Below are positions 1-64,000 of a stretch of 64,000 nt of DNA, piece by piece (positions within the stretch are counted from its first letter, which is position 1; every line of letters begins with the position of its first letter). Source of the stretch: Candidatus Lindowbacteria bacterium RIFCSPLOWO2_12_FULL_62_27 (GTDB taxonomy: Bacteria; Lindowbacteria; 2-12-FULL-62-27); NCBI GenBank assembly GCA_001784175.1, contig MFPR01000028.1, forward strand, positions 7,606 through 71,605. The letters are read 5' to 3'. A program made the translations under genes and the position numbers. The notes beneath the pieces were generated by a model. It was not told the DNA's origin and searched no databases. It was given only the letters and a program-made list of their open reading frames with translations.

Positions 1-1
1 G

Positions 2-670
2 CAGGCCATGGAAGCGATGGATCAGCGCCTCGTGCGCCGGGACCATGCATTGATCCAACTATTGGATCCGCCGTTCGACAAGTCGCCGTTGAATCCCGGC
101 TATATAAAAGGATATGTCCCGGGCGTGCGCGAGAACGGCGGGCAGTACACGCATGCGGCGATCTGGGCGGCCATGGCGTTTGCCCGATTAGGCGACAGCC
201 GGCGCGCCTGGGAACTGTTGGCCATGATCAACCCGGTAAAGCACGGAACAACTCCGGAAGCGGTGGCAACCTACAAAGTCGAGCCCTACGTTGCCGCCGC
301 CGATGTCTATGCGCTCGCACCGCACACCGGCCGCGGTGGATGGACCTGGTACACGGGTTCGGCCGGCTGGATGTATCGGCTGATCGTGGAATCTCTCCTG
401 GGCTTGAGGCTGGAAGTGGACAAACTGCATTTCGACCCGTGCCTCCCGGCGGATTGGAATGTGTTCAAGATGCACTACCGGTATCGGGAGACGGTCTACC
501 ACATCGTCGTCACGCAAACTCACGCCCGTGACGATGACAAGATCGGCGGGATGCGTGTAACGGTTGACGGTGTTGAACGACCCGACAAGGCCATTGCTCT
601 GGTCGATGACCGTCAGGAACACCTGGTCGAGGTGCGCGTCGACGCCGCCGGCCGCGCGGCGGCGCGATAG
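2..670 (+). CDS. GH94-family glycoside phosphorylase / cyclic beta-1,2-glucan synthase, C-terminal part
   Basis: The reading frame is open at the left edge, so only about the last 220 residues are present. The visible part has the end of a GH94 (alpha/alpha)6 barrel (GVRENGGQYTHAAIWAAMAF, then GRGGWTWYTGSAGWMYRL) followed by the usual beta-rich tail (DPCLPADWNVFKMHYRYRET). In this family such ends occur in cellobiose/chitobiose phosphorylases and in the C-terminus of the very large cyclic beta-1,2-glucan synthases. The spacing and the LDPPFDKSP segment resemble the latter, but the N-terminal glycosyltransferase part that would decide is outside the window. The protein is likely involved in periplasmic glucan or beta-glucan metabolism. 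Stop at 668-670. Confidence 0.8.
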   Translation, partial: QAMEAMDQRLVRRDHALIQLLDPPFDKSPLNPGYIKGYVPGVRENGGQYTHAAIWAAMAFARLGDSRRAWELLAMINPVKHGTTPEAVATYKVEPYVAAADVYALAPHTGRGGWTWYTGSAGWMYRLIVESLLGLRLEVDKLHFDPCLPADWNVFKMHYRYRETVYHIVVTQTHARDDDKIGGMRVTVDGVERPDKAIALVDDRQEHLVEVRVDAAGRAAAR

Positions 671-731
671 GTCGCGCCGGGGCGCCGAGTTATAGGAACT
701 TCCCTGATGGAAGATTGAGCGGTTGCCCCGA

Positions 732-760
732 TTGCGGGGTGACTGACCCAAGTGGATAAT
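732..760 (+). promoter_or_regulatory. Possible sigma70-type promoter of clpB
   Basis: TTGCGG (732-737), a 17-base spacer and GATAAT (755-760) lie 26 bases before the clpB start. The -10 box fits well (5/6) and the -35 box poorly (3/6). The -35 box overlaps a small inverted repeat CCCCG-ATTG-CGGGG (726-739). No CIRCE element (TTAGCACTC-N9-GAGTGCTAA) is visible, so control of this chaperone gene by HrcA is not supported here. Confidence 0.3.
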
Positions 761-785
761 ATGATTACGGGAAAGGGCGGATCTC

Positions 786-3425
786 ATGAATCTTGACCGG
801 TTTACCCAAAAGGCGCAAGAAGCCGTGGCGGCAGCCCAGCAGCTGACCATGGAATTCAACCACTCGCAGATCGAGCCGGAACACATTCTGGCGGCCCTGC
901 TTCGTCAGCCGGACGGCGTGGTCCCGCAAATTTTTTCGCGGATCGGTAATTTGAATGTGATCCAAAACGAAATCGAATCCGATCTCCAGTCCAGGCCCAA
1001 GGTTCTGGGCGCGCCCGAGACGCCGGGATTATCCCGCGCCGCGGCGGACGCGTTGACAGCGGCCGAACGGGAAGCCCAGGCGATGAGAGATGAATATGTC
1101 TCGACCGAACATGCCTTGCTGGCCTTGCTCGATACGGTCCGGACCACAAAAGCCGGCAAGGCCGTCACCAAGGAATCCATCCTCAAGACCCTCAGTTCCA
1201 TTCGAGGATCCCAACGGGTCACATCGGCCAATCCTGAGTCGACCTACGCCGCGCTTGAAAAATACGGCCGGGATCTGACCCAACTGGCCCGGCAGGGCAA
1301 ACTCGATCCGGTCATCGGCCGCGACGAGGAGATCCGCCGGGTGATCCAGATCCTCTCTCGCCGAACGAAGAACAATCCGGCGCTGGTCGGCGAGCCGGGC
1401 GTGGGCAAGACCGCAGTCGCGGAAGGGCTGGCCCAGCGGATGGTGACCGGCGACGTTCCGGAAGGATTGAAAAACAAGCGACTCGTCGCGCTGGACATGG
1501 GAGCGCTCGTCGCCGGCGCCAAGTTCCGGGGAGAATTCGAAGAGAGGCTCAAGGCCGTCCTCAAAGAGGTGGCGGATGCCAACGGGCAGGTCGTTCTTTT
1601 CGTGGATGAACTCCACACAGTCGTCGGCGCCGGTAAAGTCGAAGGCGCGATGGACGCGGGCAACATGCTCAAGCCCATGCTCGCGCGCGGCGAACTGCAC
1701 CTCATCGGCGCGACGACGCTGGACGAGTATCGCAAGCACGTTGAAAAGGACGCGGCGTTGGAGCGGCGGTTCCAGCCGGTTCTGATCGATGAGCCGTCGG
1801 TCGATGAAACCATCTCCATTTTGCGCGGCCTCAAGGAGCGTTACGAAATTCATCACGGCGTGCGGATTCAGGATTCGGCGGTGATTGCCGCCGCGACGCT
1901 GTCCCATCGATACATCTCCGACCGGCGTCTTCCGGACAAGGCCATCGACCTGATCGACGAGGCCGGGGCGCGGCTCCGGACGGAAATCGACTCCAAACCC
2001 CTGCGGCTGGACGAGGTCGACCGGCGGATCATGCAGATGGAGATCGAGCGGGAGGCGTTGAAAAAAGAGAAAGACCGCGCCAGCCGGGAGAGACGGGAAA
2101 AACTGGAAAAGGATATTGCCGATTTGAAGGAGAAATCGAATTCTCTGCGGCTCAAGTGGGAATCAGAAAAACAGGCCATCTCGGAACTGCGGACCGCCAG
2201 GGAAAAAATCGAGCAAACAAAGATCGACGTCGAACAGGCGGAACGCAAAGCCGACTTGGAAGCCGCCGCGCGGCTGAAATACGGAACACTGCGGGAACTG
2301 GAACAACAGTTTGCCGCCGGCGAGGACAAACTCAAAAAACTTCAGGCCGGCGACGGACTCTTGAATGAAGAGGTTGACGCGGAAGATATCGCCCGGGTGG
2401 TGGCAAAATGGACGGGCATTCCGGTTGCGCGGCTGATGGAAGGCGAGGTCGAGAAATTGCTCCACATGGAGGACCGGCTCCGCCGCCGGGTGGTGGGTCA
2501 GCCGGAGGCGGTGGAGGCGGTGTCGAATGCCGTGCGCCGCGCGCGGTCCGGAATGCAGGATCCCCGGCGGCCGATCGGCTCGTTCATTTTCGTCGGCCCG
2601 ACGGGCGTCGGCAAAACGGAGCTGGCCCGCGCTCTGGCCGAATTTTTGTTCGATGACGAGCAGTCGATGATCCGGATCGACATGAGCGAGTATCAGGAAA
2701 AACATTCGGTCTCGCGGCTTCTCGGCGCGCCGCCGGGCTATATCGGATACGACGAAGGCGGCCAGCTGACCGAGGCCGTCCGGCGGCGGCCCTACAGCGT
2801 GGTGTTGTTCGATGAAATCGAAAAAGCCCACCCGGAGGTCTTCAATACGCTTCTTCAGCTTCTGGACGACGGCCGGCTGACCGACGGGCAGGGTCGAACC
2901 GTGGATTTCAAGAACACCGTTGTGATCATGACCAGCAATATCGGAGGGGAACTTTGGAGGCGGGGCGTCGTCGCCGGGGAGGAGGTTCAGAAACTCCTGC
3001 GAGCTCATTTTCGGCCGGAATTTCTAAATCGCATTGACGAAATCGTGGTGTTCCACAACTTGAAGATGGAACATCTGAAGGAGGTCGTGGATATCCAGAT
3101 GAACCGCGTGAGAAGCCTGCTGGCCGCCCGAAATCTCAAGTTGGAGATCACGGACAATGCCCGGGAATTTCTCGTCAAGGTGGGGTGGGATCCGGCCTAC
3201 GGCGCGCGCCCGCTCAAACGCGCGATCCAGAGGGAACTGCAGGATCCGCTGTCGGTCAAAATTCTGAAAGGCGAGGTCCCGGACGGCGATACCATCCGCG
3301 TGGATGTCAACGGAAATGGATTAAAGTTTGTCGGCGCGTCGGCCCATGCACAGGGAAGGAAAGAGGCGCAGCTCTCGGAAAAAGACGATCAGGCCCGCTG
3401 GCGAGACGACGGTGGCCAGGGATAG
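786..3425 (+). CDS. clpB: ATP-dependent disaggregase ClpB
   Basis: 879 residues, close to the usual ~860. Domains in order: Clp N domain (residues 1-145, starting [14 protein letters not shown]), first AAA+ module with Walker [10 protein letters not shown] at 202-210, the long charged coiled-coil middle domain (about 410-530) that separates ClpB from ClpA/ClpX, and a second AAA+ module with Walker [10 protein letters not shown] at 604-612 and Walker [15 protein letters not shown]. ClpB is a cytosolic hexamer that threads aggregated proteins and works with DnaK; neither DnaK nor GrpE is in the window. The last ~25 residues (after [11 protein letters not shown]) are a charged, low-complexity tail beyond the usual end. 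ATG start with a weak purine-rich site (AAAGGGCGG) just upstream. Confidence 0.97.
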
Positions 3426-3460
3426 TTCGTCCCGATGGGCAAAAATCGAAGGAGGAAACG

Positions 3461-3880
3461 ATGAAAACAAGAGTGGGGTTGTGGATTGACCACAGGAAGG
3501 CCCATACCATGGGTGTTACGGACAAAGGGGAAGAGACGGGAGTGATCACATCGAACGTTGAAACGCAGTTCCGACGCTCCGGCGATTTAACGTCCAAGGG
3601 TCCCTACGAACCACAGGCGCACAGACCGCCGGATGATACCCGTCAGAGAACGTTTACGGGACATCTCAACATTTTCTACGACAAGGTCATTGCGTTTATT
3701 CGTGATGCCGAATCGATCCTGATATTTGGTCCCGGTGAGGCCAAGGGCGAACTCAAAAAACGTCTGGAGAGGCTAAACCTCGGCCGACGCATCGTCGGCG
3801 TTGAAACGGCCGGCAGGATGACGATTCGTCAGATTGCGACGAAAGTCCGCGGGCACTTTCCCCAATTCGCCCGGCCATAG
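3461..3880 (+). CDS. Small eRF1-like (translational machinery / BaeRF-type) protein
   Basis: 139 residues. The start at 3461 is set by a strong GGAGG (3451-3455) six bases upstream; a longer open frame back into clpB is ignored. The fold signature is an N-terminal strand with VGLWIDHRKAHTMGV, a charged variable middle and a C-terminal alpha/beta half with ILIFGPGEAKGELKKRLE and RIVGVETAGRMTIRQI. This pattern is that of small bacterial proteins often annotated as translational machinery or host-attachment proteins, related to the middle domain of eRF1. No GGQ motif is present, so peptide release is not suggested. Thirty-five bases after clpB, probably co-transcribed; a link to stress or ribosome rescue is inference. 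Confidence 0.6.
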   Translation: MKTRVGLWIDHRKAHTMGVTDKGEETGVITSNVETQFRRSGDLTSKGPYEPQAHRPPDDTRQRTFTGHLNIFYDKVIAFIRDAESILIFGPGEAKGELKKRLERLNLGRRIVGVETAGRMTIRQIATKVRGHFPQFARP

Positions 3881-3898
3881 TATTTTGCCGAGTAGAAG

Positions 3899-4810
3899 AT
3901 GTTTTTAAAAATCGCGCAAAGGACAGAATGTCGATACAGCCGGCCGGTGGATCGCGCGCGGATCGAGTATCGCGTTTTTCCGGCAAACGACCCGGATCAG
4001 AGAGTGCTGGGCTTGGAGGTCGGTGTCACGTCGTCAGGCGTGCCCTTGGATGTCGCGGGGCCGGAGGCGGTGTTCATCGACGCGTGGGGGAATCTCTGCC
4101 GCAAAGTCGAATGGTCGCGGCCCATCGATTCGTGGTCTTTCACGGTAGATCTGTTCGTTGAAACCTTGCGGCAAAATCCGTTTGATTTCCCCCTATCCGC
4201 TGTCCGCCTGCCCATTCCGGCCGATTCCCATGCGTGGCCCGCGGAGGTGCATGGATATATTCGATGGGAGTACGACCCGTGGGATAATGACCCGGAGGTC
4301 AAGGCTTGGGCGATAGCGCAGTCCGCTTCGGAATCGGGCGCTTTCCAAAAAATCCAATTCCTCATGGAGATCATCTCCAAGGAATTCAAATTTTGCATGG
4401 GACGGACAGACGTGAAGACGCCGCCCGGGGAAATTTTGAAACTGAAAATGGGTGTGTGCCAGGATTTCGCAACGCTTCTCATCGCCTCCTCCCGCGCCCT
4501 CGGTCTTCCGGCGCGGTACGTGAGCGGCTACATCTACGAAGGTCCGCGGGCGAAACGGCAGGGGCCGGCGCCGGTCGGGCATGGCTGGGCCGAGATATTT
4601 TTCCCTGAAATCGGCTGGCGGGGATTCGATCCCTTGAACGGGATTCTCGCGTGTCACAAGCATGTGCGCACCGCGCAGGGTCGATGGTACGCCGACGCCG
4701 CGCCGGTCATCGGCCGGTTCACCGGTATGGGGGTCGAACAGAACAGCCGGACAGAAATCCACGTTGACATGGCCGATGCTTCCGGCCGGATCGTCGAGTT
4801 AAATGAATGA
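3899..4810 (+). CDS. Transglutaminase-like cysteine protease family protein
   Basis: 303 residues. The N-terminal ~130 residues are a beta-rich domain of the type preceding bacterial transglutaminase cores (YSRPVDRARIEYRVFP onwards). The core has a complete papain-like triad: Cys187 in KMGVCQDFATLL, His228 in GHGWAEIFFP and Asp244 in RGFDPLNG. Proteins of this family are predicted cytosolic amidases or proteases; substrates are mostly unknown, and some sit in operons with alpha-E/circularly permuted ATP-grasp proteins, which are not seen here. No signal peptide. Eighteen bases after the eRF1-like gene, same strand. Family confident, substrate unknown. Confidence 0.85.
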   Translation: MFLKIAQRTECRYSRPVDRARIEYRVFPANDPDQRVLGLEVGVTSSGVPLDVAGPEAVFIDAWGNLCRKVEWSRPIDSWSFTVDLFVETLRQNPFDFPLSAVRLPIPADSHAWPAEVHGYIRWEYDPWDNDPEVKAWAIAQSASESGAFQKIQFLMEIISKEFKFCMGRTDVKTPPGEILKLKMGVCQDFATLLIASSRALGLPARYVSGYIYEGPRAKRQGPAPVGHGWAEIFFPEIGWRGFDPLNGILACHKHVRTAQGRWYADAAPVIGRFTGMGVEQNSRTEIHVDMADASGRIVELNE

Positions 4811-4887
4811 AATGACAGGATAGGGGGTGCGCCGCAGACGGCGACCTCTTGCCGGAAACGGCGCGACAAGCTAATGATTCATCACTT

Positions 4888-6147
4888 ATGCGCATCCTGA
4901 ATCTCCGGTGGGGCCGCTTGGTCGCAGCGCTTGTGTTTTCCGTTTCCGCGCTGTTCGTCTTTGAATCCGCCGCCCACGCCGCCCGGAAAGAGGAGAAAAA
5001 GAAGAGAGAAAAGGACCCCTTCGCCGCGTCTACCGGCGGGTTCATCCTCCAGTCGACCAGCCAGGAGATCCGGCTGGGGCAGGAGGTCAAGCAGCAGGTG
5101 CTGAAGCAGTACAAGCTGTACGAGGACAGCGCGCTCGTGAGTTACGTCCGGCGGATCGGCGCGAAGCTGGCGTCGTACGCGGACCGGCAGAACGTACAGT
5201 ACGAGTTCTACGTGCTGGACGATCCGCTCGTCAACGCCTTCGCGCTGCCGGGCGGCACGATTTTCATCACGCGCGGAATCCTCACGGTCTTCAACAACGA
5301 GGCGGAACTGGCCGGCGTCCTCGGGCATGAACTTTCCCACGTGGTCGAGCGGCACTCCATGAAACAGATGACGGGCGCGACAGTCCTGGATCTCGCCTGG
5401 AAAGTTTACTCCAAGGGCCAGGCGATGCCGCTCGGCTACCAGATCGGCGCCGACCTTTTGCTGTTCAAACCCTACGGGCGCGGGGACGAGCTGAAATCGG
5501 ACGCGCTCGGGCTGAAGTATTCGTACCTGGCCGGCTATCAGGCGAACGAGGTGGCGCACGTGTTTGAGGAATTCCAGAAGCGCGAGGAATTCCATACACC
5601 CGCTTTTTTTCGCAGCCATCCCGTCGACGCCGCGCGCATCAAGCAGATCCGCGAGCTGTGGGACCTGATTCAGACCCGGACCGACTTCAAACCCGGCGCC
5701 GCGCCGCCCGTGACGGGCGCGGAAGCCTACGAGAAGGAAGTCGGCCCGCACAGCTTTCGGATTTTTTTCCCGCAGGTCCGGGCCGCCTACGAGGAAATGC
5801 AGGCGGCGGTGGGCCGCAAGGACCTGGACGGCGTGATGCGCGTGGTGGACAAGAGCTTCAAATCGCGCTGGCTGAATCTGGACCGCGAGAAGCTTCGCAA
5901 GTCGTACGAGCAGAAATTTTCCGCCGCGGACACGATCCAGGCCGCGGTGGAGTTCAGAGAATACCGGTTCCTGGACCGCGACGCGATCAGCGCGCTGTGC
6001 CGCGAGACAGAGACGCGCCGGTATGCGGACGGCCGGACCGAGGAGGACACGCGCGCGCAGGTGGTGTTTTTCGTGAAGCGCGCGGAAAAAGAAACGGACG
6101 GGCCGCCCTGGCGGCTGGCCCGGATAGAGGAAGAAGGCAAATGGTGA
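4888..6147 (+). CDS. Secreted M48-family zinc metalloprotease
   Basis: 419 residues from the ATG at 4888; an upstream in-frame TTG at 4849 would put 13 polar residues before the signal peptide and is rejected. The N-terminus is a clear signal peptide (basic MRILNLRWGR, hydrophobic VAALVFSVSALFVF, cut near AAHA). Zinc site: His147-Glu148-x-x-His151 in GHELSHVVERH, with the third ligand expected in DELKSDALG. This matches the BepA/LoiP-like periplasmic M48 group, which degrades or helps assemble outer-membrane proteins. The C-terminal ~130 residues carry no TPR pattern and look like a small NTF2-like or DUF domain (AAVGRKDLDGVMRVVDKSFK). An envelope quality-control role is inferred from the family. 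Confidence 0.88.
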   Translation: MRILNLRWGRLVAALVFSVSALFVFESAAHAARKEEKKKREKDPFAASTGGFILQSTSQEIRLGQEVKQQVLKQYKLYEDSALVSYVRRIGAKLASYADRQNVQYEFYVLDDPLVNAFALPGGTIFITRGILTVFNNEAELAGVLGHELSHVVERHSMKQMTGATVLDLAWKVYSKGQAMPLGYQIGADLLLFKPYGRGDELKSDALGLKYSYLAGYQANEVAHVFEEFQKREEFHTPAFFRSHPVDAARIKQIRELWDLIQTRTDFKPGAAPPVTGAEAYEKEVGPHSFRIFFPQVRAAYEEMQAAVGRKDLDGVMRVVDKSFKSRWLNLDREKLRKSYEQKFSAADTIQAAVEFREYRFLDRDAISALCRETETRRYADGRTEEDTRAQVVFFVKRAEKETDGPPWRLARIEEEGKW

Positions 6148-6183
6148 TCGACCCCTAAATTCAACCACAAAGGAGGACGGGCT

Positions 6184-8196
6184 GTGGCTGACAACAATCA
6201 TCTTGATCAGTTGTGCATCAACACCATCCGGACGCTTTCCATGGACGCGGTCCAGAAGGCCAATTCGGGACACCCGGGCACGCCGATGGCGCTGGCGCCG
6301 GTGGCTCACGTTTTGTATGACCGGTATCTCCGGTTCAACCCCAAAAATCCGAACTGGCCCAACCGCGACCGATTCATTCTTTCGGCGGGCCACGCGTCGA
6401 TGCTGCTCTACAGCACCCTGCACATCAACGGATTTGATCTGCCGCTGAACGAACTCAAAAATTTCCGCCAATGGAACAGCAAGGCCCCCGGGCACCCCGA
6501 GTACGGGATGACGCCGGGCGTCGAAACGACCACGGGACCGCTTGGGCAGGGTGTGGCGAACTCGGTGGGATTCGCGATGGCCCAGAAGTGGCTCGCGGCC
6601 CATTTCAACCGGCCGGGTCACGACATCGTCGATTACCGGATTTTCGCCGTCTGCGGCGACGGATGCATGATGGAGGGCGTGTCGGGTGAGGCCGCGTCGA
6701 TTGCGGGACACTTGGGACTCGACAATCTTGTTTGGATTTATGACAACAACCACATCACGATCGAGGGAAACACAGCGCTCGCGTTCACCGAGGACGTCGC
6801 GGCCCGCTTCATGGCCTACCACTGGAACGTCCAGCGCGTCGGCGACGCCAACGACTTGGACCTTTTGACGAACGCGTTCGGCACGGCGCTCAAGGAAACC
6901 GGTCGGCCCACGCTGATTATCGTCGACAGCCACATCGCCTACGGCGCGCCGAACAAGCAGGACACCTCCGGCGCGCACGGCGAGCCCCTGGGCGAAGAGG
7001 AGATTAAACTGACCAAACAGCGATATGGATGGCCGGCCGACAAGCAGTTCTGGGTGCCGGACGAGGTCGCGGCCCGGATGAATACGATGGCGGACCGCGG
7101 CCAGAAACTGGAATCGGAGTGGAACCAAAAATTCGAGGCGTATCGGAAGGCCCATCCGGACCTCGCGGAGGAATTCCTCCGGATGCAGAAGGGCGACCTG
7201 CCGCCCGATTGGGACAAGGACCTGCCGACCTATCCGGCGGACCCGAAGGGCGTGGCGGGCCGGGACTCGTCGAGCAAGACGCTGGCGGCGATCGCCAAGC
7301 GCGTTCCGTATCTGGTGGGCGGCTCGGCGGACCTGACGCCGTCGACGAAGACGCGGATCCCGGACGGCGGGGATTTTCAGAAGGGATCCTACGCCGGCCG
7401 CAACCTGCATTTCGGAATCCGCGAGCACGGCATGGGTTCGATCCTCAACGGCATGGCGCTGTCGAAACTCCGGGTCTACGGCTCGGGCTTTTTGATTTTC
7501 TCGGATTACTGCCGGCCCACCCTGCGGCTGGCGGGGCTCATGGAGATTCCGGTTCTGCACATCTTCACGCACGATTCGATCGGTGTCGGCGAGGATGGCC
7601 CCACCCACCAGCCGATCGAACATCTCGTGTCGCTTCGCGCGATCCCGCACCTTGTGGTGATCCGCCCCTGCGATGCCAATGAAACCGTGGAGGCATGGCG
7701 GTGGATCATGAAAAACAGAACCCATCCCGTCGCGCTCATCCTAAGCCGCCAGGCTCTGCCCACCCTCGATCGGACGAAATTTGCGCCGGCCTCCGGGCTC
7801 CACAAAGGCGCCTACATCCTCGCGGACGGTGGCGGCGCGCCGCAGGTGATCCTGATGTCGACCGGATCCGAAGTCCAGTTCTGCATGGAGGCGCACGAGA
7901 AACTGAAGGCGGAAGGCATCCGGTCGCGCGTGGTGAGTTTTCCGTCCTACGAGATTTTCGAGATGCAGTCCGAGGATTACCGCAACGAAGTTTTGCCGCC
8001 GGCGTGCCGCAAGCGCGTCGCGGTCGAGGCCGCGTCCACGCTCGGCTGGCGCCGCTATGTCGGCATCTACACCGACGGCGCCGTGATCGGCCGCAAGGAA
8101 TTCGGCGCCTCGGCGCCGCTCAAGGAACTGCTCAAACAGTTCGGGTTCACCGCCGACCACGTCGCGGCGGAGGCGAAGGCGCTCCTGAAGGGCTGA
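6184..8196 (+). CDS. tkt: Transketolase (bacterial/plant type)
   Basis: 670 residues, the normal length. GTG start with a strong AGGAGG at 6172-6177. The thiamine-diphosphate site is clear: [18 protein letters not shown] with the following NNHITIEG, and the pyrimidine-binding half with [14 protein letters not shown] and [16 protein letters not shown]. The substrate-binding His near the N-terminus is in [17 protein letters not shown]. It moves two-carbon units in the non-oxidative pentose phosphate pathway. It follows the M48 protease by 36 bases. A second, clearly different transketolase lies at 15141-17036, so this organism has two non-identical enzymes within 7 kb. Confidence 0.96.
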
Positions 8197-8259
8197 GGGG
8201 GTAAAAACTCAGCTTGTTCTCTTGCGCTTGGCGCGGGTCAAAGGCTAAGCTGGGAATTC

Positions 8260-8463
8260 ATGCACCAGTTCACGGGCAAAGTGATCATGATCCTGATCAT
8301 TATTTCCTTTTTCCTGGGCGCTCTCGTCGTGACGTTCAACGACGAGTACACCCTGGAGAAAAACATTCATTCGAACCGGCATTACTACCCGTCCGTCAAG
8401 GTGGGGGAGGAGGCGCGCAAGGCCGGCGACGCTGAGGAGGCCGATCGTGATCAAGGATATTAA
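8260..8463 (+). CDS. Small single-span membrane protein upstream of the nuclease
   Basis: 67 residues. One hydrophobic segment (VIMILIIISFFLGALVV, residues 8-24) is followed by an acidic, then mixed-charge tail ending EEADRDQGY. No family is recognised. Its last 17 bases overlap the start of the next gene in another frame, and the AGGAGG site used by that gene lies inside this one, which suggests translational coupling. The codon pattern and position between tkt and the nuclease make it likely real, but no homology supports it. It could tether or regulate the nuclease/ComEC pair that follows; this is speculation from context. Confidence 0.5.
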   Translation: MHQFTGKVIMILIIISFFLGALVVTFNDEYTLEKNIHSNRHYYPSVKVGEEARKAGDAEEADRDQGY

Positions 8464-11400
8464 TTTCAAATCCCTGGCGGTAAAACTATGGAAGGATTTT
8501 CTGTACTTTCTCTCCAACCCCATCCCCCTCAGCTTTTCCAAGATGAACACCTATCAGACGTGCGCGTACAAGTACAAACTGATTTATCTCGACCGGCAGC
8601 CCGGCAAGCCCAGCCCGTATCTGGCCTACGGCACGGTGATGCACGACACGCTGTTCGAGTTTGAGAGCATCCCGCGGGGCGTGAAGCGCGACTACGCGGA
8701 CCTCGAGCGGATCTTCCAAAAAAACTGGAACCTCCACTTCGAGTCCTACCGCCGAAAATGGGGCAAAAGCCTGTATGACCTGATCGCCGCCGAGAAAAAC
8801 ACGCCGGCCGAGGAGCTTGAAAAAGCGGCCTATGACACCGCCGTCATCATGCTGAAAAACTACTGGCGCGACGAGTCCAAAAATCCGAACAAGGTCCGCT
8901 ACGTTGAGAAATGGCTCTTCGGCGAGCTGGGCCACTACCACGTGACGGGCCGGCTCGACCGGCTGGACCAGCGGCCGGACGGGCATTACGAGATCATCGA
9001 CTACAAGACCGGCCAGCGCATCTACGACGCCGACACCCTCAAGGACGCATCCCGCGGATACGGCCTTCAGGCCGGTGTCTATTACGAAATGTGCCGGTCG
9101 GCATGGCGCGACCGGGTCGACCGGTTCATTTTCAAATACCTGCAAAAACGGCAGACGCTGATGGAGCATCTGGCTTCGGAGTGGATCGACACTGTGGTGG
9201 GCGCCGCGCGCGGTGCGCTGAGCAGTGCGCCGGAGTCGGCCATTCCCGGCGGCGCGGCGGTGGATCCGGCCGCGCTGACCGCGACGGCACTCCACGCGGT
9301 GCGGGACAAACTGGAGGAAAAACTTCTGAAAAAAGTTCTGGCCGAGTGCGAAGAGGAACGGGTCCGGAAGGAAGTTCGGAAGATCCGTCTGGAGGAGGAG
9401 CAGGAGATCCTGAACGAGCTGGACGAGGCGGCGCGCCCGACGGCGCGGGTGTTTCTGAAGGCCCTGAACAAGGCGCTGGAGGACCGGATCACCGCCGAGG
9501 TCGATCGGTCGGTCGAGAAACTCGACGATCCCGAAGGCGTCCGCGGCGTGATCCGTGAGGCGCTCAAGGCGCTGGACGAGGGCAGGGTCGGCGACTGCGT
9601 GTCGGCGTGTGTGAAAAACGTCGAAACGCAGTTCAGGTCTCTGGCGGGCGCCGTCGCATGGCCGAATCTTGCGACACCGGAACGCGAGCGGATCGTGAAC
9701 GAGATCATCGAGACGCTGTACCGGCGCGAAATCAAGGACACGTGCGCCGCGTATCTTCAGGCGATGACGCCGGAGAAACTGGCGCGGAGTGCGGAGGCGG
9801 CTCTTTCGGCCGCGCCGGACATCCGCCCCGACCAGCGGCCGGCGCTGATCAGGCACGTGCTCGATACCCTGCGGGCGTCGTTTGCCCGCAGTCTGGACGC
9901 GTACACGCCGGACGAGATCGCCCGCGTTATCGCCGAGTCGACACCGCCGAATTTTCTGACGAGCGAGCACGTCGAGCGCACGAACCGCCTGCTGGACCGG
10001 CTTGTGACCAGGACCGCCTTGCGGGAGGACAAGGCCGGGAGGAAACTCCCGGACGACGCAATCTCGGCCGCGCGCCGCAACATCATGCTGGCGCCGCTGG
10101 CCGACGTCATCAAACACATCGTCCGCGCCTGCCTCGACGGCGTGATCGCGGACCTGCGGGCGGAGAAATCCAGCGAGCTGACGGCCGCACTTCGCGGACA
10201 GTACCTCGGCGCGCTCCGGGCGCTGGCCGGCCCGCTCTTCGTTCAAACGGCGGCGCGAAAGGTCGCGGTCGCGTACGGCCGTCAGGCGTTTCATGAGATT
10301 TATTATCAAACGGCGGTCGTCCCGGTCGTCGATCACGTCACCCGCCTCTTCGAGCGGCCGGACGTGATGAAAATTTACGCGCAGATTGAGACGGGCCTGA
10401 CCGAGCGCGACCGGAAGGCAAAAGCGCAGCGGCTGATCGAGAAGCTCAACTGGACGGATGCGGCGGCTCTGGTGGAGGAGAGTGTACGGCCCGTGCTCAC
10501 GGCCTGGGAGGGAGCGCTCCAGGGGATCGCGGCCGGCGCGGTCGAAGAGGCGGTGGCCGCGTCGTTCTCGCCGGCGGACCTCGAGGCCGTCCTGGACCGC
10601 GCCGCCGAACTTTTTGAAAATCGCCTCGAACGCGTCTGCACGCTCGACGTCGAAGTCCCCTACGCGCCGGAAACGCGCGAGAACGTGATCCGCGCGATCG
10701 AACAGGTGCAGGACGGCATCCGGCGGAACGAATTCTCGACGGCCCGCGGCGCGCTCTGCGGCTGGTGCGAGTATCAGTCCGGCTGTCCGGCCTGGTGCCG
10801 GTACCGGGACATCTGCAAGGACACCTGCAAGGACGAGTACCACTGCAAGCGCTGGTTCGACGAGAAGACCGGCCGGCTGGTGGAGGGCCGGCCGCCGGAC
10901 ATGACGCACGAGGAGTATCTGCGGCGGATCGAAGCGAAGTACGAAGTCACCGACCGGTCGCTCTTCCGGCTGTCGTTCTCCAAGATGAATTCCTATGAGT
11001 TGTGCCCGATGAACTACCGCAAACTCTATCTGGACCATGTGTCGCCGAAACCCAAGTCGTTTTTCTCCATCGGCCTTTCATTTCACCAGACCATGGAGGA
11101 CCTCTACGCCTACCACGGCCCGCACCAACAGCCGTCGCTGAAGATGCTGCTGGACCTGTTCAGGAAAAAATGGATTTCGGCCGGATACCGCAGCCGCGAG
11201 GAGGAGGATTTCAATTTCCGCCGCGGGCTGCGGATGTGCGAGGACTATTACGAGGCCTACATCGACGGCGCCTACAAGCCGGCGGGCGCCGCCGAGGATT
11301 ACTTCGAGTTCAAACTCGGCCGCACGCTCCTCTGCGGATTCATCGACCGCGTCGACATGAACGAGGATGGCAGCATCTCGATCATCGACTATAAGACAAA

Positions 11401-11866
11401 CCCGAAACTCTACACGCAGGAGGAACTCGACGAGGACCAGCAGATGACGATCTACTACCTGGCCGCGCGCGAGGGCAAGCTCGAGAGCGTCAAGTACAAG
11501 CCGGTCGAGGTCAAACAATTTATTTTTCAGTTCGTCAATTTCTGCAAGGACCTCGTCGCCACGCGCGATGCGTCCTATCTCGGGGCCCTGCAGGATCGTG
11601 TGCGGCAGTTCACCGAGGAGATGGAGTGGCGGCAAAAGGTCTACAAGGATTCGAAATTCGATCCCCGTGCCGGCATGCTCCTGTTCCCGCCCCAGGACAA
11701 CAAATACTGTCAGTCCTGCGACCACCACCATCTCTGCCCGCTCAAGACCGACATGACGCTGACCGGCGAGGTCCAGAAAAAGGGGACGCAGTTTGAGGAT
11801 GGCGTGGACGCCAAGGAGTTGGCGGAAGAGTCGACGGATCGTGTCGCGACGTACGATGTTGCCTGA
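8447..11866 (+). CDS. Tandem RecB/AddB-type PD-(D/E)XK nuclease with two iron-sulfur cysteine sets
   Basis: 1139 residues from a GTG with GAGGAGG upstream. Two complete RecB-type nuclease modules occupy the two ends. Module 1: Cys39 (in KMNTYQTCAYK), His66 (GTVMHDTL), Asp171 (GRLDRLD), Asp185-Tyr-Lys187 (IIDYKTG) and cysteines 771, 774, 780. Module 2: Cys853 (KMNSYELCPMN), His880 (GLSFHQTM), Asp967 (GFIDRVD), Asp981-Tyr-Lys983 (IIDYKTN) and cysteines 1088, 1091, 1097. Each module thus has one early Cys and a late C-x2-C-x5-C, the arrangement that holds a 4Fe-4S cluster in AddB-type nucleases. Between residues ~240 and ~740 is a long helical insert in module 1 without a recognised domain; no helicase motifs are present. 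An extra Cys-rich stretch (784-803) follows the first cluster. Stop is 6 bases before the comEC-like gene. Confidence 0.88.
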   Translation: MIKDINFKSLAVKLWKDFLYFLSNPIPLSFSKMNTYQTCAYKYKLIYLDRQPGKPSPYLAYGTVMHDTLFEFESIPRGVKRDYADLERIFQKNWNLHFESYRRKWGKSLYDLIAAEKNTPAEELEKAAYDTAVIMLKNYWRDESKNPNKVRYVEKWLFGELGHYHVTGRLDRLDQRPDGHYEIIDYKTGQRIYDADTLKDASRGYGLQAGVYYEMCRSAWRDRVDRFIFKYLQKRQTLMEHLASEWIDTVVGAARGALSSAPESAIPGGAAVDPAALTATALHAVRDKLEEKLLKKVLAECEEERVRKEVRKIRLEEEQEILNELDEAARPTARVFLKALNKALEDRITAEVDRSVEKLDDPEGVRGVIREALKALDEGRVGDCVSACVKNVETQFRSLAGAVAWPNLATPERERIVNEIIETLYRREIKDTCAAYLQAMTPEKLARSAEAALSAAPDIRPDQRPALIRHVLDTLRASFARSLDAYTPDEIARVIAESTPPNFLTSEHVERTNRLLDRLVTRTALREDKAGRKLPDDAISAARRNIMLAPLADVIKHIVRACLDGVIADLRAEKSSELTAALRGQYLGALRALAGPLFVQTAARKVAVAYGRQAFHEIYYQTAVVPVVDHVTRLFERPDVMKIYAQIETGLTERDRKAKAQRLIEKLNWTDAAALVEESVRPVLTAWEGALQGIAAGAVEEAVAASFSPADLEAVLDRAAELFENRLERVCTLDVEVPYAPETRENVIRAIEQVQDGIRRNEFSTARGALCGWCEYQSGCPAWCRYRDICKDTCKDEYHCKRWFDEKTGRLVEGRPPDMTHEEYLRRIEAKYEVTDRSLFRLSFSKMNSYELCPMNYRKLYLDHVSPKPKSFFSIGLSFHQTMEDLYAYHGPHQQPSLKMLLDLFRKKWISAGYRSREEEDFNFRRGLRMCEDYYEAYIDGAYKPAGAAEDYFEFKLGRTLLCGFIDRVDMNEDGSISIIDYKTNPKLYTQEELDEDQQMTIYYLAAREGKLESVKYKPVEVKQFIFQFVNFCKDLVATRDASYLGALQDRVRQFTEEMEWRQKVYKDSKFDPRAGMLLFPPQDNKYCQSCDHHHLCPLKTDMTLTGEVQKKGTQFEDGVDAKELAEESTDRVATYDVA

Positions 11867-11872
11867 CCTCTG

Positions 11873-14800
11873 ATGGCCGCGTTCAGTTCCGCTGCGGTCC
11901 CCGCCGCGCCGGCCGCGCGGCCGCACCGGTTCGACACCTATCTCAAGTCCGTTTTCATCAATATGGTTCGCTATCTCGAAGTCTGCGCATTGCCGTATCT
12001 GGCGGGCATCGCGTCCGGGGTCGGTTTTGACCTGAAAATCCCGCCGGCCGTCTGGGCGGCGCTGTCGACGCTCGGGGTATGGGGAACGGTCCTGGTCCTC
12101 TATGGACCGATCATCCTTCTTCACGCGTTTTTCATCCAGTGGATGAAAACGCGCCACCCGGAACAAAGTCCGATCGTGTTTCTGGAGGACGGCGTGACGG
12201 AACACCGGTGTACGGTCTTCCTGGCCGTCCTCGCGGCCTGCGTATCGATCGTGTTCGGCGTGATCAACTACAATTTCGCGGTCGACATCTCGCATCCCCG
12301 GCACATTTCGCGGCACGTCGTGAAACCCTGGGAAACCAACCCGGTGAGCCTGGACGGCAAGATCGTCCGGGAGCCGGATTTCCGCGAGCATGCGGTGTGG
12401 CTGTATCTTCAGCCTCGCATGCTCGACGGCCGCGAACCGATCGAAAAGGGCCTCGTGCTCGTCCAGGTGGCCCGGACCGTCGAAGGGTTCGAGGAATTCG
12501 AGTACGGCCAGCACATCCAGGTGAAGGGCAATCTCGTCGAGCCGGAAGCCGCCACCAATCCCGAGACGTTTGATTACAAGCGCTGGCTCAACAACCGGAA
12601 CGTCTTCGGCCTCATCCGCATCAACAAGCCGGAAAACGTCCGGTACCTGGGCGTCCGCGAATCCAACCCCGTCTTTGATATCTCGCTCTGGGTCAAGAAA
12701 AAATTCCTCGGCATCATGAAACAGACCCTGCCCTACCCGCACTCGGCCTTTCAGGGCGGGATTATCTACGGCCTGAAAACCGGCCTCGATCCGGTAATCC
12801 ATTTCGAATTCAAGTGGGCCGGCATGGCCTGGGTCCTCGTCGTCGCCGGCGCGCACCTCCTCATGGTCTACCTCACGCTGAAAATGATATTGGAAAGCAT
12901 CCGGCCGAACCCGAAAATCGCCTTCACGGTGCTGTTTGTGCTCCTGATCATGTTCCTGATCCTGACCGGCATCAACCCGCCGACCGTCCGGGCCTTCATC
13001 ATGATCATGCTCTACGAATTCACCAAGGTATTCCTGGGCCAGGACATCCGGGCGGCCGTGCGGAGCGCCATCGGGATCGCGGCGTTTTTGCTGCTGTCCT
13101 CGCACGTCTTTCCATATTTTTCTCCGCTCCTCATCTTTGAGCCGACCGTCACGCTCTCCTTCGGCGCGGTGCTGTCGCTCGTGTATCTGTCCCGGCCGAT
13201 CGAACACATGCTCCGGCGATACTGCTACGGCATGACCAGCGTGGTCGTGCTCGGGGGTGTGACGGCGTCGCTGGTGTATCTCAGCCTCAAGCGCCCCGTG
13301 ACGCTCTCGCTCATGTTCTGGCAGCAGATCCCCATCTGGGTCGTCACGCTCATCTGCGCCGTGATCACCGCGCGCATCAACGACAGGTACCGGGACCGGT
13401 ATCAGCTCGATCAAATTTATCTCGGATACAACGACCCGGCCCGATTTCACGGGTGGCTGCGCTGGATCCATCCGACCTTCCTGACGTACAACAACCTTCC
13501 CCGCTGGGTTCTCGGCTTCGTCGGCGCGCAGATCGCCATCCAGTTCGGCATGGTCATGCCGCTGTCGAGCTGGTATTTCCAGCGCTCGCCGGTAGGCGGG
13601 CTGCTCGCCAACATCGTCGCGTTTCCGGCGCTTGGCGTGATCATCCAGGTGGGCCTCGTGGCGGTCCTCATCGGCATGATTCCCGTGATCGGCCTGCCGC
13701 TCGCGTTCATTCTGAACGCCGCCGATTATCTGGGCATCGAGCTTCTCATGTTCCTCGCGCGGGTCAGCAAGGAATTTTTCCCGTACCCGATGGCGATGAA
13801 ACCGACGGGGTCACAGCTCCTCCTTTATTACGGAATCCTTTTTGGATTCGTGTTGTTCGACAAGATTTTTTATTCGTTCGAAAAACATGGGTATCTCACG
13901 CTGCGGGAGGTTCTCGAGCAAAAATTCCTGTTCACCAAACGGCCGTTCTACGCGCGGATGATCCGGGTGCTGAGCACGCCCAAACGCGAATGGCTCTTCG
14001 TCGGCGTCGTGGCCGTTTTGCTCGCCGGCGTCGGATGTTACATGGCCCAGGGCCGGAAGCTGGACCATCTCAAGATCATCGTGATGGAACTCGACGAAGG
14101 CGCCGGCACGGTGATCATGACGCCGGGCGGGACGCGGTTCCTCGTCGACGGCGGCGGCGTCTCATGGAACCCGCGGTTCAACGTCGGCGAACGCACCGTC
14201 GCGCAGGTCCTCTTGGGACAGCAGATCGAGCACATCGACGCGGTCTTCATCACTTCGTTCAACTCCACCAACATCGGCGGCCTTCCGTTCATCCTCGAAA
14301 ATTTTACGGTGGGCCGCGTGTTCGTTCCGTACGATCCCGCGATCCTCACGTCGGACGAGGAATTCACCAGCCACAACTACATGGAACTGGCGGCGAAGGT
14401 CGACCGGGAGGGTGACCGCGCCAAGATTTCGATGATGGTCCGGCGCGGGCGGGTGAGCACGAAGCAGGTGGTGGAATCGATCGAGGCGATCCGAAAGGCT
14501 GTCCGGAGCCGGCAGATTCCCGTGTCGCGTCTGTCGGAGGGCGCGCAGGTCCTCAAGGGCAGCGACGTCCAGATCGATGTCCTGAACCCCGTCGCGGACA
14601 AATCCGCGATGGCGGGCCGCGGCCTCGTCAACAATGGGTTGGTCCTTCGGATCACCTACGGCGGAAACTCGGTCCTGTTGCCGGGCGACCTGGACGCCGA
14701 CGGCGAGGCGGAACTGATCGCACGCGCGAAAAATTTGAAATCGAGATTTGTCCTCGTGCCGGCGCACGGCGACGAGGAATCAAGCGGTGATGCGTTTCTG

Positions 14801-15166
14801 AAAGCCGTGCAACCGGAGTACGCCGCGGTTCAGTACCGCCGGCCTTTCCGGCGCCCGACGGACCGCGCGCGGCTTGATCGCCTGATCCGGCGTCTCGAAT
14901 CCGCCGGCATCAAGGTGGACGTCCGGATGGAGGACCTGGATGCCTTTGAGCAGGTGGTCCGGCTCTATGAGGCGGCGGGCGCCAAAGTCCTGCGGACGGA
15001 TCTGAATGGCGCCATCCTCATCGACGCCTGGGCCGACGGCCGCTTCTCGGTATCGCCGATGCTCAAAACCGCGCAGAAGGAAATCGCGGCCGAGACGGAA
15101 GCCGACGAGTCGGACACCGACGTCCAGGACCGGTCGATGCTCAAGAGCGAAGGGACGGGGTTGTAG
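11873..15166 (+). CDS. ComEC/Rec2-family DNA channel protein with degenerate metallo-beta-lactamase domain
   Basis: 1097 residues. Order: N-terminal membrane segments (about 20-130), a soluble OB-like/DUF4131 domain (about 150-270, YGQHIQVKGNL), the polytopic Competence domain (GMAWVLVVAGAHLLMVYL; LTGINPPTVRAFIM; TVTLSFGAVLSLVY) and a C-terminal metallo-beta-lactamase (MBL) fold from ~725. In ComEC that fold normally carries a His-x-[His/Asp]-x-Asp-His metal site; here the strand reads ITSFNSTNIGG (residues 793-803), so every ligand at 795-800 is replaced. The later GDLDADGEAELI aspartate remains, while HHG has become AHG. The family moves one DNA strand across the inner membrane in natural transformation. 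Its 3' end overlaps the convergent transketolase by 26 bases. Confidence 0.85.
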   Translation: MAAFSSAAVPAAPAARPHRFDTYLKSVFINMVRYLEVCALPYLAGIASGVGFDLKIPPAVWAALSTLGVWGTVLVLYGPIILLHAFFIQWMKTRHPEQSPIVFLEDGVTEHRCTVFLAVLAACVSIVFGVINYNFAVDISHPRHISRHVVKPWETNPVSLDGKIVREPDFREHAVWLYLQPRMLDGREPIEKGLVLVQVARTVEGFEEFEYGQHIQVKGNLVEPEAATNPETFDYKRWLNNRNVFGLIRINKPENVRYLGVRESNPVFDISLWVKKKFLGIMKQTLPYPHSAFQGGIIYGLKTGLDPVIHFEFKWAGMAWVLVVAGAHLLMVYLTLKMILESIRPNPKIAFTVLFVLLIMFLILTGINPPTVRAFIMIMLYEFTKVFLGQDIRAAVRSAIGIAAFLLLSSHVFPYFSPLLIFEPTVTLSFGAVLSLVYLSRPIEHMLRRYCYGMTSVVVLGGVTASLVYLSLKRPVTLSLMFWQQIPIWVVTLICAVITARINDRYRDRYQLDQIYLGYNDPARFHGWLRWIHPTFLTYNNLPRWVLGFVGAQIAIQFGMVMPLSSWYFQRSPVGGLLANIVAFPALGVIIQVGLVAVLIGMIPVIGLPLAFILNAADYLGIELLMFLARVSKEFFPYPMAMKPTGSQLLLYYGILFGFVLFDKIFYSFEKHGYLTLREVLEQKFLFTKRPFYARMIRVLSTPKREWLFVGVVAVLLAGVGCYMAQGRKLDHLKIIVMELDEGAGTVIMTPGGTRFLVDGGGVSWNPRFNVGERTVAQVLLGQQIEHIDAVFITSFNSTNIGGLPFILENFTVGRVFVPYDPAILTSDEEFTSHNYMELAAKVDREGDRAKISMMVRRGRVSTKQVVESIEAIRKAVRSRQIPVSRLSEGAQVLKGSDVQIDVLNPVADKSAMAGRGLVNNGLVLRITYGGNSVLLPGDLDADGEAELIARAKNLKSRFVLVPAHGDEESSGDAFLKAVQPEYAAVQYRRPFRRPTDRARLDRLIRRLESAGIKVDVRMEDLDAFEQVVRLYEAAGAKVLRTDLNGAILIDAWADGRFSVSPMLKTAQKEIAAETEADESDTDVQDRSMLKSEGTGL

Positions 15167-17036
15167 CTTTTTCTCTCTGCCGGACCGCCTGCATGATCGC
15201 GCGTTTTGAAATGTCCTCATAATCTAGCAGTTCCTCGGGTTTGCCGCTCTTCGGAAGTTTCCTCACGGCCAGTTTCGTGACGCGCACGGGTGTGTCCGCA
15301 AGCGCGCTCAGCACGGCCTCGCCCAGGCCGCCCTCCGCGAAGTGGTCCTCGACGGTGACGATGTGTCCGGTGTCGGCCGCGGCTTTTCTCAGAGTCTGGG
15401 CGTCGATGGGTTTGATGCTGTACAGATCGATGACGCGTATGGGGGTGCCGTCGCGCCGAAGCTCTTCGGCGGCGGCGAGCGCCTCGTGCAGCGTGATGCC
15501 CGCCGCAACCACCGTGGCCGCGTCCCGGTCGCTCTGCCGTAAAACCTTGCACCCGCCGATGGGAAACTCGTCCTGCGGGCCGTAGAGGAGGGGCGTTTCC
15601 TTGCGCGTCGTTCGGAGATACACCATCCCGACATGACGCGCCGCCTCCTCCACGAGTCTGGCTGCCGACCATGCGTCGGCCGGATAGAGAACGACACTGC
15701 CGAGGATCGCGCGGAACATCGCGATTTCCTCCAGCCCCATCTGGGACGGGCCGTCCTCGCCGATGGAAACGCCGGCGTGTGATCCGACGAATTTGATGTT
15801 CGCACGCGAATACTGGCTCATCCGGATCTGATCGTACGCGCGCGTCAGAAAGGCGGCAAAGGTCGAAACAAACGGGATTTTGCCCCGGCGTGAGAGGCCC
15901 AGCGCAACGCCGGCCATGTTCTGCTCTGCGATGTACATTTCGAAAAACCGGTCCGGATGGGCCTGCGCAAAGATTTCGGCGTAGGTGGAATTGCTTGTTT
16001 CCGCGTCGAGCACGACGATGTTCGGATATTTTTTGAAGGCCGTCACCAGCGCCTGCCCGTAGGCTTTCCGCGTCGGCGTCGGCTTGTCAAACGCCAGCGG
16101 CGCCGCGCGCTCCACGGCCGGTTTCCGCGCGCCGGGGGGAATTTTGTACGGCAACGGTTTGGCCGGCGCCGCCGTCAAAGACTGATCGACGGGCCCGAGT
16201 TCCTTCAGGACGCGATCGAGTTCCTGCGGCGTCACGGGCTTGCCGTGCCAGTTGTCCTTGTCGGCCAGATACCGCGTTCCGGCGCCTTTCAACGTTTTCG
16301 CCACGATCATGACGGGCTTGCCCCGTACCGCGATCGCCTGCCGGTATGCCGCGAGGATTTTCGGAAGCGAGTGCCCGTCGACCGACAGCGTGTGCCATCC
16401 GAAGGCCGATACGCGCCGAATGTATGCTTGGATGTCGTGACCATACATTGTCTGGCCGCGCTGCCCCAGCCGGTTGACATCGAGGATTCCGACGAGATTG
16501 TCGAGCTTGTAATGCGCAGCGATCTGAATGGCTTCCCATTGGGATCCTTCCGCCATCTCGCTGTCGCCGAGAAGCACGTATGTCCGGTAGCCGACGCGGT
16601 CGAGGTACTTCGCATTGAGCGCCATCCCGACTCCGATGGAAAGTCCCTGCCCGAGCGACCCGGTGGCGGCCTCGGTGTAGGGAAAGGCCATGGCCGGATG
16701 GCCTTCGAGCGGGCTGTTCAATTTGCGCAGCGTCAGAAGTTCTGATGGAGTGAGCTTGCCGGCCACCGAAAAGAGCGCATAGAAAAGCGGCGATGCGTGA
16801 CCTTTGGAGAAGATCAGCCGGTCGTTGTTGGGATGCTCCGGCCGGTCGAGGTCGAAGCGGAATATCCCGCCGAACATCAGCGCCGTCATGAGGTCCGTCG
16901 CCGACATCGATGAGGTCGGATGGCCGGACCCGGCCCGCGTGGTGGACATGAGAATGTGATGCCGGATCAGCCGTGCGATCCCGGCCAGCCGGCCGTCTTT
17001 GAGAGGTATGGATTTTTTTCGTCGCACTCTCACCAT
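15141..17036 (-). CDS. Transketolase (animal-type, second copy)
   Basis: About 631 residues from ATG 17036; a GTG at 17051 is possible and neither start has a good ribosome site. The sequence follows animal-type transketolases rather than the bacterial type: TRAGSGHPTSSMSATDLM, GDSEMAEGSQWEAIQIAAHY, DVNRLGQRGQTM, NWHGKPV, FEMYIAEQNMAGVALGLS, GSHAGVSIGEDGPSQMGLEE and VEDHFAEGGLGEAV. All three domains (TPP, Pyr, C-terminal) are present in a single chain. It is the last gene of a (-) run behind cbiO (42-base gap). It probably catalyses the same reaction as Tkt1 or serves a special sugar pathway. Three-prime end overlaps comEC by 26 bases. Confidence 0.93.
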   Translation of the reverse strand: MVRVRRKKSIPLKDGRLAGIARLIRHHILMSTTRAGSGHPTSSMSATDLMTALMFGGIFRFDLDRPEHPNNDRLIFSKGHASPLFYALFSVAGKLTPSELLTLRKLNSPLEGHPAMAFPYTEAATGSLGQGLSIGVGMALNAKYLDRVGYRTYVLLGDSEMAEGSQWEAIQIAAHYKLDNLVGILDVNRLGQRGQTMYGHDIQAYIRRVSAFGWHTLSVDGHSLPKILAAYRQAIAVRGKPVMIVAKTLKGAGTRYLADKDNWHGKPVTPQELDRVLKELGPVDQSLTAAPAKPLPYKIPPGARKPAVERAAPLAFDKPTPTRKAYGQALVTAFKKYPNIVVLDAETSNSTYAEIFAQAHPDRFFEMYIAEQNMAGVALGLSRRGKIPFVSTFAAFLTRAYDQIRMSQYSRANIKFVGSHAGVSIGEDGPSQMGLEEIAMFRAILGSVVLYPADAWSAARLVEEAARHVGMVYLRTTRKETPLLYGPQDEFPIGGCKVLRQSDRDAATVVAAGITLHEALAAAEELRRDGTPIRVIDLYSIKPIDAQTLRKAAADTGHIVTVEDHFAEGGLGEAVLSALADTPVRVTKLAVRKLPKSGKPEELLDYEDISKRAIMQAVRQREKATTPSLRS

Positions 17037-17093
17037 TTGATTATGATACACCGATTCGTTCGAAAGACAAGTTTGGTTTTAAGTTTTTTGAAT

Positions 17094-18008
17094 TCAGTCC
17101 CCGTTCAGCGCGTCCTCCACGCTCAGCGGCAAGCGTCGTCCCGGCGTGCCGTCGCGTTTGAATTTTTCAAAAAAATATTTCGTGATCGCCGGCGGCTCCA
17201 GCCGCGCGTGCTCCAGAAGCGGGATGTCGGTCAGGACGCCCCGGGCGTCGCGGTCGGCAAGCAGCCGGCCGGTTTCCATCACCAGCACGCGCTCTGCGAC
17301 CTGCGGGACCAGGTCCATTTCGTGCGTGACGATCAGAAACGCGTATTTGTGCCGCCGGTTCAGATGCCGGATGAGTTCCACGAGATGGCGCATGGCGGCC
17401 GGATCGAGGCCGGAGGTCGGTTCGTCGAGGACCAGGAGCGGCGCGCGCATCGCGATGAGGCCGGCGAGCGCGACGCGCTTCATCTCGCCGAGGCTCAGAT
17501 GGTGGATGGGTCGCTGCGCCAGATGTTCCGCCTCGGTGAGTTTGAGCGCCTCCATCACGCGCACCCGGATTTCGTCCTTCGGAAGGCCGATCCCCTCCAA
17601 CCCGAACGCGACGTCCTCGGATACATGGCTGCAGAAGAGCTGGTCGTTCGGGTCCTGAAACAGGATGCCGACACGGCGAAACGCCTGGGATGCGGCATCC
17701 CGCGTGAGTTCCGCGCCGCCGAGCGCGATCGCGCCGCGGTCCGGCCGCAGCAAGCCGGCGATGACCTTGAGAAGCGTCGTTTTGCCGGATCCGTTCGGCC
17801 CGCAGAGCGCGACCGTCTCGCCGGGCTGAATGCAAAACGAGATGCCGGACAGGATCGGCAGGCCGTCATGGTAGGAGAAATGGATATCGTTGCATTCCAG
17901 GACCGGCCGGCCGTTGACGGGCAGAAGGGGCGAGAGATCGCACGTGTCGCAGGCGGGCGCCGCCGATTCCGGCGGCTCCTCGGCGCCGAATAAAAATTTC
18001 AGGTTCAT
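17094..18008 (-). CDS. cbiO: Cobalt/nickel ECF transporter ATPase CbiO
   Basis: 304 residues. A standard ABC ATPase: Walker A GPNGSGKTT, Q-loop LFQDPNDQLF, signature LSLGEMKRVALAG, Walker B LLVLDEPTSGLD, and the switch His in LIVTHEMDL. The N-terminal ~30 residues with CDTCDLSPL precede the usual start of the domain (VLECNDIHFSY) and are an uncommon addition. It energises metal uptake with CbiQ and CbiM. Start overlaps the cbiQ stop by 4 bases (ATGA). Confidence 0.9.
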   Translation of the reverse strand: MNLKFLFGAEEPPESAAPACDTCDLSPLLPVNGRPVLECNDIHFSYHDGLPILSGISFCIQPGETVALCGPNGSGKTTLLKVIAGLLRPDRGAIALGGAELTRDAASQAFRRVGILFQDPNDQLFCSHVSEDVAFGLEGIGLPKDEIRVRVMEALKLTEAEHLAQRPIHHLSLGEMKRVALAGLIAMRAPLLVLDEPTSGLDPAAMRHLVELIRHLNRRHKYAFLIVTHEMDLVPQVAERVLVMETGRLLADRDARGVLTDIPLLEHARLEPPAITKYFFEKFKRDGTPGRRLPLSVEDALNGD

Positions 18009-18697
18009 GAAACGCCCCCGCGCGCGCGAATGCTCAGATCAATTCGCTCCGCTCGATCGTAGGCCTGCAGGAAAATCTGCGCGGCCAGCCGGGAGGTGGT
18101 GTCGATCCGTCGTGCGCGGTTCGACATCCCGCCCCTCGCCTTCGCGGCGGTCCACATCCGGTCGAATTCGTCCCAGAGAAGAAAAACGTAGCGGTACATG
18201 AAGGCCAGCGTGTCAACCAGGACGCCGGGCACTCGGATTTTCCGGAGGACGGCGATTTGTTCCGTAAACGGCGTCGTGAGAAAAAGCGCCGCCATCCACG
18301 CCATGTCGCACGCGACCCGCGCGGCCGCCGCGATTCCCTCTCGCAGGCCCTCCCGGTAGGCCGTGAGCGGGCCAAACGACCAGATCGGAGTTGCGCCGAA
18401 TCCGAACGAAAAGCCGATGACCACCACCAGCGTCGCCCATGCGGGCGCCAGGAAGAAGAGCAGGAATTGGCGGCGCGGGATGCGCGAGCCGATGAGAAGA
18501 ATCCCCGCCACGGCGAACAAGAGGAGACTCACCGGCAGCTTCGCCACCGTCACGTTGGCCGCGACGGCGGTCACGGCCAGAAACATCTTGAGGCCGGCGC
18601 CGGCAGACCGCCAGCCCTTGGGCGGTGCAGCGAACAGATGCTCCTCGATTTCGAGATAATCTCTAAGAGAAAGTTTTCCGCTCATCTCGTCCCCCAA
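18005..18697 (-). CDS. cbiQ: Cobalt/nickel ECF transporter transmembrane protein CbiQ
   Basis: 230 residues. It starts with a CbiQ-like amphipathic segment (LRDYLEIEEHLFAAPPKGW), has several membrane helices (AVTAVAANVTVAKLPVSLLLFAVAG split in two; FLLFFLAPAWATLVVVIGF; ALFLTTPFTEQIAVLRKIRV) and the coupling-helix signature RKIRVPGVLVDTLAFMYRY. CbiQ is the T component that links the substrate-binding CbiM to the ATPase. Its start overlaps the end of the cbiM gene by 35 bases, and its stop overlaps cbiO by 4, so all three are translationally coupled. Confidence 0.9.
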   Translation of the reverse strand: MGDEMSGKLSLRDYLEIEEHLFAAPPKGWRSAGAGLKMFLAVTAVAANVTVAKLPVSLLLFAVAGILLIGSRIPRRQFLLFFLAPAWATLVVVIGFSFGFGATPIWSFGPLTAYREGLREGIAAAARVACDMAWMAALFLTTPFTEQIAVLRKIRVPGVLVDTLAFMYRYVFLLWDEFDRMWTAAKARGGMSNRARRIDTTSRLAAQIFLQAYDRAERIDLSIRARGGVS

Positions 18698-19613
18698 ACA
18701 GGAGGTGCCACCACCGGCCGATCACAAAACCGCTCACGCCGCCTGCGGCCAAAAGAAGCGTGTTCCACAGGTCGCCCATCGACTCCGTGTCGATGTATGG
18801 CGCGCGCGGCGTGGCCCCCGCCTCCTCCGCGATCCTCTCGTTCACCGCCTCGTCCATCCCGGCGAACGTCCCGGCCTGCGCCGGAGTCGCCGCGCCGAGC
18901 GCCATCGCGAGGAGCAGGAGCGGCGCGAGAACGGGTTTCGATGCGCGCGAAATCACGCCGAGCGATTCGAGGACCTCTGGGCGCCGGACAAAAATGTAAT
19001 GGATGGCCAAGCCGGTGACGAACATTTCCCCGATCGCGATCGGTCCCTGCGTCGGAAGATAGGCTGAATAAATGGCCGCCAAGTATCCGCCCCACGAATA
19101 TTGCGGCTGCGGTGAAATCGACAGCACCGTGCCGAGGCTCAGGCCCGCCAGCACGTACGTCATGACGTCCCCGACCAGCCCGCCGGCCGCAGCCGCCGCG
19201 CGGATCGAACAGCCCGCCCGGAGCGCCACGCGGTAGGCCAGCCAGCCGAAAAACGCGCCGCCGATACCCAGCGTGATGAGGTTGGCGCCCCACGTCGAAA
19301 ATCCGCCGTGGGCGAAAAACGCCGCTTGCAGGAGAAGCGACAGGCCCGTCAGCGCGATGCCGACCCACGGCCCCAGCAAGATGCCGGCCAGCGGCGATCC
19401 GCACGGATGCGAGCAGGTCCCCGTGAAGGCGGGGATCGGAATGAGCGACACGAAAAAGATAAAGGCCCCGCCCATGCCCAGAAGCGGTTTGCGTTCCGGG
19501 TTATCCTGCACAAACGTTTTCATTTTCCGGGCGCCGACCGCCATCAAGCTCACGCCGGCGGCGGTATAGGCGACGGCGGGCCAGCCCCTGATGATTCCCT
19601 CGGTGATGTGCAT
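18663..19613 (-). CDS. cbiM: Cobalt/nickel ECF transporter substrate-binding protein, CbiM fused to CbiN-like tail
   Basis: 316 residues. The first residues are Met-His-Ile-Thr-Glu-Gly: the N-terminal Met1 and His2 are the metal ligands in CbiM/NikM, so the start at 19613 is fixed, and AAGGAG lies upstream. Core motifs: FTGTCSHPCGSPLAGILLGPW (shortened here to its conserved SHPCG), YLPTQGPIAIGEMFVTG. After ~225 come a hydrophobic stretch (VLAPLLLLAMALG), then FAGMDEAVNERIAEEAG and a last helix (NTLLLAAGGVSGFVIG): the layout of CbiN, fused in one chain. Cobalt is suggested by the CbiMNQO organisation and the nearby cobalamin riboswitch gene; nickel cannot be excluded. Confidence 0.88.
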   Translation of the reverse strand: MHITEGIIRGWPAVAYTAAGVSLMAVGARKMKTFVQDNPERKPLLGMGGAFIFFVSLIPIPAFTGTCSHPCGSPLAGILLGPWVGIALTGLSLLLQAAFFAHGGFSTWGANLITLGIGGAFFGWLAYRVALRAGCSIRAAAAAGGLVGDVMTYVLAGLSLGTVLSISPQPQYSWGGYLAAIYSAYLPTQGPIAIGEMFVTGLAIHYIFVRRPEVLESLGVISRASKPVLAPLLLLAMALGAATPAQAGTFAGMDEAVNERIAEEAGATPRAPYIDTESMGDLWNTLLLAAGGVSGFVIGRWWHLLFGGRDERKTFS

Positions 19614-19686
19614 CTGCCACTCCTTAGAAAATGCAATTGAACAGCAAATTTTAACACACCCGCGGCTGGTGTCAAATGGGTTGATT

Positions 19687-19728
19687 CCCCCCTCTCCCCC
19701 TTGTGGGGAGAGGGTTGGGGTGAGGGGG
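19687..19728. repeat. GC-rich palindromic repeat, family A copy 1
   Basis: CCCCCTCTCCCCC-TTGT-GGGGAGAGGG followed by TTGGGGTGAGGGGG. The inner arms pair as CCTCTCCCC/GGGGAGAGG. It sits between the SDR stop (19735) and the cbiM start (19613). The rest of this 121-base gap shows only the cbiM ribosome site; no cobalamin riboswitch is visible upstream of cbiM. Similar elements recur at 20515-20556 and, inverted, at 20583-20623. Confidence 0.75.
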
Positions 19729-19734
19729 TTGGGC

Positions 19735-20466
19735 TTACCGGGACATGTACCGGCCGCCGTTGAGGGTTACGCACTGGCCGGTGACGGAGGGGCTTTCGAT
19801 GAGGAACCGGACCGCGCGCGCGACTTCCTCCGGCGCGACGATCCGCTTCAACAGGTCGAGGTCCTTGAGCTTGCGTTTGAGTTCGTCGCCCAAAAACTCG
19901 GTGTCGACCGGTCCGGGCGCGATGCAGTTGACCTGGATGCCGGGCGCCAGTTCCTTCGCGAGCGCCTGGGTCATCGAGATGACGGCGCCCTTCGATGCGG
20001 CGTAGCCGACGCCGATCGTGCCGCCGGTCTGGCCGGCGATGCTGGAGAGGTTGATGATGTGCGCCGGCGCCGCCTTGCGCAGGAGCGGCAGGAGCGCCTT
20101 GGTCAGGAAAAAAATGGACGTGAGATTGTTGGCGATCAGATCATTCCATTCATCCGTCGGAATCGACTCGATCGGATAATGCCGCGGCATCACGCCCGCG
20201 TTGTTGACGAGAACGTCCAGCCGGTCCGTTTGACGCGCAAGGTCGCCCGACAACTTGCCGACGGACGACTCGCTCGATACGTCGCATTTGAACAGCGTAA
20301 CCCTGCGATGGCTCGCCGACTGGATCGTGTCCCGGCATGCTTCAGCGGCCTGATCGTTCGACCGGTAAACCAAAAACAGGTCGCAGCCGTTTTCCGCCAG
20401 GTTCTGTGCAATGGCCTTGCCGATCCCTCTCGTGCCTCCCGTGATCAGTGCCACACGCGCCATCAT
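19735..20466 (-). CDS. Short-chain dehydrogenase/reductase (FabG-like)
   Basis: About 243 residues from tandem ATGs at 20466/20463. A longer open frame to 20562 is only the translation of palindromic repeat copy 2 and is rejected. Rossmann motif TGGTRGIGKAI near the N-terminus, NNAG (VLVNNAGVM), catalytic Ser in NLSSIAG and Tyr-x-x-x-Lys in GYAASKGA; family C-terminal pattern VNCIAPGPVDTEF and SVTGQCVTLNGGRYM. Closest in pattern to 3-oxoacyl-ACP reductases, but SDR substrates cannot be read from sequence and no fatty-acid genes are near. It lies downstream of the GH13 gene on the same strand. Confidence 0.88.
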   Translation of the reverse strand: MMARVALITGGTRGIGKAIAQNLAENGCDLFLVYRSNDQAAEACRDTIQSASHRRVTLFKCDVSSESSVGKLSGDLARQTDRLDVLVNNAGVMPRHYPIESIPTDEWNDLIANNLTSIFFLTKALLPLLRKAAPAHIINLSSIAGQTGGTIGVGYAASKGAVISMTQALAKELAPGIQVNCIAPGPVDTEFLGDELKRKLKDLDLLKRIVAPEEVARAVRFLIESPSVTGQCVTLNGGRYMSR

Positions 20467-20514
20467 ACCGTCATGGAAACAGGGAGGTGCGGGCAAGTCA
20501 AGCTTGGTGGATAT

Positions 20515-20556
20515 CCCCCTCTCCCGCCCATGGCGGGAGAGGGTTGGGGTGAGGGT
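20515..20556. repeat. GC-rich palindromic repeat, family A copy 2
   Basis: CCCCCTCTCCCGCC-CAT-GGCGGGAGAGGG followed by TTGGGGTGAGGGTGG. Same design as copy 1, with the loop arms altered but compensated so the hairpin is kept (CTCCCGCC pairs with GGCGGGAG). Lies in the gap between GH13 and SDR genes. Confidence 0.75.
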
Positions 20557-20582
20557 GGCCATTCGGATGCCGTACCGAGTGA

Positions 20583-20623
20583 CCCCCTCACCCTGACCCT
20601 CTCCCCCTTTCGGGGGAGAGGGG
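20583..20623. repeat. GC-rich palindromic repeat, family A copy 3 (inverted)
   Basis: CCCCCTCACCCTGACCCTCTCCCCC-TTT-CGGGGGAGAGGGG: the reverse complement orientation of copies 1 and 2, 26 bases from copy 2. The GH13 gene ends inside it (stop 20588-20590), so the repeat encodes the last ~10 residues of that enzyme. Confidence 0.75.
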
Positions 20624-22315
20624 AACGCCTATGTAAATCTCGAACGGCCGGAGACGAATCATCCCGATGGCATTCTCAGCCGCCCTACTCTCATGTGTCG
20701 AATACAGACATTCGATCCGGCCGCCCAGTCCGGTCGAGAGTCGCCGGGCCCGCTCGGACATGTTCAACGCCACAAGACACGCTTGGCCGTCGGTCGCGCG
20801 GCGCATAAACGCGAGAATGTCCCCGGACGCCTCGTCGACGGGCTGATAGTCGCCGGTCACCAGCGCCGGCGTTTGCCGGCGCAGGCGGAGCATCCGCCGA
20901 TAGAAATTCAGCATGGAATCCGGCCGGCCGTCCTCGTCCGATACGTTCACTCCCTCTGCGTAATTCGGATGCACCGGAAGCCAGGGCCGGACGTGCGCCG
21001 GGCAGAAGCCGGCGTTCGGAGCGTTTGCCCACTGCAGGGGCGTCCGGCATCTGTCGCGGGTCGCTTTCGCGGCCACGTCCAGCGCCTCCGCCGGCGGCGT
21101 GCCGAGATGCTCGGTTTCAATCGTGTGGGCCCACACGCCGGCGTTGTCTTTGAACTGGCCGAGGTCATTGAGCATAAGATCGGTCATCCCGATTTCCTCG
21201 CCGTTGTAGAGAAACGGCGTGCCTTTCAGCGTCAGCATGAGCGCGAGCGAGATACGAGCCAGCGTGTCGTCGTTCCGGCCGTCGCCGTAGCGGTTGTAGA
21301 CGCGTGACGAATCATGATTGCCGAGCGTATTGCACGGCCAAGCGCCGTCCGGCAGCGCGGTGAGCCGCGAAGTTTGATTTTCCCGGACCCACGCGGGCGT
21401 CAGCCGGGGAGTTTTCATGAGCGGGAAATTGAACACCATGTGCAGTTCGTCGTGGCCGTTTCCATGATAGGCGATGTCTTCGGTTTCTCCCACCAGGACC
21501 GCGCAGGGGTATTGATCGACCAGCGCCCGCAACTCCTGCATCAGCTCGTGAAGTTCCGGCCGGTCGGCCTGATGCTCGTACATGAGACGCCACTGCTCGC
21601 CGATCGCCTTCCACTCCGCTTCCGTTTTTGCCTGCCGCGCCATCCGGTGAAGCTCAATCTGGGTTTGCGTCGCCGTGTGGGGAGGCTCCGCGGGGTTTTC
21701 AAAAATCGTACCGATGGCGTCAAGCCGGAACCCGTCGACGCCGAGGTCCAGCCAGAACCGAACTGCGTCGAACATCGCCTTCTTGACCTCGGGATTCCGC
21801 CAATTGAGGTCCGGCTGCTCCTTGAAAAAAAAGTGGTAGTAGTACTCCCCCGTCGCCGCGTCGCGCTCCCATGCGGAACCGCCGAAAACAGACAACCAAT
21901 TGTTGGGCGGACCGCCGCCGTTTCCGGATCGCCAGACGTACCAGTTCCGCTTGGGATGGCTCCGGCCGGATCGCGACTCGAGAAACCAGGGGTGCAGGTG
22001 GGACGTGTGGTTCAACACAAGATCGAGGATGACCCGGATCCCGCGCCGGTGGGCGCCGGCCAGGAACTTTTTGAAGTCATCGAGCGTCCCGTATTCGGGC
22101 GCGACGCCCGTGTAGTCGGCCACGTCGTATCCGCAGTCAAAGAGCGGCGAAGGATAATGCGGAGACAGCCAGACCGCGTCGATCCCGAGATCCTGCAGAT
22201 AGTCCAGCCGGTCAATCATGCCGCCGATGTCGCCGATCCCGTCCCCGTTTCCGTCCGCGAAACTGCGCGGATAGATCTGATAGAAAACCGCCGTCTGCCA
22301 CCAGTGCGGCTTCAT
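20588..22315 (-). CDS. GH13 alpha-glucosidase (oligo-1,6-glucosidase / maltose-cleaving type)
   Basis: 575 residues. Family GH13 regions: AVWLSPHYPSP, RVILDLVLNHTS, nucleophile Asp in DGFRLDAIGTIFEN, acid/base Glu in AVLVGETED, and transition-state Asp in LGNHDSSR. The N-terminus WWQTAVFYQIYPRSFADGNG is typical of exo-acting alpha-glucosidases and related transglycosylases. No signal peptide, so it probably acts in the cytosol on short alpha-glucans, maltose or isomaltose. Its ATG directly abuts the kinase stop. The last residues (PLSPERGRGSG) are encoded by repeat A copy 3 and are probably not functional. Confidence 0.92.
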   Translation of the reverse strand: MKPHWWQTAVFYQIYPRSFADGNGDGIGDIGGMIDRLDYLQDLGIDAVWLSPHYPSPLFDCGYDVADYTGVAPEYGTLDDFKKFLAGAHRRGIRVILDLVLNHTSHLHPWFLESRSGRSHPKRNWYVWRSGNGGGPPNNWLSVFGGSAWERDAATGEYYYHFFFKEQPDLNWRNPEVKKAMFDAVRFWLDLGVDGFRLDAIGTIFENPAEPPHTATQTQIELHRMARQAKTEAEWKAIGEQWRLMYEHQADRPELHELMQELRALVDQYPCAVLVGETEDIAYHGNGHDELHMVFNFPLMKTPRLTPAWVRENQTSRLTALPDGAWPCNTLGNHDSSRVYNRYGDGRNDDTLARISLALMLTLKGTPFLYNGEEIGMTDLMLNDLGQFKDNAGVWAHTIETEHLGTPPAEALDVAAKATRDRCRTPLQWANAPNAGFCPAHVRPWLPVHPNYAEGVNVSDEDGRPDSMLNFYRRMLRLRRQTPALVTGDYQPVDEASGDILAFMRRATDGQACLVALNMSERARRLSTGLGGRIECLYSTHESRAAENAIGMIRLRPFEIYIGVPLSPERGRGSG

Positions 22316-25030
22316 TTACTCTTCCGCTGCCTCGTCTTTCTCATCTTTCGCGGCGCCTTTGCCGGCGGCAGTATCGGGTTTGGGCGTCTTGGCCCAAAGC
22401 TCGGCGTATTTCGCGGCTGCGGGACCAAGCACCATCTTCGCCTCCCGATACCCGTAGGTGCCCATTCGAGACAGATGGACGGCATGGCGTCGGGCCTCCG
22501 CATCCCGGCCTGCATCGGTCAGCAGGCGGATCAAATGAGCGTATAGGAGCGCGGCATTCTCCTTTCTTTCTTGGCTTTCAAATTTTTGCGCGGCCTTCAG
22601 GTAAGCCGCATAGGCTTTGTCTTTAGCCTCTGTTGCCGCGCGGGACTTGCCGAGTTCGGCAAGACCACTTCCAAGGATCAAATAAATGCTCGCTGCCTCC
22701 TGATCTTGCCCAAGTTTTTCACGCAGCGCGGCGGCTTTTCGATACGAATCCACCGCCTCCGCGGGCTTGCGATTCATCTGGAGTACCGATCCCAAATGGG
22801 TGGCTGCATTCGCCGCCGACGCCAAGTTTCCCTCGCTTTCATACTTTGACACTGCCGCCCGGAAGGGCGCCTCTGCCGACTGGTACGCCTGACGGGCGCC
22901 TGTTTCGTTCCCGGTTTGTCGCCGTGCCATCCCCACTTGCCGGTAGGCGATTCCGAGTGAAAAGTCGTCACCACGCTTTTCAAAGATCTCAACGGCCCTC
23001 TCTGAGGCTCTCTCCGCTGACTGGTAGGCCAAACGGGCGCCTGTGTCGCTGCCCACCCGTGTATGGGCGTGCGCCAGACTCCAGTACATCGAGCCGATGG
23101 TAAGATAATCCTCCCTTTTTTTACGGATCTCCGCCTCCTTTTGGACAGCACTCTCCGCACATGCTAATCTCTTCTTCCTTATCATTGTCGATCTCATGCG
23201 TTCATAAAGGCCCAACAAAGCATCGGTGTCTCCGTGCGCCAGATAAATCACCGCTGCGTCCTGATAGGCGTTTTCCACCGCAGTATCGTCCGTCGTCATT
23301 CCCGCAATCATGGATCCCACACTCGCGTACATATTCGCCGTGGCGTTTGTATCCCCGAGTTTCTTGTACACGCCGGCCGCCCGTCGACCGGCTTCTACGG
23401 AATCCTCAAGCCTTCGCTTGGATAAGCCAAGCGCGGACCGGACCCGCACATATTGGATCGCCTGCTTTCGCAGGTATCCGTCTTTTCCGAAGAGTTCCGC
23501 CGAGGTTCCATGGGCGGCTGCCGCGTCGGATCTCTTGCCCAGCGTGACCAACACAACGCCCAGACCGGCATAAGCGTCCGCAAGCGCATAGTTCGATCCC
23601 GAACGCTTCGCGGTTTCAACAGCCTTCCAAACGTATTCTTCCGCCTCGGCCTGCCGCTCCATTGAAACCAACGCGCATCCAAGTCCCAGATACGCATCAG
23701 ACAATCTATGGTCATCTCCGCTCTTTGTGGCTGTCTCGACCGCCTTCAGGAAAAAAGATTCGGCCTCAGGCAACTTGTTTCTACCCCTGTGACTCCAGCC
23801 CAGCAGGGTATATGCCTCCGCCAGACCCTTCGTATCCCCTCGTTTCAGACATAGTTGCTCTGCGCGCCGGATCGCCGTATCGGCCGCATCGAGATCTCTC
23901 CCCAGCTCGATCAGTGTCCGGCCCAGCCCGAGGTACGACGCCGTCAGACCGCGTTCGTCGCCTTCCTGTTCATTGACGATCACAGCGGCCTGGAAGGCCT
24001 TCTCCGCTTCGCTCCAGTAACCGACGTCCAGCAGCTTTCGCGCCTTGGCTTCCTCTGTCGGTTTCACTATCATCCAGATCGCAATGGCGGTCGCCCCCGC
24101 GGCGCCCACCCACAGAACACGCTTCGTGATTTTCCGGATCGCCTTCCGCCTCCGGTCCGCCGCCTTCCGCGCCTTCGATGGACGCGCCGTGTACACTCCG
24201 CACTCCATCGCGCCTTCCAGCGCCGCAATGAGTTCCCCGGCGGACTGGAACCGGTCGACCGGGTCCTTCTCGGTCAGCCGGTCGATGACGGCGGCCAGTC
24301 CCGGGGTGACGCCGGACTTGACGTCACGAATGAACGGCGTGTCCTCGTTGGGATTGGCGATTTTTCGGATCAATGTGATCTGGCTCTCCGATTCGAAGGG
24401 CAGCCGGCGCGCCAGCATCCAGAACCCGACCACGCCGAGCGACCACAGATCCGCGCGCGCGTCAACGCCTTTCGACCCGCTCGCCTCGAATTGCTCCGGC
24501 GCCATGTAGGCCGGCGTGCCGAAATACTGCCCGGTCATCGTCAGCGTGACTTCGTCCATCACCTTTGATATTCCGAAGTCGATCACCTTCACGTCGTCGG
24601 TATCGGTCACCAGAATATTTTTCGGCGAGATGTCCCGGTGGATCACGCCCTGCGCGTGCGCATACTCCAGAATCCGCGCCGTCTCGGCCAATATCTTCCA
24701 CACCCACTTGGAACTCGCGCGGTCCGGCTGGTTCGGCACGATCCACTCCACCGCCCGGCCCTCGACGTACTCCATCGTCAGGTACAGCCGTCCGCCCTCC
24801 TGGCCCTGCTCATACAGGCGCGGGATCCCCGGATGGGAAAGGCGGTCGAGCGTCTTGCACTCGCGCAAAAATCGGTTTCGGAACTCATCGTTTCTTGAAA
24901 GATGTTCGGGAACGATCTTCAGCGCCACGGTTCGGCCTTTTCCGTCTTCCGTAAGGTACACCGCCCCCATCCCACCGTGGCCGACTTCGCGCTGGAGTTC
25001 AAACGGACCAAATGAGGAGAGGCTTGCCAT
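22316..25030 (-). CDS. Membrane-anchored Ser/Thr protein kinase with TPR sensor region
   Basis: About 904 residues from ATG 25030 (a GTG at 25048 would add six). Kinase domain at the N-terminus: glycine loop EVGHGGMGAVYL, Lys in VALKIVPE, catalytic loop VIHRDISPKN, IDFGISK and APEQFE. All catalytic residues are present, so it should be active. A transmembrane segment (VLWVGAAGATAIAIWMIV) follows at about residue 305, then ~550 residues of repeated helical pairs of TPR type (AYLGLGRTLIELGR, AYTLLGWSHRGRNKL, AYLGLGCALVSMERQ, AYAGLGVVLVTLGKR). The tail is Ala/Glu/Lys-rich. The TPR part, predicted outside the cytosol, would be the sensor or scaffold. Directly followed, with zero gap, by the GH13 gene. 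Confidence 0.92.
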   Translation of the reverse strand: MASLSSFGPFELQREVGHGGMGAVYLTEDGKGRTVALKIVPEHLSRNDEFRNRFLRECKTLDRLSHPGIPRLYEQGQEGGRLYLTMEYVEGRAVEWIVPNQPDRASSKWVWKILAETARILEYAHAQGVIHRDISPKNILVTDTDDVKVIDFGISKVMDEVTLTMTGQYFGTPAYMAPEQFEASGSKGVDARADLWSLGVVGFWMLARRLPFESESQITLIRKIANPNEDTPFIRDVKSGVTPGLAAVIDRLTEKDPVDRFQSAGELIAALEGAMECGVYTARPSKARKAADRRRKAIRKITKRVLWVGAAGATAIAIWMIVKPTEEAKARKLLDVGYWSEAEKAFQAAVIVNEQEGDERGLTASYLGLGRTLIELGRDLDAADTAIRRAEQLCLKRGDTKGLAEAYTLLGWSHRGRNKLPEAESFFLKAVETATKSGDDHRLSDAYLGLGCALVSMERQAEAEEYVWKAVETAKRSGSNYALADAYAGLGVVLVTLGKRSDAAAAHGTSAELFGKDGYLRKQAIQYVRVRSALGLSKRRLEDSVEAGRRAAGVYKKLGDTNATANMYASVGSMIAGMTTDDTAVENAYQDAAVIYLAHGDTDALLGLYERMRSTMIRKKRLACAESAVQKEAEIRKKREDYLTIGSMYWSLAHAHTRVGSDTGARLAYQSAERASERAVEIFEKRGDDFSLGIAYRQVGMARRQTGNETGARQAYQSAEAPFRAAVSKYESEGNLASAANAATHLGSVLQMNRKPAEAVDSYRKAAALREKLGQDQEAASIYLILGSGLAELGKSRAATEAKDKAYAAYLKAAQKFESQERKENAALLYAHLIRLLTDAGRDAEARRHAVHLSRMGTYGYREAKMVLGPAAAKYAELWAKTPKPDTAAGKGAAKDEKDEAAEE

Positions 25031-25115
25031 GTCGACGGAGTGTTTCACAAATCGTTGTCAACGTCAAATGAACCCGCCCGCGTTGACAACCCGCGCGCGC
25101 CTGACTATGATGCCG

Positions 25116-25315
25116 CGCGAAGGTGCTCCGATTCGTGGAATCGGAGTAAACGGGAATCCCGTGGGCCCCCGCGATGGGGGAGCCGGGAGCGGTCACGCCA
25201 CTGTGAAGGGGTGCCGGACCACAAAGCCACTGTCCTCCGTAGCGCGCCGGAGTCCGCGAAGGAGGATGGGAAGGCGGCGAGGCGATCCCCCTGAGCCAGG
25301 AAACCGGCCTTCGCG
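25116..25315 (+). promoter_or_regulatory. Cobalamin (AdoCbl) riboswitch
   Basis: The outer P1 stem is exact: CGCGAAGG (25116-25123) with CCTTCGCG (25308-25315). Inside are the family landmarks in order: GGAATCGGAGTAAACGGGAA (25137-25156), CCCCCGCGA, CACTGTGAAGGGG (25199-25211), the conserved AAGCCACTGT (25224-25233), GGGAAGGCGGCGAGGCGAT and GAGCCAGGAAACC (25293-25305). Downstream, CTCCT (25327-25331) can pair with AGGAG (25338-25342), the ribosome site of the next gene. This suggests that cobalamin binding shuts translation. It controls the CbiX-like gene at 25352. Confidence 0.93.
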
Positions 25316-25351
25316 ATGGTAATAGTCTCCTCGATGAAGGAGCGGTTGACG

Positions 25352-25750
25352 ATGCAACGTCCTTCCGGCGGCGCCAATGGCCGCCATCCAAATCGCGCGC
25401 TGGTGATTGTGTCGCACCAGTCGATGATCCGGAAACCGAATCCCGGTGTACAGCGGCTCTGCCGCGGCATGCGTCGGCGCATGGTCTTTGGCCGGGTCTA
25501 TTCGACCAATATCGCCCTCAAGGACCGGCTGGAACAGATCGCGACCCGCCTCTGGCGCGCCGGGATCCGTCAGATGGATGTGTTCCCTTATTTTTTACAT
25601 GAAGGATTCCACGTCCGCGTGGAGCTTCCCAAAAGGCTCATGTCCATTCGGAAAAAATATCCCGCCCTCGATGTCCGGCAGTGGCCGCATCTCGGCTGTC
25701 ACCCGGACCTGGCGGAACTTGCGGCGGACCTTCTGGGCGTGCGCGACTAG
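25352..25750 (+). CDS. cbiX: CbiX/SirB-like single-domain sirohydrochlorin cobaltochelatase
   Basis: 132 residues from the ATG at 25352, chosen because AAGGAG (25337-25342) sits nine bases upstream; ATGs at 25316 and 25334 lie in the riboswitch expression platform. The length fits the small homodimeric CbiX class. Active-site histidines are kept: one in ALVIVSHQSM near the N-terminus and one in FLHEGFHVRVELP. The C-terminal HLGCHPDLAELAADLL matches the family's PLGxHP motif. One oddity: the usual HGS is HQS. It would insert Co2+ into sirohydrochlorin at the start of the anaerobic B12 route; no other corrin genes are in the window. The cobalamin riboswitch upstream and CbiMNQO nearby support the call. 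Confidence 0.8.
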   Translation: MQRPSGGANGRHPNRALVIVSHQSMIRKPNPGVQRLCRGMRRRMVFGRVYSTNIALKDRLEQIATRLWRAGIRQMDVFPYFLHEGFHVRVELPKRLMSIRKKYPALDVRQWPHLGCHPDLAELAADLLGVRD

Positions 25751-26268
25751 AAATGAACGCCCAGGGCCAGATAGGGAAAAATATAAACCGTCGCGACTTC
25801 GAAATAGATGTTGTCCGTCGTGAACTCCGTGCCGATGCCGATGTAGGGTAGAATCACCAGCATCGTGCCCCATTGCCAGAAACTGTTCCAGGCATGCTTG
25901 CGCAGGGGCTTGAAATAATTTTTGCTCTGAAAGCCCAGCCCGTAATTGATCCCGCGGAACCCGATCATTTCGTTGTTCCGGCTGTACTTGGACCATTCGA
26001 ACATCGTCACGGAGAGAAAGGGGACCCCCACCGAATAGCGGAAATCCGGTTTCCCTGATTCCACTTGCGCCGCCGGCTGGTCCGCCTCGTACACACTCGG
26101 CATCATGGTTTTCTTCCACTTCGGAAAGTCCGACCCGAGGAGCACCCAAGACCGGGGATCGCCCTGCGTCGACGAGGATCTCAGATTCAGAAAATCGCCC
26201 GCATGTGCCTGATCGAAAAAACACATGAGTCCCGCGATGATCAGCACTGCACACAGCCATCTGCTCAT
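25747..26268 (-). CDS. Secreted protein of unknown function, possible outer-membrane beta-barrel
   Basis: 173 residues from ATG 26268, which has GGAGGA upstream; a longer frame to 26307 is ignored. Signal peptide: MSRWLCAVLIIAGLMCFFDQAHA. The mature part is rich in aromatic residues and alternating strands (FRYSVGVPFLSVTMFEW, FEVATVYIFPYLALGVHF) and ends in Phe, a hallmark of outer-membrane barrel proteins. I do not recognise a family. Stop overlaps the convergent cbiX gene by 4 bases. A link to cobalt or cobalamin is possible only from position. Confidence 0.6.
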   Translation of the reverse strand: MSRWLCAVLIIAGLMCFFDQAHAGDFLNLRSSSTQGDPRSWVLLGSDFPKWKKTMMPSVYEADQPAAQVESGKPDFRYSVGVPFLSVTMFEWSKYSRNNEMIGFRGINYGLGFQSKNYFKPLRKHAWNSFWQWGTMLVILPYIGIGTEFTTDNIYFEVATVYIFPYLALGVHF

Positions 26269-26333
26269 GACATGTCCTCCTTTTGTGATGGGACTGATAA
26301 CAACCATTTTATCGGCACGTTCAATGCGCCTGT

Positions 26334-27311
26334 TCAGTGTTCGATCTCAAATCCGTGCGACTCGATCATCCGGTGCGCGTCCTCCGCCGTCTGGCCGGAC
26401 GTGGTCAGGTAGCCTTCGACGAAGATGGAGTTGGCGGCGTAGAGAACGCGGTAGGAATCGGCGCCGAAATTGAATTCGCGCCCGCCGGCCGCGCGGATGT
26501 CTTTTCTCGGATTGAGAAACCGGAAGAGACTGAGGGTCCGCAAGCCCATCTCGAGCCGCGTCGACGGTTGGTCCCCCAGCGGGGTGCCGCGGATCGGATG
26601 GAGGAAATTGACAGGGATGGAATCGATGTCGAGCGACTGGATCGTGAACGCAAGATCAAGGACGTCCCTCTCCGTCTCGCCCATCCCGATGATCCCTCCC
26701 GAGCAGGTGTGCATCCCGGCGGCCTTGACGGCCTGCACGGTTTCGATCCGGTCCTGATAGGTGTGCGTGGTGCAGACGCTCGAATAAAACCGCTCGCTCG
26801 TGTTCAGGTTGTGATTGATCCATCCAGCGCCGGCGTCCTTCAGGCGCCGCGCCTGCGACTCCCGCATGAGGCCGAGGGAACAGCAAATTTCGAGGTCCGG
26901 AAAATCCGATTTGATGTTGCGGATGCAGTCCGCGAGATGCTCAATGTCGCGGTCCGTCGGGCCGCGGCCGCTGGCGACCATGCAGTAGCGCCTGGCGCCC
27001 GCGCCGCGAACCGCCTCTTCAGCGCCGCGATAAATGGACGCCATCGTTTTGAGCGGATAGGCGGAGATGTCGGCCGTTGAAATATTGGACTGGGAGCAGT
27101 AGAAGCAGTCCTCCGGACACAGCCCGGACCGCACGTTGTTCAGCACGCAGATTTTGACGCGCCGGCCCCACGCCGCCTCCCGCACGCGGAACACCGCGTC
27201 GGTCAAGGCGCCGATATTCTCCGCGGGCGTCTGCAGGCACGCCCGGGCCTCCTCGCGGCTCAGCGTCCCGCCGGCCAGCGCGCGGTCGGCCCATTCCTGG
27301 TATCGCAACAT
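26334..27311 (-). CDS. bioB: Biotin synthase BioB
   Basis: 325 residues, the normal length. Radical-SAM cluster cysteines 65, 69 and 72 in GLCPEDCFYCSQS. Further BioB motifs: YCMVASGRGPTDRDIEH, INHNLNTSERFYSSVCTTHTY (the latter with the ligands of the auxiliary cluster) and IPVNFLHPIRGTPL. It inserts sulfur into dethiobiotin in the last step of biotin synthesis. No bioADF genes are adjacent. Divergent from the glycosyltransferase at 27347, with a gap of only ~35 bases. Confidence 0.95.
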   Translation of the reverse strand: MLRYQEWADRALAGGTLSREEARACLQTPAENIGALTDAVFRVREAAWGRRVKICVLNNVRSGLCPEDCFYCSQSNISTADISAYPLKTMASIYRGAEEAVRGAGARRYCMVASGRGPTDRDIEHLADCIRNIKSDFPDLEICCSLGLMRESQARRLKDAGAGWINHNLNTSERFYSSVCTTHTYQDRIETVQAVKAAGMHTCSGGIIGMGETERDVLDLAFTIQSLDIDSIPVNFLHPIRGTPLGDQPSTRLEMGLRTLSLFRFLNPRKDIRAAGGREFNFGADSYRVLYAANSIFVEGYLTTSGQTAEDAHRMIESHGFEIEH

Positions 27312-27346
27312 GGACGGAGTTTAGCTTTTGAAGTACGGTGGAGCAA

Positions 27347-28459
27347 ATGATTCTCGCAAGACAGCGGATCGGCGCGGCCTTTGGCGGCGCCGAAGGGTAC
27401 GTTGCGATGCTGGCACGGGCTTTGAGGGATCGCGGGGCCGACGTGAGGCTGATGGCCCAGCGAATCGGCGAAGACGTTTCCCGCGACGAATTTCCTGTCA
27501 TTCGCGCTCCGGACCGGCCCTTCAACCTGTGGGGCGTGTGGTTGTTTTCCCGATTTGTCCGTCAATATCTGGAGCGTCATCCCGGGGAAACGGTGATTTC
27601 GTTTGACCGCGTTCCGGGCGTGGATTTTTTTCGCGCCGGCGACGGATGCCATGCGGCCTACATGGATGCGATGGGGTGCGGCGCTCTGGATCGATTGTCC
27701 CTCAAGCACCTGTTGATGTTGTCCCTTGAACGGCGCATGTTCGCGCATCCGAAGTTGCGGCTCGTCATCGCCAACTCGAAGATGGGGGCGGATGAAATCC
27801 AACGGGAATACGGGGTGCCTTCCGAAAAGATAAGAATCATTTACACGGGGCTGGCGCCGGGTCGGGCGCTCCTGCCCAAATCGGATGCGCGGAGCAAGCT
27901 GGGTCTGGACGAGAGCCTCCGCGTCCTTCTGTTTGCCGGCCACCACTATGAGCGAAAGGGCCTCTCGACACTGTTGCAGTCGATCGGTATCATGGACAAG
28001 AAGGGGCATCGCGCCGCAGTGAAGCGAAACTGGATTTTGCTGGTGGCCGGCAAGGGCGACGCCGACACGTATCGGCTCGCGGCCAAAGGGCTGGGCATCC
28101 ACGATTCGGTCGTGTTCCTTGGCCCGTGCGACCTCGACGCGTATTTCGCGGCGGCCGACCTTTTCGTGCTGCCAACCCGCTACGATCCGCTGGCGCGGGT
28201 CTGTCTCGAAGCCGCGCGCGCCGGCCTTCCGGTGATGACGACCCGCCGGAACGGTTTCTGCGAATGGCTGAACGAATCGGACGGATTCATTCTCGAGCGG
28301 CCCACCGACGCGGACACGCTGGCCCGGATGATCGAGCGGGCGTTCACGATCAATCTCGAGGATGCGGGCCGCCGCCTCCAATCGAAGGTGGCGCATCTGA
28401 CAATCGAGCGGAACGCGGAGGAAATTCTGGAATGTCTGAAAGTTTTCGGAGGGAAGTGA
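27347..28459 (+). CDS. GT4-family glycosyltransferase, WaaG-like (LPS core)
   Basis: About 370 residues from ATG 27347; a GTG at 27338 is an alternative and neither has a well-spaced ribosome site. The N-terminus ILARQRIGAAFGGAEGYVA resembles the sugar-acceptor loop of WaaG/RfaG. The C-terminal donor domain has LLFAGHHYERKGLSTLLQSI and the E-x7-E region PTRYDPLARVCLEAARAGLPV. WaaG adds the first glucose to LPS inner core heptose. Next gene 1 base downstream is a heptosyltransferase-like GT9, supporting an LPS core role. Confidence 0.85.
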   Translation: MILARQRIGAAFGGAEGYVAMLARALRDRGADVRLMAQRIGEDVSRDEFPVIRAPDRPFNLWGVWLFSRFVRQYLERHPGETVISFDRVPGVDFFRAGDGCHAAYMDAMGCGALDRLSLKHLLMLSLERRMFAHPKLRLVIANSKMGADEIQREYGVPSEKIRIIYTGLAPGRALLPKSDARSKLGLDESLRVLLFAGHHYERKGLSTLLQSIGIMDKKGHRAAVKRNWILLVAGKGDADTYRLAAKGLGIHDSVVFLGPCDLDAYFAAADLFVLPTRYDPLARVCLEAARAGLPVMTTRRNGFCEWLNESDGFILERPTDADTLARMIERAFTINLEDAGRRLQSKVAHLTIERNAEEILECLKVFGGK

Positions 28460-28460
28460 C

Positions 28461-29402
28461 ATGCAGCGCGTGTTGATCGTCAAACCGAGTTCGCTCGGCG
28501 ACATTGTCCATTCCCTCCCGGTGGCTGCGGCGCTCGCGCAAAGCGGCGCCGAGGTGCACTTCGCCGCCCGGCGAGAATACCGGGACCTCCTGTCCATCTG
28601 CCCGGCGGTGCGCCGAATTCTGGAATTTCCGGGCCGCCTGGCCGGCGCGGCCGCGTTTCTCGGTGACCTGCGAAGAGAATCCTACGACGCCGTTGTCGAT
28701 CTTCAAGGGCTTCTGCGGTCGGCCCTCGCAACCGCCTGCGCAAGAACGCCACGGCGAATCGGCCTTCCGGATTCGAGAGAAGGATCCGTCTTGTTTTATG
28801 ACGAGGTCGTATCGTATCCGAACGGCGTAAGGCACGCCGTCGATCGATATCTGTCCGTCCTGCCGCTTTTCGGACTCCGGACTGACCCGCCGTTCAAGCC
28901 TGACTACGGGCTGGTCATCTCGACCGCCGCACAGGAGTTCGCGGCCCGGCATGTCGGCGAACCCGGATACGTGGTTTTTTCTCCCCTGACGCGCCGGCCC
29001 GCGAAACTGTGGCGGCTCGATGCGTGGGCTCGGATGGCGGAAACGCTGATCCGAACCGGCCGGCGGGTGGTCGTCGTCGGCCACGGCAAAATCGAATGGC
29101 CTTCCCCCGAACCGGCTTGGATCAATCTCATCGGCCGGACCGACCTGCCGCAGCTTTGCGCGACGATTTCCCGCGCCCGGCTCTGCGTCACCGTCGACAG
29201 CGCTCCGATGCACCTCGCGGCGGCGCTGGCCGTCCCGGTCGTCGCGCTCTTCGGGCCGACCGACCCGGCCAAAGTCGGTCCCTACACGCGGGATCGGCTC
29301 ATCCTGCGGGGAGAAGCGCCGAACCTCGCGGACCTGTCCTGCGAAGGCGTGGCGGCCGTCGTCTTGTCGGAGCTGGAAAAACGTTCAGACCGTGACGGAT
29401 GA
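28461..29402 (+). CDS. GT9-family glycosyltransferase, heptosyltransferase I-like
   Basis: 313 residues. ATG with GGAGGG about seven bases upstream. N-terminus VLIVKPSSLGDIVHSLPVAA is the WaaC (heptosyltransferase I) signature; the C-terminal donor site is in VTVDSAPMHLAAALAVPVVALFGPT. These enzymes add L-glycero-D-manno-heptose to Kdo or the first heptose of lipid A-core. Coupled to the WaaG-like gene. Three-prime end overlaps the convergent SirB1-like gene by 18 bases. Confidence 0.9.
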   Translation: MQRVLIVKPSSLGDIVHSLPVAAALAQSGAEVHFAARREYRDLLSICPAVRRILEFPGRLAGAAAFLGDLRRESYDAVVDLQGLLRSALATACARTPRRIGLPDSREGSVLFYDEVVSYPNGVRHAVDRYLSVLPLFGLRTDPPFKPDYGLVISTAAQEFAARHVGEPGYVVFSPLTRRPAKLWRLDAWARMAETLIRTGRRVVVVGHGKIEWPSPEPAWINLIGRTDLPQLCATISRARLCVTVDSAPMHLAAALAVPVVALFGPTDPAKVGPYTRDRLILRGEAPNLADLSCEGVAAVVLSELEKRSDRDG

Positions 29403-30248
29403 CAGCATCCGTTCGACTTCCAGAACGCGCGCTTCATCCGCCGCCTGCCGGTAATTCACGTGGAGATTGCGCAGCATCCGCGCGAGAATTTCGTTGCTGT
29501 TGACTTCAGGAAACGGATCGAATCCCTCCGGCACTTCCCCAAGGAGAGGTCGCGCTTGCGCGGCGTTCAGAAACTGACCGCCGCCATAACAGTCAATATA
29601 GGTGAGTCCTGAGTTCTCCCGGACGGCGAGCAGGAATCGGTTGGGCGCGCCGATGGGGAGCAAATTCAGCGTCATCCGGCGGGCGATGAGGAGCGTGAGA
29701 ACGGACAGTGAGATCGGAATGCCGCGCCGGCGGTCGATCACGGCGGACAGGAAACTGTTGTCGGGATCATGATAGTTCTCTTCATTTCCCCGAAATCCGA
29801 TTTCCTCGAACAGGTACCGGCAAAGCTCTCTCGCGCTCGCGGCTGGATTTTCTCTCGCTTGCCTGCGCGGGATCGTGTCGGCCATACGGCTGGCATAGGC
29901 ATCGAGTTTGAGCTGCGACCGCCGTTCCGGCAGGTCCGGCCGGCCCCAGGCTGAGATCAGAAACGCGCCGGTCTCCAGTTCCGGCAGGACCGGTTGCGCC
30001 ATCAGGGCGCAGAACCGGTCGACCGCCGAAAGCCGCAGCGCCAGCGCGATCGCGGGCGGCTGCGCCGGCGTCTCCGACGCCGACCGGGACCGAGCCTGCC
30101 AGAATTCGAGGATGGTCCGGAGATCCGCTTCGCTCATCCTCTTCAGGCTGGCTGCCAGGCTCGCGACCACGTCCGAATCGTCGTCCTGCAGCAAACGATA
30201 AAGGGCTTCGAGTTTTTCCGGCGTCAGCCGGCCCGGTTCACGTTTCAT
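29385..30248 (-). CDS. SirB1-like transglutaminase-fold protein
   Basis: 287 residues from ATG 30248; a longer frame to 30422 lies inside the upstream gene and is rejected. The central region RELCRYLFEEIGFRGNEENYHDPDNSFLSAVIDRRRGIPIS (conserved YHDPDNSFL and RRGIPISL) is the SirB1/YchA signature; GLTYIDCYGGGQFL follows. The protein carries N-terminal helical repeats (LQDDDSDVVASLAASLKRM). Biochemical role in bacteria is unknown. The start overlaps the stop of the GT9 gene at 30245 (ATGA), so the two are co-translated. Confidence 0.85.
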   Translation of the reverse strand: MKREPGRLTPEKLEALYRLLQDDDSDVVASLAASLKRMSEADLRTILEFWQARSRSASETPAQPPAIALALRLSAVDRFCALMAQPVLPELETGAFLISAWGRPDLPERRSQLKLDAYASRMADTIPRRQARENPAASARELCRYLFEEIGFRGNEENYHDPDNSFLSAVIDRRRGIPISLSVLTLLIARRMTLNLLPIGAPNRFLLAVRENSGLTYIDCYGGGQFLNAAQARPLLGEVPEGFDPFPEVNSNEILARMLRNLHVNYRQAADEARVLEVERMLSSVTV

Positions 30249-31285
30249 TTCCGTGCCGCTACTTCGTCGAGGAGATTCCGCGCCGCGCTGAGAACCTCCT
30301 CCGGCGAAATGTCCTCCAAGCATCGCGATCGCTTCGTTCCCGCACATCCGTCCTGGCCGCAGGGACAGCACGACCAGCTCAGGCGCTGGATCGTGCGATA
30401 GGGCACGCGCCACGGATGCCATTCCTTCTGGCCGGACGGCCCGAACACCGCGACGACCGGCGTGCCGACGGCGCTCGCGATATGGACCGGCGCGCTGTCA
30501 ACGCCGACAAACAGCCGCGCGCGCGCGATCAGCGCGGCCAGCGTCAGAAGGTCGGTTCGCCCGGCGAGCGTTGCCGGTTTCGACCGACAGGCCGCCAGGA
30601 TTCGCGACACCTTGTCCATCTCGACCGCGGCCGGCCCGGAGGTGACGACGGGCCGCAGCCCGAGCGCGCGTTCGGCGCCGTCCAGGAATCGCGCGTTGCC
30701 TTCGTCCGTCCAGCACTTGTACATCCACCGGGACGTTGGGTGCAGAATCAATATCGGCTGGTCGGACGAAACGCCGGATTCTCTCAGGAGCCGGTCGGCC
30801 CGCGCCCGCGCATCGTCCGGAATCCTCAACTGCAGTTTCATGTCTTCGTCCGCCGCCGGCCGCGCTCCGGCCAGGGCGACAAGATCGAGATTGGCCAGCG
30901 CCGTGTGTCCCCGGCCCATCCTGCAGGCGCGCGTGTAAAAAGGCCAGACGGGAACGCGCTTCCGAAATAAATATCCCAGCCGAATCGGCGCGCCGGAAAC
31001 CATGCCCCAGAGCGCGCTGCGAGTGTCCCAGGAAAAATCGACGGACAGATCGAACGACCCCCGCCGCAGACGGTCGGCCAGCCGGACACGCCCGCCGGTG
31101 TCGCGCGGAAATTCCAGCACTTCGTCCACGAACGGCAGGTCCCGGAACAAATCGGCCCCGCCGCCCTCCTTCGGAACAAGATAGGTCAGACGCGCGGACG
31201 GATGGTGTTTCTTCAGGAGTGCCAGCGCCGGCGTCGCCAGTAGGTTATCTCCCACATGCCGGAGTTTGATCGCAAGGATGTTCAT
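30245..31285 (-). CDS. GT9-family glycosyltransferase, heptosyltransferase II/III-like
   Basis: 346 residues. N-terminal ILAIKLRHVGDNLLATPALALL, donor-site VGVDSAPVHIASAVGTPVVAVFGPSG and a C-terminal Cys-rich stretch (WSCCPCGQDGCAGTKRSRC) that is common in RfaQ/WaaQ-type enzymes. Probably adds a heptose to the LPS core, with the GT9 and GT4 genes at 27.3-29.4 kb on the opposite strand. Starts just after tRNA-Arg; stop overlaps the SirB1-like start. Confidence 0.88.
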   Translation of the reverse strand: MNILAIKLRHVGDNLLATPALALLKKHHPSARLTYLVPKEGGGADLFRDLPFVDEVLEFPRDTGGRVRLADRLRRGSFDLSVDFSWDTRSALWGMVSGAPIRLGYLFRKRVPVWPFYTRACRMGRGHTALANLDLVALAGARPAADEDMKLQLRIPDDARARADRLLRESGVSSDQPILILHPTSRWMYKCWTDEGNARFLDGAERALGLRPVVTSGPAAVEMDKVSRILAACRSKPATLAGRTDLLTLAALIARARLFVGVDSAPVHIASAVGTPVVAVFGPSGQKEWHPWRVPYRTIQRLSWSCCPCGQDGCAGTKRSRCLEDISPEEVLSAARNLLDEVAARK

Positions 31286-31304
31286 CCACCGATGATTATA
31301 TCAC

Positions 31305-31378
31305 CGCGCCCGAAGGGAGTCGAACCCCTGACCTACAGCTCCGGAGGCTGTCGCTCTATCCAGCTGAGCTACGGGCGC
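31305..31378 (-). tRNA. tRNA-Arg (anticodon CCG)
   Basis: The minus strand folds as a full cloverleaf: acceptor GCGCCCG/CGGGCGC, D arm GCTC-AGCTGGATA-GAGC, anticodon arm ACAGC-CTCCGGA-GCTGT with anticodon CCG, variable AGGTC, T arm AGGGG-TTCGACT-CCCTT. Discriminator base G; the 3' CCA is not encoded. Reads the arginine codon CGG. Confidence 0.95.
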
Positions 31379-31426
31379 ACGGACGCCGACATCCAACCTC
31401 AATCCGCCGCTATCGTCAACCGCCGG

Positions 31427-31735
31427 TCAGTTGAACTTCGGCGTGTATTTCGCGACCCAGTCGGTCTTGAGGCCCTCCGCGTCCGCGTCGGATTTCGTGA
31501 CGAACCACCGGAACCGTTTGGCCTCGCGGTCGGCGGAACTGTTGCGCTTGGAGACGATTTCCGCCTTCAAGCCCTGGCCGCAGCTTTTCCCGGCGTAGAG
31601 CACCTCGGCGGTCTTGTCGGTAAAGACGTAAACGCCTTCGGCGTCCGGCGCCTCATTCACGTCCGCCGGGTAGTACCGCTCAAAGGAGCTGTCCGCGACT
31701 CTGGCGTCGTTCAGATCGTTCAGGTCGAATCTCAT
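31427..31735 (-). CDS. GIY-YIG (UvrC N-domain-like) miniprotein
   Basis: 102 residues. The core is EGVYVFTDKTAEVLYAGKS, matching the GIY...YIG pair (here GVY and YAG) of the UvrC N-terminal nuclease, and the end AEGLKTDWVAKYTPKFN matches the E-x(n)-hydrophobic-x-P-x-x-N close of that domain. The expected Arg region is AEIVSKRN. So a stand-alone GIY-YIG domain with nearly all hallmarks but no other UvrC domains. It follows the oxidoreductase gene by 24 bases on the same strand. Could be a DNA nick enzyme or an inactive DNA-binding relic. Confidence 0.65.
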   Translation of the reverse strand: MRFDLNDLNDARVADSSFERYYPADVNEAPDAEGVYVFTDKTAEVLYAGKSCGQGLKAEIVSKRNSSADREAKRFRWFVTKSDADAEGLKTDWVAKYTPKFN

Positions 31736-31759
31736 TCGTCTTTTCTTGGGATGGGGTTC

Positions 31760-32743
31760 TCAGGAAGTCTTGATCCAGCGATTTTTTTCCAGCGATTCGT
31801 ACGATTTCATCATGATGTTCACGGCGTGAAACCCGTCCTGCAGATTCAGGAGCGGACTGGCGTCGCCGCGGATGCATTGAATGAAGTGCCGGTTCTGCTT
31901 TACGAATGAATCGACCTTGCTGTACCCCTTGCCGAACACCACCCACTCGTTCGAGTTCGCCTGGCGGTACCGCGACTGCGCCCAGCCGACCCGCAGGGTG
32001 CCTTCGTTCCCGTAGACGCTCACGAAATCCTCCCGGTCCTCCTTCATGCTCCAGGACAGATTGATGACGCCGAGGACGCCGTTTTTCATGTGGATCGAAA
32101 GTTTCGCGGTATCCTCCACCTCGATGTCCTGGATCTGGATTCCCACCGTGGCCTGAACGCTCTCGATCTCGCCCAGCAGAAATCGCGCGATGTCGAGCGA
32201 ATGCGACCCGTTGTCGAACAATACGCCGCCGCCGGAAATCTCCTTTTTCGAATTCCACCGGCCCCGCATGTCGTTCATTCCGGTGAAGACGTTTTCGTAC
32301 AGGAGGATCTTGCCCAGAAGGCCGCTCTGGATGATCGCCTTGGCCTTCACGACGTCGGCGCAAAAACAGAACTTCGAGGCCGGCATTCCCACCACGCCCG
32401 CCTTTTCCTGCGCGATCATCAGCGCCCGCGATTCGGCCACGTTCATGCACAGCGGTTTTTCGCAAAGCACGGGAATCCTGCGCTCAAAGGCGTACAGCGC
32501 CTGTTCCGCATGATGCACGGGCGGCGTGCAAACAATGACGCCGTCCATCGGCACCGTGTCGAGAAATTTCCGGTAGTCGGTGTGACAGGGCGCGCCGTAC
32601 CGCTCCGCCACGGACTTCGCCCGGGCTTCTTCGGTGTCGCAGACGCCGGCCACCTTGCACTCCGATATGAGATCCAGCGCCTCAAAATGGGTCTGCGCAA
32701 TCCGGCCGCAGCCGATCATGCCGATGCGTATCGAGTCCGTCAT
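31760..32743 (-). CDS. Gfo/Idh/MocA-family sugar oxidoreductase (WbpB-like by context)
   Basis: 327 residues. N-terminal Rossmann fold IGMIGCGRIAQTHFEAL, catalytic-loop Lys in VLCEKPLCMN, and the expected C-terminal alpha/beta domain with GGGVLFDNGSHSLDIARFLLG. Members oxidise or reduce NDP-sugars with NAD(P). It is divergent from an aminotransferase, acetyltransferase and 2-epimerase that together match the Wbp pathway, in which WbpB oxidises the C3 position before WbpE transaminates. That role is inferred from the neighbourhood, not from unique residues. Confidence 0.85.
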   Translation of the reverse strand: MTDSIRIGMIGCGRIAQTHFEALDLISECKVAGVCDTEEARAKSVAERYGAPCHTDYRKFLDTVPMDGVIVCTPPVHHAEQALYAFERRIPVLCEKPLCMNVAESRALMIAQEKAGVVGMPASKFCFCADVVKAKAIIQSGLLGKILLYENVFTGMNDMRGRWNSKKEISGGGVLFDNGSHSLDIARFLLGEIESVQATVGIQIQDIEVEDTAKLSIHMKNGVLGVINLSWSMKEDREDFVSVYGNEGTLRVGWAQSRYRQANSNEWVVFGKGYSKVDSFVKQNRHFIQCIRGDASPLLNLQDGFHAVNIMMKSYESLEKNRWIKTS

Positions 32744-32856
32744 AAAGCGCGATTGTACACGCCCGGCGGGGGGAAAGCAAGAAAAATACGTCCGTTGACT
32801 GGCCTGCCTTCTTCTGATAACGGTGGGGCTTCAAAATTCAGGGAGAGGTGCGAACC

Positions 32857-34068
32857 GTGACACAACAAACCATGAAATTGCCCACCGATCAGGACATCAG
32901 CGGGCGCGATGTCGGGAGGGCGGAACTCAAGGAACTCAAGGAAGTGCTCGCCAGCGGGATGCTCTTTTCGCCCAAGGGCACCAAGGTGAAAGCTTTTGAA
33001 AAGGCGTTCGCGGAAATGTACGGCGTCCCGCGCGCCGTCGCCTGCAGCTCCGGGTCGGCGGCGGTCCATACCGCGCTCAAGGCGCTGCATCTTGAGCCGG
33101 GCGACGAGGTGATCACGACGCCGATCACCGACATGGGCGGCATCGCGCCGATCCTGTACGAAAATCTCGTCCCCGTCTTTGCCGATATCGATCCCCGCAC
33201 ATTCAACCTCAGCGCTGAAACCATCAAGGCCCGGATGACGGACCGCACCCGCGCGATCATCGTGGTGCATCTCTTCGGAAATCCCTGCGACATGGATCCG
33301 ATCATGGAACTCGCGCGGAGCCGCAACGTCAAAGTCATCGAGGACTGCGCGCAGGCGTTTCTGGCGACCTACAAGGGCCGCAAGGTCGGCACGATCGGCG
33401 ACGTCGGCGCGTTCAGCCTCCAGCAGGGGAAACACATCACCTGCGGCGAGGGCGGCATTGTCATCTCCAACGACGACAACTTCGGCCGGCAGGCGTTTCT
33501 GTTCGTCAACAAGGGCTGGGGCTACGGCGATCCGAAACCGGACCATTACTTCCTCGCGCTCAACTACCGCCTCTCCGAACTCTGCGGCGCGATGGCGTTC
33601 GCGCAGCTCGGGAAACTGGAAAAACTCGTCTCCCGGCGGCTCCGGTCCGTCCGGGCATTCCAGCGGATGATCAAAGCCGCGCGCGAGGGCGTCCAGTGGC
33701 CCTACGTTCAGCGCGGCTGTCAGAGCACGTACTGGAAATACTGCCTGCTGATCGACGAGCAGAAGCTCGGCAAGGACGTGGGACAGGTGGCGGCCGAACT
33801 CAAAGAGGCCGGGATCGCGTCGGCGCCCCGGTACATTCAGAAACCTGCTTTTGAATGCGAACTTTTCACGAAACGCCGCACCTTCGGCGCCAGCGGCTGG
33901 CCCTGGAACGGGCCGGCGCCGCGCGAGCCGAAGTTCAACCCCGAGTTGTTTCCGAACACCTATCAGGTGCTGAAGACGATTCTCGTCCTGCCCTGGAGCG
34001 AGTTTTACAAAAAAGAGCACGTCGACTACATCGCCGAGCACCTTCTTCGGGCCACGGGCACCCGATAG
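32857..34068 (+). CDS. DegT/DnrJ/EryC1-family PLP aminotransferase (WbpE-like by context)
   Basis: About 403 residues from GTG 32857, which has GAGAGG eight bases upstream (GTG 32848 is an alternative). Substrate-loop SSGSAAVHTALKAL, VIEDCAQAF for the PLP Asp, and the PLP lysine Lys192 in SLQQGKHITCGEGG. These enzymes transaminate keto-sugars on nucleotide diphosphates. In the Wbp pathway the 3-keto sugar acid becomes a 3-amino sugar. The acetyltransferase gene starts right at its stop. Confidence 0.9.
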   Translation: MTQQTMKLPTDQDISGRDVGRAELKELKEVLASGMLFSPKGTKVKAFEKAFAEMYGVPRAVACSSGSAAVHTALKALHLEPGDEVITTPITDMGGIAPILYENLVPVFADIDPRTFNLSAETIKARMTDRTRAIIVVHLFGNPCDMDPIMELARSRNVKVIEDCAQAFLATYKGRKVGTIGDVGAFSLQQGKHITCGEGGIVISNDDNFGRQAFLFVNKGWGYGDPKPDHYFLALNYRLSELCGAMAFAQLGKLEKLVSRRLRSVRAFQRMIKAAREGVQWPYVQRGCQSTYWKYCLLIDEQKLGKDVGQVAAELKEAGIASAPRYIQKPAFECELFTKRRTFGASGWPWNGPAPREPKFNPELFPNTYQVLKTILVLPWSEFYKKEHVDYIAEHLLRATGTR

Positions 34069-34707
34069 ATGGCCGGCGGCGGTCGGCGCGCCCGGCGCGC
34101 GTATTTCGTTCATCCCACCGCACTCATTGAGAAGAGGGTGCGGATCGGCCGCGGCACGTCGATCTGGGACAACGTCCACATCCGGCACGGCGCGGTGATC
34201 GGGGAGGAGTGCATCGTCGGCGAGAAGACCTACATCGCATATGACGTCCGGATCGGAAACCGCGTCAAGATCAACGCCATGGTCTACATCTGCGCCGCCG
34301 TCACCATCGAGGACGGCGTCATGATTTCCGCGTCGACCACATTCACCAACGACAAATTCCCCCGCGCCTGCGTTGCCGATCTTTCGCGGCTCAGGCCCTC
34401 GGAGCCCGATGACGAAACCCTCAGCACCACGGTGCGCCGCGGCTCGACGATCGGCGCCGGCTGCGTGATCGGATGCGGGTTTGATCTCGGAGAATACTGC
34501 ATGGTCGGGATGGGATCGATCGTCACAAAACCGGTGCCGCCGTTCCACCTTGTCTTCGGCCAGCCTGCGCGGTCCCGCGGCGCGGTCTGCCGGTGCGGCC
34601 ATCCGATCCTGACCGAGGACCCTGCGACGGTTGCGAACAAAGTTCTGACGTGCGTGAAGTGTAAAGAACGGTATCGATGCCGCCGGGGCGAGGTCAGCCG
34701 GATCTGA
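34069..34707 (+). CDS. Left-handed beta-helix sugar N-acetyltransferase (WbpD-like)
   Basis: 212 residues. Hexapeptide repeats (VRIGRGTSIWDNVHIRHGAVIGEECIVG broken into six-residue steps, IGAGCVIGCGFDLGEYCMVG) form the trimeric acetyl-CoA fold; NDKFPRA and SIVTKPVPPFHLVFGQPAR are typical of WbpD/FdtC-type 3-N-acetyltransferases. The C-terminal ~45 residues have CRCGHP and CVKCKERY, a small zinc-ribbon-like tail that is often added in this family. It would acetylate the amino group placed by the preceding aminotransferase. No gap to either neighbour; overlaps the next gene by 31 bases. Confidence 0.9.
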   Translation: MAGGGRRARRAYFVHPTALIEKRVRIGRGTSIWDNVHIRHGAVIGEECIVGEKTYIAYDVRIGNRVKINAMVYICAAVTIEDGVMISASTTFTNDKFPRACVADLSRLRPSEPDDETLSTTVRRGSTIGAGCVIGCGFDLGEYCMVGMGSIVTKPVPPFHLVFGQPARSRGAVCRCGHPILTEDPATVANKVLTCVKCKERYRCRRGEVSRI

Positions 34708-36125
34708 ACCCGCGGTTAAGCGCCCGGGAGGGGTGGGCGCTGCTTGGATTGGTTCTGGCCGGGATATTCTTCCGGGTCTGGATCCTGGAGGGCGCCGGCA
34801 TCAGTCCGGGCGGGCAGAATTATTATTACCGCGAGATCGTCCGCGGCATGCGCGAGCGCGGAGAAATCGGGCTGTACCCCTACCGCGCGGATGCGTTTGT
34901 GGAGTTTCCGGAAATCATCAACGATCCGACCCCGCCGATTCGGAAGGTCGACCGCACCTTGCAGGACTTCGGCGTCAGCGTTGAAAGCGATTCGCGATTC
35001 ATGGAATGGACCCCGCTTTTGCGGTATCCGCCGGGGTTCCCCGTCTTTTTGTACGCGGCGCACGGCGTCCTCGGCGACAAAACCAAACGGGTGGTCCTGC
35101 TGTGCATCGTCCTGAACGGAATCATGATCGCGCTGACGTTTCCCGTGGCCTGGATGCTGTTTCAGAGGAGAGACGTGGCGTGGGCCGCAACGGCGGTCAA
35201 CGCGTTCTGGATTTTCACCGCCAAAAATTCCGCCACCTACGATCCCGCGTCGCTGGTCATCCCCGTCATGATGGCGGCCTGCCATTCGGCGCTCATGGCC
35301 TGGCATACGGGCAGGTGGCGATGGGTCCTGTCGATGGCCGCGCTGTCGTTTGTGGCGTCGAACCTTCGCGCCGACACGTTCTTTGTGTCGCTCCTGTTGC
35401 CGCTCGCCCTCTGGTTCCGCCCGGTTTCGATCCGGGAGAAACTGATCAAGCCGGCCGCCGCGATCGCGGTGGCGCTGGCGCTCTGGATTCCGTGGTCGTA
35501 TCACAACCTGAACCATTTCGGCGTGTTTCGGCCGTTTCCCGCCGGCGCCGGATTCAACATCCTGGTGACCATTGGCCGCTACGCCCCCGAAAGCGGGTTT
35601 CCAGCGGACGACTATCAGACCATCGTCTGGGATCTGGGAGAGGATGCGGTCCGGCAGAAACTCTGGCCGTCCGACGTCACCTACCCGAACGGCGTGGCGC
35701 GGGACAAGCGGAAACTGGATCGGGCGGTCGAATGGATTCGCGAGCATCCGGTTCGGTACGCGGCGGTGATGCTGGTTCACATGAGATACTTTTTCTTCGC
35801 CGAGGAGGAGGCGGTGGAACAGCAGATCCGCGGCTGGTTTTCCGCGTTTCCTCCGGCCGTGGCCCGCGTCATGGGTTGGATCGGCAGGGCGATGGAACCG
35901 GCGGCGATACTTCTCGCGTGCGCGTGTCTATGGCGAAAGCGGAAAGATTCGAGTATGATGGTTCCCGTCATGCTGCTCTGGTCGTACGTGCTGCCGCATC
36001 TGCCGCTTTGGGTGGAATCAAGATATTTCAAAGCGGCCTGGCCGATCGTCCTGATTTTTTCGGTGGCCTGCATCCTGACCATGATCCGCAGGCCGGATCG
36101 CGCGGCGGAGGCTCGGGCGTCATGA
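34677..36125 (+). CDS. Polytopic membrane glycosyltransferase-like protein (PMT/ArnT-like)
   Basis: 482 residues with a first membrane segment WALLGLVLAGIFFRVWI and seven or more further hydrophobic helices, a large polar loop (about 30-110) and a C-terminal soluble part. Layout and position in a sugar cluster fit GT39/GT83 lipid-linked sugar transferases; I do not see a definite acidic DE motif after helix 1 (the loop reads GGQNYYYREI), so the donor class is uncertain. Overlaps the acetyltransferase by 31 bases and the epimerase by 4. Probably transfers a sugar across the inner membrane. Confidence 0.6.
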   Translation: MPPGRGQPDLNPRLSAREGWALLGLVLAGIFFRVWILEGAGISPGGQNYYYREIVRGMRERGEIGLYPYRADAFVEFPEIINDPTPPIRKVDRTLQDFGVSVESDSRFMEWTPLLRYPPGFPVFLYAAHGVLGDKTKRVVLLCIVLNGIMIALTFPVAWMLFQRRDVAWAATAVNAFWIFTAKNSATYDPASLVIPVMMAACHSALMAWHTGRWRWVLSMAALSFVASNLRADTFFVSLLLPLALWFRPVSIREKLIKPAAAIAVALALWIPWSYHNLNHFGVFRPFPAGAGFNILVTIGRYAPESGFPADDYQTIVWDLGEDAVRQKLWPSDVTYPNGVARDKRKLDRAVEWIREHPVRYAAVMLVHMRYFFFAEEEAVEQQIRGWFSAFPPAVARVMGWIGRAMEPAAILLACACLWRKRKDSSMMVPVMLLWSYVLPHLPLWVESRYFKAAWPIVLIFSVACILTMIRRPDRAAEARAS

Positions 36126-37210
36126 ACGTGATGATTGTGCTCGGGACGCGCCCCGAAATCATCAAGATGGCGCCGATCATCCGCGAACTTCGAACTCGCC
36201 GGCGGCGGTTCTCGCTCGTCCATACCGGCCAGCACTATTCGTACGAAATGGACCGGACCTTTTTCAAGAGCCTCGGCTTGCCGGCCGCGACCGTCAATCT
36301 CAACGTCGGCTCGGGAACACACGGCGCCCAGACGGCCAAAATCCTTCACCGGATCGAACAGGTCCTCCTCGAACTCAAACCGGACGTGGTTCTGGTCGAA
36401 GGCGACACCAATTCTGTCATGGCCGGCGCGCTGGCGGCGGTCAAATGCCACATCCCGGTCGGCCATGTCGAGGCGGGACTCCGGTCGTTCGACCGGCGGA
36501 TGCCGGAGGAGATCAACCGGATTGTCGCCGATCATGTCGCGTCTTTTCTGTATGCTCCAACGCCGCTCGCCGCCCGCCAGCTCCGGAAGGAGGGCATCGC
36601 CGTCGGAAAGATTTTGGTCACCGGCAACACCGTGGTCGACAGCCTCGACTGGATCAAAAAAAATCCCGCGCTGGCGGCGACGGTTCGGTCCCTCGGATTT
36701 TCGCCGGGCCGGTTTCTCCTCACCACGATTCACCGGGAGGAAAATGTGGAGGACCGGCGGCGGCTAGCCGGGATCGTCGACGGCCTTCATCGCGTGGCCC
36801 GGCATTTCGACATGCCGGTCGTCTTTCCGGCGCATCCTCGAACCAAGGGGAGACTGAACCGGTGGGGCCTGGAAAATTCTCTCAAACTAAAAAATATCCG
36901 GCTCCTGCCGCCGCTCGACGCCCTCCCCTTCATGGCCCTCCAGACGCACGCCCGCCTGGTTCTCACCGATTCGGGCGGAGTCCAGGAGGAATCCTGCATT
37001 CTGCGGGTGCCCTGCGTGACGCTCCGCGACAACACGGAACGGCCCGAAACGGTTGCTGTCGGCGCCAACCTCCTCGCCGGCGCCGATCCCGGCAAGATTC
37101 TGGCGGCTTCCGTACGCATGTCAAACCGCGCGCGGTCCTGGAAGAACCCGTTTGGTGACGGCCGGTCGGGCCGGAGGATCGTTGACCACTTGAGTTCTAT
37201 TTTCCATTAA
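36122..37210 (+). CDS. wecB: UDP-N-acetylglucosamine 2-epimerase (WecB/WbpI type)
   Basis: 362 residues. ATGA overlap with the membrane protein fixes the start at 36122. Motifs: LGTRPEIIKMAPIIREL, HTGQHYSYEM, EGDTNSVMAGALAA, GHVEAGLRSFDRRMPEEINR, TIHREENV and LTDSGGVQEE. It interconverts UDP-GlcNAc and UDP-ManNAc; in the Wbp setting WbpI does the same on the diacetamido-glucuronate product. Which substrate is used cannot be read from sequence. Confidence 0.93.
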   Translation: MNVMIVLGTRPEIIKMAPIIRELRTRRRRFSLVHTGQHYSYEMDRTFFKSLGLPAATVNLNVGSGTHGAQTAKILHRIEQVLLELKPDVVLVEGDTNSVMAGALAAVKCHIPVGHVEAGLRSFDRRMPEEINRIVADHVASFLYAPTPLAARQLRKEGIAVGKILVTGNTVVDSLDWIKKNPALAATVRSLGFSPGRFLLTTIHREENVEDRRRLAGIVDGLHRVARHFDMPVVFPAHPRTKGRLNRWGLENSLKLKNIRLLPPLDALPFMALQTHARLVLTDSGGVQEESCILRVPCVTLRDNTERPETVAVGANLLAGADPGKILAASVRMSNRARSWKNPFGDGRSGRRIVDHLSSIFH

Positions 37211-37229
37211 GATAGGTAGAGCGCTTGAT

Positions 37230-38087
37230 ATGAAAAAATCTCAGATCAAAATCGGCATGGGACAGATGTTGGTGGAGGGAGGCGAGCCGGACCGGAATTT
37301 GGACCGGGCCGGCGAGATGATCCGGCAGGCGGCGGAGAAGAAATGCGATTTGATTCTCCTGCCGGAACTCCTGGATCTCGCATGGTCGCATCCGAGTGCC
37401 CTGACGAAATCGCAGCCGATCCCCGGACCCTTCAGCGACCGGCTCTGCGGCAAGGCCCGGGAACACCGTATCTGGCTTGTGGCGGGCCTGACCGAACGGG
37501 ACGGCGACAAGGTCTACAACTCGGCGATCTTCGTGAAACCAGACGGCGAAATCCTTCTGAAATACCGGAAAATAAATGAACTCAAAATCGTCCATCATTT
37601 CTACGAACTCGGCCAGTCTCTCTCCGTGGTCGAAACGCCCTTCGGCATGGTCGGAATCAACATCTGCGCGGACAACTACATCGATTCGCTCGCGATCGGA
37701 CACACCCTCGCACGGATGGGCGCGCAGATCATTATCTCACCGTCCTCCTGGACGGTCGATTATTCCATCACGGAAGAACAGGACCCCTATGGCGAGAAAT
37801 GGGTGAAACCCCTGACGATCCTCGCCAAATTGTACGACCTGGTCATCGTCACGACCACCAGCGTCGGATATCTCGTCGGAGGGCCTTACGAAGGGAAAAA
37901 GTCGGTGGGATGTTCCCTGTGCGTCGACAAAAACGGCGTCATCGCCAAGGGCCCCTACAACGAATTCGCCGGGGAACTGGTCGTTGCGGACATCAACATT
38001 CCCGATCGCAAGGAAAAAGGAACAGAACTTTGCGCGATGGTCCGGCAGAAAGGATATCGCGAATCCTTCAGCGGGTGGACTTGGTAG
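37230..38087 (+). CDS. Nitrilase-superfamily carbon-nitrogen hydrolase
   Basis: 285 residues. Glu-Lys-Cys triad: Glu46 (LLPELLDLAW), Lys114 (KYRKINEL) and Cys146 (GINICADNY). The branch (beta-ureidopropionase, carbamoylputrescine amidase, omega-amidase or aliphatic amidase) is unclear. Twenty bases after wecB, same strand, but no obvious link to sugar work. Three-prime end overlaps the convergent mutarotase-like gene by 20 bases. Confidence 0.9.
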   Translation: MKKSQIKIGMGQMLVEGGEPDRNLDRAGEMIRQAAEKKCDLILLPELLDLAWSHPSALTKSQPIPGPFSDRLCGKAREHRIWLVAGLTERDGDKVYNSAIFVKPDGEILLKYRKINELKIVHHFYELGQSLSVVETPFGMVGINICADNYIDSLAIGHTLARMGAQIIISPSSWTVDYSITEEQDPYGEKWVKPLTILAKLYDLVIVTTTSVGYLVGGPYEGKKSVGCSLCVDKNGVIAKGPYNEFAGELVVADINIPDRKEKGTELCAMVRQKGYRESFSGWTW

Positions 38088-38868
38088 CGACCTCGATCCG
38101 CATCGAACAAAAGATTTCTCCGCCCGGTGGAACTTCCAGGCGCTCGTCCGGCCTCAGGAGCGACCCGACGCCCGCCGACCACGGTTCAAAACACATGTAA
38201 TCCGGCCGATCCGACCACACCACCAGCCGGGACGCGGGACGGAGAAACTCGCCGCCGGGAATCATCGATACCCTGCCTGTACCCGGAATCTCCATGTCGA
38301 CCCGCTGCGGCATCAGGATCAGCGATTCGTCCAGCCGGTAGGTCCCGATGTCAAACGCGAGAACATTCGTCGTCAACTTCAGGCGGCTGTCCGCCGAGAT
38401 CGCGAAATAGGGATGGAGACCCGGCGCCGTCCAGAGCGGAACCCCGCCGGGATTCGAAACTCGCAGGGAAACGGTCAGCGACTCCGGATCGATCTCGATC
38501 CCGGCACGGACTTCAAATTCGAACGGGAACTTCGACTTGGTTTCGGCGGTGGCCCGAAGCCTGAGCGCAACGCGGCGCCCGTCCGCCGGAGATTCGACCG
38601 CCTCCCACGCCATGTCGCGGGCGAACCCGTGCTGGGCCAGATTGAAATTCGGCGGTGGCGCTGATAGCGCGCCGGCTTGGGGAAACAGAACGGGAATTCC
38701 GCCGCGGCGTTTCTTTCTGCCGCTCACGTCGATCTGGCCGTCAGGGTACAGGATGCGCGTCCCGCCCACGGAAAAATCTGTGACCAAGCCGCCCTGTGTC
38801 GCGTCCACCATCGCGGTGGCCCGGCCGCTCGACAGCTTCAGAATCGTTCCCGGTTTTATCAGGCTCAT
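38068..38868 (-). CDS. Aldose 1-epimerase / hexose-6-phosphate epimerase-like protein
   Basis: 266 residues from ATG 38868; the longer frame to 38928 has no support. The galactose-mutarotase fold is seen in GGLVTDFSVGGTRILYPDG, GGIPVLFPQAG, NLAQHGFARDMAWE and APGLHPYFAISADSRL: the His and Glu-type catalytic positions are in QHGFAR and GLHPYF. Pattern resembles YeaD-like D-hexose-6-phosphate mutarotases. Cytosolic; helps sugar anomers equilibrate. Confidence 0.82.
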   Translation of the reverse strand: MSLIKPGTILKLSSGRATAMVDATQGGLVTDFSVGGTRILYPDGQIDVSGRKKRRGGIPVLFPQAGALSAPPPNFNLAQHGFARDMAWEAVESPADGRRVALRLRATAETKSKFPFEFEVRAGIEIDPESLTVSLRVSNPGGVPLWTAPGLHPYFAISADSRLKLTTNVLAFDIGTYRLDESLILMPQRVDMEIPGTGRVSMIPGGEFLRPASRLVVWSDRPDYMCFEPWSAGVGSLLRPDERLEVPPGGEIFCSMRIEVATKSTR

Positions 38869-38906
38869 CACTTGCACCCTAGCACGCGGTGCGCTTGCGG
38901 CACAAG

Positions 38907-38924
38907 CAGGGTTGAAATGCGGCG
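38907..38924. repeat. Short exact repeat, copy 1 (shared with 43252-43269)
   Basis: The 18-base string CAGGGTTGAAATGCGGCG occurs here and at 43252-43269, at the two ends of the repeat/TA region (38.9-43.3 kb). Both copies lie just next to other repeats. The gap 38869-39171 otherwise holds only composite repeat B copy 1. Confidence 0.6.
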
Positions 38925-38928
38925 ACAT

Positions 38929-39120
38929 CCGGAATTTTTTGGGCGTGATAACCGGAATCCATTCCCGCCGTCCGTCATTCCCGCGAACGCGGGAATCTAG
39001 ACCCTTTTACGTGTCATCCGATCCGGATACGTGCCGGAGGCACGCCCTCGCGCCCATTGGATGCAATCGGTATGTCCATCAACCAGAAACTCAAATCTCA
39101 ATCTCCGTCCCCCGTCCAAA
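38929..39120. repeat. Composite repeat B, copy 1 (left arm gamma, right arm alpha)
   Basis: Left arm CCGGAATTTTTTGGGCGTGA..., common core palindrome ATTCCCGCGAACGCGGGAAT (38977-38996) with following ACCCTTTTACGTGTCATCC, right arm ACGTGCCGGAGGCACGCC... to about 39120. The core has the ATTCCC-N8-GGGAAT form of the neisserial dRS3 repeat. Ends ~50 bases before brnT. Confidence 0.85.
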
Positions 39121-39171
39121 ATATATGGAAGATAATATTGACAAACCTCCATATATGTCTATACTCTCCTG

Positions 39172-39456
39172 ATGGACGTTCGATATGGGGATTTTGTCTG
39201 GGACGCGAACAAGGAAAAAGCGAATATCAAAAAGCACGGCGTCGATTTTCGGACCGCGGCTCTGGCGTTTATGGACCAAAACGGCAAAATCATCGAGGAC
39301 ATGGAGCACAGCCGCGACGAGGAGCGCTTTTACTGCATCGGCATGGCGCATGCCGATGTCCTCACGGTCTGGTTCACATATCGTGAGGCCTTGTTTCGCA
39401 TCATCGGCGCTGGATATTTCCGAAAAGGAAGGAGCATTTATGAAAAGACAATTTAA
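39172..39456 (+). CDS. brnT: BrnT-like ribonuclease toxin
   Basis: 94 residues. FVWDANKEKANIKKHGVDFRTA is the BrnT N-terminal signature (FxWDxxKxxxNxxKHGVxF), followed by EDMEHSRDEERFYCIGMAHADVLTVWFTYR and the closing IRIIGAGYFRKGRSIYE-type strand (RIIGAGYFRKGR). BrnT folds like RelE and cleaves RNA under translation stress. The partner gene overlaps its end by 17 bases. Flanked by composite repeat copies 1 and 2. Confidence 0.9.
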   Translation: MDVRYGDFVWDANKEKANIKKHGVDFRTAALAFMDQNGKIIEDMEHSRDEERFYCIGMAHADVLTVWFTYREALFRIIGAGYFRKGRSIYEKTI

Positions 39457-39670
39457 ATTTCCGAAAAAATTCCGGATTGTTCCCAGGGACGCATTCCCGC
39501 TGCCCGAGGATATTTGGATTCCTGACGACGGCGTGAAGATTACGTTGAATCTTTCCCGTTACAGCGTCGATTTTTTTAAACGCGCCGCGCGCCGTCATAA
39601 AATCAAGTACCAGCGCGCGATACGGGATGTTCTCGATCGTTACGCCGATCTGAATAAAAAAATCGCTTGA
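39440..39670 (+). CDS. brnA: BrnA-like antitoxin
   Basis: 76 residues from ATG 39440 with AAGGAAGGAG directly upstream, inside the end of brnT. The second half (VKITLNLSRYSVDFFKRAARR...YQRAIRDVLDRYA) fits the ribbon-helix-helix fold of BrnA/CopG antitoxins, which bind the operator and the toxin. The longer frame from 39185 is the shadow of brnT and is rejected. Confidence 0.85.
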   Translation: MKRQFKFPKKFRIVPRDAFPLPEDIWIPDDGVKITLNLSRYSVDFFKRAARRHKIKYQRAIRDVLDRYADLNKKIA

Positions 39671-39726
39671 CATCTTCGCCCATCCGCTGAAATGAGAAGG
39701 CGGGTTCGACATCGACGATGTAACAG

Positions 39727-39870
39727 CCGGAATTTTTTGGACGTGATAACCGGAATCCATTCCCGCCATCCGTCATTCCCGCGAACGCGGGAATCCAGAC
39801 CCTTTTACCCGTCATCCGATCCGGCGACTCGCTCCGTGTTCCATTACTGCAAAACTGCAAGTGTGACCCC
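39727..39870. repeat. Composite repeat B, copy 2 (left arm gamma, right arm beta)
   Basis: Left arm CCGGAATTTTTTGGACGTGA... matches copy 1; core ATTCCCGCGAACGCGGGAAT at 39775-39794; right arm CGACTCGCTCCGTGTTCC... to GTGTGACCCC matches copy 4. Lies between the BrnT/BrnA pair and the HigB/HigA-like pair. Confidence 0.85.
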
Positions 39871-39907
39871 GACTCGGACCCCGACTCTACCGACTCCGAA
39901 CAGAACG

Positions 39908-40201
39908 TCAGGCCGCAATTTTTTCGATTTTGAATCTGTATCCCAGCGCCTCCAAAACGTGTCTCAAATTCTTGTAGGTGGGGTTTCCGTTCGCGGAGAA
40001 CATCCGGTATAAGCCGGCCCTGTCCAGCCGGACTTTCCTTGCAACAAGACTCATGCCGCCATGGGCCTCCGCCACATTCTTCAGCGCCTCCAGAAACAGA
40101 GTCGGATCCCCATCCGCCACGGCCGCGTCCAGGTATGCCTGGGCCGCCTTCGGTTTTTTGAGCCGTTCGATCAGATCTTCCTTGAATGTCAGTTTGGGCA
40201 T
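39908..40201 (-). CDS. HigA-like addiction module antidote protein (HTH)
   Basis: 97 residues from ATG 40201. A Cro/CI-type helix-turn-helix is seen in GGMSLVARKVRLDRAGLYRMFSANGNPTYKNL (helices around SLVARKVRL and RAGLYRMFS), preceded by AAVADGDPTLFLEALKNVAEAHGG. This is the pattern of the antidote of the small two-gene addiction modules with a RelE-like killer protein. One base after the toxin stop. Confidence 0.9.
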   Translation of the reverse strand: MPKLTFKEDLIERLKKPKAAQAYLDAAVADGDPTLFLEALKNVAEAHGGMSLVARKVRLDRAGLYRMFSANGNPTYKNLRHVLEALGYRFKIEKIAA

Positions 40202-40202
40202 G

Positions 40203-40544
40203 TCATTTACCTCTCTTTCTGGATTTGTATATCTTCCAGTACTCTTTGGCTCTTTTAATGTCCGCCGTCTGTGTGCTCTTATCCCCTCCACACAAAATCA
40301 CCACGATCACAGGGCCGTCTTCGGCGACGTATATCCTGTACCTCGGCCCAAAATCTTCCTTGAGTTCAATAACCCCCTCACCCACGGACCGCCATTTGCC
40401 GAGATTACCCAACATCAGCTTGGTCAGCCGGACATCCAACTTGGCGACATCGACCGGATTCTTCAGACTCATGAGCCATTCTCTGTAAGGGTACCGGTCT
40501 TTGGTCTCCTCAAAATAATAAAGCGTCCGCAGCACGGTCTCCAT
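40203..40544 (-). CDS. RelE/HigB-like addiction module killer protein
   Basis: 113 residues. FEETKDRYPYREWLMSL, LMLGNLGKWRSVGEGVIELKEDFGPRYRIYVAEDG and VVILCGGDKSTQTADIKRAKEYW are family hallmarks of this RelE-superfamily toxin, including the basic GPRYRIY strand. It presumably cleaves mRNA. Toxin first, antidote second, as usual for this type. Its neighbours are composite repeats 2 and 3. Confidence 0.9.
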   Translation of the reverse strand: METVLRTLYYFEETKDRYPYREWLMSLKNPVDVAKLDVRLTKLMLGNLGKWRSVGEGVIELKEDFGPRYRIYVAEDGPVIVVILCGGDKSTQTADIKRAKEYWKIYKSRKRGK

Positions 40545-40592
40545 TTAATGATTGTAGATTATATTCAACATCAAGTCAAATTTGCCCTGACA

Positions 40593-40797
40593 ATGCGGAT
40601 TCAAGAACCGATGTCCCCGGACCGGATTTTGACGCCAGAACCCCAGAACACTCCGTCATTCCCGCGAACGCGGGAATCCAGACCCTTTTACCCGTCATCC
40701 GATCCGGAAACGTGCCGGAGGCACGCCCTCGCGCCCATTGGATGCAATCGGTATGTCCATCAACCAGAATCTCAAACCAGCTTCCGTCCCCGTCCAA
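40593..40797. repeat. Composite repeat B, copy 3 (left arm delta, right arm alpha)
   Basis: Left arm GATTCAAGAACCGATGTCC...GGACCGGATTTTGAC matches copy 4; core ATTCCCGCGAACGCGGGAAT at 40658-40677; right arm ACGTGCCGGAGGCACGCC...CAACCAGAATCTCAAA matches copy 1 nearly base for base. Ends against the stop of the PIN-like gene. Confidence 0.85.
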
Positions 40798-40798
40798 T

Positions 40799-41260
40799 TC
40801 ATTCCCCGGATTTTTTGATGGTACTTTCCTTTAATTGTACCGATATTCGGAACGTTGTTTCCTTTTCGAGGCGTTCAAGGATTTCTCTCACAGAAATAAT
40901 TTTGGTTTGTTTTTTCGCTTCCAACAGAACTGCCAGAAGACCGATGACGTGGATACCTCTTTCCATGGCGATTCGACGACCCCGTCTGTCGTCGATCAAC
41001 AATAGGTCTGCATGCTTTTCCTCCGATAGAACAATCGCCTCCGATTCACCTGCGCCAAGTTTTTTCTTCAAGTTGTCCACTGAATTGCGATCGGCCACGG
41101 CTTCGATTTTCATCCAAGCTGGCAATGATGGATGTAAATGTCCAAGTTCCGCGGCGACGGCGTCGGGAACACGGACGTCCTCATACAGGTCTCGAAGCAG
41201 ATGGATGTGATTGATCCGGATCAGGGCGGAGACAGAGGAAGTATCGCTGACGACAATCAA
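40799..41260 (-). CDS. PIN-like toxin (DUF3368 type)
   Basis: 153 residues. Acidic PIN-type positions: Asp in MIVVSDTSSVSALIRI, Glu in VRVPDAVAAEL, Glu in LGAGESEAIVLSEE and Asp in LLLIDDRRGRRIA. The C-terminus (LLAVLLEAKKQTKIISVREILERLE) matches DUF3368 proteins, which are paired with UPF0175 antitoxins. It probably cleaves RNA when released. ATGA-type 4-base overlap with its partner. Confidence 0.9.
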   Translation of the reverse strand: MIVVSDTSSVSALIRINHIHLLRDLYEDVRVPDAVAAELGHLHPSLPAWMKIEAVADRNSVDNLKKKLGAGESEAIVLSEEKHADLLLIDDRRGRRIAMERGIHVIGLLAVLLEAKKQTKIISVREILERLEKETTFRISVQLKESTIKKSGE

Positions 41261-41502
41261 AGTCTGTTGAGCGATTGAAGGGTCTTTAGGTCAGCTTCCA
41301 ATTCATCGATGCCGTAATGTACGGCGATTTCTCGATTCGCCAATTCTTTCTGGAATTCGAGCACACCGAGTCCGGCGATTTCCGCCGCCTTGCCCATCGA
41401 AACCTGGTCGTCAACATACAGCCCAATGGCCAGATCAAGCTTCAGGCGTTCTGGCGGCAGGGTCAAATGATCGGGCAAATTCAAATCCAATCGAATGTTC
41501 AT
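41257..41502 (-). CDS. UPF0175-family antitoxin
   Basis: 81 residues. LAIGLYVDDQVSMGKAAEIAGLGVLEFQKELANREIAVHYGIDELEADL in its short pieces (VSMGKAAEIAG; FQKELANREI) is the UPF0175 HTH-like antitoxin signature. Upstream partner of the PIN-like toxin, with a 4-base overlap. Acts as a DNA- and toxin-binding regulator by family analogy. Confidence 0.9.
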   Translation of the reverse strand: MNIRLDLNLPDHLTLPPERLKLDLAIGLYVDDQVSMGKAAEIAGLGVLEFQKELANREIAVHYGIDELEADLKTLQSLNRL

Positions 41503-41562
41503 GACTAAACCATACCGAACAGGCCGTGGGTTTTCAAGTTATCACCCCGGAATAGAAATAGG

Positions 41563-41724
41563 CGATGCAGATTCAAGAACCGATGTCCACGGACCGGATT
41601 TTGACACCAGAACCAAGAACCCCAGAACTATCCGTCATTCCCGCGAACGCGGGAATCCAGACCCTTTTACGTGTCATCCGATCCGGCGACTCGCTCCGTG
41701 TTCCATTACTGCAAGTGTGACCCC
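41563..41724. repeat. Composite repeat B, copy 4 (left arm delta, right arm beta)
   Basis: Left arm GATTCAAGAACCGATGTCCAC..., core ATTCCCGCGAACGCGGGAAT at 41637-41656, right arm CGACTCGCTCCGTGTTCCATTACTGCAA to GTGTGACCCC. It fills most of the 41503-41824 gap, which otherwise shows nothing recognisable. Confidence 0.85.
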
Positions 41725-41824
41725 GAACCCCGAACCCCCCGGGGGTCCGAGGAGGCGAGAATCGCACGGGAGCGCATCAAACAGGCAGAAGTTTCGTTGA
41801 TTTGAGGTCAAACGCATTCATGGT

Positions 41825-42178
41825 ATGAGGATTGCTGTGAAGAAACGGAGAATTGCGCCGGGCGATATCATTCCGCTCAACCAGATTGACCATCTGATAT
41901 ACGTTGTGCGGGGGCAGAGGGTGATGCTCGATTCTGATTTGGCACGGCTCTACGGCGTTACGACGTTCAATTTGAACAAGGCGGTTGGACGAAACACGAT
42001 TCGGTTTCCTGATGACTTCCTGTTCCGGCTTTCGAAACAGGAATGGGATTCTTTAAGATTCCAAATTGGAATCTTAAGGAAATTCAAAAAACACGATCAG
42101 CAAATCAACGCCCTCATCAACGCCATCCGCCAACTGCTCGCCCCGCCGGCACGACCCCATAAAAAAATCGGATTTTAA
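41825..42178 (+). pseudogene. ORF6N-domain protein with internal deletion
   Basis: 117 residues. The start is a normal ORF6N DNA-binding domain (IIPLNQIDHLIYVVRGQRVMLDSDLARLYGVTT in its parts, then NLNKAVGRN, RFPDDFLFRLSKQEWDSLRFQ). It then jumps from LRFQIGILRKFKKHDQQ to the normal C-terminal end (INAIRQLLAPPARPHKKIGF). Full-length relatives have about 60 more residues in between (the GGRRYLPYAFTE... and ...MLSSVLNSERA region). So an in-frame deletion has shortened the gene. Such proteins are common in phages and TA-rich islands. May be nonfunctional. Confidence 0.7.
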
Positions 42179-42366
42179 CCGCCAAGATCGCCAGACCGAC
42201 CTGAACCCGCCTCCCGCCACGCCGGCCTGACTACCGGTCCAATGAAATCTGCCGCGAAAAATCCCGCCACACCTTAAAAAACTTTAGGCCTGAACCCGTC
42301 ACCCCCGCAGGGACATCCCGTCCCATGCAGTCCGGCCGCCAAAATCCCGCCCCTCGAAACCGCCCT

Positions 42367-42507
42367 ATGAGGCGCGAACTTTTTATGTTGCCCGCCCGTT
42401 TGTTGAATGTGGGGCATCGAAATGTCCTGAGGCTCCCCAAGGAGTACCCTCATCGAAAGAGGTTCCTGAAGGTTGTTGCACAGATCCAAAAACTTCGGGG
42501 TCCTTGA
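42367..42507 (+). pseudogene. C-terminal remnant of an IS1380-like transposase
   Basis: A frame from about 42325 encodes RRELFMLPARLLNVGHRNVL and LPKEYPHRKRFLKVVAQIQKLRGP before a stop at 42505-42507. The pattern ARLxxxxxxxxLxLPxxYPxxxxFxxxxxxIxxL is how IS1380-type transposases end. Nothing of the DDE core is visible upstream, and 42179-42366 shows no gene. The call rests on the tail only. Confidence 0.4.
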
Positions 42508-42626
42508 TTTTTCACGAAGTTGTCGAAAGTGCGCATAGCGCTTCCCTCGGAAAAGCTCCAAAAATCGTCCGTCTCGCCGTTTTTCAGGTTCAGTATTTGT
42601 GTAAATGTGTCAACCCGACACCCTGA

Positions 42627-43196
42627 CTGACGCTGGCTGTCCGGCCGGCGGGCGGGCGCGACTGGATGGCGGCGTCATACGGGGCGCCGATGACCACCGG
42701 GCGCACATGGGACCTCCTGGTGTCGACGGACATGGGATCGGTGACCGTCGCATGGGACAACGCGCAGAATCTCCCCACCCGGTATGAGGCGTATCTGGTC
42801 GGCTTGCCGGGCGGGGCCGTCAATTTGAGGAAGGAGGCGTCCGCTCTTGTTTCCGCCGGGCCGCCCTTGACGCTGGTCGTCGGCGTGTCCGAATTTGTTG
42901 CGCCATTTCTGGCGGCGCCATTGTCGAAGGAGATGTCTTTCGCATTTCCGAATCCGGCCGAGGACAACGTAACATTCAAATACAACTTGCAGGCGGCGGG
43001 CGATGTATCGATCAAGATTTTCGACGTGGGCGGGCGGCTGGTGCGGGAGCTGAAGGCGTCAGGAGCGGCCGGGTCCAACACGCTGACGTGGGACACGACG
43101 AACAGGCACGGGCAGAAGGTCGGGTCGGGCGTGTATATCTACAGATTGGAGGCCGGCGGGAACCGGCTCATCGACAAGCTGGCGGTGGTGCGATAA
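42627..43196 (+). pseudogene. Surface-protein fragment with FlgD/T9SS-like C-terminal sorting domain
   Basis: The frame is open from just after a stop (42624-42626), so the N-terminal bulk of a larger protein is missing. The first ~80 residues are a beta-rich remnant (TWDLLVSTDMGSVTVAWDNA). The end is a complete FlgD-like Ig / type IX sorting-like domain: FPNPAEDNVTFKYNL, VSIKIFDVGGRLVREL, NTLTWDTTNRHGQKVGSGVY and IYRLEAGG. Such tails occur at the end of secreted proteins. No signal peptide or good start is present, so it is likely broken by the nearby insertion remnant. It could still be translated from ATG 42666. Confidence 0.65.
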
Positions 43197-43251
43197 GCGG
43201 AGGAGAATGCTCGGTCAGTTTTCCGACGGATCCATTTTGTGGTAAACAATT

Positions 43252-43269
43252 CAGGGTTGAAATGCGGCG
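43252..43269. repeat. Short exact repeat, copy 2
   Basis: CAGGGTTGAAATGCGGCG, identical to 38907-38924. Confidence 0.6.
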
Positions 43270-43294
43270 TGGGATAGGACAGAATGACCTTCGT

Positions 43295-43313
43295 CCCCCC
43301 TTGAAAAGGGGGG
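43295..43313. repeat. Perfect GC-rich hairpin
   Basis: CCCCCCTT (43295-43302), loop GAA, AAGGGGGG (43306-43313): an 8-bp perfect stem 99 bases after the surface-protein fragment, followed by AATGAGGGGGGT. No T-run follows, so a classical terminator is not supported; it looks like a dispersed REP-type element. Confidence 0.6.
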
Positions 43314-43397
43314 AATGAGGGGGGTCGATCCCTTTTCATCGACCGGTGACAAGCGGCGGCCTCCGGGTCGCCGGACAAATCATGAGGTGACGGGATC

Positions 43398-43868
43398 ATG
43401 AAAGGCCACGCGGATTCGATCAAATTACTGAACGAAATCCTTCGGTTTGAACTGACGGCCATCAATATTTATTTTGTCCAGGCCAAAATGGCGAAGAATT
43501 GGGGATACGCGAAACTGAACGCCATGTTTCAGAAGGAATCCATTGAAGAAATGAAACACGCGGAACTCGTGATTGATCGCATCCTCTACCTGGAAGGCAT
43601 TCCCAACATGGCGGCCTACAACAAAATGAGGCTCGGGTCCGACGTCCAGAAGCAGCTTCAGATCAACTGGGAGATGGAAAAGGGCATCATCGACTGCCTG
43701 AACAACGGAATCAAAAAAATGGTCGCCATCGGCGACAACGGCACCCGCGAGATGGCGGCGAAAATCCTGGTCGAAGAAGAAGAACACGCCGACTGGATCG
43801 AATCCCAGCTCCACGCCATCTCCGAAGTCGGCCTCGCGAGATACCTGACCGAACACCTGCACGCGTAG
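43398..43868 (+). CDS. bfr: Bacterioferritin
   Basis: 156 residues, the normal length. All ferroxidase residues sit at the classical positions: Glu18, Glu51, His54, Glu94, Glu127 and His130, and Met52 (EEMKHAE) is the haem ligand of true bacterioferritins. The protein forms a 24-subunit iron-storage shell with haem between subunits. No Bfd ferredoxin is seen nearby. ATG start with GAGGTGACGGG upstream. Stands alone, convergent with uvrB (3-base gap). Confidence 0.95.
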   Translation: MKGHADSIKLLNEILRFELTAINIYFVQAKMAKNWGYAKLNAMFQKESIEEMKHAELVIDRILYLEGIPNMAAYNKMRLGSDVQKQLQINWEMEKGIIDCLNNGIKKMVAIGDNGTREMAAKILVEEEEHADWIESQLHAISEVGLARYLTEHLHA

Positions 43869-43871
43869 GGT

Positions 43872-45866
43872 CTATTTCCGTTTCTGCTCCAGATCCGCGA
43901 TCACGTCCCGCAGGGCCGCCGCCTTCTCGAATTCCAGCGCGTCCGCCGCCGCGAACATTTCGCGCTCCAGTCGCCGCACCAGCTCGCGCTTGTCACGCAC
44001 CTGCTCCGCAATTTCGATGACCTGGTCCTGCTCGACCAGTTCCTCCTTGACGGCACTCTGGATCGAGCGCGGCTCGATGCCGTGCGCGCGGTTGTATTCG
44101 ACCTGCTTCGCCCGCCGCCGGCCGGTTTCAAGAATCGCGTCCTCCATGGACTGCGTGGTGCGCTCCGCGTAAAGAATGACACGGCCCCGAATGTGCCTCG
44201 CCGCGCGGCCGATGGTCTGAATCAGGGAAACCTTGGAACGCAGGAAGCCCTCTTGATGCGCGTCGAGAATCGCGACCAGCGCGACTTCGGGCAGGTCCAG
44301 ACCTTCCCGCAGGAGGTTAATGCCGACCAGCACGTCAAAACGGCCCAGCCGAAGGTCCCGCAGGATCTTGATGCGATCCAGCGTCTCGATGTCGGAATGC
44401 AGGTACTTTACGCGCAGCTTTTCCTGGCATAGAAATTCCGTCAGATCCTCCGACATCTTTTTCGTGAGCGTCGTCACCAGCACCCGCTCGCCCGCCGACA
44501 CGGCCGCCCGGATTTCACGGATCAGGTCGTCGACCTGGCCTTCCACCGGCCGCACCACAATTTCGGGGTCGACCAGGCCGGTCGGCCGGACGATTTGCTC
44601 GACCACCTGGCCGGAGACCGACAGCTCGTACTCGCCCGGCGTCGCGGACGAGAAGATCACCTGGCCGACGGAACCCATGAATTCTTCGAAGGACAGCGGC
44701 CGGTTGTCGTACGCGCACGGCAGCCGGAACCCGAAATCGACGAGGTTCTTCTTTCTCGCGCGGTCGCCGTTCAGCATCGCGTGGAGCTGCGGGATCGTGA
44801 CGTGGCTCTCGTCGATGATCGTCAAAAAGTCCGGCTTGCCGCGAGGCGCCGGCTTCGCCTCCGCCGCCGCGTTGCCTCGATGCGCGAAGTAGTCCAGCAG
44901 CGTGAACGGCGGCTCGCCGGGCGCCCGGCCGGAAAGATGCCGCGAATAATTCTCGATCCCCTTGCAGTACCCGATCTCGGTCAGCATCTCGAGGTCGTAC
45001 AGCGTGCGCGATTTCAGCCGCTCCGCGTAATGCTCCTGGCCTGCGGCCTTCAGTTCCGGCAGACGGTGCCGCAGTTCCTCCTCGATCGCCGCGATCGCCG
45101 ATTTTCTTTTCTCGTCCGTCGTCACATAGTGCTTGGCCGGATAGATCACCGCGAAATCCATCGTCTTCCGCGCCCGGCCCGTGATCGGCTCCGTTTCGAC
45201 GATCCGGTCCAGCGTGTCGCCGAAAAATTCCAGCCGGTACGCCGCGCTCGCATGCGCCAGATACACTTCGATCGTGTCGCCCCGGACGCGAAACGTGCCC
45301 CGCTTGAATTCGATCTGGCCGTTCTGGTACTGCATCCGGACCAGCCTCTGCAGCAGTGTTTTCTGAGGGTAGCTGTGGCCGGCTTGGAGCACCTGGACCA
45401 TTTCGAGGAAATCCGAAGGTGCGCCGAGGCCGTAGATGCATGAGACCGACGCCACGACAATCGTGTCCCGCCGCGTCAGCACCGCCGCTGTCGCCGCCAG
45501 CCGCAACCGGTCGATGCGGTCGTTGATCTCCGAATCCTTTTCAATGTAGGTATCGGTTTGGGGAATGTAGCTCTCCGGCTGGTAGTAATCGTAGAAACTG
45601 ACAAAATAGTGGACTTCGTTTTTTGGAAAAAAATGGGTGAATTCCGAAAAAAGCTGCGCGGTCAGCGTCTTGTTGTGCGAGATCACCAGGACCGGACGGT
45701 TCAGGTGCGCGAGCGCGTTGGCCAGCGTAAAGGTTTTGCCCGAGCCGGTCACGCCCATCAGCGTCTGAAACCTCATCCCCGCCGCGACACCGTTCACCAG
45801 GCGCTCGATGGCGGCCGGCTGGTCCCCAGCCGGTTGGTATTCCGACTCAATCTCAAATGGATTCAT
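43872..45866 (-). CDS. uvrB: Excinuclease ABC subunit B
   Basis: 664 residues. Walker A GVTGSGKTF, beta-hairpin region FVSFYDYYQPESYIPQTDTYIEKD, DEAD-like IIDESHVTIPQL, helicase motif VI QTIGRAARHIRGRVILYA and the UVR domain LEREMFAAADALEFEKAAALRD at the C-terminus, which contacts UvrC. It loads UvrC at damage in nucleotide-excision repair. Start overlaps the end of the Y-family polymerase gene by 4 bases (ATGA). Confidence 0.98.
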   Translation of the reverse strand: MNPFEIESEYQPAGDQPAAIERLVNGVAAGMRFQTLMGVTGSGKTFTLANALAHLNRPVLVISHNKTLTAQLFSEFTHFFPKNEVHYFVSFYDYYQPESYIPQTDTYIEKDSEINDRIDRLRLAATAAVLTRRDTIVVASVSCIYGLGAPSDFLEMVQVLQAGHSYPQKTLLQRLVRMQYQNGQIEFKRGTFRVRGDTIEVYLAHASAAYRLEFFGDTLDRIVETEPITGRARKTMDFAVIYPAKHYVTTDEKRKSAIAAIEEELRHRLPELKAAGQEHYAERLKSRTLYDLEMLTEIGYCKGIENYSRHLSGRAPGEPPFTLLDYFAHRGNAAAEAKPAPRGKPDFLTIIDESHVTIPQLHAMLNGDRARKKNLVDFGFRLPCAYDNRPLSFEEFMGSVGQVIFSSATPGEYELSVSGQVVEQIVRPTGLVDPEIVVRPVEGQVDDLIREIRAAVSAGERVLVTTLTKKMSEDLTEFLCQEKLRVKYLHSDIETLDRIKILRDLRLGRFDVLVGINLLREGLDLPEVALVAILDAHQEGFLRSKVSLIQTIGRAARHIRGRVILYAERTTQSMEDAILETGRRRAKQVEYNRAHGIEPRSIQSAVKEELVEQDQVIEIAEQVRDKRELVRRLEREMFAAADALEFEKAAALRDVIADLEQKRK

Positions 45867-46930
45867 TCCTCCATCACTTCCAGGTCCGTTCTCGGCGCGC
45901 CGTGCATCTGGTACCGGTCCCGGTCGTAGACGATGTCGTCCACGGATAGGGTGACTTGAAACGCCTCATCCGGCGGCAGGAGGGCATGGATCTTTTTGAA
46001 CATCGACGTCGCGCCCACCAGGATCGAGGACGCGCGAACGGTCGGCAATAGAAACCGGTACCGCTGGGACCACGTGCGGCCGCCGGCGCTGATTTCGAGC
46101 CGCAGCGCGAAACCGCTGTGCCCGCCCTTGACGAGTTTCCCGGACAGCGCTTCAGCCATCTCTGTGAGAAATTTTACCGGCATGCCGCCGCTCCCGGTCG
46201 GCCGGAGCGTGGCCGCCAGGGAAAGACGGGAGGGCTTGGCGAACGGCGACACCTCATGATCGTCCTCGCCCAGGCCCAACTGCAGAAGCCGGCGGCCGAC
46301 TCTGGGGAATTTCTGCTCCAGCGCCTCCGGATCGAGCCTGCCGACGTCCCCGATCGTTTCGGCGCCCATGAGCCGCAGCGCCGCAATCCATTTCTTGGGA
46401 ATGCCCCAGAAATGGTCGATCGGCACGTCCCGGAGCTGCGCATCGGCCTGGCCGCCTTCGAACGACCGGCCGGTCTCGTTTCCGAGCTTCGCCAGAAACT
46501 TGTTTGTGGAGACGCTGAAGGCGGGCCGGAAGGGATACCGGTCGCAGAGGCGTGAAAGAAGAAGGGGCTGGAATGGATCCGCCTCGTCGTCCTCGTCAGA
46601 CAAGTCGCAAAACCATTCATAGAAATCAAGCTGTTCCGTGAACGGGTATTGCTCCCGAATCCGCATGTTCAGTTGCTCGGATATCTGCGCGTACAACTGG
46701 AAATCGGCCGGAATGAAAATGCAGCCGGGCCGGATCGCCCGCGCCTTCTCCAGAGGCAGGCGATGCCGGACGCCTGCTTCGAGCGCGCTGGAAGAACACG
46801 TCACCACAAACCCCGGCGACTCCGGGAAATGGATCGCAACGTCTGATTCCTCGGCCACATTCCTCCGGTCGCGTTCGATCGTCAAATAAAACTCCGGGAT
46901 CTGGATGTGCAGAATTCTCATGGAATCCAT
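45863..46930 (-). CDS. Y-family DNA polymerase-like protein with degenerate catalytic residues (ImuB-like)
   Basis: About 355 residues from ATG 46930, one base after the tsaB stop (ATG 46921 is an alternative). The overall path follows DinB/ImuB: an N-terminal strand RILHIQIPEFYLTIERD, a finger region with SALEAGVRHRLPLEKARAIRP, VSTNKFLAKLGNETG, a helix-hairpin-helix (IPKKWIAALRLMGAETIGDVGRLD) and the little-finger domain. The first catalytic motif HVDMDAF has become HIQIPEF and the second (SIDEAFLD) has become FYEWFCD, so both metal-binding Asp positions are lost. It is therefore likely a non-polymerising accessory factor. The gene is fused into the operon before uvrB. Confidence 0.75.
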   Translation of the reverse strand: MDSMRILHIQIPEFYLTIERDRRNVAEESDVAIHFPESPGFVVTCSSSALEAGVRHRLPLEKARAIRPGCIFIPADFQLYAQISEQLNMRIREQYPFTEQLDFYEWFCDLSDEDDEADPFQPLLLSRLCDRYPFRPAFSVSTNKFLAKLGNETGRSFEGGQADAQLRDVPIDHFWGIPKKWIAALRLMGAETIGDVGRLDPEALEQKFPRVGRRLLQLGLGEDDHEVSPFAKPSRLSLAATLRPTGSGGMPVKFLTEMAEALSGKLVKGGHSGFALRLEISAGGRTWSQRYRFLLPTVRASSILVGATSMFKKIHALLPPDEAFQVTLSVDDIVYDRDRYQMHGAPRTDLEVMEE

Positions 46931-46931
46931 T

Positions 46932-47621
46932 TTATCGGGCGCGTCGCCGCCGGGCAACCGACAGTGCGGCCTTCAGCGCGCCGCCCGCGGGGCCGAGGGT
47001 GGCGCCGCGAAGATAAAGCGGCAGAATTCCGGCCGCGGATTCGGTCCGGCCCTTGAGTGCTTTGAGCCAGGCCGCACGCGGCAGGCCCTGATGGAAAATT
47101 TCCGGCCGCACGGTCACACGGACAACCGCCGCAGGGATGTTGAGACTCGCGGCTTTTTGCGGCAGAAGAAGGCTTGGCTTGCGCAGACAAACCGGAGTGT
47201 CGGACTCTGAAATCCGGTACATGGCCGCATACTCCAGATTCTGCGCGGCCGGCAGCCGCACCCAGTACCGGGCCGTCCCGGGTCGGCCATCGAGCAGATG
47301 CTGGCCCATCGCCGCCGCCTCCAGGCGGTTCACGCCGACCATCGGCAAATTCAGGCTCTGGCCCATGGCTTTCAGAACTGACATCCCAATCCGCAGGGAC
47401 GTGAACCCGCCCGGACCTACGCCGCAGGCCAGAAAATCGAGAGCCTCCCAGGATGCTCCGGCGGACTTCTGGACATCGTCGATCGACCGGGTCACCCATT
47501 CGAGCGATGGCCGGCCGCAATCGGCGCGAACCTCGGCCAACGTCGTGGCGCCGTCGTAGATCCCAACGAGGGCGATCCGGTCCGACGTGTCGACCAGCAG
47601 AAATCGGGAAGCGGCGCTCAT
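46932..47621 (-). CDS. tsaB: tRNA threonylcarbamoyladenosine biosynthesis protein TsaB
   Basis: 229 residues. N-terminal LLVDTSDRIALVGIYDG, and FLACGVGPGGFTSLRIGMSVLKAMGQSLNLPMVGVNRLEA in its short pieces (GVGPGGFTSLRIG) is the TsaB signature. TsaB scaffolds TsaD in making t6A37 of ANN-decoding tRNAs; TsaE is next door, TsaD is not in the window. ATGA overlap with tsaE. Confidence 0.95.
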   Translation of the reverse strand: MSAASRFLLVDTSDRIALVGIYDGATTLAEVRADCGRPSLEWVTRSIDDVQKSAGASWEALDFLACGVGPGGFTSLRIGMSVLKAMGQSLNLPMVGVNRLEAAAMGQHLLDGRPGTARYWVRLPAAQNLEYAAMYRISESDTPVCLRKPSLLLPQKAASLNIPAAVVRVTVRPEIFHQGLPRAAWLKALKGRTESAAGILPLYLRGATLGPAGGALKAALSVARRRRAR

Positions 47622-48007
47622 GCCGAGAGGCGCGGTCCGCGGTTTTTCATCGTGACGGTTCGGCGGCGGGAATCAGCGCTGTATTTGAATCGGACCTCCA
47701 CTCTCCGGCGGGGAAGAAGGCGCGGAAACTTGTCCGCCCACTCGACAAAGATCGCCAGGCCGGGATCGGAGACGATTTCCTCCCAACCAAGCGACAGGAC
47801 TTCTGCTTCGGAATTCAACCGATACCAGTCCAGGTGATGCACCGCGCCGCCGGGCAGATCATATCGCGCATGCAGAATGAACGTCGGACTCACGACCTGA
47901 CGCGCAACTTCCGGAGCGCGCCTCTGAACCCACTCCCGGACAAACGTCGTCTTTCCGGCGCCCAAGGGTCCGATAAGCGCAAAGCAGGACGGCCCGGCTT
48001 GCCTCAT
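47618..48007 (-). CDS. tsaE: tRNA threonylcarbamoyladenosine biosynthesis ATPase TsaE
   Basis: 129 residues. Walker A LIGPLGAGKTTFVREWV, SPTFILHARYDL and HHLDWYRL, and EWADKFPRLLP are diagnostic. TsaE is the P-loop ATPase that resets the TsaB-TsaD-TsaE complex. Operon position between tsaB and thiL. Confidence 0.95.
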   Translation of the reverse strand: MRQAGPSCFALIGPLGAGKTTFVREWVQRRAPEVARQVVSPTFILHARYDLPGGAVHHLDWYRLNSEAEVLSLGWEEIVSDPGLAIFVEWADKFPRLLPRRRVEVRFKYSADSRRRTVTMKNRGPRLSA

Positions 48008-48008
48008 C

Positions 48009-48980
48009 CTAAAAGCGGTGTAAAAATCCTTTTACGACCATCCGCCGGGGCGGCCGCCTCTCCATATTATATATAGGCCCTCCCACCGGGCTTGGATTGA
48101 GGATGCGTCCGATACATGCGTATCGTCGCCGGATGTGCCGCGGAACGGGCGGCCGGACGGTAAAGAGAAGTACATAATCCTCGCCGCCGATCGCCGCTTC
48201 CTGCACGGGGTCTTTTCCAAGCCGCCGGAACGCAGCCCTTGCCTCGGAGGTCACCGGCAGATGCGAGGGCACGAGGCCCGCGCCGACTCGACTCGCCCGG
48301 CACAGGCGCGAGAGATCCATCAGCAATCCGTCCGAGACGTCCATCATCGCGGTGACACGCGGTTCTTTGGAGAGATCGCGCCCGGCGCGTCGCGCGGCCG
48401 CCGGGCGCAGATGCGCGGCTCGCAGCGCGCGGGGAACCCTGAGACCGCGGCGAAACATCAAGAGCGCCGCCCTCGACGACCCGACCGGCCCGGACACAAA
48501 AATCATATCACCCCGGCGCGCGCCGCTTCGCCTCAGAAATCTTTTTCCGGCCTGCCCGATCGCGCAGACATCCAGCATCAGTTTCGGCGCGCGCGTGAGA
48601 TCCCCGCCGACAATCGTCGCCCGGTGTTCCGCGGCCGCCGCCTGCAGCCCCCCGAGCAGCGACCGGATCTTCGTCGGCTTCGCGCCCGCGGGAATCCCGG
48701 CGGTCACCAGAAACGCAACCGGGGTCGCGCCGCACGCGTAAAGATCGGATACCGCCGCCGACAGAGCCTTGTAGCCGACGTCCGACCAGCCAAAATACCG
48801 AAGATCAAAATCGACGCCTTCCACCACCGCGTCCACCGTCAGCGCCACATCCGTCCCGCCCATCCGCACCAGCGCCGCGTCGTCTCCCGCGCCGACTCGC
48901 ACGCCCCGCCGGCGGTCCGCGACGCCGGGCCGGAACCGCCGCGCGATCTCCTCAAGAAGCGATTGCTCCCGCATGCCCAT
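48009..48980 (-). CDS. thiL: Thiamine-monophosphate kinase ThiL
   Basis: 323 residues. VGAGDDAALVRMGGTDVALTVDAVVEGVDF (in its short parts GAGDDAA and TVDAVVEGVDF), VGYKALSAAVSDLYACGA, IVGGDLTRAP and MMDVSDGLLMDLSRLCRAS are the ThiL ATP and metal sites. It makes thiamine diphosphate, the cofactor of both transketolases in this window. Start shares one base with the alr stop. Confidence 0.95.
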   Translation of the reverse strand: MGMREQSLLEEIARRFRPGVADRRRGVRVGAGDDAALVRMGGTDVALTVDAVVEGVDFDLRYFGWSDVGYKALSAAVSDLYACGATPVAFLVTAGIPAGAKPTKIRSLLGGLQAAAAEHRATIVGGDLTRAPKLMLDVCAIGQAGKRFLRRSGARRGDMIFVSGPVGSSRAALLMFRRGLRVPRALRAAHLRPAAARRAGRDLSKEPRVTAMMDVSDGLLMDLSRLCRASRVGAGLVPSHLPVTSEARAAFRRLGKDPVQEAAIGGEDYVLLFTVRPPVPRHIRRRYACIGRILNPSPVGGPIYNMERRPPRRMVVKGFLHRF

Positions 48981-50128
48981 CAGCCCGTGATGTATTTTCT
49001 CGGCAGGCGCTTGCCGAATCCCGTCATGACTTCATAGGGAATCGTGCCGATTTTTTTTGCCGTTTCCCAGAACGTGATCGTCCCGTGCGCCGGATCGTTG
49101 CCCTGGATCAGAATCGGATCGCCCGTTTCGATGTCGTCCGCCACGCGCGAAAGATCGAGAAAACACTGGTCCATGCAGATCCGGCCGATCACCGGCAGCG
49201 CGCGGCCTCCATAACAGGCCACGGCGGCGTTCCGGCGGCGCTGCCCGGTGTGGCTCAGCCGCCAGTCCAATCCGTCGGCGTAGCCTACCTGCACGACGCC
49301 CACCGGCGTGAGTCGCTCGACTCGCCCGGCCAGACCGTAGCCGACGCCCTCGTCAGGCTCGACCCATTTGACGGAGATCAGCCGCGCCTTGACGGCCATC
49401 GCCTCCTCCAGATTCAGCTTCGCGCTTTGCTCCGGCCTCGGCGTCACACCGTACAGGCCCAGTCCGACGCGCACGAGGTCGTAATGAAAATCGCACGATG
49501 TCAGGACCCCGCCTGTGTTGGCGAGGTGCCTGTATCGCGGAGTGAGACGCAGGCGCCGCATCTGTTTCAGGCACCATTCAAACCGCCGGCGCTGCAGGCG
49601 CATGAAGGGAAGATTTTCCAGAGAAGTGGCCAGATGCGAATAAATGCCTTCGACCCGCACGCCGCGGAACAGGCCCAGGCGCAGCGCAAAGTCTCCCGCC
49701 TGGTTCCACTCGACGCCCAGACGATTCATCCCCGTATCAATTTTCAGATGAACCCGGACCGGCCGGCCGAGACGTTTGGACAGCCGGTCGAGATCGTCCG
49801 CAAAATCGATCGTGAAGAGCGTGAAGATCACGCCGCGCTTCGCGAGGTCCCGCACGTCCCGACGGTCCACCGGACCCATCAGCATCACCCGTCCCGAGGA
49901 CACCACGTCCCGCAGCCGGTGCGCCTCCTCGGCCGTCGATACGCAAAACCACCGCACGCCGGCGCGGTGGAGCGCGGCGGACACCGGTTCTATGCCGTGA
50001 CCGTACGCGTCGGCCTTCACCACCGCCGCAAGCTCCGCCCGCCGAAGCATGCGCTGGAAGCGCTGCGCGTTCCGGACGATCCGGTCAAGATGAATCTCCA
50101 CCCATGCCGGGCGCCGGACGGGTATCAT
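48980..50128 (-). CDS. alr: Alanine racemase
   Basis: 382 residues from ATG 50128; an upstream extension to 50230 covers the intergenic region with the divergent ABC-F gene and is rejected. PLP lysine in AVVKADAYGHG, catalytic Tyr in QVGYADGLDWRL, and RICMDQCFLDLS near the C-terminus. It makes D-alanine for peptidoglycan. First gene of the (-) operon alr-thiL-tsaE-tsaB-Y-pol-uvrB. Confidence 0.96.
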   Translation of the reverse strand: MIPVRRPAWVEIHLDRIVRNAQRFQRMLRRAELAAVVKADAYGHGIEPVSAALHRAGVRWFCVSTAEEAHRLRDVVSSGRVMLMGPVDRRDVRDLAKRGVIFTLFTIDFADDLDRLSKRLGRPVRVHLKIDTGMNRLGVEWNQAGDFALRLGLFRGVRVEGIYSHLATSLENLPFMRLQRRRFEWCLKQMRRLRLTPRYRHLANTGGVLTSCDFHYDLVRVGLGLYGVTPRPEQSAKLNLEEAMAVKARLISVKWVEPDEGVGYGLAGRVERLTPVGVVQVGYADGLDWRLSHTGQRRRNAAVACYGGRALPVIGRICMDQCFLDLSRVADDIETGDPILIQGNDPAHGTITFWETAKKIGTIPYEVMTGFGKRLPRKYITG

Positions 50129-50228
50129 GGCGCTTGGTAGTTTCTCACGCCGTCCCAGCGCCCTTTCTTGTCCATATGCGGAGTTTATCATACAAGGATT
50201 ATCATATGATGATGGTACGTTCGATTTC

Positions 50229-51776
50229 ATGAGCGCATTGCTTGAACTGAAGGATATCCGAAAATCCTACGGAGACCGCGTCATTTTGGACGGGGTCAGC
50301 GTCTCGCTGTCCGACGATCAGAAAGTCGGCGTGATTGGCCGGAACGGCGCGGGTAAGTCGACGCTTTGCCGGATCATCACCGGCCACGAGGAGGCGGACG
50401 GAGGCACGGTCGGTAAAAGCGCGGGATTTCGATTGGCCTATCTCGAACAGCACGACCCCTACCGGCTGGACGAAACCGTCATCGGTTTTCTTCAAAGATA
50501 TACCGGCAAGGCAGACTGGCAGTGCGGCAGGGTGGCCGGGTCGTTTCAGCTGAAGAATGAATTGCTGAAAACAGAAATCGGGAGTTTGCCCGGGGGATAC
50601 CGCACTCGCGTCAAGCTGGCATCCATGTTGTTGACCGACCCCAATTTTCTGATCATGGACGAGCCCACCAATTACCTCGATCTCAAAACACTCATTTTGT
50701 TCGAGGAATTTCTTCAGGATTTCCGCGGGGGATTCATGGTCGTGTCACACGACCGGGAATTCCTGATGAGGACGTGCACGCATACGCTGGACATCGAAAG
50801 AGGCGATTGCGTTCTGTATCCCGGAACGGTCGAGGAATACCTGATCTTCAAGCGGGAGCAAAAAGAACAGGTGATCAGCTACAACAAAAATGTCGAGGCC
50901 AAACAGAGGCAGCTCAAATTATTCGTCACGCGGTTTGGAGCCAAGGCGTCCAAGGCGAGCCAGGCGAAATCGAAGATGAAACAATTGGAAAGGCTGAAGA
51001 CCATCGAGGTCGGGCATGCGCTGGGGAATGTGTCGATCCGGATACCGAACGTTGAAAAACAGAACAAGGACGCGATTTCCTGCAGAGACCTGGCCATTGG
51101 ATACCCTGAAAAACTTGTGGCAGGCAAAATCAATATGGAAATCAAACATGGAAAACACGTCGCCGTACTCGGCGATAACGGGCAGGGGAAAACGACGTTC
51201 CTTCGGACCATCGCCGGCGATCTCGAACCCAAAGGCGGAAACGTAAAGTGGGGGTACGGGCTTGAGATCGGCTACTATGCGCAACATGTGTTTACGGCGC
51301 TGGATTCAAATTCGGATGTCTACACCCACCTGGAGGAGCATGCCGCGCCCGGCGTTTCGCGGCAGGATATTTTAAATCTCGCCGGGAGTTTTCTGTTCAA
51401 GGGCGATGATGTTAAAAAGAGGATCGCGGTCTTGAGCGGCGGAGAACGCGCCCGGGTCTGCCTGGCGGGCCTGCTTCTGGCAAAGCGCCAGGTCCTGATC
51501 TTTGACGAGCCGACCAACCATCTTGATTTCGAAACCGTCGAGGCTCTGGGCCGGGCGCTCAAAGGGTTTGACGGCACGGTGTTCTTCGTCAGCCACGACC
51601 GCACATTCGTCAACCTGGTGGCCACAGAAATCATCGAAGTCCACAACGGCTCCGTCCGGCGGCACGCGGGGAATTATGAGGACTACGTGTATCATCTTGA
51701 AAAAAGAATTCACGAAGAATTGAAAAGCGGCATCCTCGCCGATGAGAACCTCTGGATTGAACTGAATTCCAAATGA
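50229..51776 (+). CDS. ABC-F family ATPase (EttA/Uup-like)
   Basis: 515 residues from ATG 50229. Two ABC modules without membrane parts: first GRNGAGKST with LPGGYRTRVKLA, second GDNGQGKTT with LSGGERARVCLAG, each with its Walker B (LIMDEPTNYLD; LIFDEPTNHLD) and H-loop (VVSHDREF; FVSHDRTF). A charged linker (EEYLIFKREQKEQVISYNKN... KASKASQAKSKMKQLERL) joins them. ABC-F proteins act on ribosomes, easing stalls or giving antibiotic tolerance. Four-base overlap with the methyltransferase downstream supports a ribosome role. Confidence 0.95.
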   Translation: MSALLELKDIRKSYGDRVILDGVSVSLSDDQKVGVIGRNGAGKSTLCRIITGHEEADGGTVGKSAGFRLAYLEQHDPYRLDETVIGFLQRYTGKADWQCGRVAGSFQLKNELLKTEIGSLPGGYRTRVKLASMLLTDPNFLIMDEPTNYLDLKTLILFEEFLQDFRGGFMVVSHDREFLMRTCTHTLDIERGDCVLYPGTVEEYLIFKREQKEQVISYNKNVEAKQRQLKLFVTRFGAKASKASQAKSKMKQLERLKTIEVGHALGNVSIRIPNVEKQNKDAISCRDLAIGYPEKLVAGKINMEIKHGKHVAVLGDNGQGKTTFLRTIAGDLEPKGGNVKWGYGLEIGYYAQHVFTALDSNSDVYTHLEEHAAPGVSRQDILNLAGSFLFKGDDVKKRIAVLSGGERARVCLAGLLLAKRQVLIFDEPTNHLDFETVEALGRALKGFDGTVFFVSHDRTFVNLVATEIIEVHNGSVRRHAGNYEDYVYHLEKRIHEELKSGILADENLWIELNSK

Positions 51777-52786
51777 TGGCCGCGCGGATGTTGATGACCT
51801 GCAAAGCCACGTTCGAAAATATGTTGATTCGCGAACTCGGTTTGTACGGATGGAAGGCTGACACAAGCGGCGCGGGTTGGGTCCTGGCGACGGTGAAGGG
51901 TCCCTATCCGGACATCTGTTTTGCGGAATCAGCGGGAGAAGATCCTGTGGAGATCACGGCGTCCTCAGCCAACAAACTGACCTCCGAACTCGTTGACCTG
52001 TTCATGGCCGGGTTGAAAGATAATCGCGTGGACAACCCCTGGCCGTTTGTGTTTAACGCGGTTGGCCAGGACGCATCGCTTTCAAAACGGGCCAAAACCG
52101 TCCAGGCGGCATGGCTCAAAAAATTGCAAAAAATCCTGCCGCGCGTGATGAGGCTGGCCCGCGAGGACATGACGGAGGAGTGTGCGGCTCGGCGGGGATT
52201 TTTCGTCCACGTGACTGATTTTACCCGCGCGTTCGTCTCGCGGTCCGCCAAGTTCGGCGGTCAACGGCGGATGCAAATGGATTCAAAGGCTCCGTCCCGG
52301 TCGTATCTGAAGATTGAAGAAGCGTACGGCATACTCGGGTGTCAGCCCGGAAAGGGCGAAACGGTGATCGATCTCGGCGCCGCGCCCGGCGGATGGAGTT
52401 ACAGCGCATTGAAACGAAACGCGCGAGTGATCGCGGTGGACAACGGCCGGCTCCTGGGAACCGTCAAAAATCATCCCGGCCTCACGCATCATCAGGAAAA
52501 CGCCATGGCCTATCAACCGCCGGCCGGCGTGACCTGCGATTGGCTTTTCTGCGACGTCCTCGACCAGCCGGACCGAATCCTGAACGTGATTTTCAAATGG
52601 GTCGGGAACCGATGGTGCCGCCGGTTCATCGTCAATCTGAAATTCGGCCGCACCGACCCGATCCCCCTGCTGGCCAAGGCGAGGGATCCCGGTACTGGAC
52701 TGGCGGCCGGTTGTTCCGTTTTGAAAATCCGCCATCTGTACCATGATCGGGAGGAACTGACGCTGATGGGATCTGTGAGGACCTGA
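51773..52786 (+). CDS. RlmM-like 23S rRNA ribose 2'-O-methyltransferase
   Basis: 337 residues. N-terminal THUMP-like part, then a FtsJ/RrmJ methyltransferase: SAM motif VIDLGAAPGGWSYSALK and the K-D-K-E tetrad with Lys in SRSYLKIEEAY, Asp in WLFCDVLDQ, Lys in NLKFGRTDP and Glu in REELTLMG. In E. coli RlmM modifies C2498 of 23S rRNA. Co-translated with the ABC-F gene. Confidence 0.88.
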   Translation: MMAARMLMTCKATFENMLIRELGLYGWKADTSGAGWVLATVKGPYPDICFAESAGEDPVEITASSANKLTSELVDLFMAGLKDNRVDNPWPFVFNAVGQDASLSKRAKTVQAAWLKKLQKILPRVMRLAREDMTEECAARRGFFVHVTDFTRAFVSRSAKFGGQRRMQMDSKAPSRSYLKIEEAYGILGCQPGKGETVIDLGAAPGGWSYSALKRNARVIAVDNGRLLGTVKNHPGLTHHQENAMAYQPPAGVTCDWLFCDVLDQPDRILNVIFKWVGNRWCRRFIVNLKFGRTDPIPLLAKARDPGTGLAAGCSVLKIRHLYHDREELTLMGSVRT

Positions 52787-52811
52787 AAACTTAAAAGAAG
52801 ACCCGCGACGG

Positions 52812-53639
52812 TCACGAACGATCTATATTTTCGATAAACGTCATATCCTCGGCCGAAAGTTCAAACCCGAATATTCCCAGATCCATCTTCATGTGTCCTT
52901 CGTCGGTCGTGCCGGTCAGCGGGATCATGCCGATCTGATAAGCGAACCGGAAGATGATCTGCGCGGGAGTAACCGAACATCTTCCGGCGATTTCACGGAT
53001 TCGAGCGTGATGAAGAACCTGGGGGTTGGCGGTCAGGAGGGAGAATCCCTGATAATGGATCGCGTGCCGCCGGCAAAAATCCCGCACGGCTTTGTCCCAA
53101 CCCCGGTTGGCAAAGCATCGATTCTGAACCATCATCGGTTTGATCGCGGAACGGCTGACCAGCATTTCCATTTGCTGAATATTCACGTTACTGATACCGA
53201 TTGATTTGGCCGCCCCGGATTTATAAATTTCCTCCATCGCACGCCAAACCTCGAAATCCTCCGCGCCGAGCGCCGGATAATGGTAAGGCCCGTGCAATAG
53301 ATACGAATCGACATAATCGGCCCGCAGATGCTCCAGCGAACTCGCAAACGACTGTTTCACCTGCGTCCCCAAATCCGCCTCGGGATCGTACGGCAGCCGG
53401 TGGTCCTGTCCATCGACCGGCGTAAATTTCGTCTGCAGCCAGAGCTGGTCCCGGGAAATCCCGCACGCCGCCAAGTTGGCCAGCGCATCTCCCACCAGCT
53501 GTTCCGAATAATGTTTGGCCTGATTGGCCGTATCCACGGCCCGGAACCCGGATCTCACGGCCAATTCCACCAACGCGGTCGTCGCCTCTTTTTTCCAGGC
53601 GGTTCCATAAATGAAGCTCTGGCACGCTGCTTTGGACAT
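52812..53639 (-). CDS. Aldo/keto reductase
   Basis: 275 residues from ATG 53639 (GGGAGA six bases upstream); the GTG at 53645 is less likely. AKR tetrad: Asp in AVDTANQAKHYSE, Tyr in the same segment, Lys in LQTKFTPVD and His in YLLHGPYHY. C-terminal ITPAQ-like SVTPAQIIFRFAYQIGMIPLTGTTD. Probably a single-domain NADPH carbonyl reductase; substrate unknown. Convergent with the RlmM-like gene. Confidence 0.9.
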   Translation of the reverse strand: MSKAACQSFIYGTAWKKEATTALVELAVRSGFRAVDTANQAKHYSEQLVGDALANLAACGISRDQLWLQTKFTPVDGQDHRLPYDPEADLGTQVKQSFASSLEHLRADYVDSYLLHGPYHYPALGAEDFEVWRAMEEIYKSGAAKSIGISNVNIQQMEMLVSRSAIKPMMVQNRCFANRGWDKAVRDFCRRHAIHYQGFSLLTANPQVLHHARIREIAGRCSVTPAQIIFRFAYQIGMIPLTGTTDEGHMKMDLGIFGFELSAEDMTFIENIDRS

Positions 53640-53777
53640 CGGCACTCTCCCTTTTCCGTGATTTCACGCAGCATCCATCATGCCTCAAAGCCGGGTATTG
53701 TGAAGGGCCGACGGCGAACCGACAGATCATTGAAATTTCGGCTTTACATTCCGAATTTTCAATGATATATTTTGACC

Positions 53778-54932
53778 ATGATCGAACGTCGAAATCTCGC
53801 CTCGCGCGTGGAACGGGCGCTGGACCGCGCGCCGGTGACGGCGCTCCTCGGGCCCCGGCAGTGCGGCAAGACCACGATGGCCCGGCAGATCGCGCGCCGG
53901 CGCGGGGATGTCACCTACTTCGACCTCGAGTCGCCCGGGGACTCCGCACGGCTCGAGCATCCGATGATGGCCCTCGAGCCGCTCAAGGGGCTGGTCATCA
54001 TCGACGAGGTCCAGCGGCGGCCGGAGCTGTTCGCCATCCTGCGGGTCCTCGCCGACCGGCGGGCCTCCTCGGCGCGGTTTTTGATTCTCGGAAGCGCATC
54101 ACCCCATCTGGTGAAAGGCGCGTCCGAATCCCTCGCAGGCCGGATCGAGTTTGTCGAGATGGGCGGGATCGAGCCCTCTGATCCGGGCGCGCCCCACCTC
54201 GATCGGCTCTGGGTCCGCGGCGGCCTGCCGCCCTCGTGCCTGGCCCGAACCGAAACGGACAGTTACGTGTGGCGCGACAATTACGTCCGGACGTTTCTCG
54301 AACGCGACGTGCCGCAGCTCGGCATCTCTGTCCCCGCGCTCACGCTCCGGCGCTTTTGGAGCATGCTTGCGCATTACCACGGTCAGATCTGGAACTCGTC
54401 GGAACTGGGCGCGGCCCTCGGCCTGAACGACAAGACGGTCCGGCGGTACTTGGACCTTCTCACCGGCGCGTTTCTCGTCCGGCAGCTCGCGCCCTGGCAC
54501 GAGAATATCGGAAAGCGCCAGGTCAAATCGCCGAAGGTCTACTTCCGCGACACGGGACTGCTCCACCTGCTCCTCGAAATCCCGGACGCGCGCGCGCTCG
54601 ATCGCCATCCGAAAATCGGGGCGTCCTGGGAAGGCTTTGCCCTTGAACTCGTCCTTCGCGCCCTTCGGCCGCTATCCGCCTATTTCTGGGCCACGCACAG
54701 CGGCGCAGAGCTGGACCTTCTCGTCGTCGATCGTGGCCGGCGATACGGATTCGAATTCAAGCGCGCCGACGCTCCGCGCATGACACGCTCCCTCGATTCC
54801 GCGATTCGAACGCTGGGCCTTGCCAGGGCCTGGATCGTCTATCCGGGCCGGACCGCCTATCGCATCAGTGCCAAGGCCGCCGCGCTGCCCCTGTCCCGCC
54901 TCACGGGGAAGTTCACGATTCGGTCGCTATGA
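53778..54932 (+). CDS. AAA_14/DUF4143 ATPase
   Basis: 384 residues from ATG 53778. Walker A ALLGPRQCGKTTMARQI, Walker B GLVIIDEVQRRPEL, arginine-finger region ARFLILGSASP and the DUF4143 half starting around FWSMLAHYHGQIWNSSELGAALGLNDKTVRRYLDLLTGAFL (HTH-like GLNDKTVRRYLDLL). The last part ends ELDLLVVDRGRRYGFEFKRADAP, a D-x(n)-E-x-K nuclease-like core. This family is abundant in mobile and defence regions; its role is unclear. ATGA overlap with the Sir2 gene. Confidence 0.9.
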   Translation: MIERRNLASRVERALDRAPVTALLGPRQCGKTTMARQIARRRGDVTYFDLESPGDSARLEHPMMALEPLKGLVIIDEVQRRPELFAILRVLADRRASSARFLILGSASPHLVKGASESLAGRIEFVEMGGIEPSDPGAPHLDRLWVRGGLPPSCLARTETDSYVWRDNYVRTFLERDVPQLGISVPALTLRRFWSMLAHYHGQIWNSSELGAALGLNDKTVRRYLDLLTGAFLVRQLAPWHENIGKRQVKSPKVYFRDTGLLHLLLEIPDARALDRHPKIGASWEGFALELVLRALRPLSAYFWATHSGAELDLLVVDRGRRYGFEFKRADAPRMTRSLDSAIRTLGLARAWIVYPGRTAYRISAKAAALPLSRLTGKFTIRSL

Positions 54933-55690
54933 CCCGCGAGCCGCAAGACGTCTTGCGTCAGCTTCTATCGGACGCACGCCGCGTCGTGGTCTTCACGGGC
55001 GCCGGGATTTCGACGGAAAGCGGGATCCCGGACTATCGAAGCAAATCAGGGAGGTGGAGCAAGTTTACTCCGGTCACAATCCAGGATTTTCTGGCCAGCG
55101 AAGAAAAACGCCGGGAATACTGGGCCGAGAAAAAGGAACTCATGGCCTGTTTCGAGCGCGTCAAACCCAACGCCGGACACATCGCCATCGCGCGGATGCA
55201 CACGACCGGAAAACTGACAGGCGTCATCACGCAAAACATCGACGGGCTCCATCAAGCGGCGGGCCTGCCGGACGACAAGGTCGTCGAACTCCACGGCACG
55301 AGCTGCGCGGTGATCTGTTTTTCCTGCGGCAGGATCGATCCGTGGGAGGCGGCGTATCGGCGGCTCCTAGCGGGCGACCCCGCGCCAAAGTGCGAATCAT
55401 GCGGCGGGATTTTAAAACCCAACACGATTTCCTTTGGTCAATCACTCGACCCGGCGGTTCTCAATCGTGCGACGCGGATGGTCGAGGACTGCGATCTTCT
55501 GCTGGCCGTCGGATCGATCCTGATCGTCGAGCCGGCCGCGTCGTTTCCGCGCATGGCCAAATCGCGAGGCGCGCGCCTCGCCATCGTCAACCTGTCGGAC
55601 ACCCCGCTCGATCCGATCGCCGACGTGGTCATCCGCGCCCCTGCGGGGGAGGTCCTGCCGGCCGCCGTAAACTTGAAAATTGAACATTGA
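54929..55690 (+). CDS. cobB: NAD-dependent protein deacylase Sir2 (CobB type)
   Basis: 253 residues. NAD motif VVFTGAGISTESGIPDYR, active site TQNIDGLHQAAGLPDDKVVELHGTS in parts (TQNIDGLHQ; VELHGTS with the catalytic His), zinc cysteines CFSC and CESC, and LLLAVGSILIVEPAASFP. Complete, so probably an active deacylase of proteins such as acetyl-CoA synthetase. Sir2 folds are also widely used in anti-phage systems; the fused-start DUF4143 ATPase makes either reading possible. Confidence 0.95.
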   Translation: MTREPQDVLRQLLSDARRVVVFTGAGISTESGIPDYRSKSGRWSKFTPVTIQDFLASEEKRREYWAEKKELMACFERVKPNAGHIAIARMHTTGKLTGVITQNIDGLHQAAGLPDDKVVELHGTSCAVICFSCGRIDPWEAAYRRLLAGDPAPKCESCGGILKPNTISFGQSLDPAVLNRATRMVEDCDLLLAVGSILIVEPAASFPRMAKSRGARLAIVNLSDTPLDPIADVVIRAPAGEVLPAAVNLKIEH

Positions 55691-55712
55691 GCATTGATTA
55701 TTGAGCCTTGAC
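55676..55712 (+). repeat. ATTGA-type short tandem repeats
   Basis: After the Sir2 coding end, ATTGAACATTGAGCATTGATTATTGAGCC repeats the ATTGA unit four times with two- or three-base spacers. It may be a slipped-strand or insertion scar, or a regulator site before the immunity-like gene. Confidence 0.5.
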
Positions 55713-55743
55713 GAATCTTTGTGACGACACAGAGGAAACATTG

Positions 55744-56178
55744 ATGCAAACGAAAAACGCCAAAGAGATTGACAAACGCGACCAACGGACGCTGGCCCTC
55801 TGGGCCGCCGATTGCGCCGAGCGAGTGCTTCCGTATTTCGAGGACAAACACCCGAACGACAACCGACCTCGGAATGCCATCGCAACAGTCCGCGCGTGGG
55901 CGCGCGGCGAGATTCCGTTCTCCATGAAGTTGATCCGAACCGCGTCGCTCAACTCCCACGCCGCCGCGCGGGCAGCCGTTGATCCCGCCGCCATCGCCGC
56001 CGCCCGCGCCGCCGGGCAGGCTGTCGCGACCGCACACGTCGCAGGTCACGCCCGCGCCGCAGCCGCTTATGCGATCAAGGCGCTCGGCTCCGCATCCGCA
56101 AATGAGCGCATCTGGCAACGACGCCGTTTGCCACGGCGTCTTCGGGCGTTCGCGCTTCCCACAGTCGCATCCTCATAA
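55744..56178 (+). CDS. Imm5-like putative immunity protein
   Basis: 144 residues from ATG 55744 with GAGGA upstream; a TTG at 55708 is rejected. The pattern RTLALWAADCAERVLPYFE, PRNAIATVRAWARGEI and the Ala-rich GQAVATAHVAGHARAAAAYA is that of putative immunity proteins (Imm5-like), which usually protect against polymorphic toxins. No toxin gene is seen within the window, so the gene is an orphan. Three-prime end overlaps the convergent TfoX gene by 6 bases. Confidence 0.78.
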   Translation: MQTKNAKEIDKRDQRTLALWAADCAERVLPYFEDKHPNDNRPRNAIATVRAWARGEIPFSMKLIRTASLNSHAAARAAVDPAAIAAARAAGQAVATAHVAGHARAAAAYAIKALGSASANERIWQRRRLPRRLRAFALPTVASS

Positions 56179-56502
56179 TTCCTGACACCGTGCCGCTCTC
56201 TCCGCCCAGTCCGCAAGCTCCCGCGGATCCTCCAGCACGTCTGCCGGAACTTCGTAATACGATTTGAGCGGCTGCTTTTTGCTCGGACGAAACGGTAACA
56301 TCTTGCGCTCGCGATAAGGCGCTGTCGATTCCGGGGCGGCCGGATCAGTTTTGAAATAGAGCCTGTTTTTGTGAAGGATCCCGAAGAACACCTCGCCCCG
56401 ATACAGTCCATATCCGCCGAACATCGCACACGCCTCGACCGGACCGAATGCCGCCAACTGATCCAGAACGAAATCTCTGAACTTCTCCTTTGACGCATTC
56501 AT
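56173..56502 (-). CDS. TfoX N-domain protein
   Basis: 109 residues. FRDFVLDQLAAFGPVEACAMFGGYGLYRGEVFFGILHKNRLYFKTD in its parts (MFGGYGLY; FFGILHKNRLYFK) is the TfoX_N signature; the second half (LKSYYEVPADVLEDPRELADWAERA) is the usual family end. The C-terminal TfoX domain is absent, as in many short homologues. TfoX/Sxy links to competence in gamma-proteobacteria; here the role is unknown. ATGA overlap with the beta-grasp gene. Confidence 0.88.
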   Translation of the reverse strand: MNASKEKFRDFVLDQLAAFGPVEACAMFGGYGLYRGEVFFGILHKNRLYFKTDPAAPESTAPYRERKMLPFRPSKKQPLKSYYEVPADVLEDPRELADWAERAARCQEL

Positions 56503-56828
56503 TTGCGTGGGCGTTTCTTCGTCCCCCGGGGCGGGCTCGGAATCAACAGGTGAATCCGATCTCCGTCCTTCAGAAGGGTGTCGACATCCGGCCGGCCGCC
56601 GTTCAATTCGATCCCCAGAACGCCCGGCGGGAATTTTTTCCGGATTTCCGGGTGCTCAAACAAAATGGAGTTGAACACCATCAAAAACGGCGCCCCCGGA
56701 CTTGCGTAACTGATGTCTTCCGCAACGCCCGTCAGATTCTGAATCGTCTCATCGTAGGTGATCCGAATCGCAATGGATCCATCAGGCCGGTACGCCGGCT
56801 CCTTCTTTTGCGGCGGCAAAAACACCAT
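56499..56828 (-). CDS. MoaD/ThiS-like beta-grasp protein lacking the terminal Gly-Gly
   Basis: 109 residues. The central strand pattern IRITYDETIQNLTGVAEDI, a short helix, FLMVFNSILFEHPEIRKKF, LGIELNGGRPDVDTLLKDGDRIHLLIP matches ubiquitin-like sulfur-carrier folds (ThiS/MoaD end in ...DGDxVxxxPPxxGG). Here the end is LLIPSPPRGTKKRPRK: no GG tail, so it is unlikely to carry sulfur in the usual way. ATG start with GGGAGG upstream. Coupled to TfoX. Confidence 0.6.
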   Translation of the reverse strand: MVFLPPQKKEPAYRPDGSIAIRITYDETIQNLTGVAEDISYASPGAPFLMVFNSILFEHPEIRKKFPPGVLGIELNGGRPDVDTLLKDGDRIHLLIPSPPRGTKKRPRK

Positions 56829-56944
56829 GACCTTTAACCTCCCTCGGAGATTTTTTCAATTTCCCGCCGCGCGCGCGTCGTGCGGGAGCGGCGCAGGGCA
56901 ATTTCAGCGGATATCAGCATCTCGGCTGGAGGGCGTCTATCCGA

Positions 56945-58762
56945 TCATATTTCCAAAACACCACACAGCCGAAATCTCTCCCACGTCCCATCCAACTCTG
57001 CCATCCCCGGCACAAAAATCGCCAGGCCGTCCCGGCCGCGCGTGAGCAGGACCCGATACGCGTTCAGCCTCAACTGATGTGGATTCCTCACTACGCGCGC
57101 CCGGCCCAGATGCGACACCCAGCGGTCGCCCTCCCACCGCAAGTCCGGGCCCCAGCACAGTACCGGCAGATCGAGTTCGAGACCCTGACAGCCAAACTCG
57201 GTAATCGCCGTCTCAAACCGGCCGCCTGATTTCGGATGGCTTTCCGGCTCCTCGTACCATTGTCCGTAATAATAGAAATTCTGCGGCGCTGCGGAAATGC
57301 CGTACGGGGCCAATTTCCGGAACTTGGATGACGCAATTGCGCCGGTCCGCTTCTCGGCCACGCCGTCAAATCTGTCCCGGATGTAGGCTTTGACCGTTTC
57401 GAAATTCCGAGACATCCGAATCGGATAGCCGATCCGTGTCAGATCCACGGCGATGGCGCGCGCTTCATCCATCCTGCCGCCCAACATGAGCTCCGCCCAT
57501 GCGGACAACTGGCCGGCCTTTCGACTGCGCAGGGAGGTCGTGAGATTAAAAAGCGGTTCGACATCGTACGGGATTCCGGCATCCGTGAACGCGCGTTCAA
57601 GATGTCGCGGACCGCTCACCGACCATCCCTTGGACCCTTGCACCGCGTCCACCCAATTTTGAATCCCGGATTCTTCGCCCGCATGAATTTCCTGCCCCTC
57701 GCCCATCAGCGCCACGACGACATGCCCGCCTTCAATCCGGTTTGCAAGAGAGAGCAACAGCGCCGGCTCCGAATCCACGAGATCGCCTCGATGCTTTTCA
57801 AATACCCGATCCCTGTCCCACGCCCGCTGGGCTTCGTCAAAAATCACAACTTGTTCGCGCGGCGGCCGCTTCTGCCGGATCAGAATATCACGCAGATAAT
57901 TTTTGAGAGATTGGACGAATGCCGCTGAATTCAAAACGTATTGCAGAACGGAAACCAGAGGCCCGTTGCCGGAAAGGAGAACCGCCGGCGCGTTGAGGTT
58001 TCGGGAGTATGCGGTCTGCAGTCCAATCAAGGTCTTGCCCGAGCCCGGTACGCCGGTGATCAGGATCAACCGGCGCTCCTTTCGATCGATCGCCGCGTTG
58101 GCCAAAAATTCCACCCGCTCAACCCGCGCCGGAATGTTCTCCGCCTCCGCCGCCCGAATGCGCGGCAAGGGCTTGCGCTCAAACAAAAGCCGCGCCGCCT
58201 CGACCAGCGCGGGCAGAGGTTCATATGAGGATTGCACCCAGCGCCCGGTATCCGGCGACTGCTTTCGCGGATGCGCGGAAATTTCCTTGATGATCCGGAC
58301 CAAATCTTTCGGCGCCGCGGTTCGAACTCCCTGTTCCTCAAATGGCGCGCCCTGAAATCCCACCGGAACCAGAACGGGAACGAGCCTCTTGTCCCGGCAC
58401 CCCGCGTGATACTCCGACAAGTCCCGAACGTAGCCCAACACTTGATCGAAATCGGCCGCCTCCGGCGCGACGCGGTTTTTGAACTCGATCACGAGCACAA
58501 TTCCATTATTCAAAAAAATGAGATCCGGCCGACGGCCTCCGCTCCGCGGCAACTCGTACTCCAACACCAGCCCGCAATCCGCCGCCTCGGGCAAACAAGC
58601 CCCAAGCCCGTCTCGAAGCGCCCGCAGAGAATCGCGCCACGCAAAAAGTTGCGGCGGCCCGGTCTCCCGCAGGTGGTGTGTCAGCGCGCCAAGGATCTCC
58701 GTCTCGGAAACCGCTAGAAAATCTCCAACAGTTCCGGACCACGCGCAGGGGGATGAGTTCAA
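56945..58762 (-). CDS. PD-(D/E)XK nuclease-DUF2075 helicase fusion
   Basis: 605 residues from a TTG start at 58762; the frame is open back to the hicA stop but carries no better start. N-terminal part (about 65-100) has RRPDLIFLNNGIVLVIEFKNR: a PD-(D/E)XK-type core with Asp and Glu-Phe-Lys. The C-terminal half is a DUF2075-type superfamily-1-like helicase/ATPase: Walker A ITGVPGSGKTLIG, Walker B VVIFDEAQRAW, and ITEFGCQGLELDLPVL, RVLLTRGRDGLAIFVP as motifs IV-VI. DUF2075 proteins are related to Schlafen-type helicases and often sit in phage-defence areas. It could cut and unwind foreign DNA. Preceded by hicB/hicA. Confidence 0.8.
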   Translation of the reverse strand: MNSSPCAWSGTVGDFLAVSETEILGALTHHLRETGPPQLFAWRDSLRALRDGLGACLPEAADCGLVLEYELPRSGGRRPDLIFLNNGIVLVIEFKNRVAPEAADFDQVLGYVRDLSEYHAGCRDKRLVPVLVPVGFQGAPFEEQGVRTAAPKDLVRIIKEISAHPRKQSPDTGRWVQSSYEPLPALVEAARLLFERKPLPRIRAAEAENIPARVERVEFLANAAIDRKERRLILITGVPGSGKTLIGLQTAYSRNLNAPAVLLSGNGPLVSVLQYVLNSAAFVQSLKNYLRDILIRQKRPPREQVVIFDEAQRAWDRDRVFEKHRGDLVDSEPALLLSLANRIEGGHVVVALMGEGQEIHAGEESGIQNWVDAVQGSKGWSVSGPRHLERAFTDAGIPYDVEPLFNLTTSLRSRKAGQLSAWAELMLGGRMDEARAIAVDLTRIGYPIRMSRNFETVKAYIRDRFDGVAEKRTGAIASSKFRKLAPYGISAAPQNFYYYGQWYEEPESHPKSGGRFETAITEFGCQGLELDLPVLCWGPDLRWEGDRWVSHLGRARVVRNPHQLRLNAYRVLLTRGRDGLAIFVPGMAELDGTWERFRLCGVLEI

Positions 58763-58804
58763 TGGCGGGATACCTGCGCTTCTCGAGGAATCCTTGGATT
58801 CAAG

Positions 58805-59029
58805 CTATTTTGTCTTTCTGAAATCATCCTCGGCAATCCCCGCATCTTTGAGAAATTTTTTCAACAAAACAGGTCCGATGGATTCGGCATCATGGAATGC
58901 GAATAATATGATCCTGCCGTCCGGATGTTTCATCAACCGGTGACTGCCCTGACCATGGGCCGTGGAAAATCCCAATTTTGTCAAACACTTGAAAAGCCGG
59001 CTGGCTTTGACCTCACCGAGCCGGGCCAC
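58805..59029 (-). CDS. hicA: HicA-like mRNA interferase toxin
   Basis: 74 residues with a GTG start at 59029. The HicA double-stranded RNA-binding-like core is seen in SRLFKCLTKLGFSTAHGQGSHRLMKHPDGR, with the catalytic His in GSHRLMKH. It cleaves mRNA when unbound. It lies two bases after hicB on the same strand, so the order is antitoxin first, the less usual arrangement. Confidence 0.88.
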   Translation of the reverse strand: MARLGEVKASRLFKCLTKLGFSTAHGQGSHRLMKHPDGRIILFAFHDAESIGPVLLKKFLKDAGIAEDDFRKTK

Positions 59030-59031
59030 AA

Positions 59032-59259
59032 CTAGGCGGCAAGCTGGATCTCAACGGCAACAGGTTGAGGTTGTCTGGGAGGAGTTTTACCGATTTTTTT
59101 CAGAGAAGAAACATAAAATTTTAGCGCCTTCTTAATTCGTTTCAAAGCGGATTCGACGGTTCTACCGTATACGTGGCATCCGGGGACACCTGGGACACTC
59201 GCGATCACCCGTCCGTCCCTCTCTCTGTCAAAAACGACCATGTATCGAATGCTCTTCAT
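59032..59259 (-). CDS. hicB: HicB-like antitoxin
   Basis: 75 residues. YMVVFDRERDGRVIASVPGVPGCHVYGRTVESALKRIKKAL in parts (VIASVPGVPGCHVYG) is the HicB partial RNase H-like fold. No separate DNA-binding HTH or RHH tail is visible in this short form, so autoregulation is uncertain. Located upstream of hicA. Confidence 0.88.
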   Translation of the reverse strand: MKSIRYMVVFDRERDGRVIASVPGVPGCHVYGRTVESALKRIKKALKFYVSSLKKIGKTPPRQPQPVAVEIQLAA

Positions 59260-59354
59260 ATTTGAAAACTACCGCACGGCGGTCATGGCGTCAAGTGCGG
59301 TTTCCGGTCAGATCGGAACCGGCATTTCTCACACTGCATGGCAATCATCGGCTG

Positions 59355-60290
59355 TTATCCGAGAAAGACGTGCTCATTATGCCACTCGAGCAGATTTTTG
59401 GCCGGACGCTCATCGGTTCTTGACGGCAGATGAATGGATTGGCCATGAAGATGATAATAGGTCTTTCCGTTGTCGAAATCGTCTTTGAGCCGGTGACCGA
59501 CTTCGAACCGATAATCGGGCGTTACGGTCACGTAGCCCCTGTCAAACAGTTTGTGAATGTCCGAACGAAGAAGGATCCCGTTTGTCACGTCATGTTCCCC
59601 GGACTCCGAATACGGCCGGATGTGCGCCGCTTCGAGAACGGGGAGGGAATGTTCCGTCGTGACCGCACAGGCGCGTCCATAACTCTCGGTCACGATGATT
59701 CGAAAAAGTCCCTGCCCCAGGCGCGGCCGAAAGTGCGCGATCTCGCCGTATCGCGGTTTGTCGTCAGCTGGTTTGTCTCCGATTCGCATGCCGCGTACTC
59801 GGAGAAGGCACTCGTCCCAGATGCGCCGCCCCTCGGCATCATCCTTGAGATCGTATGTTTTGCCCTGCACAATATTCGCATGCCAATCCGCCGGCGGATC
59901 AATCCAAGCGGATTCCTCGAAAAAAATCGGCTCGGCGATGAGCGTGCAACCAATCGATCGGTCCGGGCGAATGCTGTGATCTTTCGTGTACCGGCGAATC
60001 AGCTCGCACAAGGCCGCACTATCCGCCGCGCCGTTGGATTCCCGAAAGGAATCCCATGCAAGCCAGACGGGTAATTTGGAATATCGGACAAAATATCCGA
60101 ATCCGGCAATTTTGTAATGTGGACGTTTCAATTTAAAGAAAAAAGGCGACAGCGGCGCGATGGGATGAAAATCCAACTGGGCCGAGGGTTTCCAGAAATT
60201 GACCTCCTGGACCTCCGGTGAATTCTTCGCGCGGGCACGCAGATACTGGAACCAGTCGTAATCCGTCAACGCCACGTATCCCGCGCTCAT
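59355..60290 (-). CDS. HNH endonuclease with N-terminal PUA/EVE-like region
   Basis: 311 residues from ATG 60290, which overlaps the stop of the DUF1016-like frame (ATGA). C-terminal HNH_2 nuclease: LEAAHIRPYSESGEHDVTNGILLRSDIHKLFDRGYV in parts (EAAHIRPYSE; NGILLRSDIHKLFD). The first ~170 residues (YDWFQYLRARAKNSPEVQEVNFWKPS, LSPFFFKLKRPHYKIAGFGYF, LAWDSFRESNGAADS, NIVQGKTYDL) resemble the EVE/PUA-like readers of modified bases that are joined to HNH nucleases in some restriction enzymes. Reading it as a modification-dependent enzyme is inference. Confidence 0.75.
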   Translation of the reverse strand: MSAGYVALTDYDWFQYLRARAKNSPEVQEVNFWKPSAQLDFHPIAPLSPFFFKLKRPHYKIAGFGYFVRYSKLPVWLAWDSFRESNGAADSAALCELIRRYTKDHSIRPDRSIGCTLIAEPIFFEESAWIDPPADWHANIVQGKTYDLKDDAEGRRIWDECLLRVRGMRIGDKPADDKPRYGEIAHFRPRLGQGLFRIIVTESYGRACAVTTEHSLPVLEAAHIRPYSESGEHDVTNGILLRSDIHKLFDRGYVTVTPDYRFEVGHRLKDDFDNGKTYYHLHGQSIHLPSRTDERPAKNLLEWHNEHVFLG

Positions 60291-60616
60291 GTGCCGGCCC
60301 TTTCCGGCAACGCGCTTCGGACGGCCTCGGAAAGCTGTTTGGACGACGGCAGTTTGCCCTTTAGATTGCCTGGGGGTATGGCTGCCACCAATTCTCTCAC
60401 AACCTGTGAGAGAAAGTCCGGGGCCGTGTGGGTCAGATAGAACTGCTGCATGCGCCAAAGATTCTGTGACGAAAATCCCCGGGTTTCTGGAAACGCCTTT
60501 CACAAATCTCGCGCCACCATCTCCACGACTGATTCACCGCCGACAACATACGAGCCTTCGAGGGCCGGAATCAGGTTCGAGTAAAATCGTTCAAAGACGT
60601 CTGCGATCTGCTCCAT
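60287..60616 (-). pseudogene. DUF1016 N-domain (YhcG-like) frame with in-frame TGA
   Basis: A frame starts at ATG 60616 (GAGG upstream; 12 bases after the peptidase stop) and runs MEQIADVFERFYSNL...VVEMVARDL, then TGA at 60502-60500, then continues in the same frame for 70 residues: KAFPETRGFSSQNLWRMQQF and further to a stop at 60289-60287. The joined text matches DUF1016_N (LAxDLxxxFPxxxGFSxxNLxxMxxFY), with the stop where relatives have a polar residue; a single CGA-to-TGA change would explain it. The rest of YhcG (PDDEXK part) is missing. Only one base changed, so decay is recent or the base is an error. Confidence 0.65.
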
Positions 60617-60628
60617 AGTCGGCCTCGA

Positions 60629-61348
60629 TTACAATTCGATCCTTTCCAATTTTTCCTTGCGTTTCCGCCAGTCGGGCATGATCCTCGACAATAAATCATA
60701 AAACCGGATGGTGTGCCGGGGGACCTTCAGGTGACAACACTCGTGGATGATCACATAGTCGATGCACTGCAAAGTGGTCTTGATCAATTCCGGATTTAGA
60801 TAGATATGCCGCCCATTCGTACAGCTTCCCCACCGCCTCGGCATTTTCCGGATGGAGAGCGGCGAATCAGTGATGCCGTATTTTCGCGCGCGCTCGTGAC
60901 AAACGGCCAGTCTCTCCGGAAACTTGGTTCCGGCGCGTTCGCGGTACCAGCGATCCAGCAGGAGGCGGGTCCGTGTTCTGTCTCCACTGTTTTTTGTAAA
61001 GACTTTCAAATATTTTCCGTCCAGTTTTACCCTCTCATCGGCGGCCTTCACGATTTTCAGCCTGTACTGCCTGCCCAAATACCGGTGACTTTCGCCGCTG
61101 ACATACTGTTTCGGCGGCATTTTGGGCAAAAACGTCCGGAAAAAATCCTGCTGGTGGACAACCCAGCGGGCTTTCGACCGGACAATTTCTCGGACTCTTC
61201 GAATATTCGCAACTCTCGGGGCAACCACTGTGACGGACAAATTCGGGTGCACGCTGATTTGCAGTGTTCGGCGGTCCCGGCGGACCAATTCATAGGGAAT
61301 TTGCCTTCGGCCATATTCGATCACATGAACGGTGTCGGGTTTACCCAT
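60629..61348 (-). CDS. YgjP-like M48/DUF45 metallopeptidase
   Basis: 239 residues. Zinc site His-Glu-x-x-His in YVIIHECCHLKVPRHTIRFYDLL, and the preceding MPRRWGSCTNGRHIYLNPELIKT is typical of DUF45/YgjP. The N-terminal half (IEYGRRQIPYELVRRDRRTLQISVHPNLSVTVVAP) is the usual beta-rich extension. This family is a common companion of type I restriction hsdR genes, as here: its start overlaps the hsdR stop by 8 bases. Function in restriction is not known. Confidence 0.9.
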   Translation of the reverse strand: MGKPDTVHVIEYGRRQIPYELVRRDRRTLQISVHPNLSVTVVAPRVANIRRVREIVRSKARWVVHQQDFFRTFLPKMPPKQYVSGESHRYLGRQYRLKIVKAADERVKLDGKYLKVFTKNSGDRTRTRLLLDRWYRERAGTKFPERLAVCHERARKYGITDSPLSIRKMPRRWGSCTNGRHIYLNPELIKTTLQCIDYVIIHECCHLKVPRHTIRFYDLLSRIMPDWRKRKEKLERIEL

Positions 61349-64000
61349 CCGCGTACCGCGCTCTGGCCACGTCCAGCGCCCGCTCCATGATCGAATCTAT
61401 CGCGTCATAATCCAAGTCGAGTTTGTATTTTTCATTGGTTTCAACAAGGACGTCCTCGATTTCGTTTCTCATTTTATTTTTAACGTCCTCGTTGTCCGGC
61501 CACGCGACGATTTTGTTGGCGCGTACAATCTCGTCAATCTTTATCCCGAGGTCCGCCGAGACATCCCTGGCGTTGAATCCGTCACCACCGCGCGATTCCA
61601 GGGCCTCATGGACAACACCATAGAAAGCCCGGGCCACGCCCTCGTTTCGGATCTTGGCGGGCAACTCATCGCCGGTTCGGTTGCGCACCGATTCCATGAT
61701 CTCCTGCGCGCGGTTCAGATACTCCGCGTCCGAAACGCGTTTGTTCCGGTAGTCTCGGATCGTCTCCTCAAGCAGTTTTGAGAATTTCTTGTAAAATGCC
61801 GGATCTTCATCCATCTTTGCCGTGATGGTGCGCCTGGTCTGGCTGGCAATCATGTCCGCCTTGGCGGCCTTCCCTACGATGCTTTCCACTTCGGCCTGAA
61901 ACTTCTCCTTGTCAAAAATGTCCACCAGCGGCGTGATCTGAACGATCTCGTCCGATGTGACGTACGTATCCAGCAGTTTCTTGATCCGCGCTTCGTATTC
62001 CTTGAAATCGATCGACTCGGCATACCGCCGGCGGGCGGACGACCGGAGATTCATAAAGAATTTCAAATCTGTTTTGTATTTCTTGATTTTCTCGGCCGGG
62101 GTGTCGGTCAGGAATCTGGCGGTCGAAAGGGCGATTTCCAGCGTTCGGGCGAACGTGGACAGGCGGTCATAATATCGGTGCCGGAGCGGTTCATCCGCCA
62201 AATGCCGCTCATACGCCTCTTCGTCGTATTTGTTTTTGATTCCATTGAAAATATCCCATAGGTCGGAATGTTTCTGTGGAAGCGTTTTGACCTCGTCCGT
62301 CACGTTACACAGAGCCATTTCAATTTCGTCCTGCTGAAACTCGGACAACGCGCTGTATTTGGTCAACGCCTGATCCAGCTCTCCCAGAATACCGTAATAA
62401 TCGACGATGTATCCGAAGTCCTTTCCTTCGTACAGGCGGTTGACGCGCGCGATGGCCTGAAGCAGCGAATGGTCCGTCATTTTCCGGGTCAGATAGAGAA
62501 CGACATTCCGGGGCGCGTCAAAGCCGGTCAGGAGTTTGTCGACGACGATGATGATTTCCGGCCGGTCTCCGTTTTTGAAAGCGTTGATGAGTTGATCCTG
62601 ATAATCCTTTTCCGAACCGTATTTATCCATCATCTTTTTCCAGAATTTTTGGACTTCCGCTTTGGGTTCATCGTAGACGTCCTCATAGCCCTCGCGGGCA
62701 TCCGGGCCGGAGATCAGCACCTCGGAACTGACAAGGCCGAATTCGTCCAGATATTCCTTGTATTTCAAAGCCGCCAGTTTGGACGGCGCCGCAAGCTGTG
62801 CTTTGAATCCCGTTCCCTGCCAGGTCTTGGCGAAGTGGGCGCTGATGTCGTATGCGACCTGTTTGATTTTCTGCTCGGTTCTGTTGAGTTGGTCCGCCGT
62901 GCTGAACTTTTTCTTGAGGTCTTTGGTCTGCTCGTCCGTCAGCCCCTCCGACACCCGCTGAAACCAGCGGTCGATGGATTCCCGCGCTACATCCTGTTCC
63001 GCCAGCCGGCCCTCGTAAAGCCGAGGCACGACCGATTTGTCCCGCACCGCCTGGTCGATCGTGTAGGTATCGATCAATCCGCCGAATTTCTGCGCCGTGT
63101 TTTTCTCTTTTTTCATGAGCGGAGTGCCGGTAAAGCCGATGTAGCACGCGTTGGGAAACACCTGCTGCATTTGCGCGTGGGAAATCCCGTACTGACTGCG
63201 GTGGCTTTCGTCGACCAGGATAAACACGTCGCCTGACTCATTCTTGACGGAGCGTTGTTTGACCGCCGCCTGAAATTTGTCGATGACGGTTGTGATGACG
63301 GCGTCTTTGGGCGTGGTGACCAGATCGATCAGATGCTGGCCGGTACGGGCTTTGACCGGATCTTTTCCGCACTGGTGAAACGTTCTATAAATCTGGTCGT
63401 CCAGATCGATGCGGTCGGTGACCAGCACAATGCGGGGATTGGATATGGACGGCTCAAGCGCCAGCGCTTTGGCCAGCATCACCATGGTGAGAGATTTGCC
63501 GCTTCCCTGGGTGTGCCAGATCACCCCGCCCGTCCGGCGGCCTGTATCTCCGACCTTTGCGACGCGCTCGATTGTTTTTTTCACGGCAAAGTATTGCTGG
63601 TAACGCGCGACTTTTTTCTCGCCCGCGTCAAAGACGACGAATTGGTATGCCAGTTCCAAAAGCCTCCGCGGACGGCATAGGCAGTAAATGGCCTTGTCCT
63701 GTTCGGTCAGTTCGCGGCCGCCGGCCTGTTCCAGAGCGTCAAAATAGTCGCGCACGTAGGAAAAGCGGTCTGAAAAGAGGCGCTGTTTCTGGTCTCCACG
63801 GAGGGGCTTGTTCACCAGCCGGAGAAGTTCCGCTTCGTCCAACCCGGCTTCCCGCCAGACCGACCAGAATTTGGCGGCCGTTCCCGCCGTTGCGTATTTC
63901 GCTTCGTTTTTGGCGGCGGCCATCACAAGTTGGGAGTAAATAAAAAGTTTGGGAATTTCGCGGTCGCGCTGATTTCGAATCTGCTGGGATACAGCCTGTT
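61341..64000 (-). CDS. hsdR: Type I restriction enzyme R subunit HsdR (5' part outside the window)
   Basis: Frame open to the right edge: before the GTG-ATG at 63926 the codons read RDREIPKLFIYSQLV, a normal HsdR continuation, so the true start lies beyond 64000. About 885 residues are visible. Helicase motifs: TQGSGKSLTMVMLAKAL (Walker A), FILVDESHRSQYG (motif II), GFTGTPLMKK (III) and LTGFDAPRNVVLYLTRKMTDHSLLQAIARVNRLYEG (V-VI). The N-terminal endonuclease core is cut off. HsdR translocates DNA and cleaves it away from the target; HsdM and HsdS, if present, are right of the window. Confidence 0.95.
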   Translation of the reverse strand, partial: QAVSQQIRNQRDREIPKLFIYSQLVMAAAKNEAKYATAGTAAKFWSVWREAGLDEAELLRLVNKPLRGDQKQRLFSDRFSYVRDYFDALEQAGGRELTEQDKAIYCLCRPRRLLELAYQFVVFDAGEKKVARYQQYFAVKKTIERVAKVGDTGRRTGGVIWHTQGSGKSLTMVMLAKALALEPSISNPRIVLVTDRIDLDDQIYRTFHQCGKDPVKARTGQHLIDLVTTPKDAVITTVIDKFQAAVKQRSVKNESGDVFILVDESHRSQYGISHAQMQQVFPNACYIGFTGTPLMKKEKNTAQKFGGLIDTYTIDQAVRDKSVVPRLYEGRLAEQDVARESIDRWFQRVSEGLTDEQTKDLKKKFSTADQLNRTEQKIKQVAYDISAHFAKTWQGTGFKAQLAAPSKLAALKYKEYLDEFGLVSSEVLISGPDAREGYEDVYDEPKAEVQKFWKKMMDKYGSEKDYQDQLINAFKNGDRPEIIIVVDKLLTGFDAPRNVVLYLTRKMTDHSLLQAIARVNRLYEGKDFGYIVDYYGILGELDQALTKYSALSEFQQDEIEMALCNVTDEVKTLPQKHSDLWDIFNGIKNKYDEEAYERHLADEPLRHRYYDRLSTFARTLEIALSTARFLTDTPAEKIKKYKTDLKFFMNLRSSARRRYAESIDFKEYEARIKKLLDTYVTSDEIVQITPLVDIFDKEKFQAEVESIVGKAAKADMIASQTRRTITAKMDEDPAFYKKFSKLLEETIRDYRNKRVSDAEYLNRAQEIMESVRNRTGDELPAKIRNEGVARAFYGVVHEALESRGGDGFNARDVSADLGIKIDEIVRANKIVAWPDNEDVKNKMRNEIEDVLVETNEKYKLDLDYDAIDSIMERALDVARARYADG

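Follow-up and report, generated by a model that had tools for sequence, protein, structure and literature searches.

Organization of the locus

Within the window, by which we mean the whole 64,000-nucleotide stretch of DNA that was analysed, positions 8260-15166 hold three co-directional genes on the forward strand, encoding a small membrane protein, a tandem nuclease (RecB2), and a ComEC-like channel protein with a dead MBL domain (Table 1). The original prediction of a three-gene cassette was right, also in its coordinates: the RecB2 gene overlaps the small open reading frame by 17 bases and is separated from comEC by a gap of 6 bases. RecB2 starts at a GTG codon, upstream of which lies a good Shine-Dalgarno sequence, GAGGAGG. 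Two transketolase-family genes (6184-8196 and 15141-17051) flank the cassette, the second of which is convergent with comEC and shares 26 bases with its end. Elsewhere in the window are an Imm5-like putative immunity protein (55708-56178) adjoining a SIR2 gene, a short protein on the reverse strand (56173-56502) that looks like the TfoX-type gene product mentioned with the original prediction and is not diagnostic of competence, and a type I restriction enzyme R subunit, also on the reverse strand (61341-63998), that is cut by the window edge.

Table 1. Features of the three-gene cassette, in window coordinates
Feature	Position	Strand	Details
Small single-pass membrane protein, 67 aa	8260..8463	+	Motif N..YYP.V, C-terminal GY; homologues adjoin dead-MBL ComEC genes
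RecB2, tandem PD-(D/E)XK / 4-Cys Fe-S nuclease, 1139 aa	8447..11866	+	No TM segment or signal peptide
RecB2 N-terminal basic amphipathic helix, candidate membrane-binding segment	8447..8530	+	muH 0.52, H 0.79, net charge +1
RecB2 nuclease half 1: first Cys, H, D..DYK	8531..9013	+	
Helical insertion within nuclease half 1, ~495 aa	9164..10651	+	Low-confidence prediction
Fe-S cysteines CGWCEYQSGC closing half 1	10757..10786	+	
RecB2 nuclease half 2: first Cys, H, D..DYK, CQSCDHHHLC	10973..11737	+	
ComEC-like channel protein, dead-MBL clade, 1097 aa	11873..15166	+	
DUF4131 (OB-fold) domain	12083..12637	+	E 3.6e-19
Degenerate MBL domain	14069..15058	+	Predicted fold resembles ComEC MBL crystal structure 9ic4, E 1.8e-17
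Dead motif II, SFNSTN in place of HxHxDH	14255..14272	+	

Our genome sample contained two other genomes of the source's family, its phylum being otherwise unrepresented. Genome G001 (locus L069) has a conserved counterpart of the window cassette, with amino acid identities of 65%, 62%, and 61% across the three genes. For the two large genes, comparison of the two loci gave dN/dS values of ~0.24 and 0.29; for the small gene, dN was 0.26 and dS was saturated. Purifying selection acts on all three genes, and each has homologues, which ruled out a sequencing artefact or a decayed gene. The conservation at L069, together with related cassettes in other families, confirmed that the cassette is more than a chance arrangement and is not a one-off.

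The ComEC-like protein lacks the usual MBL metal ligands

The ComEC of the window resembles ComEC/Rec2 proteins of the B. subtilis and Moorella type in having OB-fold (DUF4131), Competence, and MBL domains in the same order. The Competence domain (PF03772) was recognized with an E value of 3.7e-25, and the Pfam MBL match was weak (E = 0.0017, under the cut-off). In contrast to ComEC/Rec2, all the usual motif-II metal ligands are gone, His, His, Asp, and His being replaced by Ser, Asn, Thr, and Asn, and the first His of motif V is also lost. An intact catalytic motif (HxHxDH or HxDxDH) is a feature of many ComEC/Rec2 family members but not of every one. At the level of sequence, the protein is thus shown to keep the OB-fold and channel domains alongside an MBL domain without the usual catalytic metal ligands. 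This MBL domain is still constrained, with a dN/dS of 0.40 against 0.25 for the rest of the protein. The score against the NCBIfam equivalog model TIGR00361 was 108.9 bits, under the cut-off of 190.05. Furthermore, a channel motif that reads HVLAVSGLHV in relatives is altered to WVLVVAGAHL, and for this reason the window ComEC may no longer conduct DNA.

RecB2 combines two predicted Fe-S nuclease units

RecB2 matches the Pfam family PDDEXK_1 in several stretches (E = 9.6e-52). In each of its two units, an SxSK motif precedes the first cysteine, and a conserved His, D..DYK, and a CxxC-x5-C cluster are present, so that D..DYK and the four cysteines (C...CxxC-x5-C) that characterize AddB/Cas4-type nucleases, with a predicted Fe-S cluster, are kept in both halves. 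At the level of sequence, RecB2 thus has two complete, intact Cas4/AddB-type Fe-S PD-(D/E)XK nuclease sites. The insertion within the first half is without counterpart in the paralogue described below and in relatives from other families, and it evolves faster than the two nuclease units (dN/dS 0.42 versus 0.15 and 0.12).

The nearest folds to RecB2 are AdnA, AddB, and an Argonaute-associated Cas4. Like the AddB, AdnA, and Cas4 Fe-S nucleases, RecB2 has a PD-(D/E)XK core and a four-cysteine Fe-S signature; unlike them, it has two complete units per chain, has no helicase domain, and is encoded with ComEC. Its score against the AddB equivalog TIGR02786 was 41.6 bits, below the curated cut-off of 486.5. 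No cas1 or cas2 gene lies beside RecB2, its neighbours being ComEC and the transketolases, and in PADLOC it matched generic Cas4-type models only, with no match for ComEC or the small protein. A CRISPR Cas4 or a known defence system was rejected in the absence of supporting neighbours or specific models. Ozemobacter relatives (L077:7580-11560 and L079:1894-5856) encode proteins of ~1320 aa that seem to contain five consecutive PD-(D/E)XK units, some of which have altered motifs; the genes adjoin membrane and secreted-protein genes and are not near comEC.

No signal peptide or transmembrane segment was found in the eight nucleases tested, and RecB2 is therefore predicted to be cytosolic. ComEC-linked nucleases mostly start with a basic amphipathic helix, which is rare elsewhere in these proteins; in RecB2, structure prediction places a helix at residues 7-22. 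This is suggestive of attachment to the inner face of the membrane, and no more than suggestive, as the highest-scoring segment of each protein was the one chosen.

The small membrane protein accompanies dead ComEC genes

The 67-aa protein has one strongly predicted transmembrane segment and matches no Pfam family. Despite this, homologues with N..YYP or a close variant recur beside dead-clade ComEC genes, namely in the source genome (G000; copies A and B), G001, G002, G020, G079, G121, G135, G070, and G210. In the window and in G001, the small protein is one gene away from the dead ComEC.

Further ComEC-like genes in the source genome

The source genome contains four ComEC-like genes. At contig C33 (L066), a paralogous cassette, copy B, is arranged as tandem nuclease (577 codons), small TM protein, and dead ComEC. 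Because the window copy and copy B lie apart from each other within the dead clade, a recent origin of the window cassette by duplication of copy B is not supported. At C26 (L067), the genes after a dead ComEC encode, in order, a double HhH ComEA-like protein, a membrane-anchored stand-alone MBL whose site is intact, and a short HhH protein. The fourth gene, on C2, lies just 3' of a ComEA-like HhH/SLBB gene; like the window cassette, this ComEA-ComEC operon encodes a Competence domain, but its ComEC lacks the MBL domain altogether and has no neighbouring RecB2. The genome also encodes DprA and 12 T2SSE-family matches, 11 of them over the cut-off. The earlier statement that the window holds no pilus genes thus stands for the window and does not extend to the genome, where T2SSE-family ATPases are present.

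Gene order and content vary among relatives

Conserved operons were found for the window type (with L069), for the paralogue (L066 with L071, the latter in G002), and at L195, L191, L190, L193, and L194. In G079 (L195), a single run holds the small protein, a dead ComEC, an HhH protein, an intact MBL, and the tandem nuclease. In G233 (L191), the dead ComEC comes after the nuclease, and an intact MBL lies further on. The run in G214, G343, and G074 includes a dead ComEC, a helicase of the UvrD type, a degenerate MBL, and the tandem nuclease, after which come HAMP, SLBB, and a ComEC that lacks the MBL; contig ends interrupt the dead ComEC of G343, where SLBB was not called as a gene. An Elusimicrobia locus (L076) has the tandem nuclease, an MBL, HAMP, SLBB, and a ComEC without MBL. 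One shared gene order was rejected because order and content vary, with small-RecB2-ComEC, RecB2-small-ComEC, and ComEC-HhH-MBL with or without RecB2 all occurring. The partner genes, which comprise ComEA-like HhH and SLBB proteins, UvrD helicases, and intact MBLs, fit DNA uptake.

A separate membrane-anchored MBL with intact residues lies beside the nuclease in G079, G233, and an Elusimicrobia locus (L078). The MBL at L076 has Asp at the second motif-II ligand and may be active, since this form (HxDxDH) occurs in active ComEC MBLs (PMC12455585). The stand-alone MBL beside the dead ComEC is itself degenerate at L073:9269-10318, L242:2013-3086, L190:4226-5230, L193:2775-3782, and L194:11138-12145, so that no intact MBL is seen in these operons.

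RecB2 is linked to dead ComEC across genomes

Profiles of the nuclease and of the dead ComEC were searched over 386 genomes, 260 families being sampled. The full tandem nuclease was found in 16 genomes, and 14 of these also encode a dead-clade ComEC; 2 have RecB2 only, 5 have a dead ComEC only (G020, G060, G067, G070, and G210), and 365 have neither (Fisher P = 9e-20 by genome and 9e-12 by family, uncorrected for phylogeny). Since just two or three candidates were scored per genome, absences in other genomes are soft; the two RecB2-only genomes, G108 and G241, stayed exceptions after a renewed search in which every candidate was scored. Of the 17 nuclease copies, nine share a gene run with a dead ComEC (P ~6e-13 under a rough chance model), and none was seen to adjoin a ComEC whose MBL site is intact. 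The linkage test put forward with the original prediction therefore favours a link, which also holds in 8 of 9 families.

The dead ComECs form one clade (support 100/98) that is spread over 12 of the sampled families. The nuclease and ComEC trees broadly agree: copy B groups with G214, G074, and G343 in both, and G079 pairs with G349 in both, with weak support in the ComEC tree. A complete motif II was found in 0 of 23 dead-clade members compared with 15 of the 20 next-best ComEC homologues, which served as controls. Of the remaining controls, two have HPHYNH and three (G069, G275, and G139) lost the site independently, so loss of the MBL site is not unique to the clade; the controls with independent loss, outside the clade, are at L253, L254, and L260. 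Within the clade, site loss is independent of nuclease possession, because the site is dead in all 23 members and five genomes are nuclease-free.

A divergent DNA-import machine as the favoured explanation

Collectively, RecB2 goes with dead-MBL ComEC and never lies beside an intact one, which supports the part of the original prediction that proposed an undescribed import or processing machine. We consider it slightly more likely than not that the three genes represent one version of a conserved cassette for ComEC-type DNA import and encode a divergent import machine. The fuller proposal, which we hold more tentatively as close to an even prospect, is an undescribed class of machine, spread over several little-studied lineages and comprising a dead ComEC channel, a small dedicated membrane subunit, often a separate anchored MBL, and a double Fe-S nuclease, docked to the membrane, for processing the incoming strand in the cytosol. 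Conserved operons, the co-occurrence and tree agreement of RecB2 and dead ComEC, uptake-type partner genes, the predicted topology, the presence of DprA and pilus ATPases, purifying selection, and the AdnA/AddB/Cas4 folds all argue for the import-cassette reading. Against it count the 8 of 17 RecB2 copies that are not adjacent to ComEC, the five dead-ComEC genomes without RecB2, the altered channel motif of the window ComEC, and the presence in the source genome of other PDDEXK nucleases and an apparent AddAB pair (G000:C4).

In such an import machine, the dead MBL may be kept to guide DNA at the mouth of the channel, a role already suggested for S. pneumoniae ComEC, the outer nuclease having presumably become a separate protein or been lost. 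Outside the membrane, a separate anchored MBL, where present, or another enzyme would remove one strand; in the source genome, the anchored MBL for this step would be the one encoded at another locus. RecB2 would dock on the inner membrane face through its amphipathic N-terminus, perhaps with help from the small protein, and would trim or degrade the single strand entering the cytosol, for recombination, nutrition, or foreign-DNA disposal. Compared with ComEC/Rec2, systems with a dead ComEC differ in that the MBL is often a separate protein, an extra nuclease and a small TM gene are present, and several divergent ComEC copies occur per genome.

That RecB2 serves repair or recombination in general, and is encoded in a competence operon by happenstance, is unlikely. 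Its nearest relatives, AddB, AdnA, and Cas4, would suit such a role, as would the UvrD helicase found beside it in f72 genomes and near it in G243, and the five-unit Ozemobacter version away from comEC. However, RecB2 is almost confined to dead-ComEC genomes, with about half of its copies in a ComEC gene run, and the source genome seems to have AddAB elsewhere.

The original prediction also offered a simple possibility, that the RecB-type protein replaces the lost strand-degrading activity of ComEC. In this reading, RecB2 would degrade the non-transforming strand in place of the dead MBL, much as EndA does in S. pneumoniae. There, a ComEC with a probably inactive MBL works with a separate nuclease (PMC8579336, PMC12455585), as the cassette might, and the window and copy B both pair a dead ComEC with an intact nuclease and have no MBL gene in the cassette. 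Simple replacement is only partly supported, because five dead-ComEC genomes are nuclease-free and several genomes keep an intact anchored MBL, which in G079, G233, and L078 coexists with RecB2. Topology is a further difficulty, since the ComEC MBL and EndA act outside the membrane, EndA being membrane-bound on its outer face, whereas RecB2 is predicted to be a soluble, cytosolic double Fe-S PD-(D/E)XK protein with no signal peptide. We therefore regard direct replacement as quite unlikely. That the cassette destroys or harvests foreign DNA for defence or nutrition and does not serve transformation is very unlikely: two nuclease sites behind an import channel and a closest solved fold that includes Argonaute-associated Cas4 proteins would fit, but neither ComEC nor the small protein matches a defence family model, RecB2 matches only generic ones, and the neighbouring HhH, SLBB, and MBL genes are of competence type.

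Implications for DNA uptake

Efficient transformation requires the MBL domain of ComEC, which acts as a Mn-dependent nuclease (PMC8579336, PMC12455585). Nearly half of known ComEC proteins are without this characterised nuclease domain, and how the second strand is removed in species with such proteins has been described as open (PMC8579336). A search of open-access journal papers found none combining ComEC with RecB and Cas4. The dead-ComEC clade offers specific candidates for second-strand removal, namely a split-off anchored MBL and a tandem nuclease across the membrane. It also includes genomes with four ComEC-like genes, compared with the single ComEC, or fragment of one, encoded by 96% of genomes in a survey (PMC6299819). 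A group of little-known bacteria apparently carries an undescribed kind of DNA-import gene cassette.
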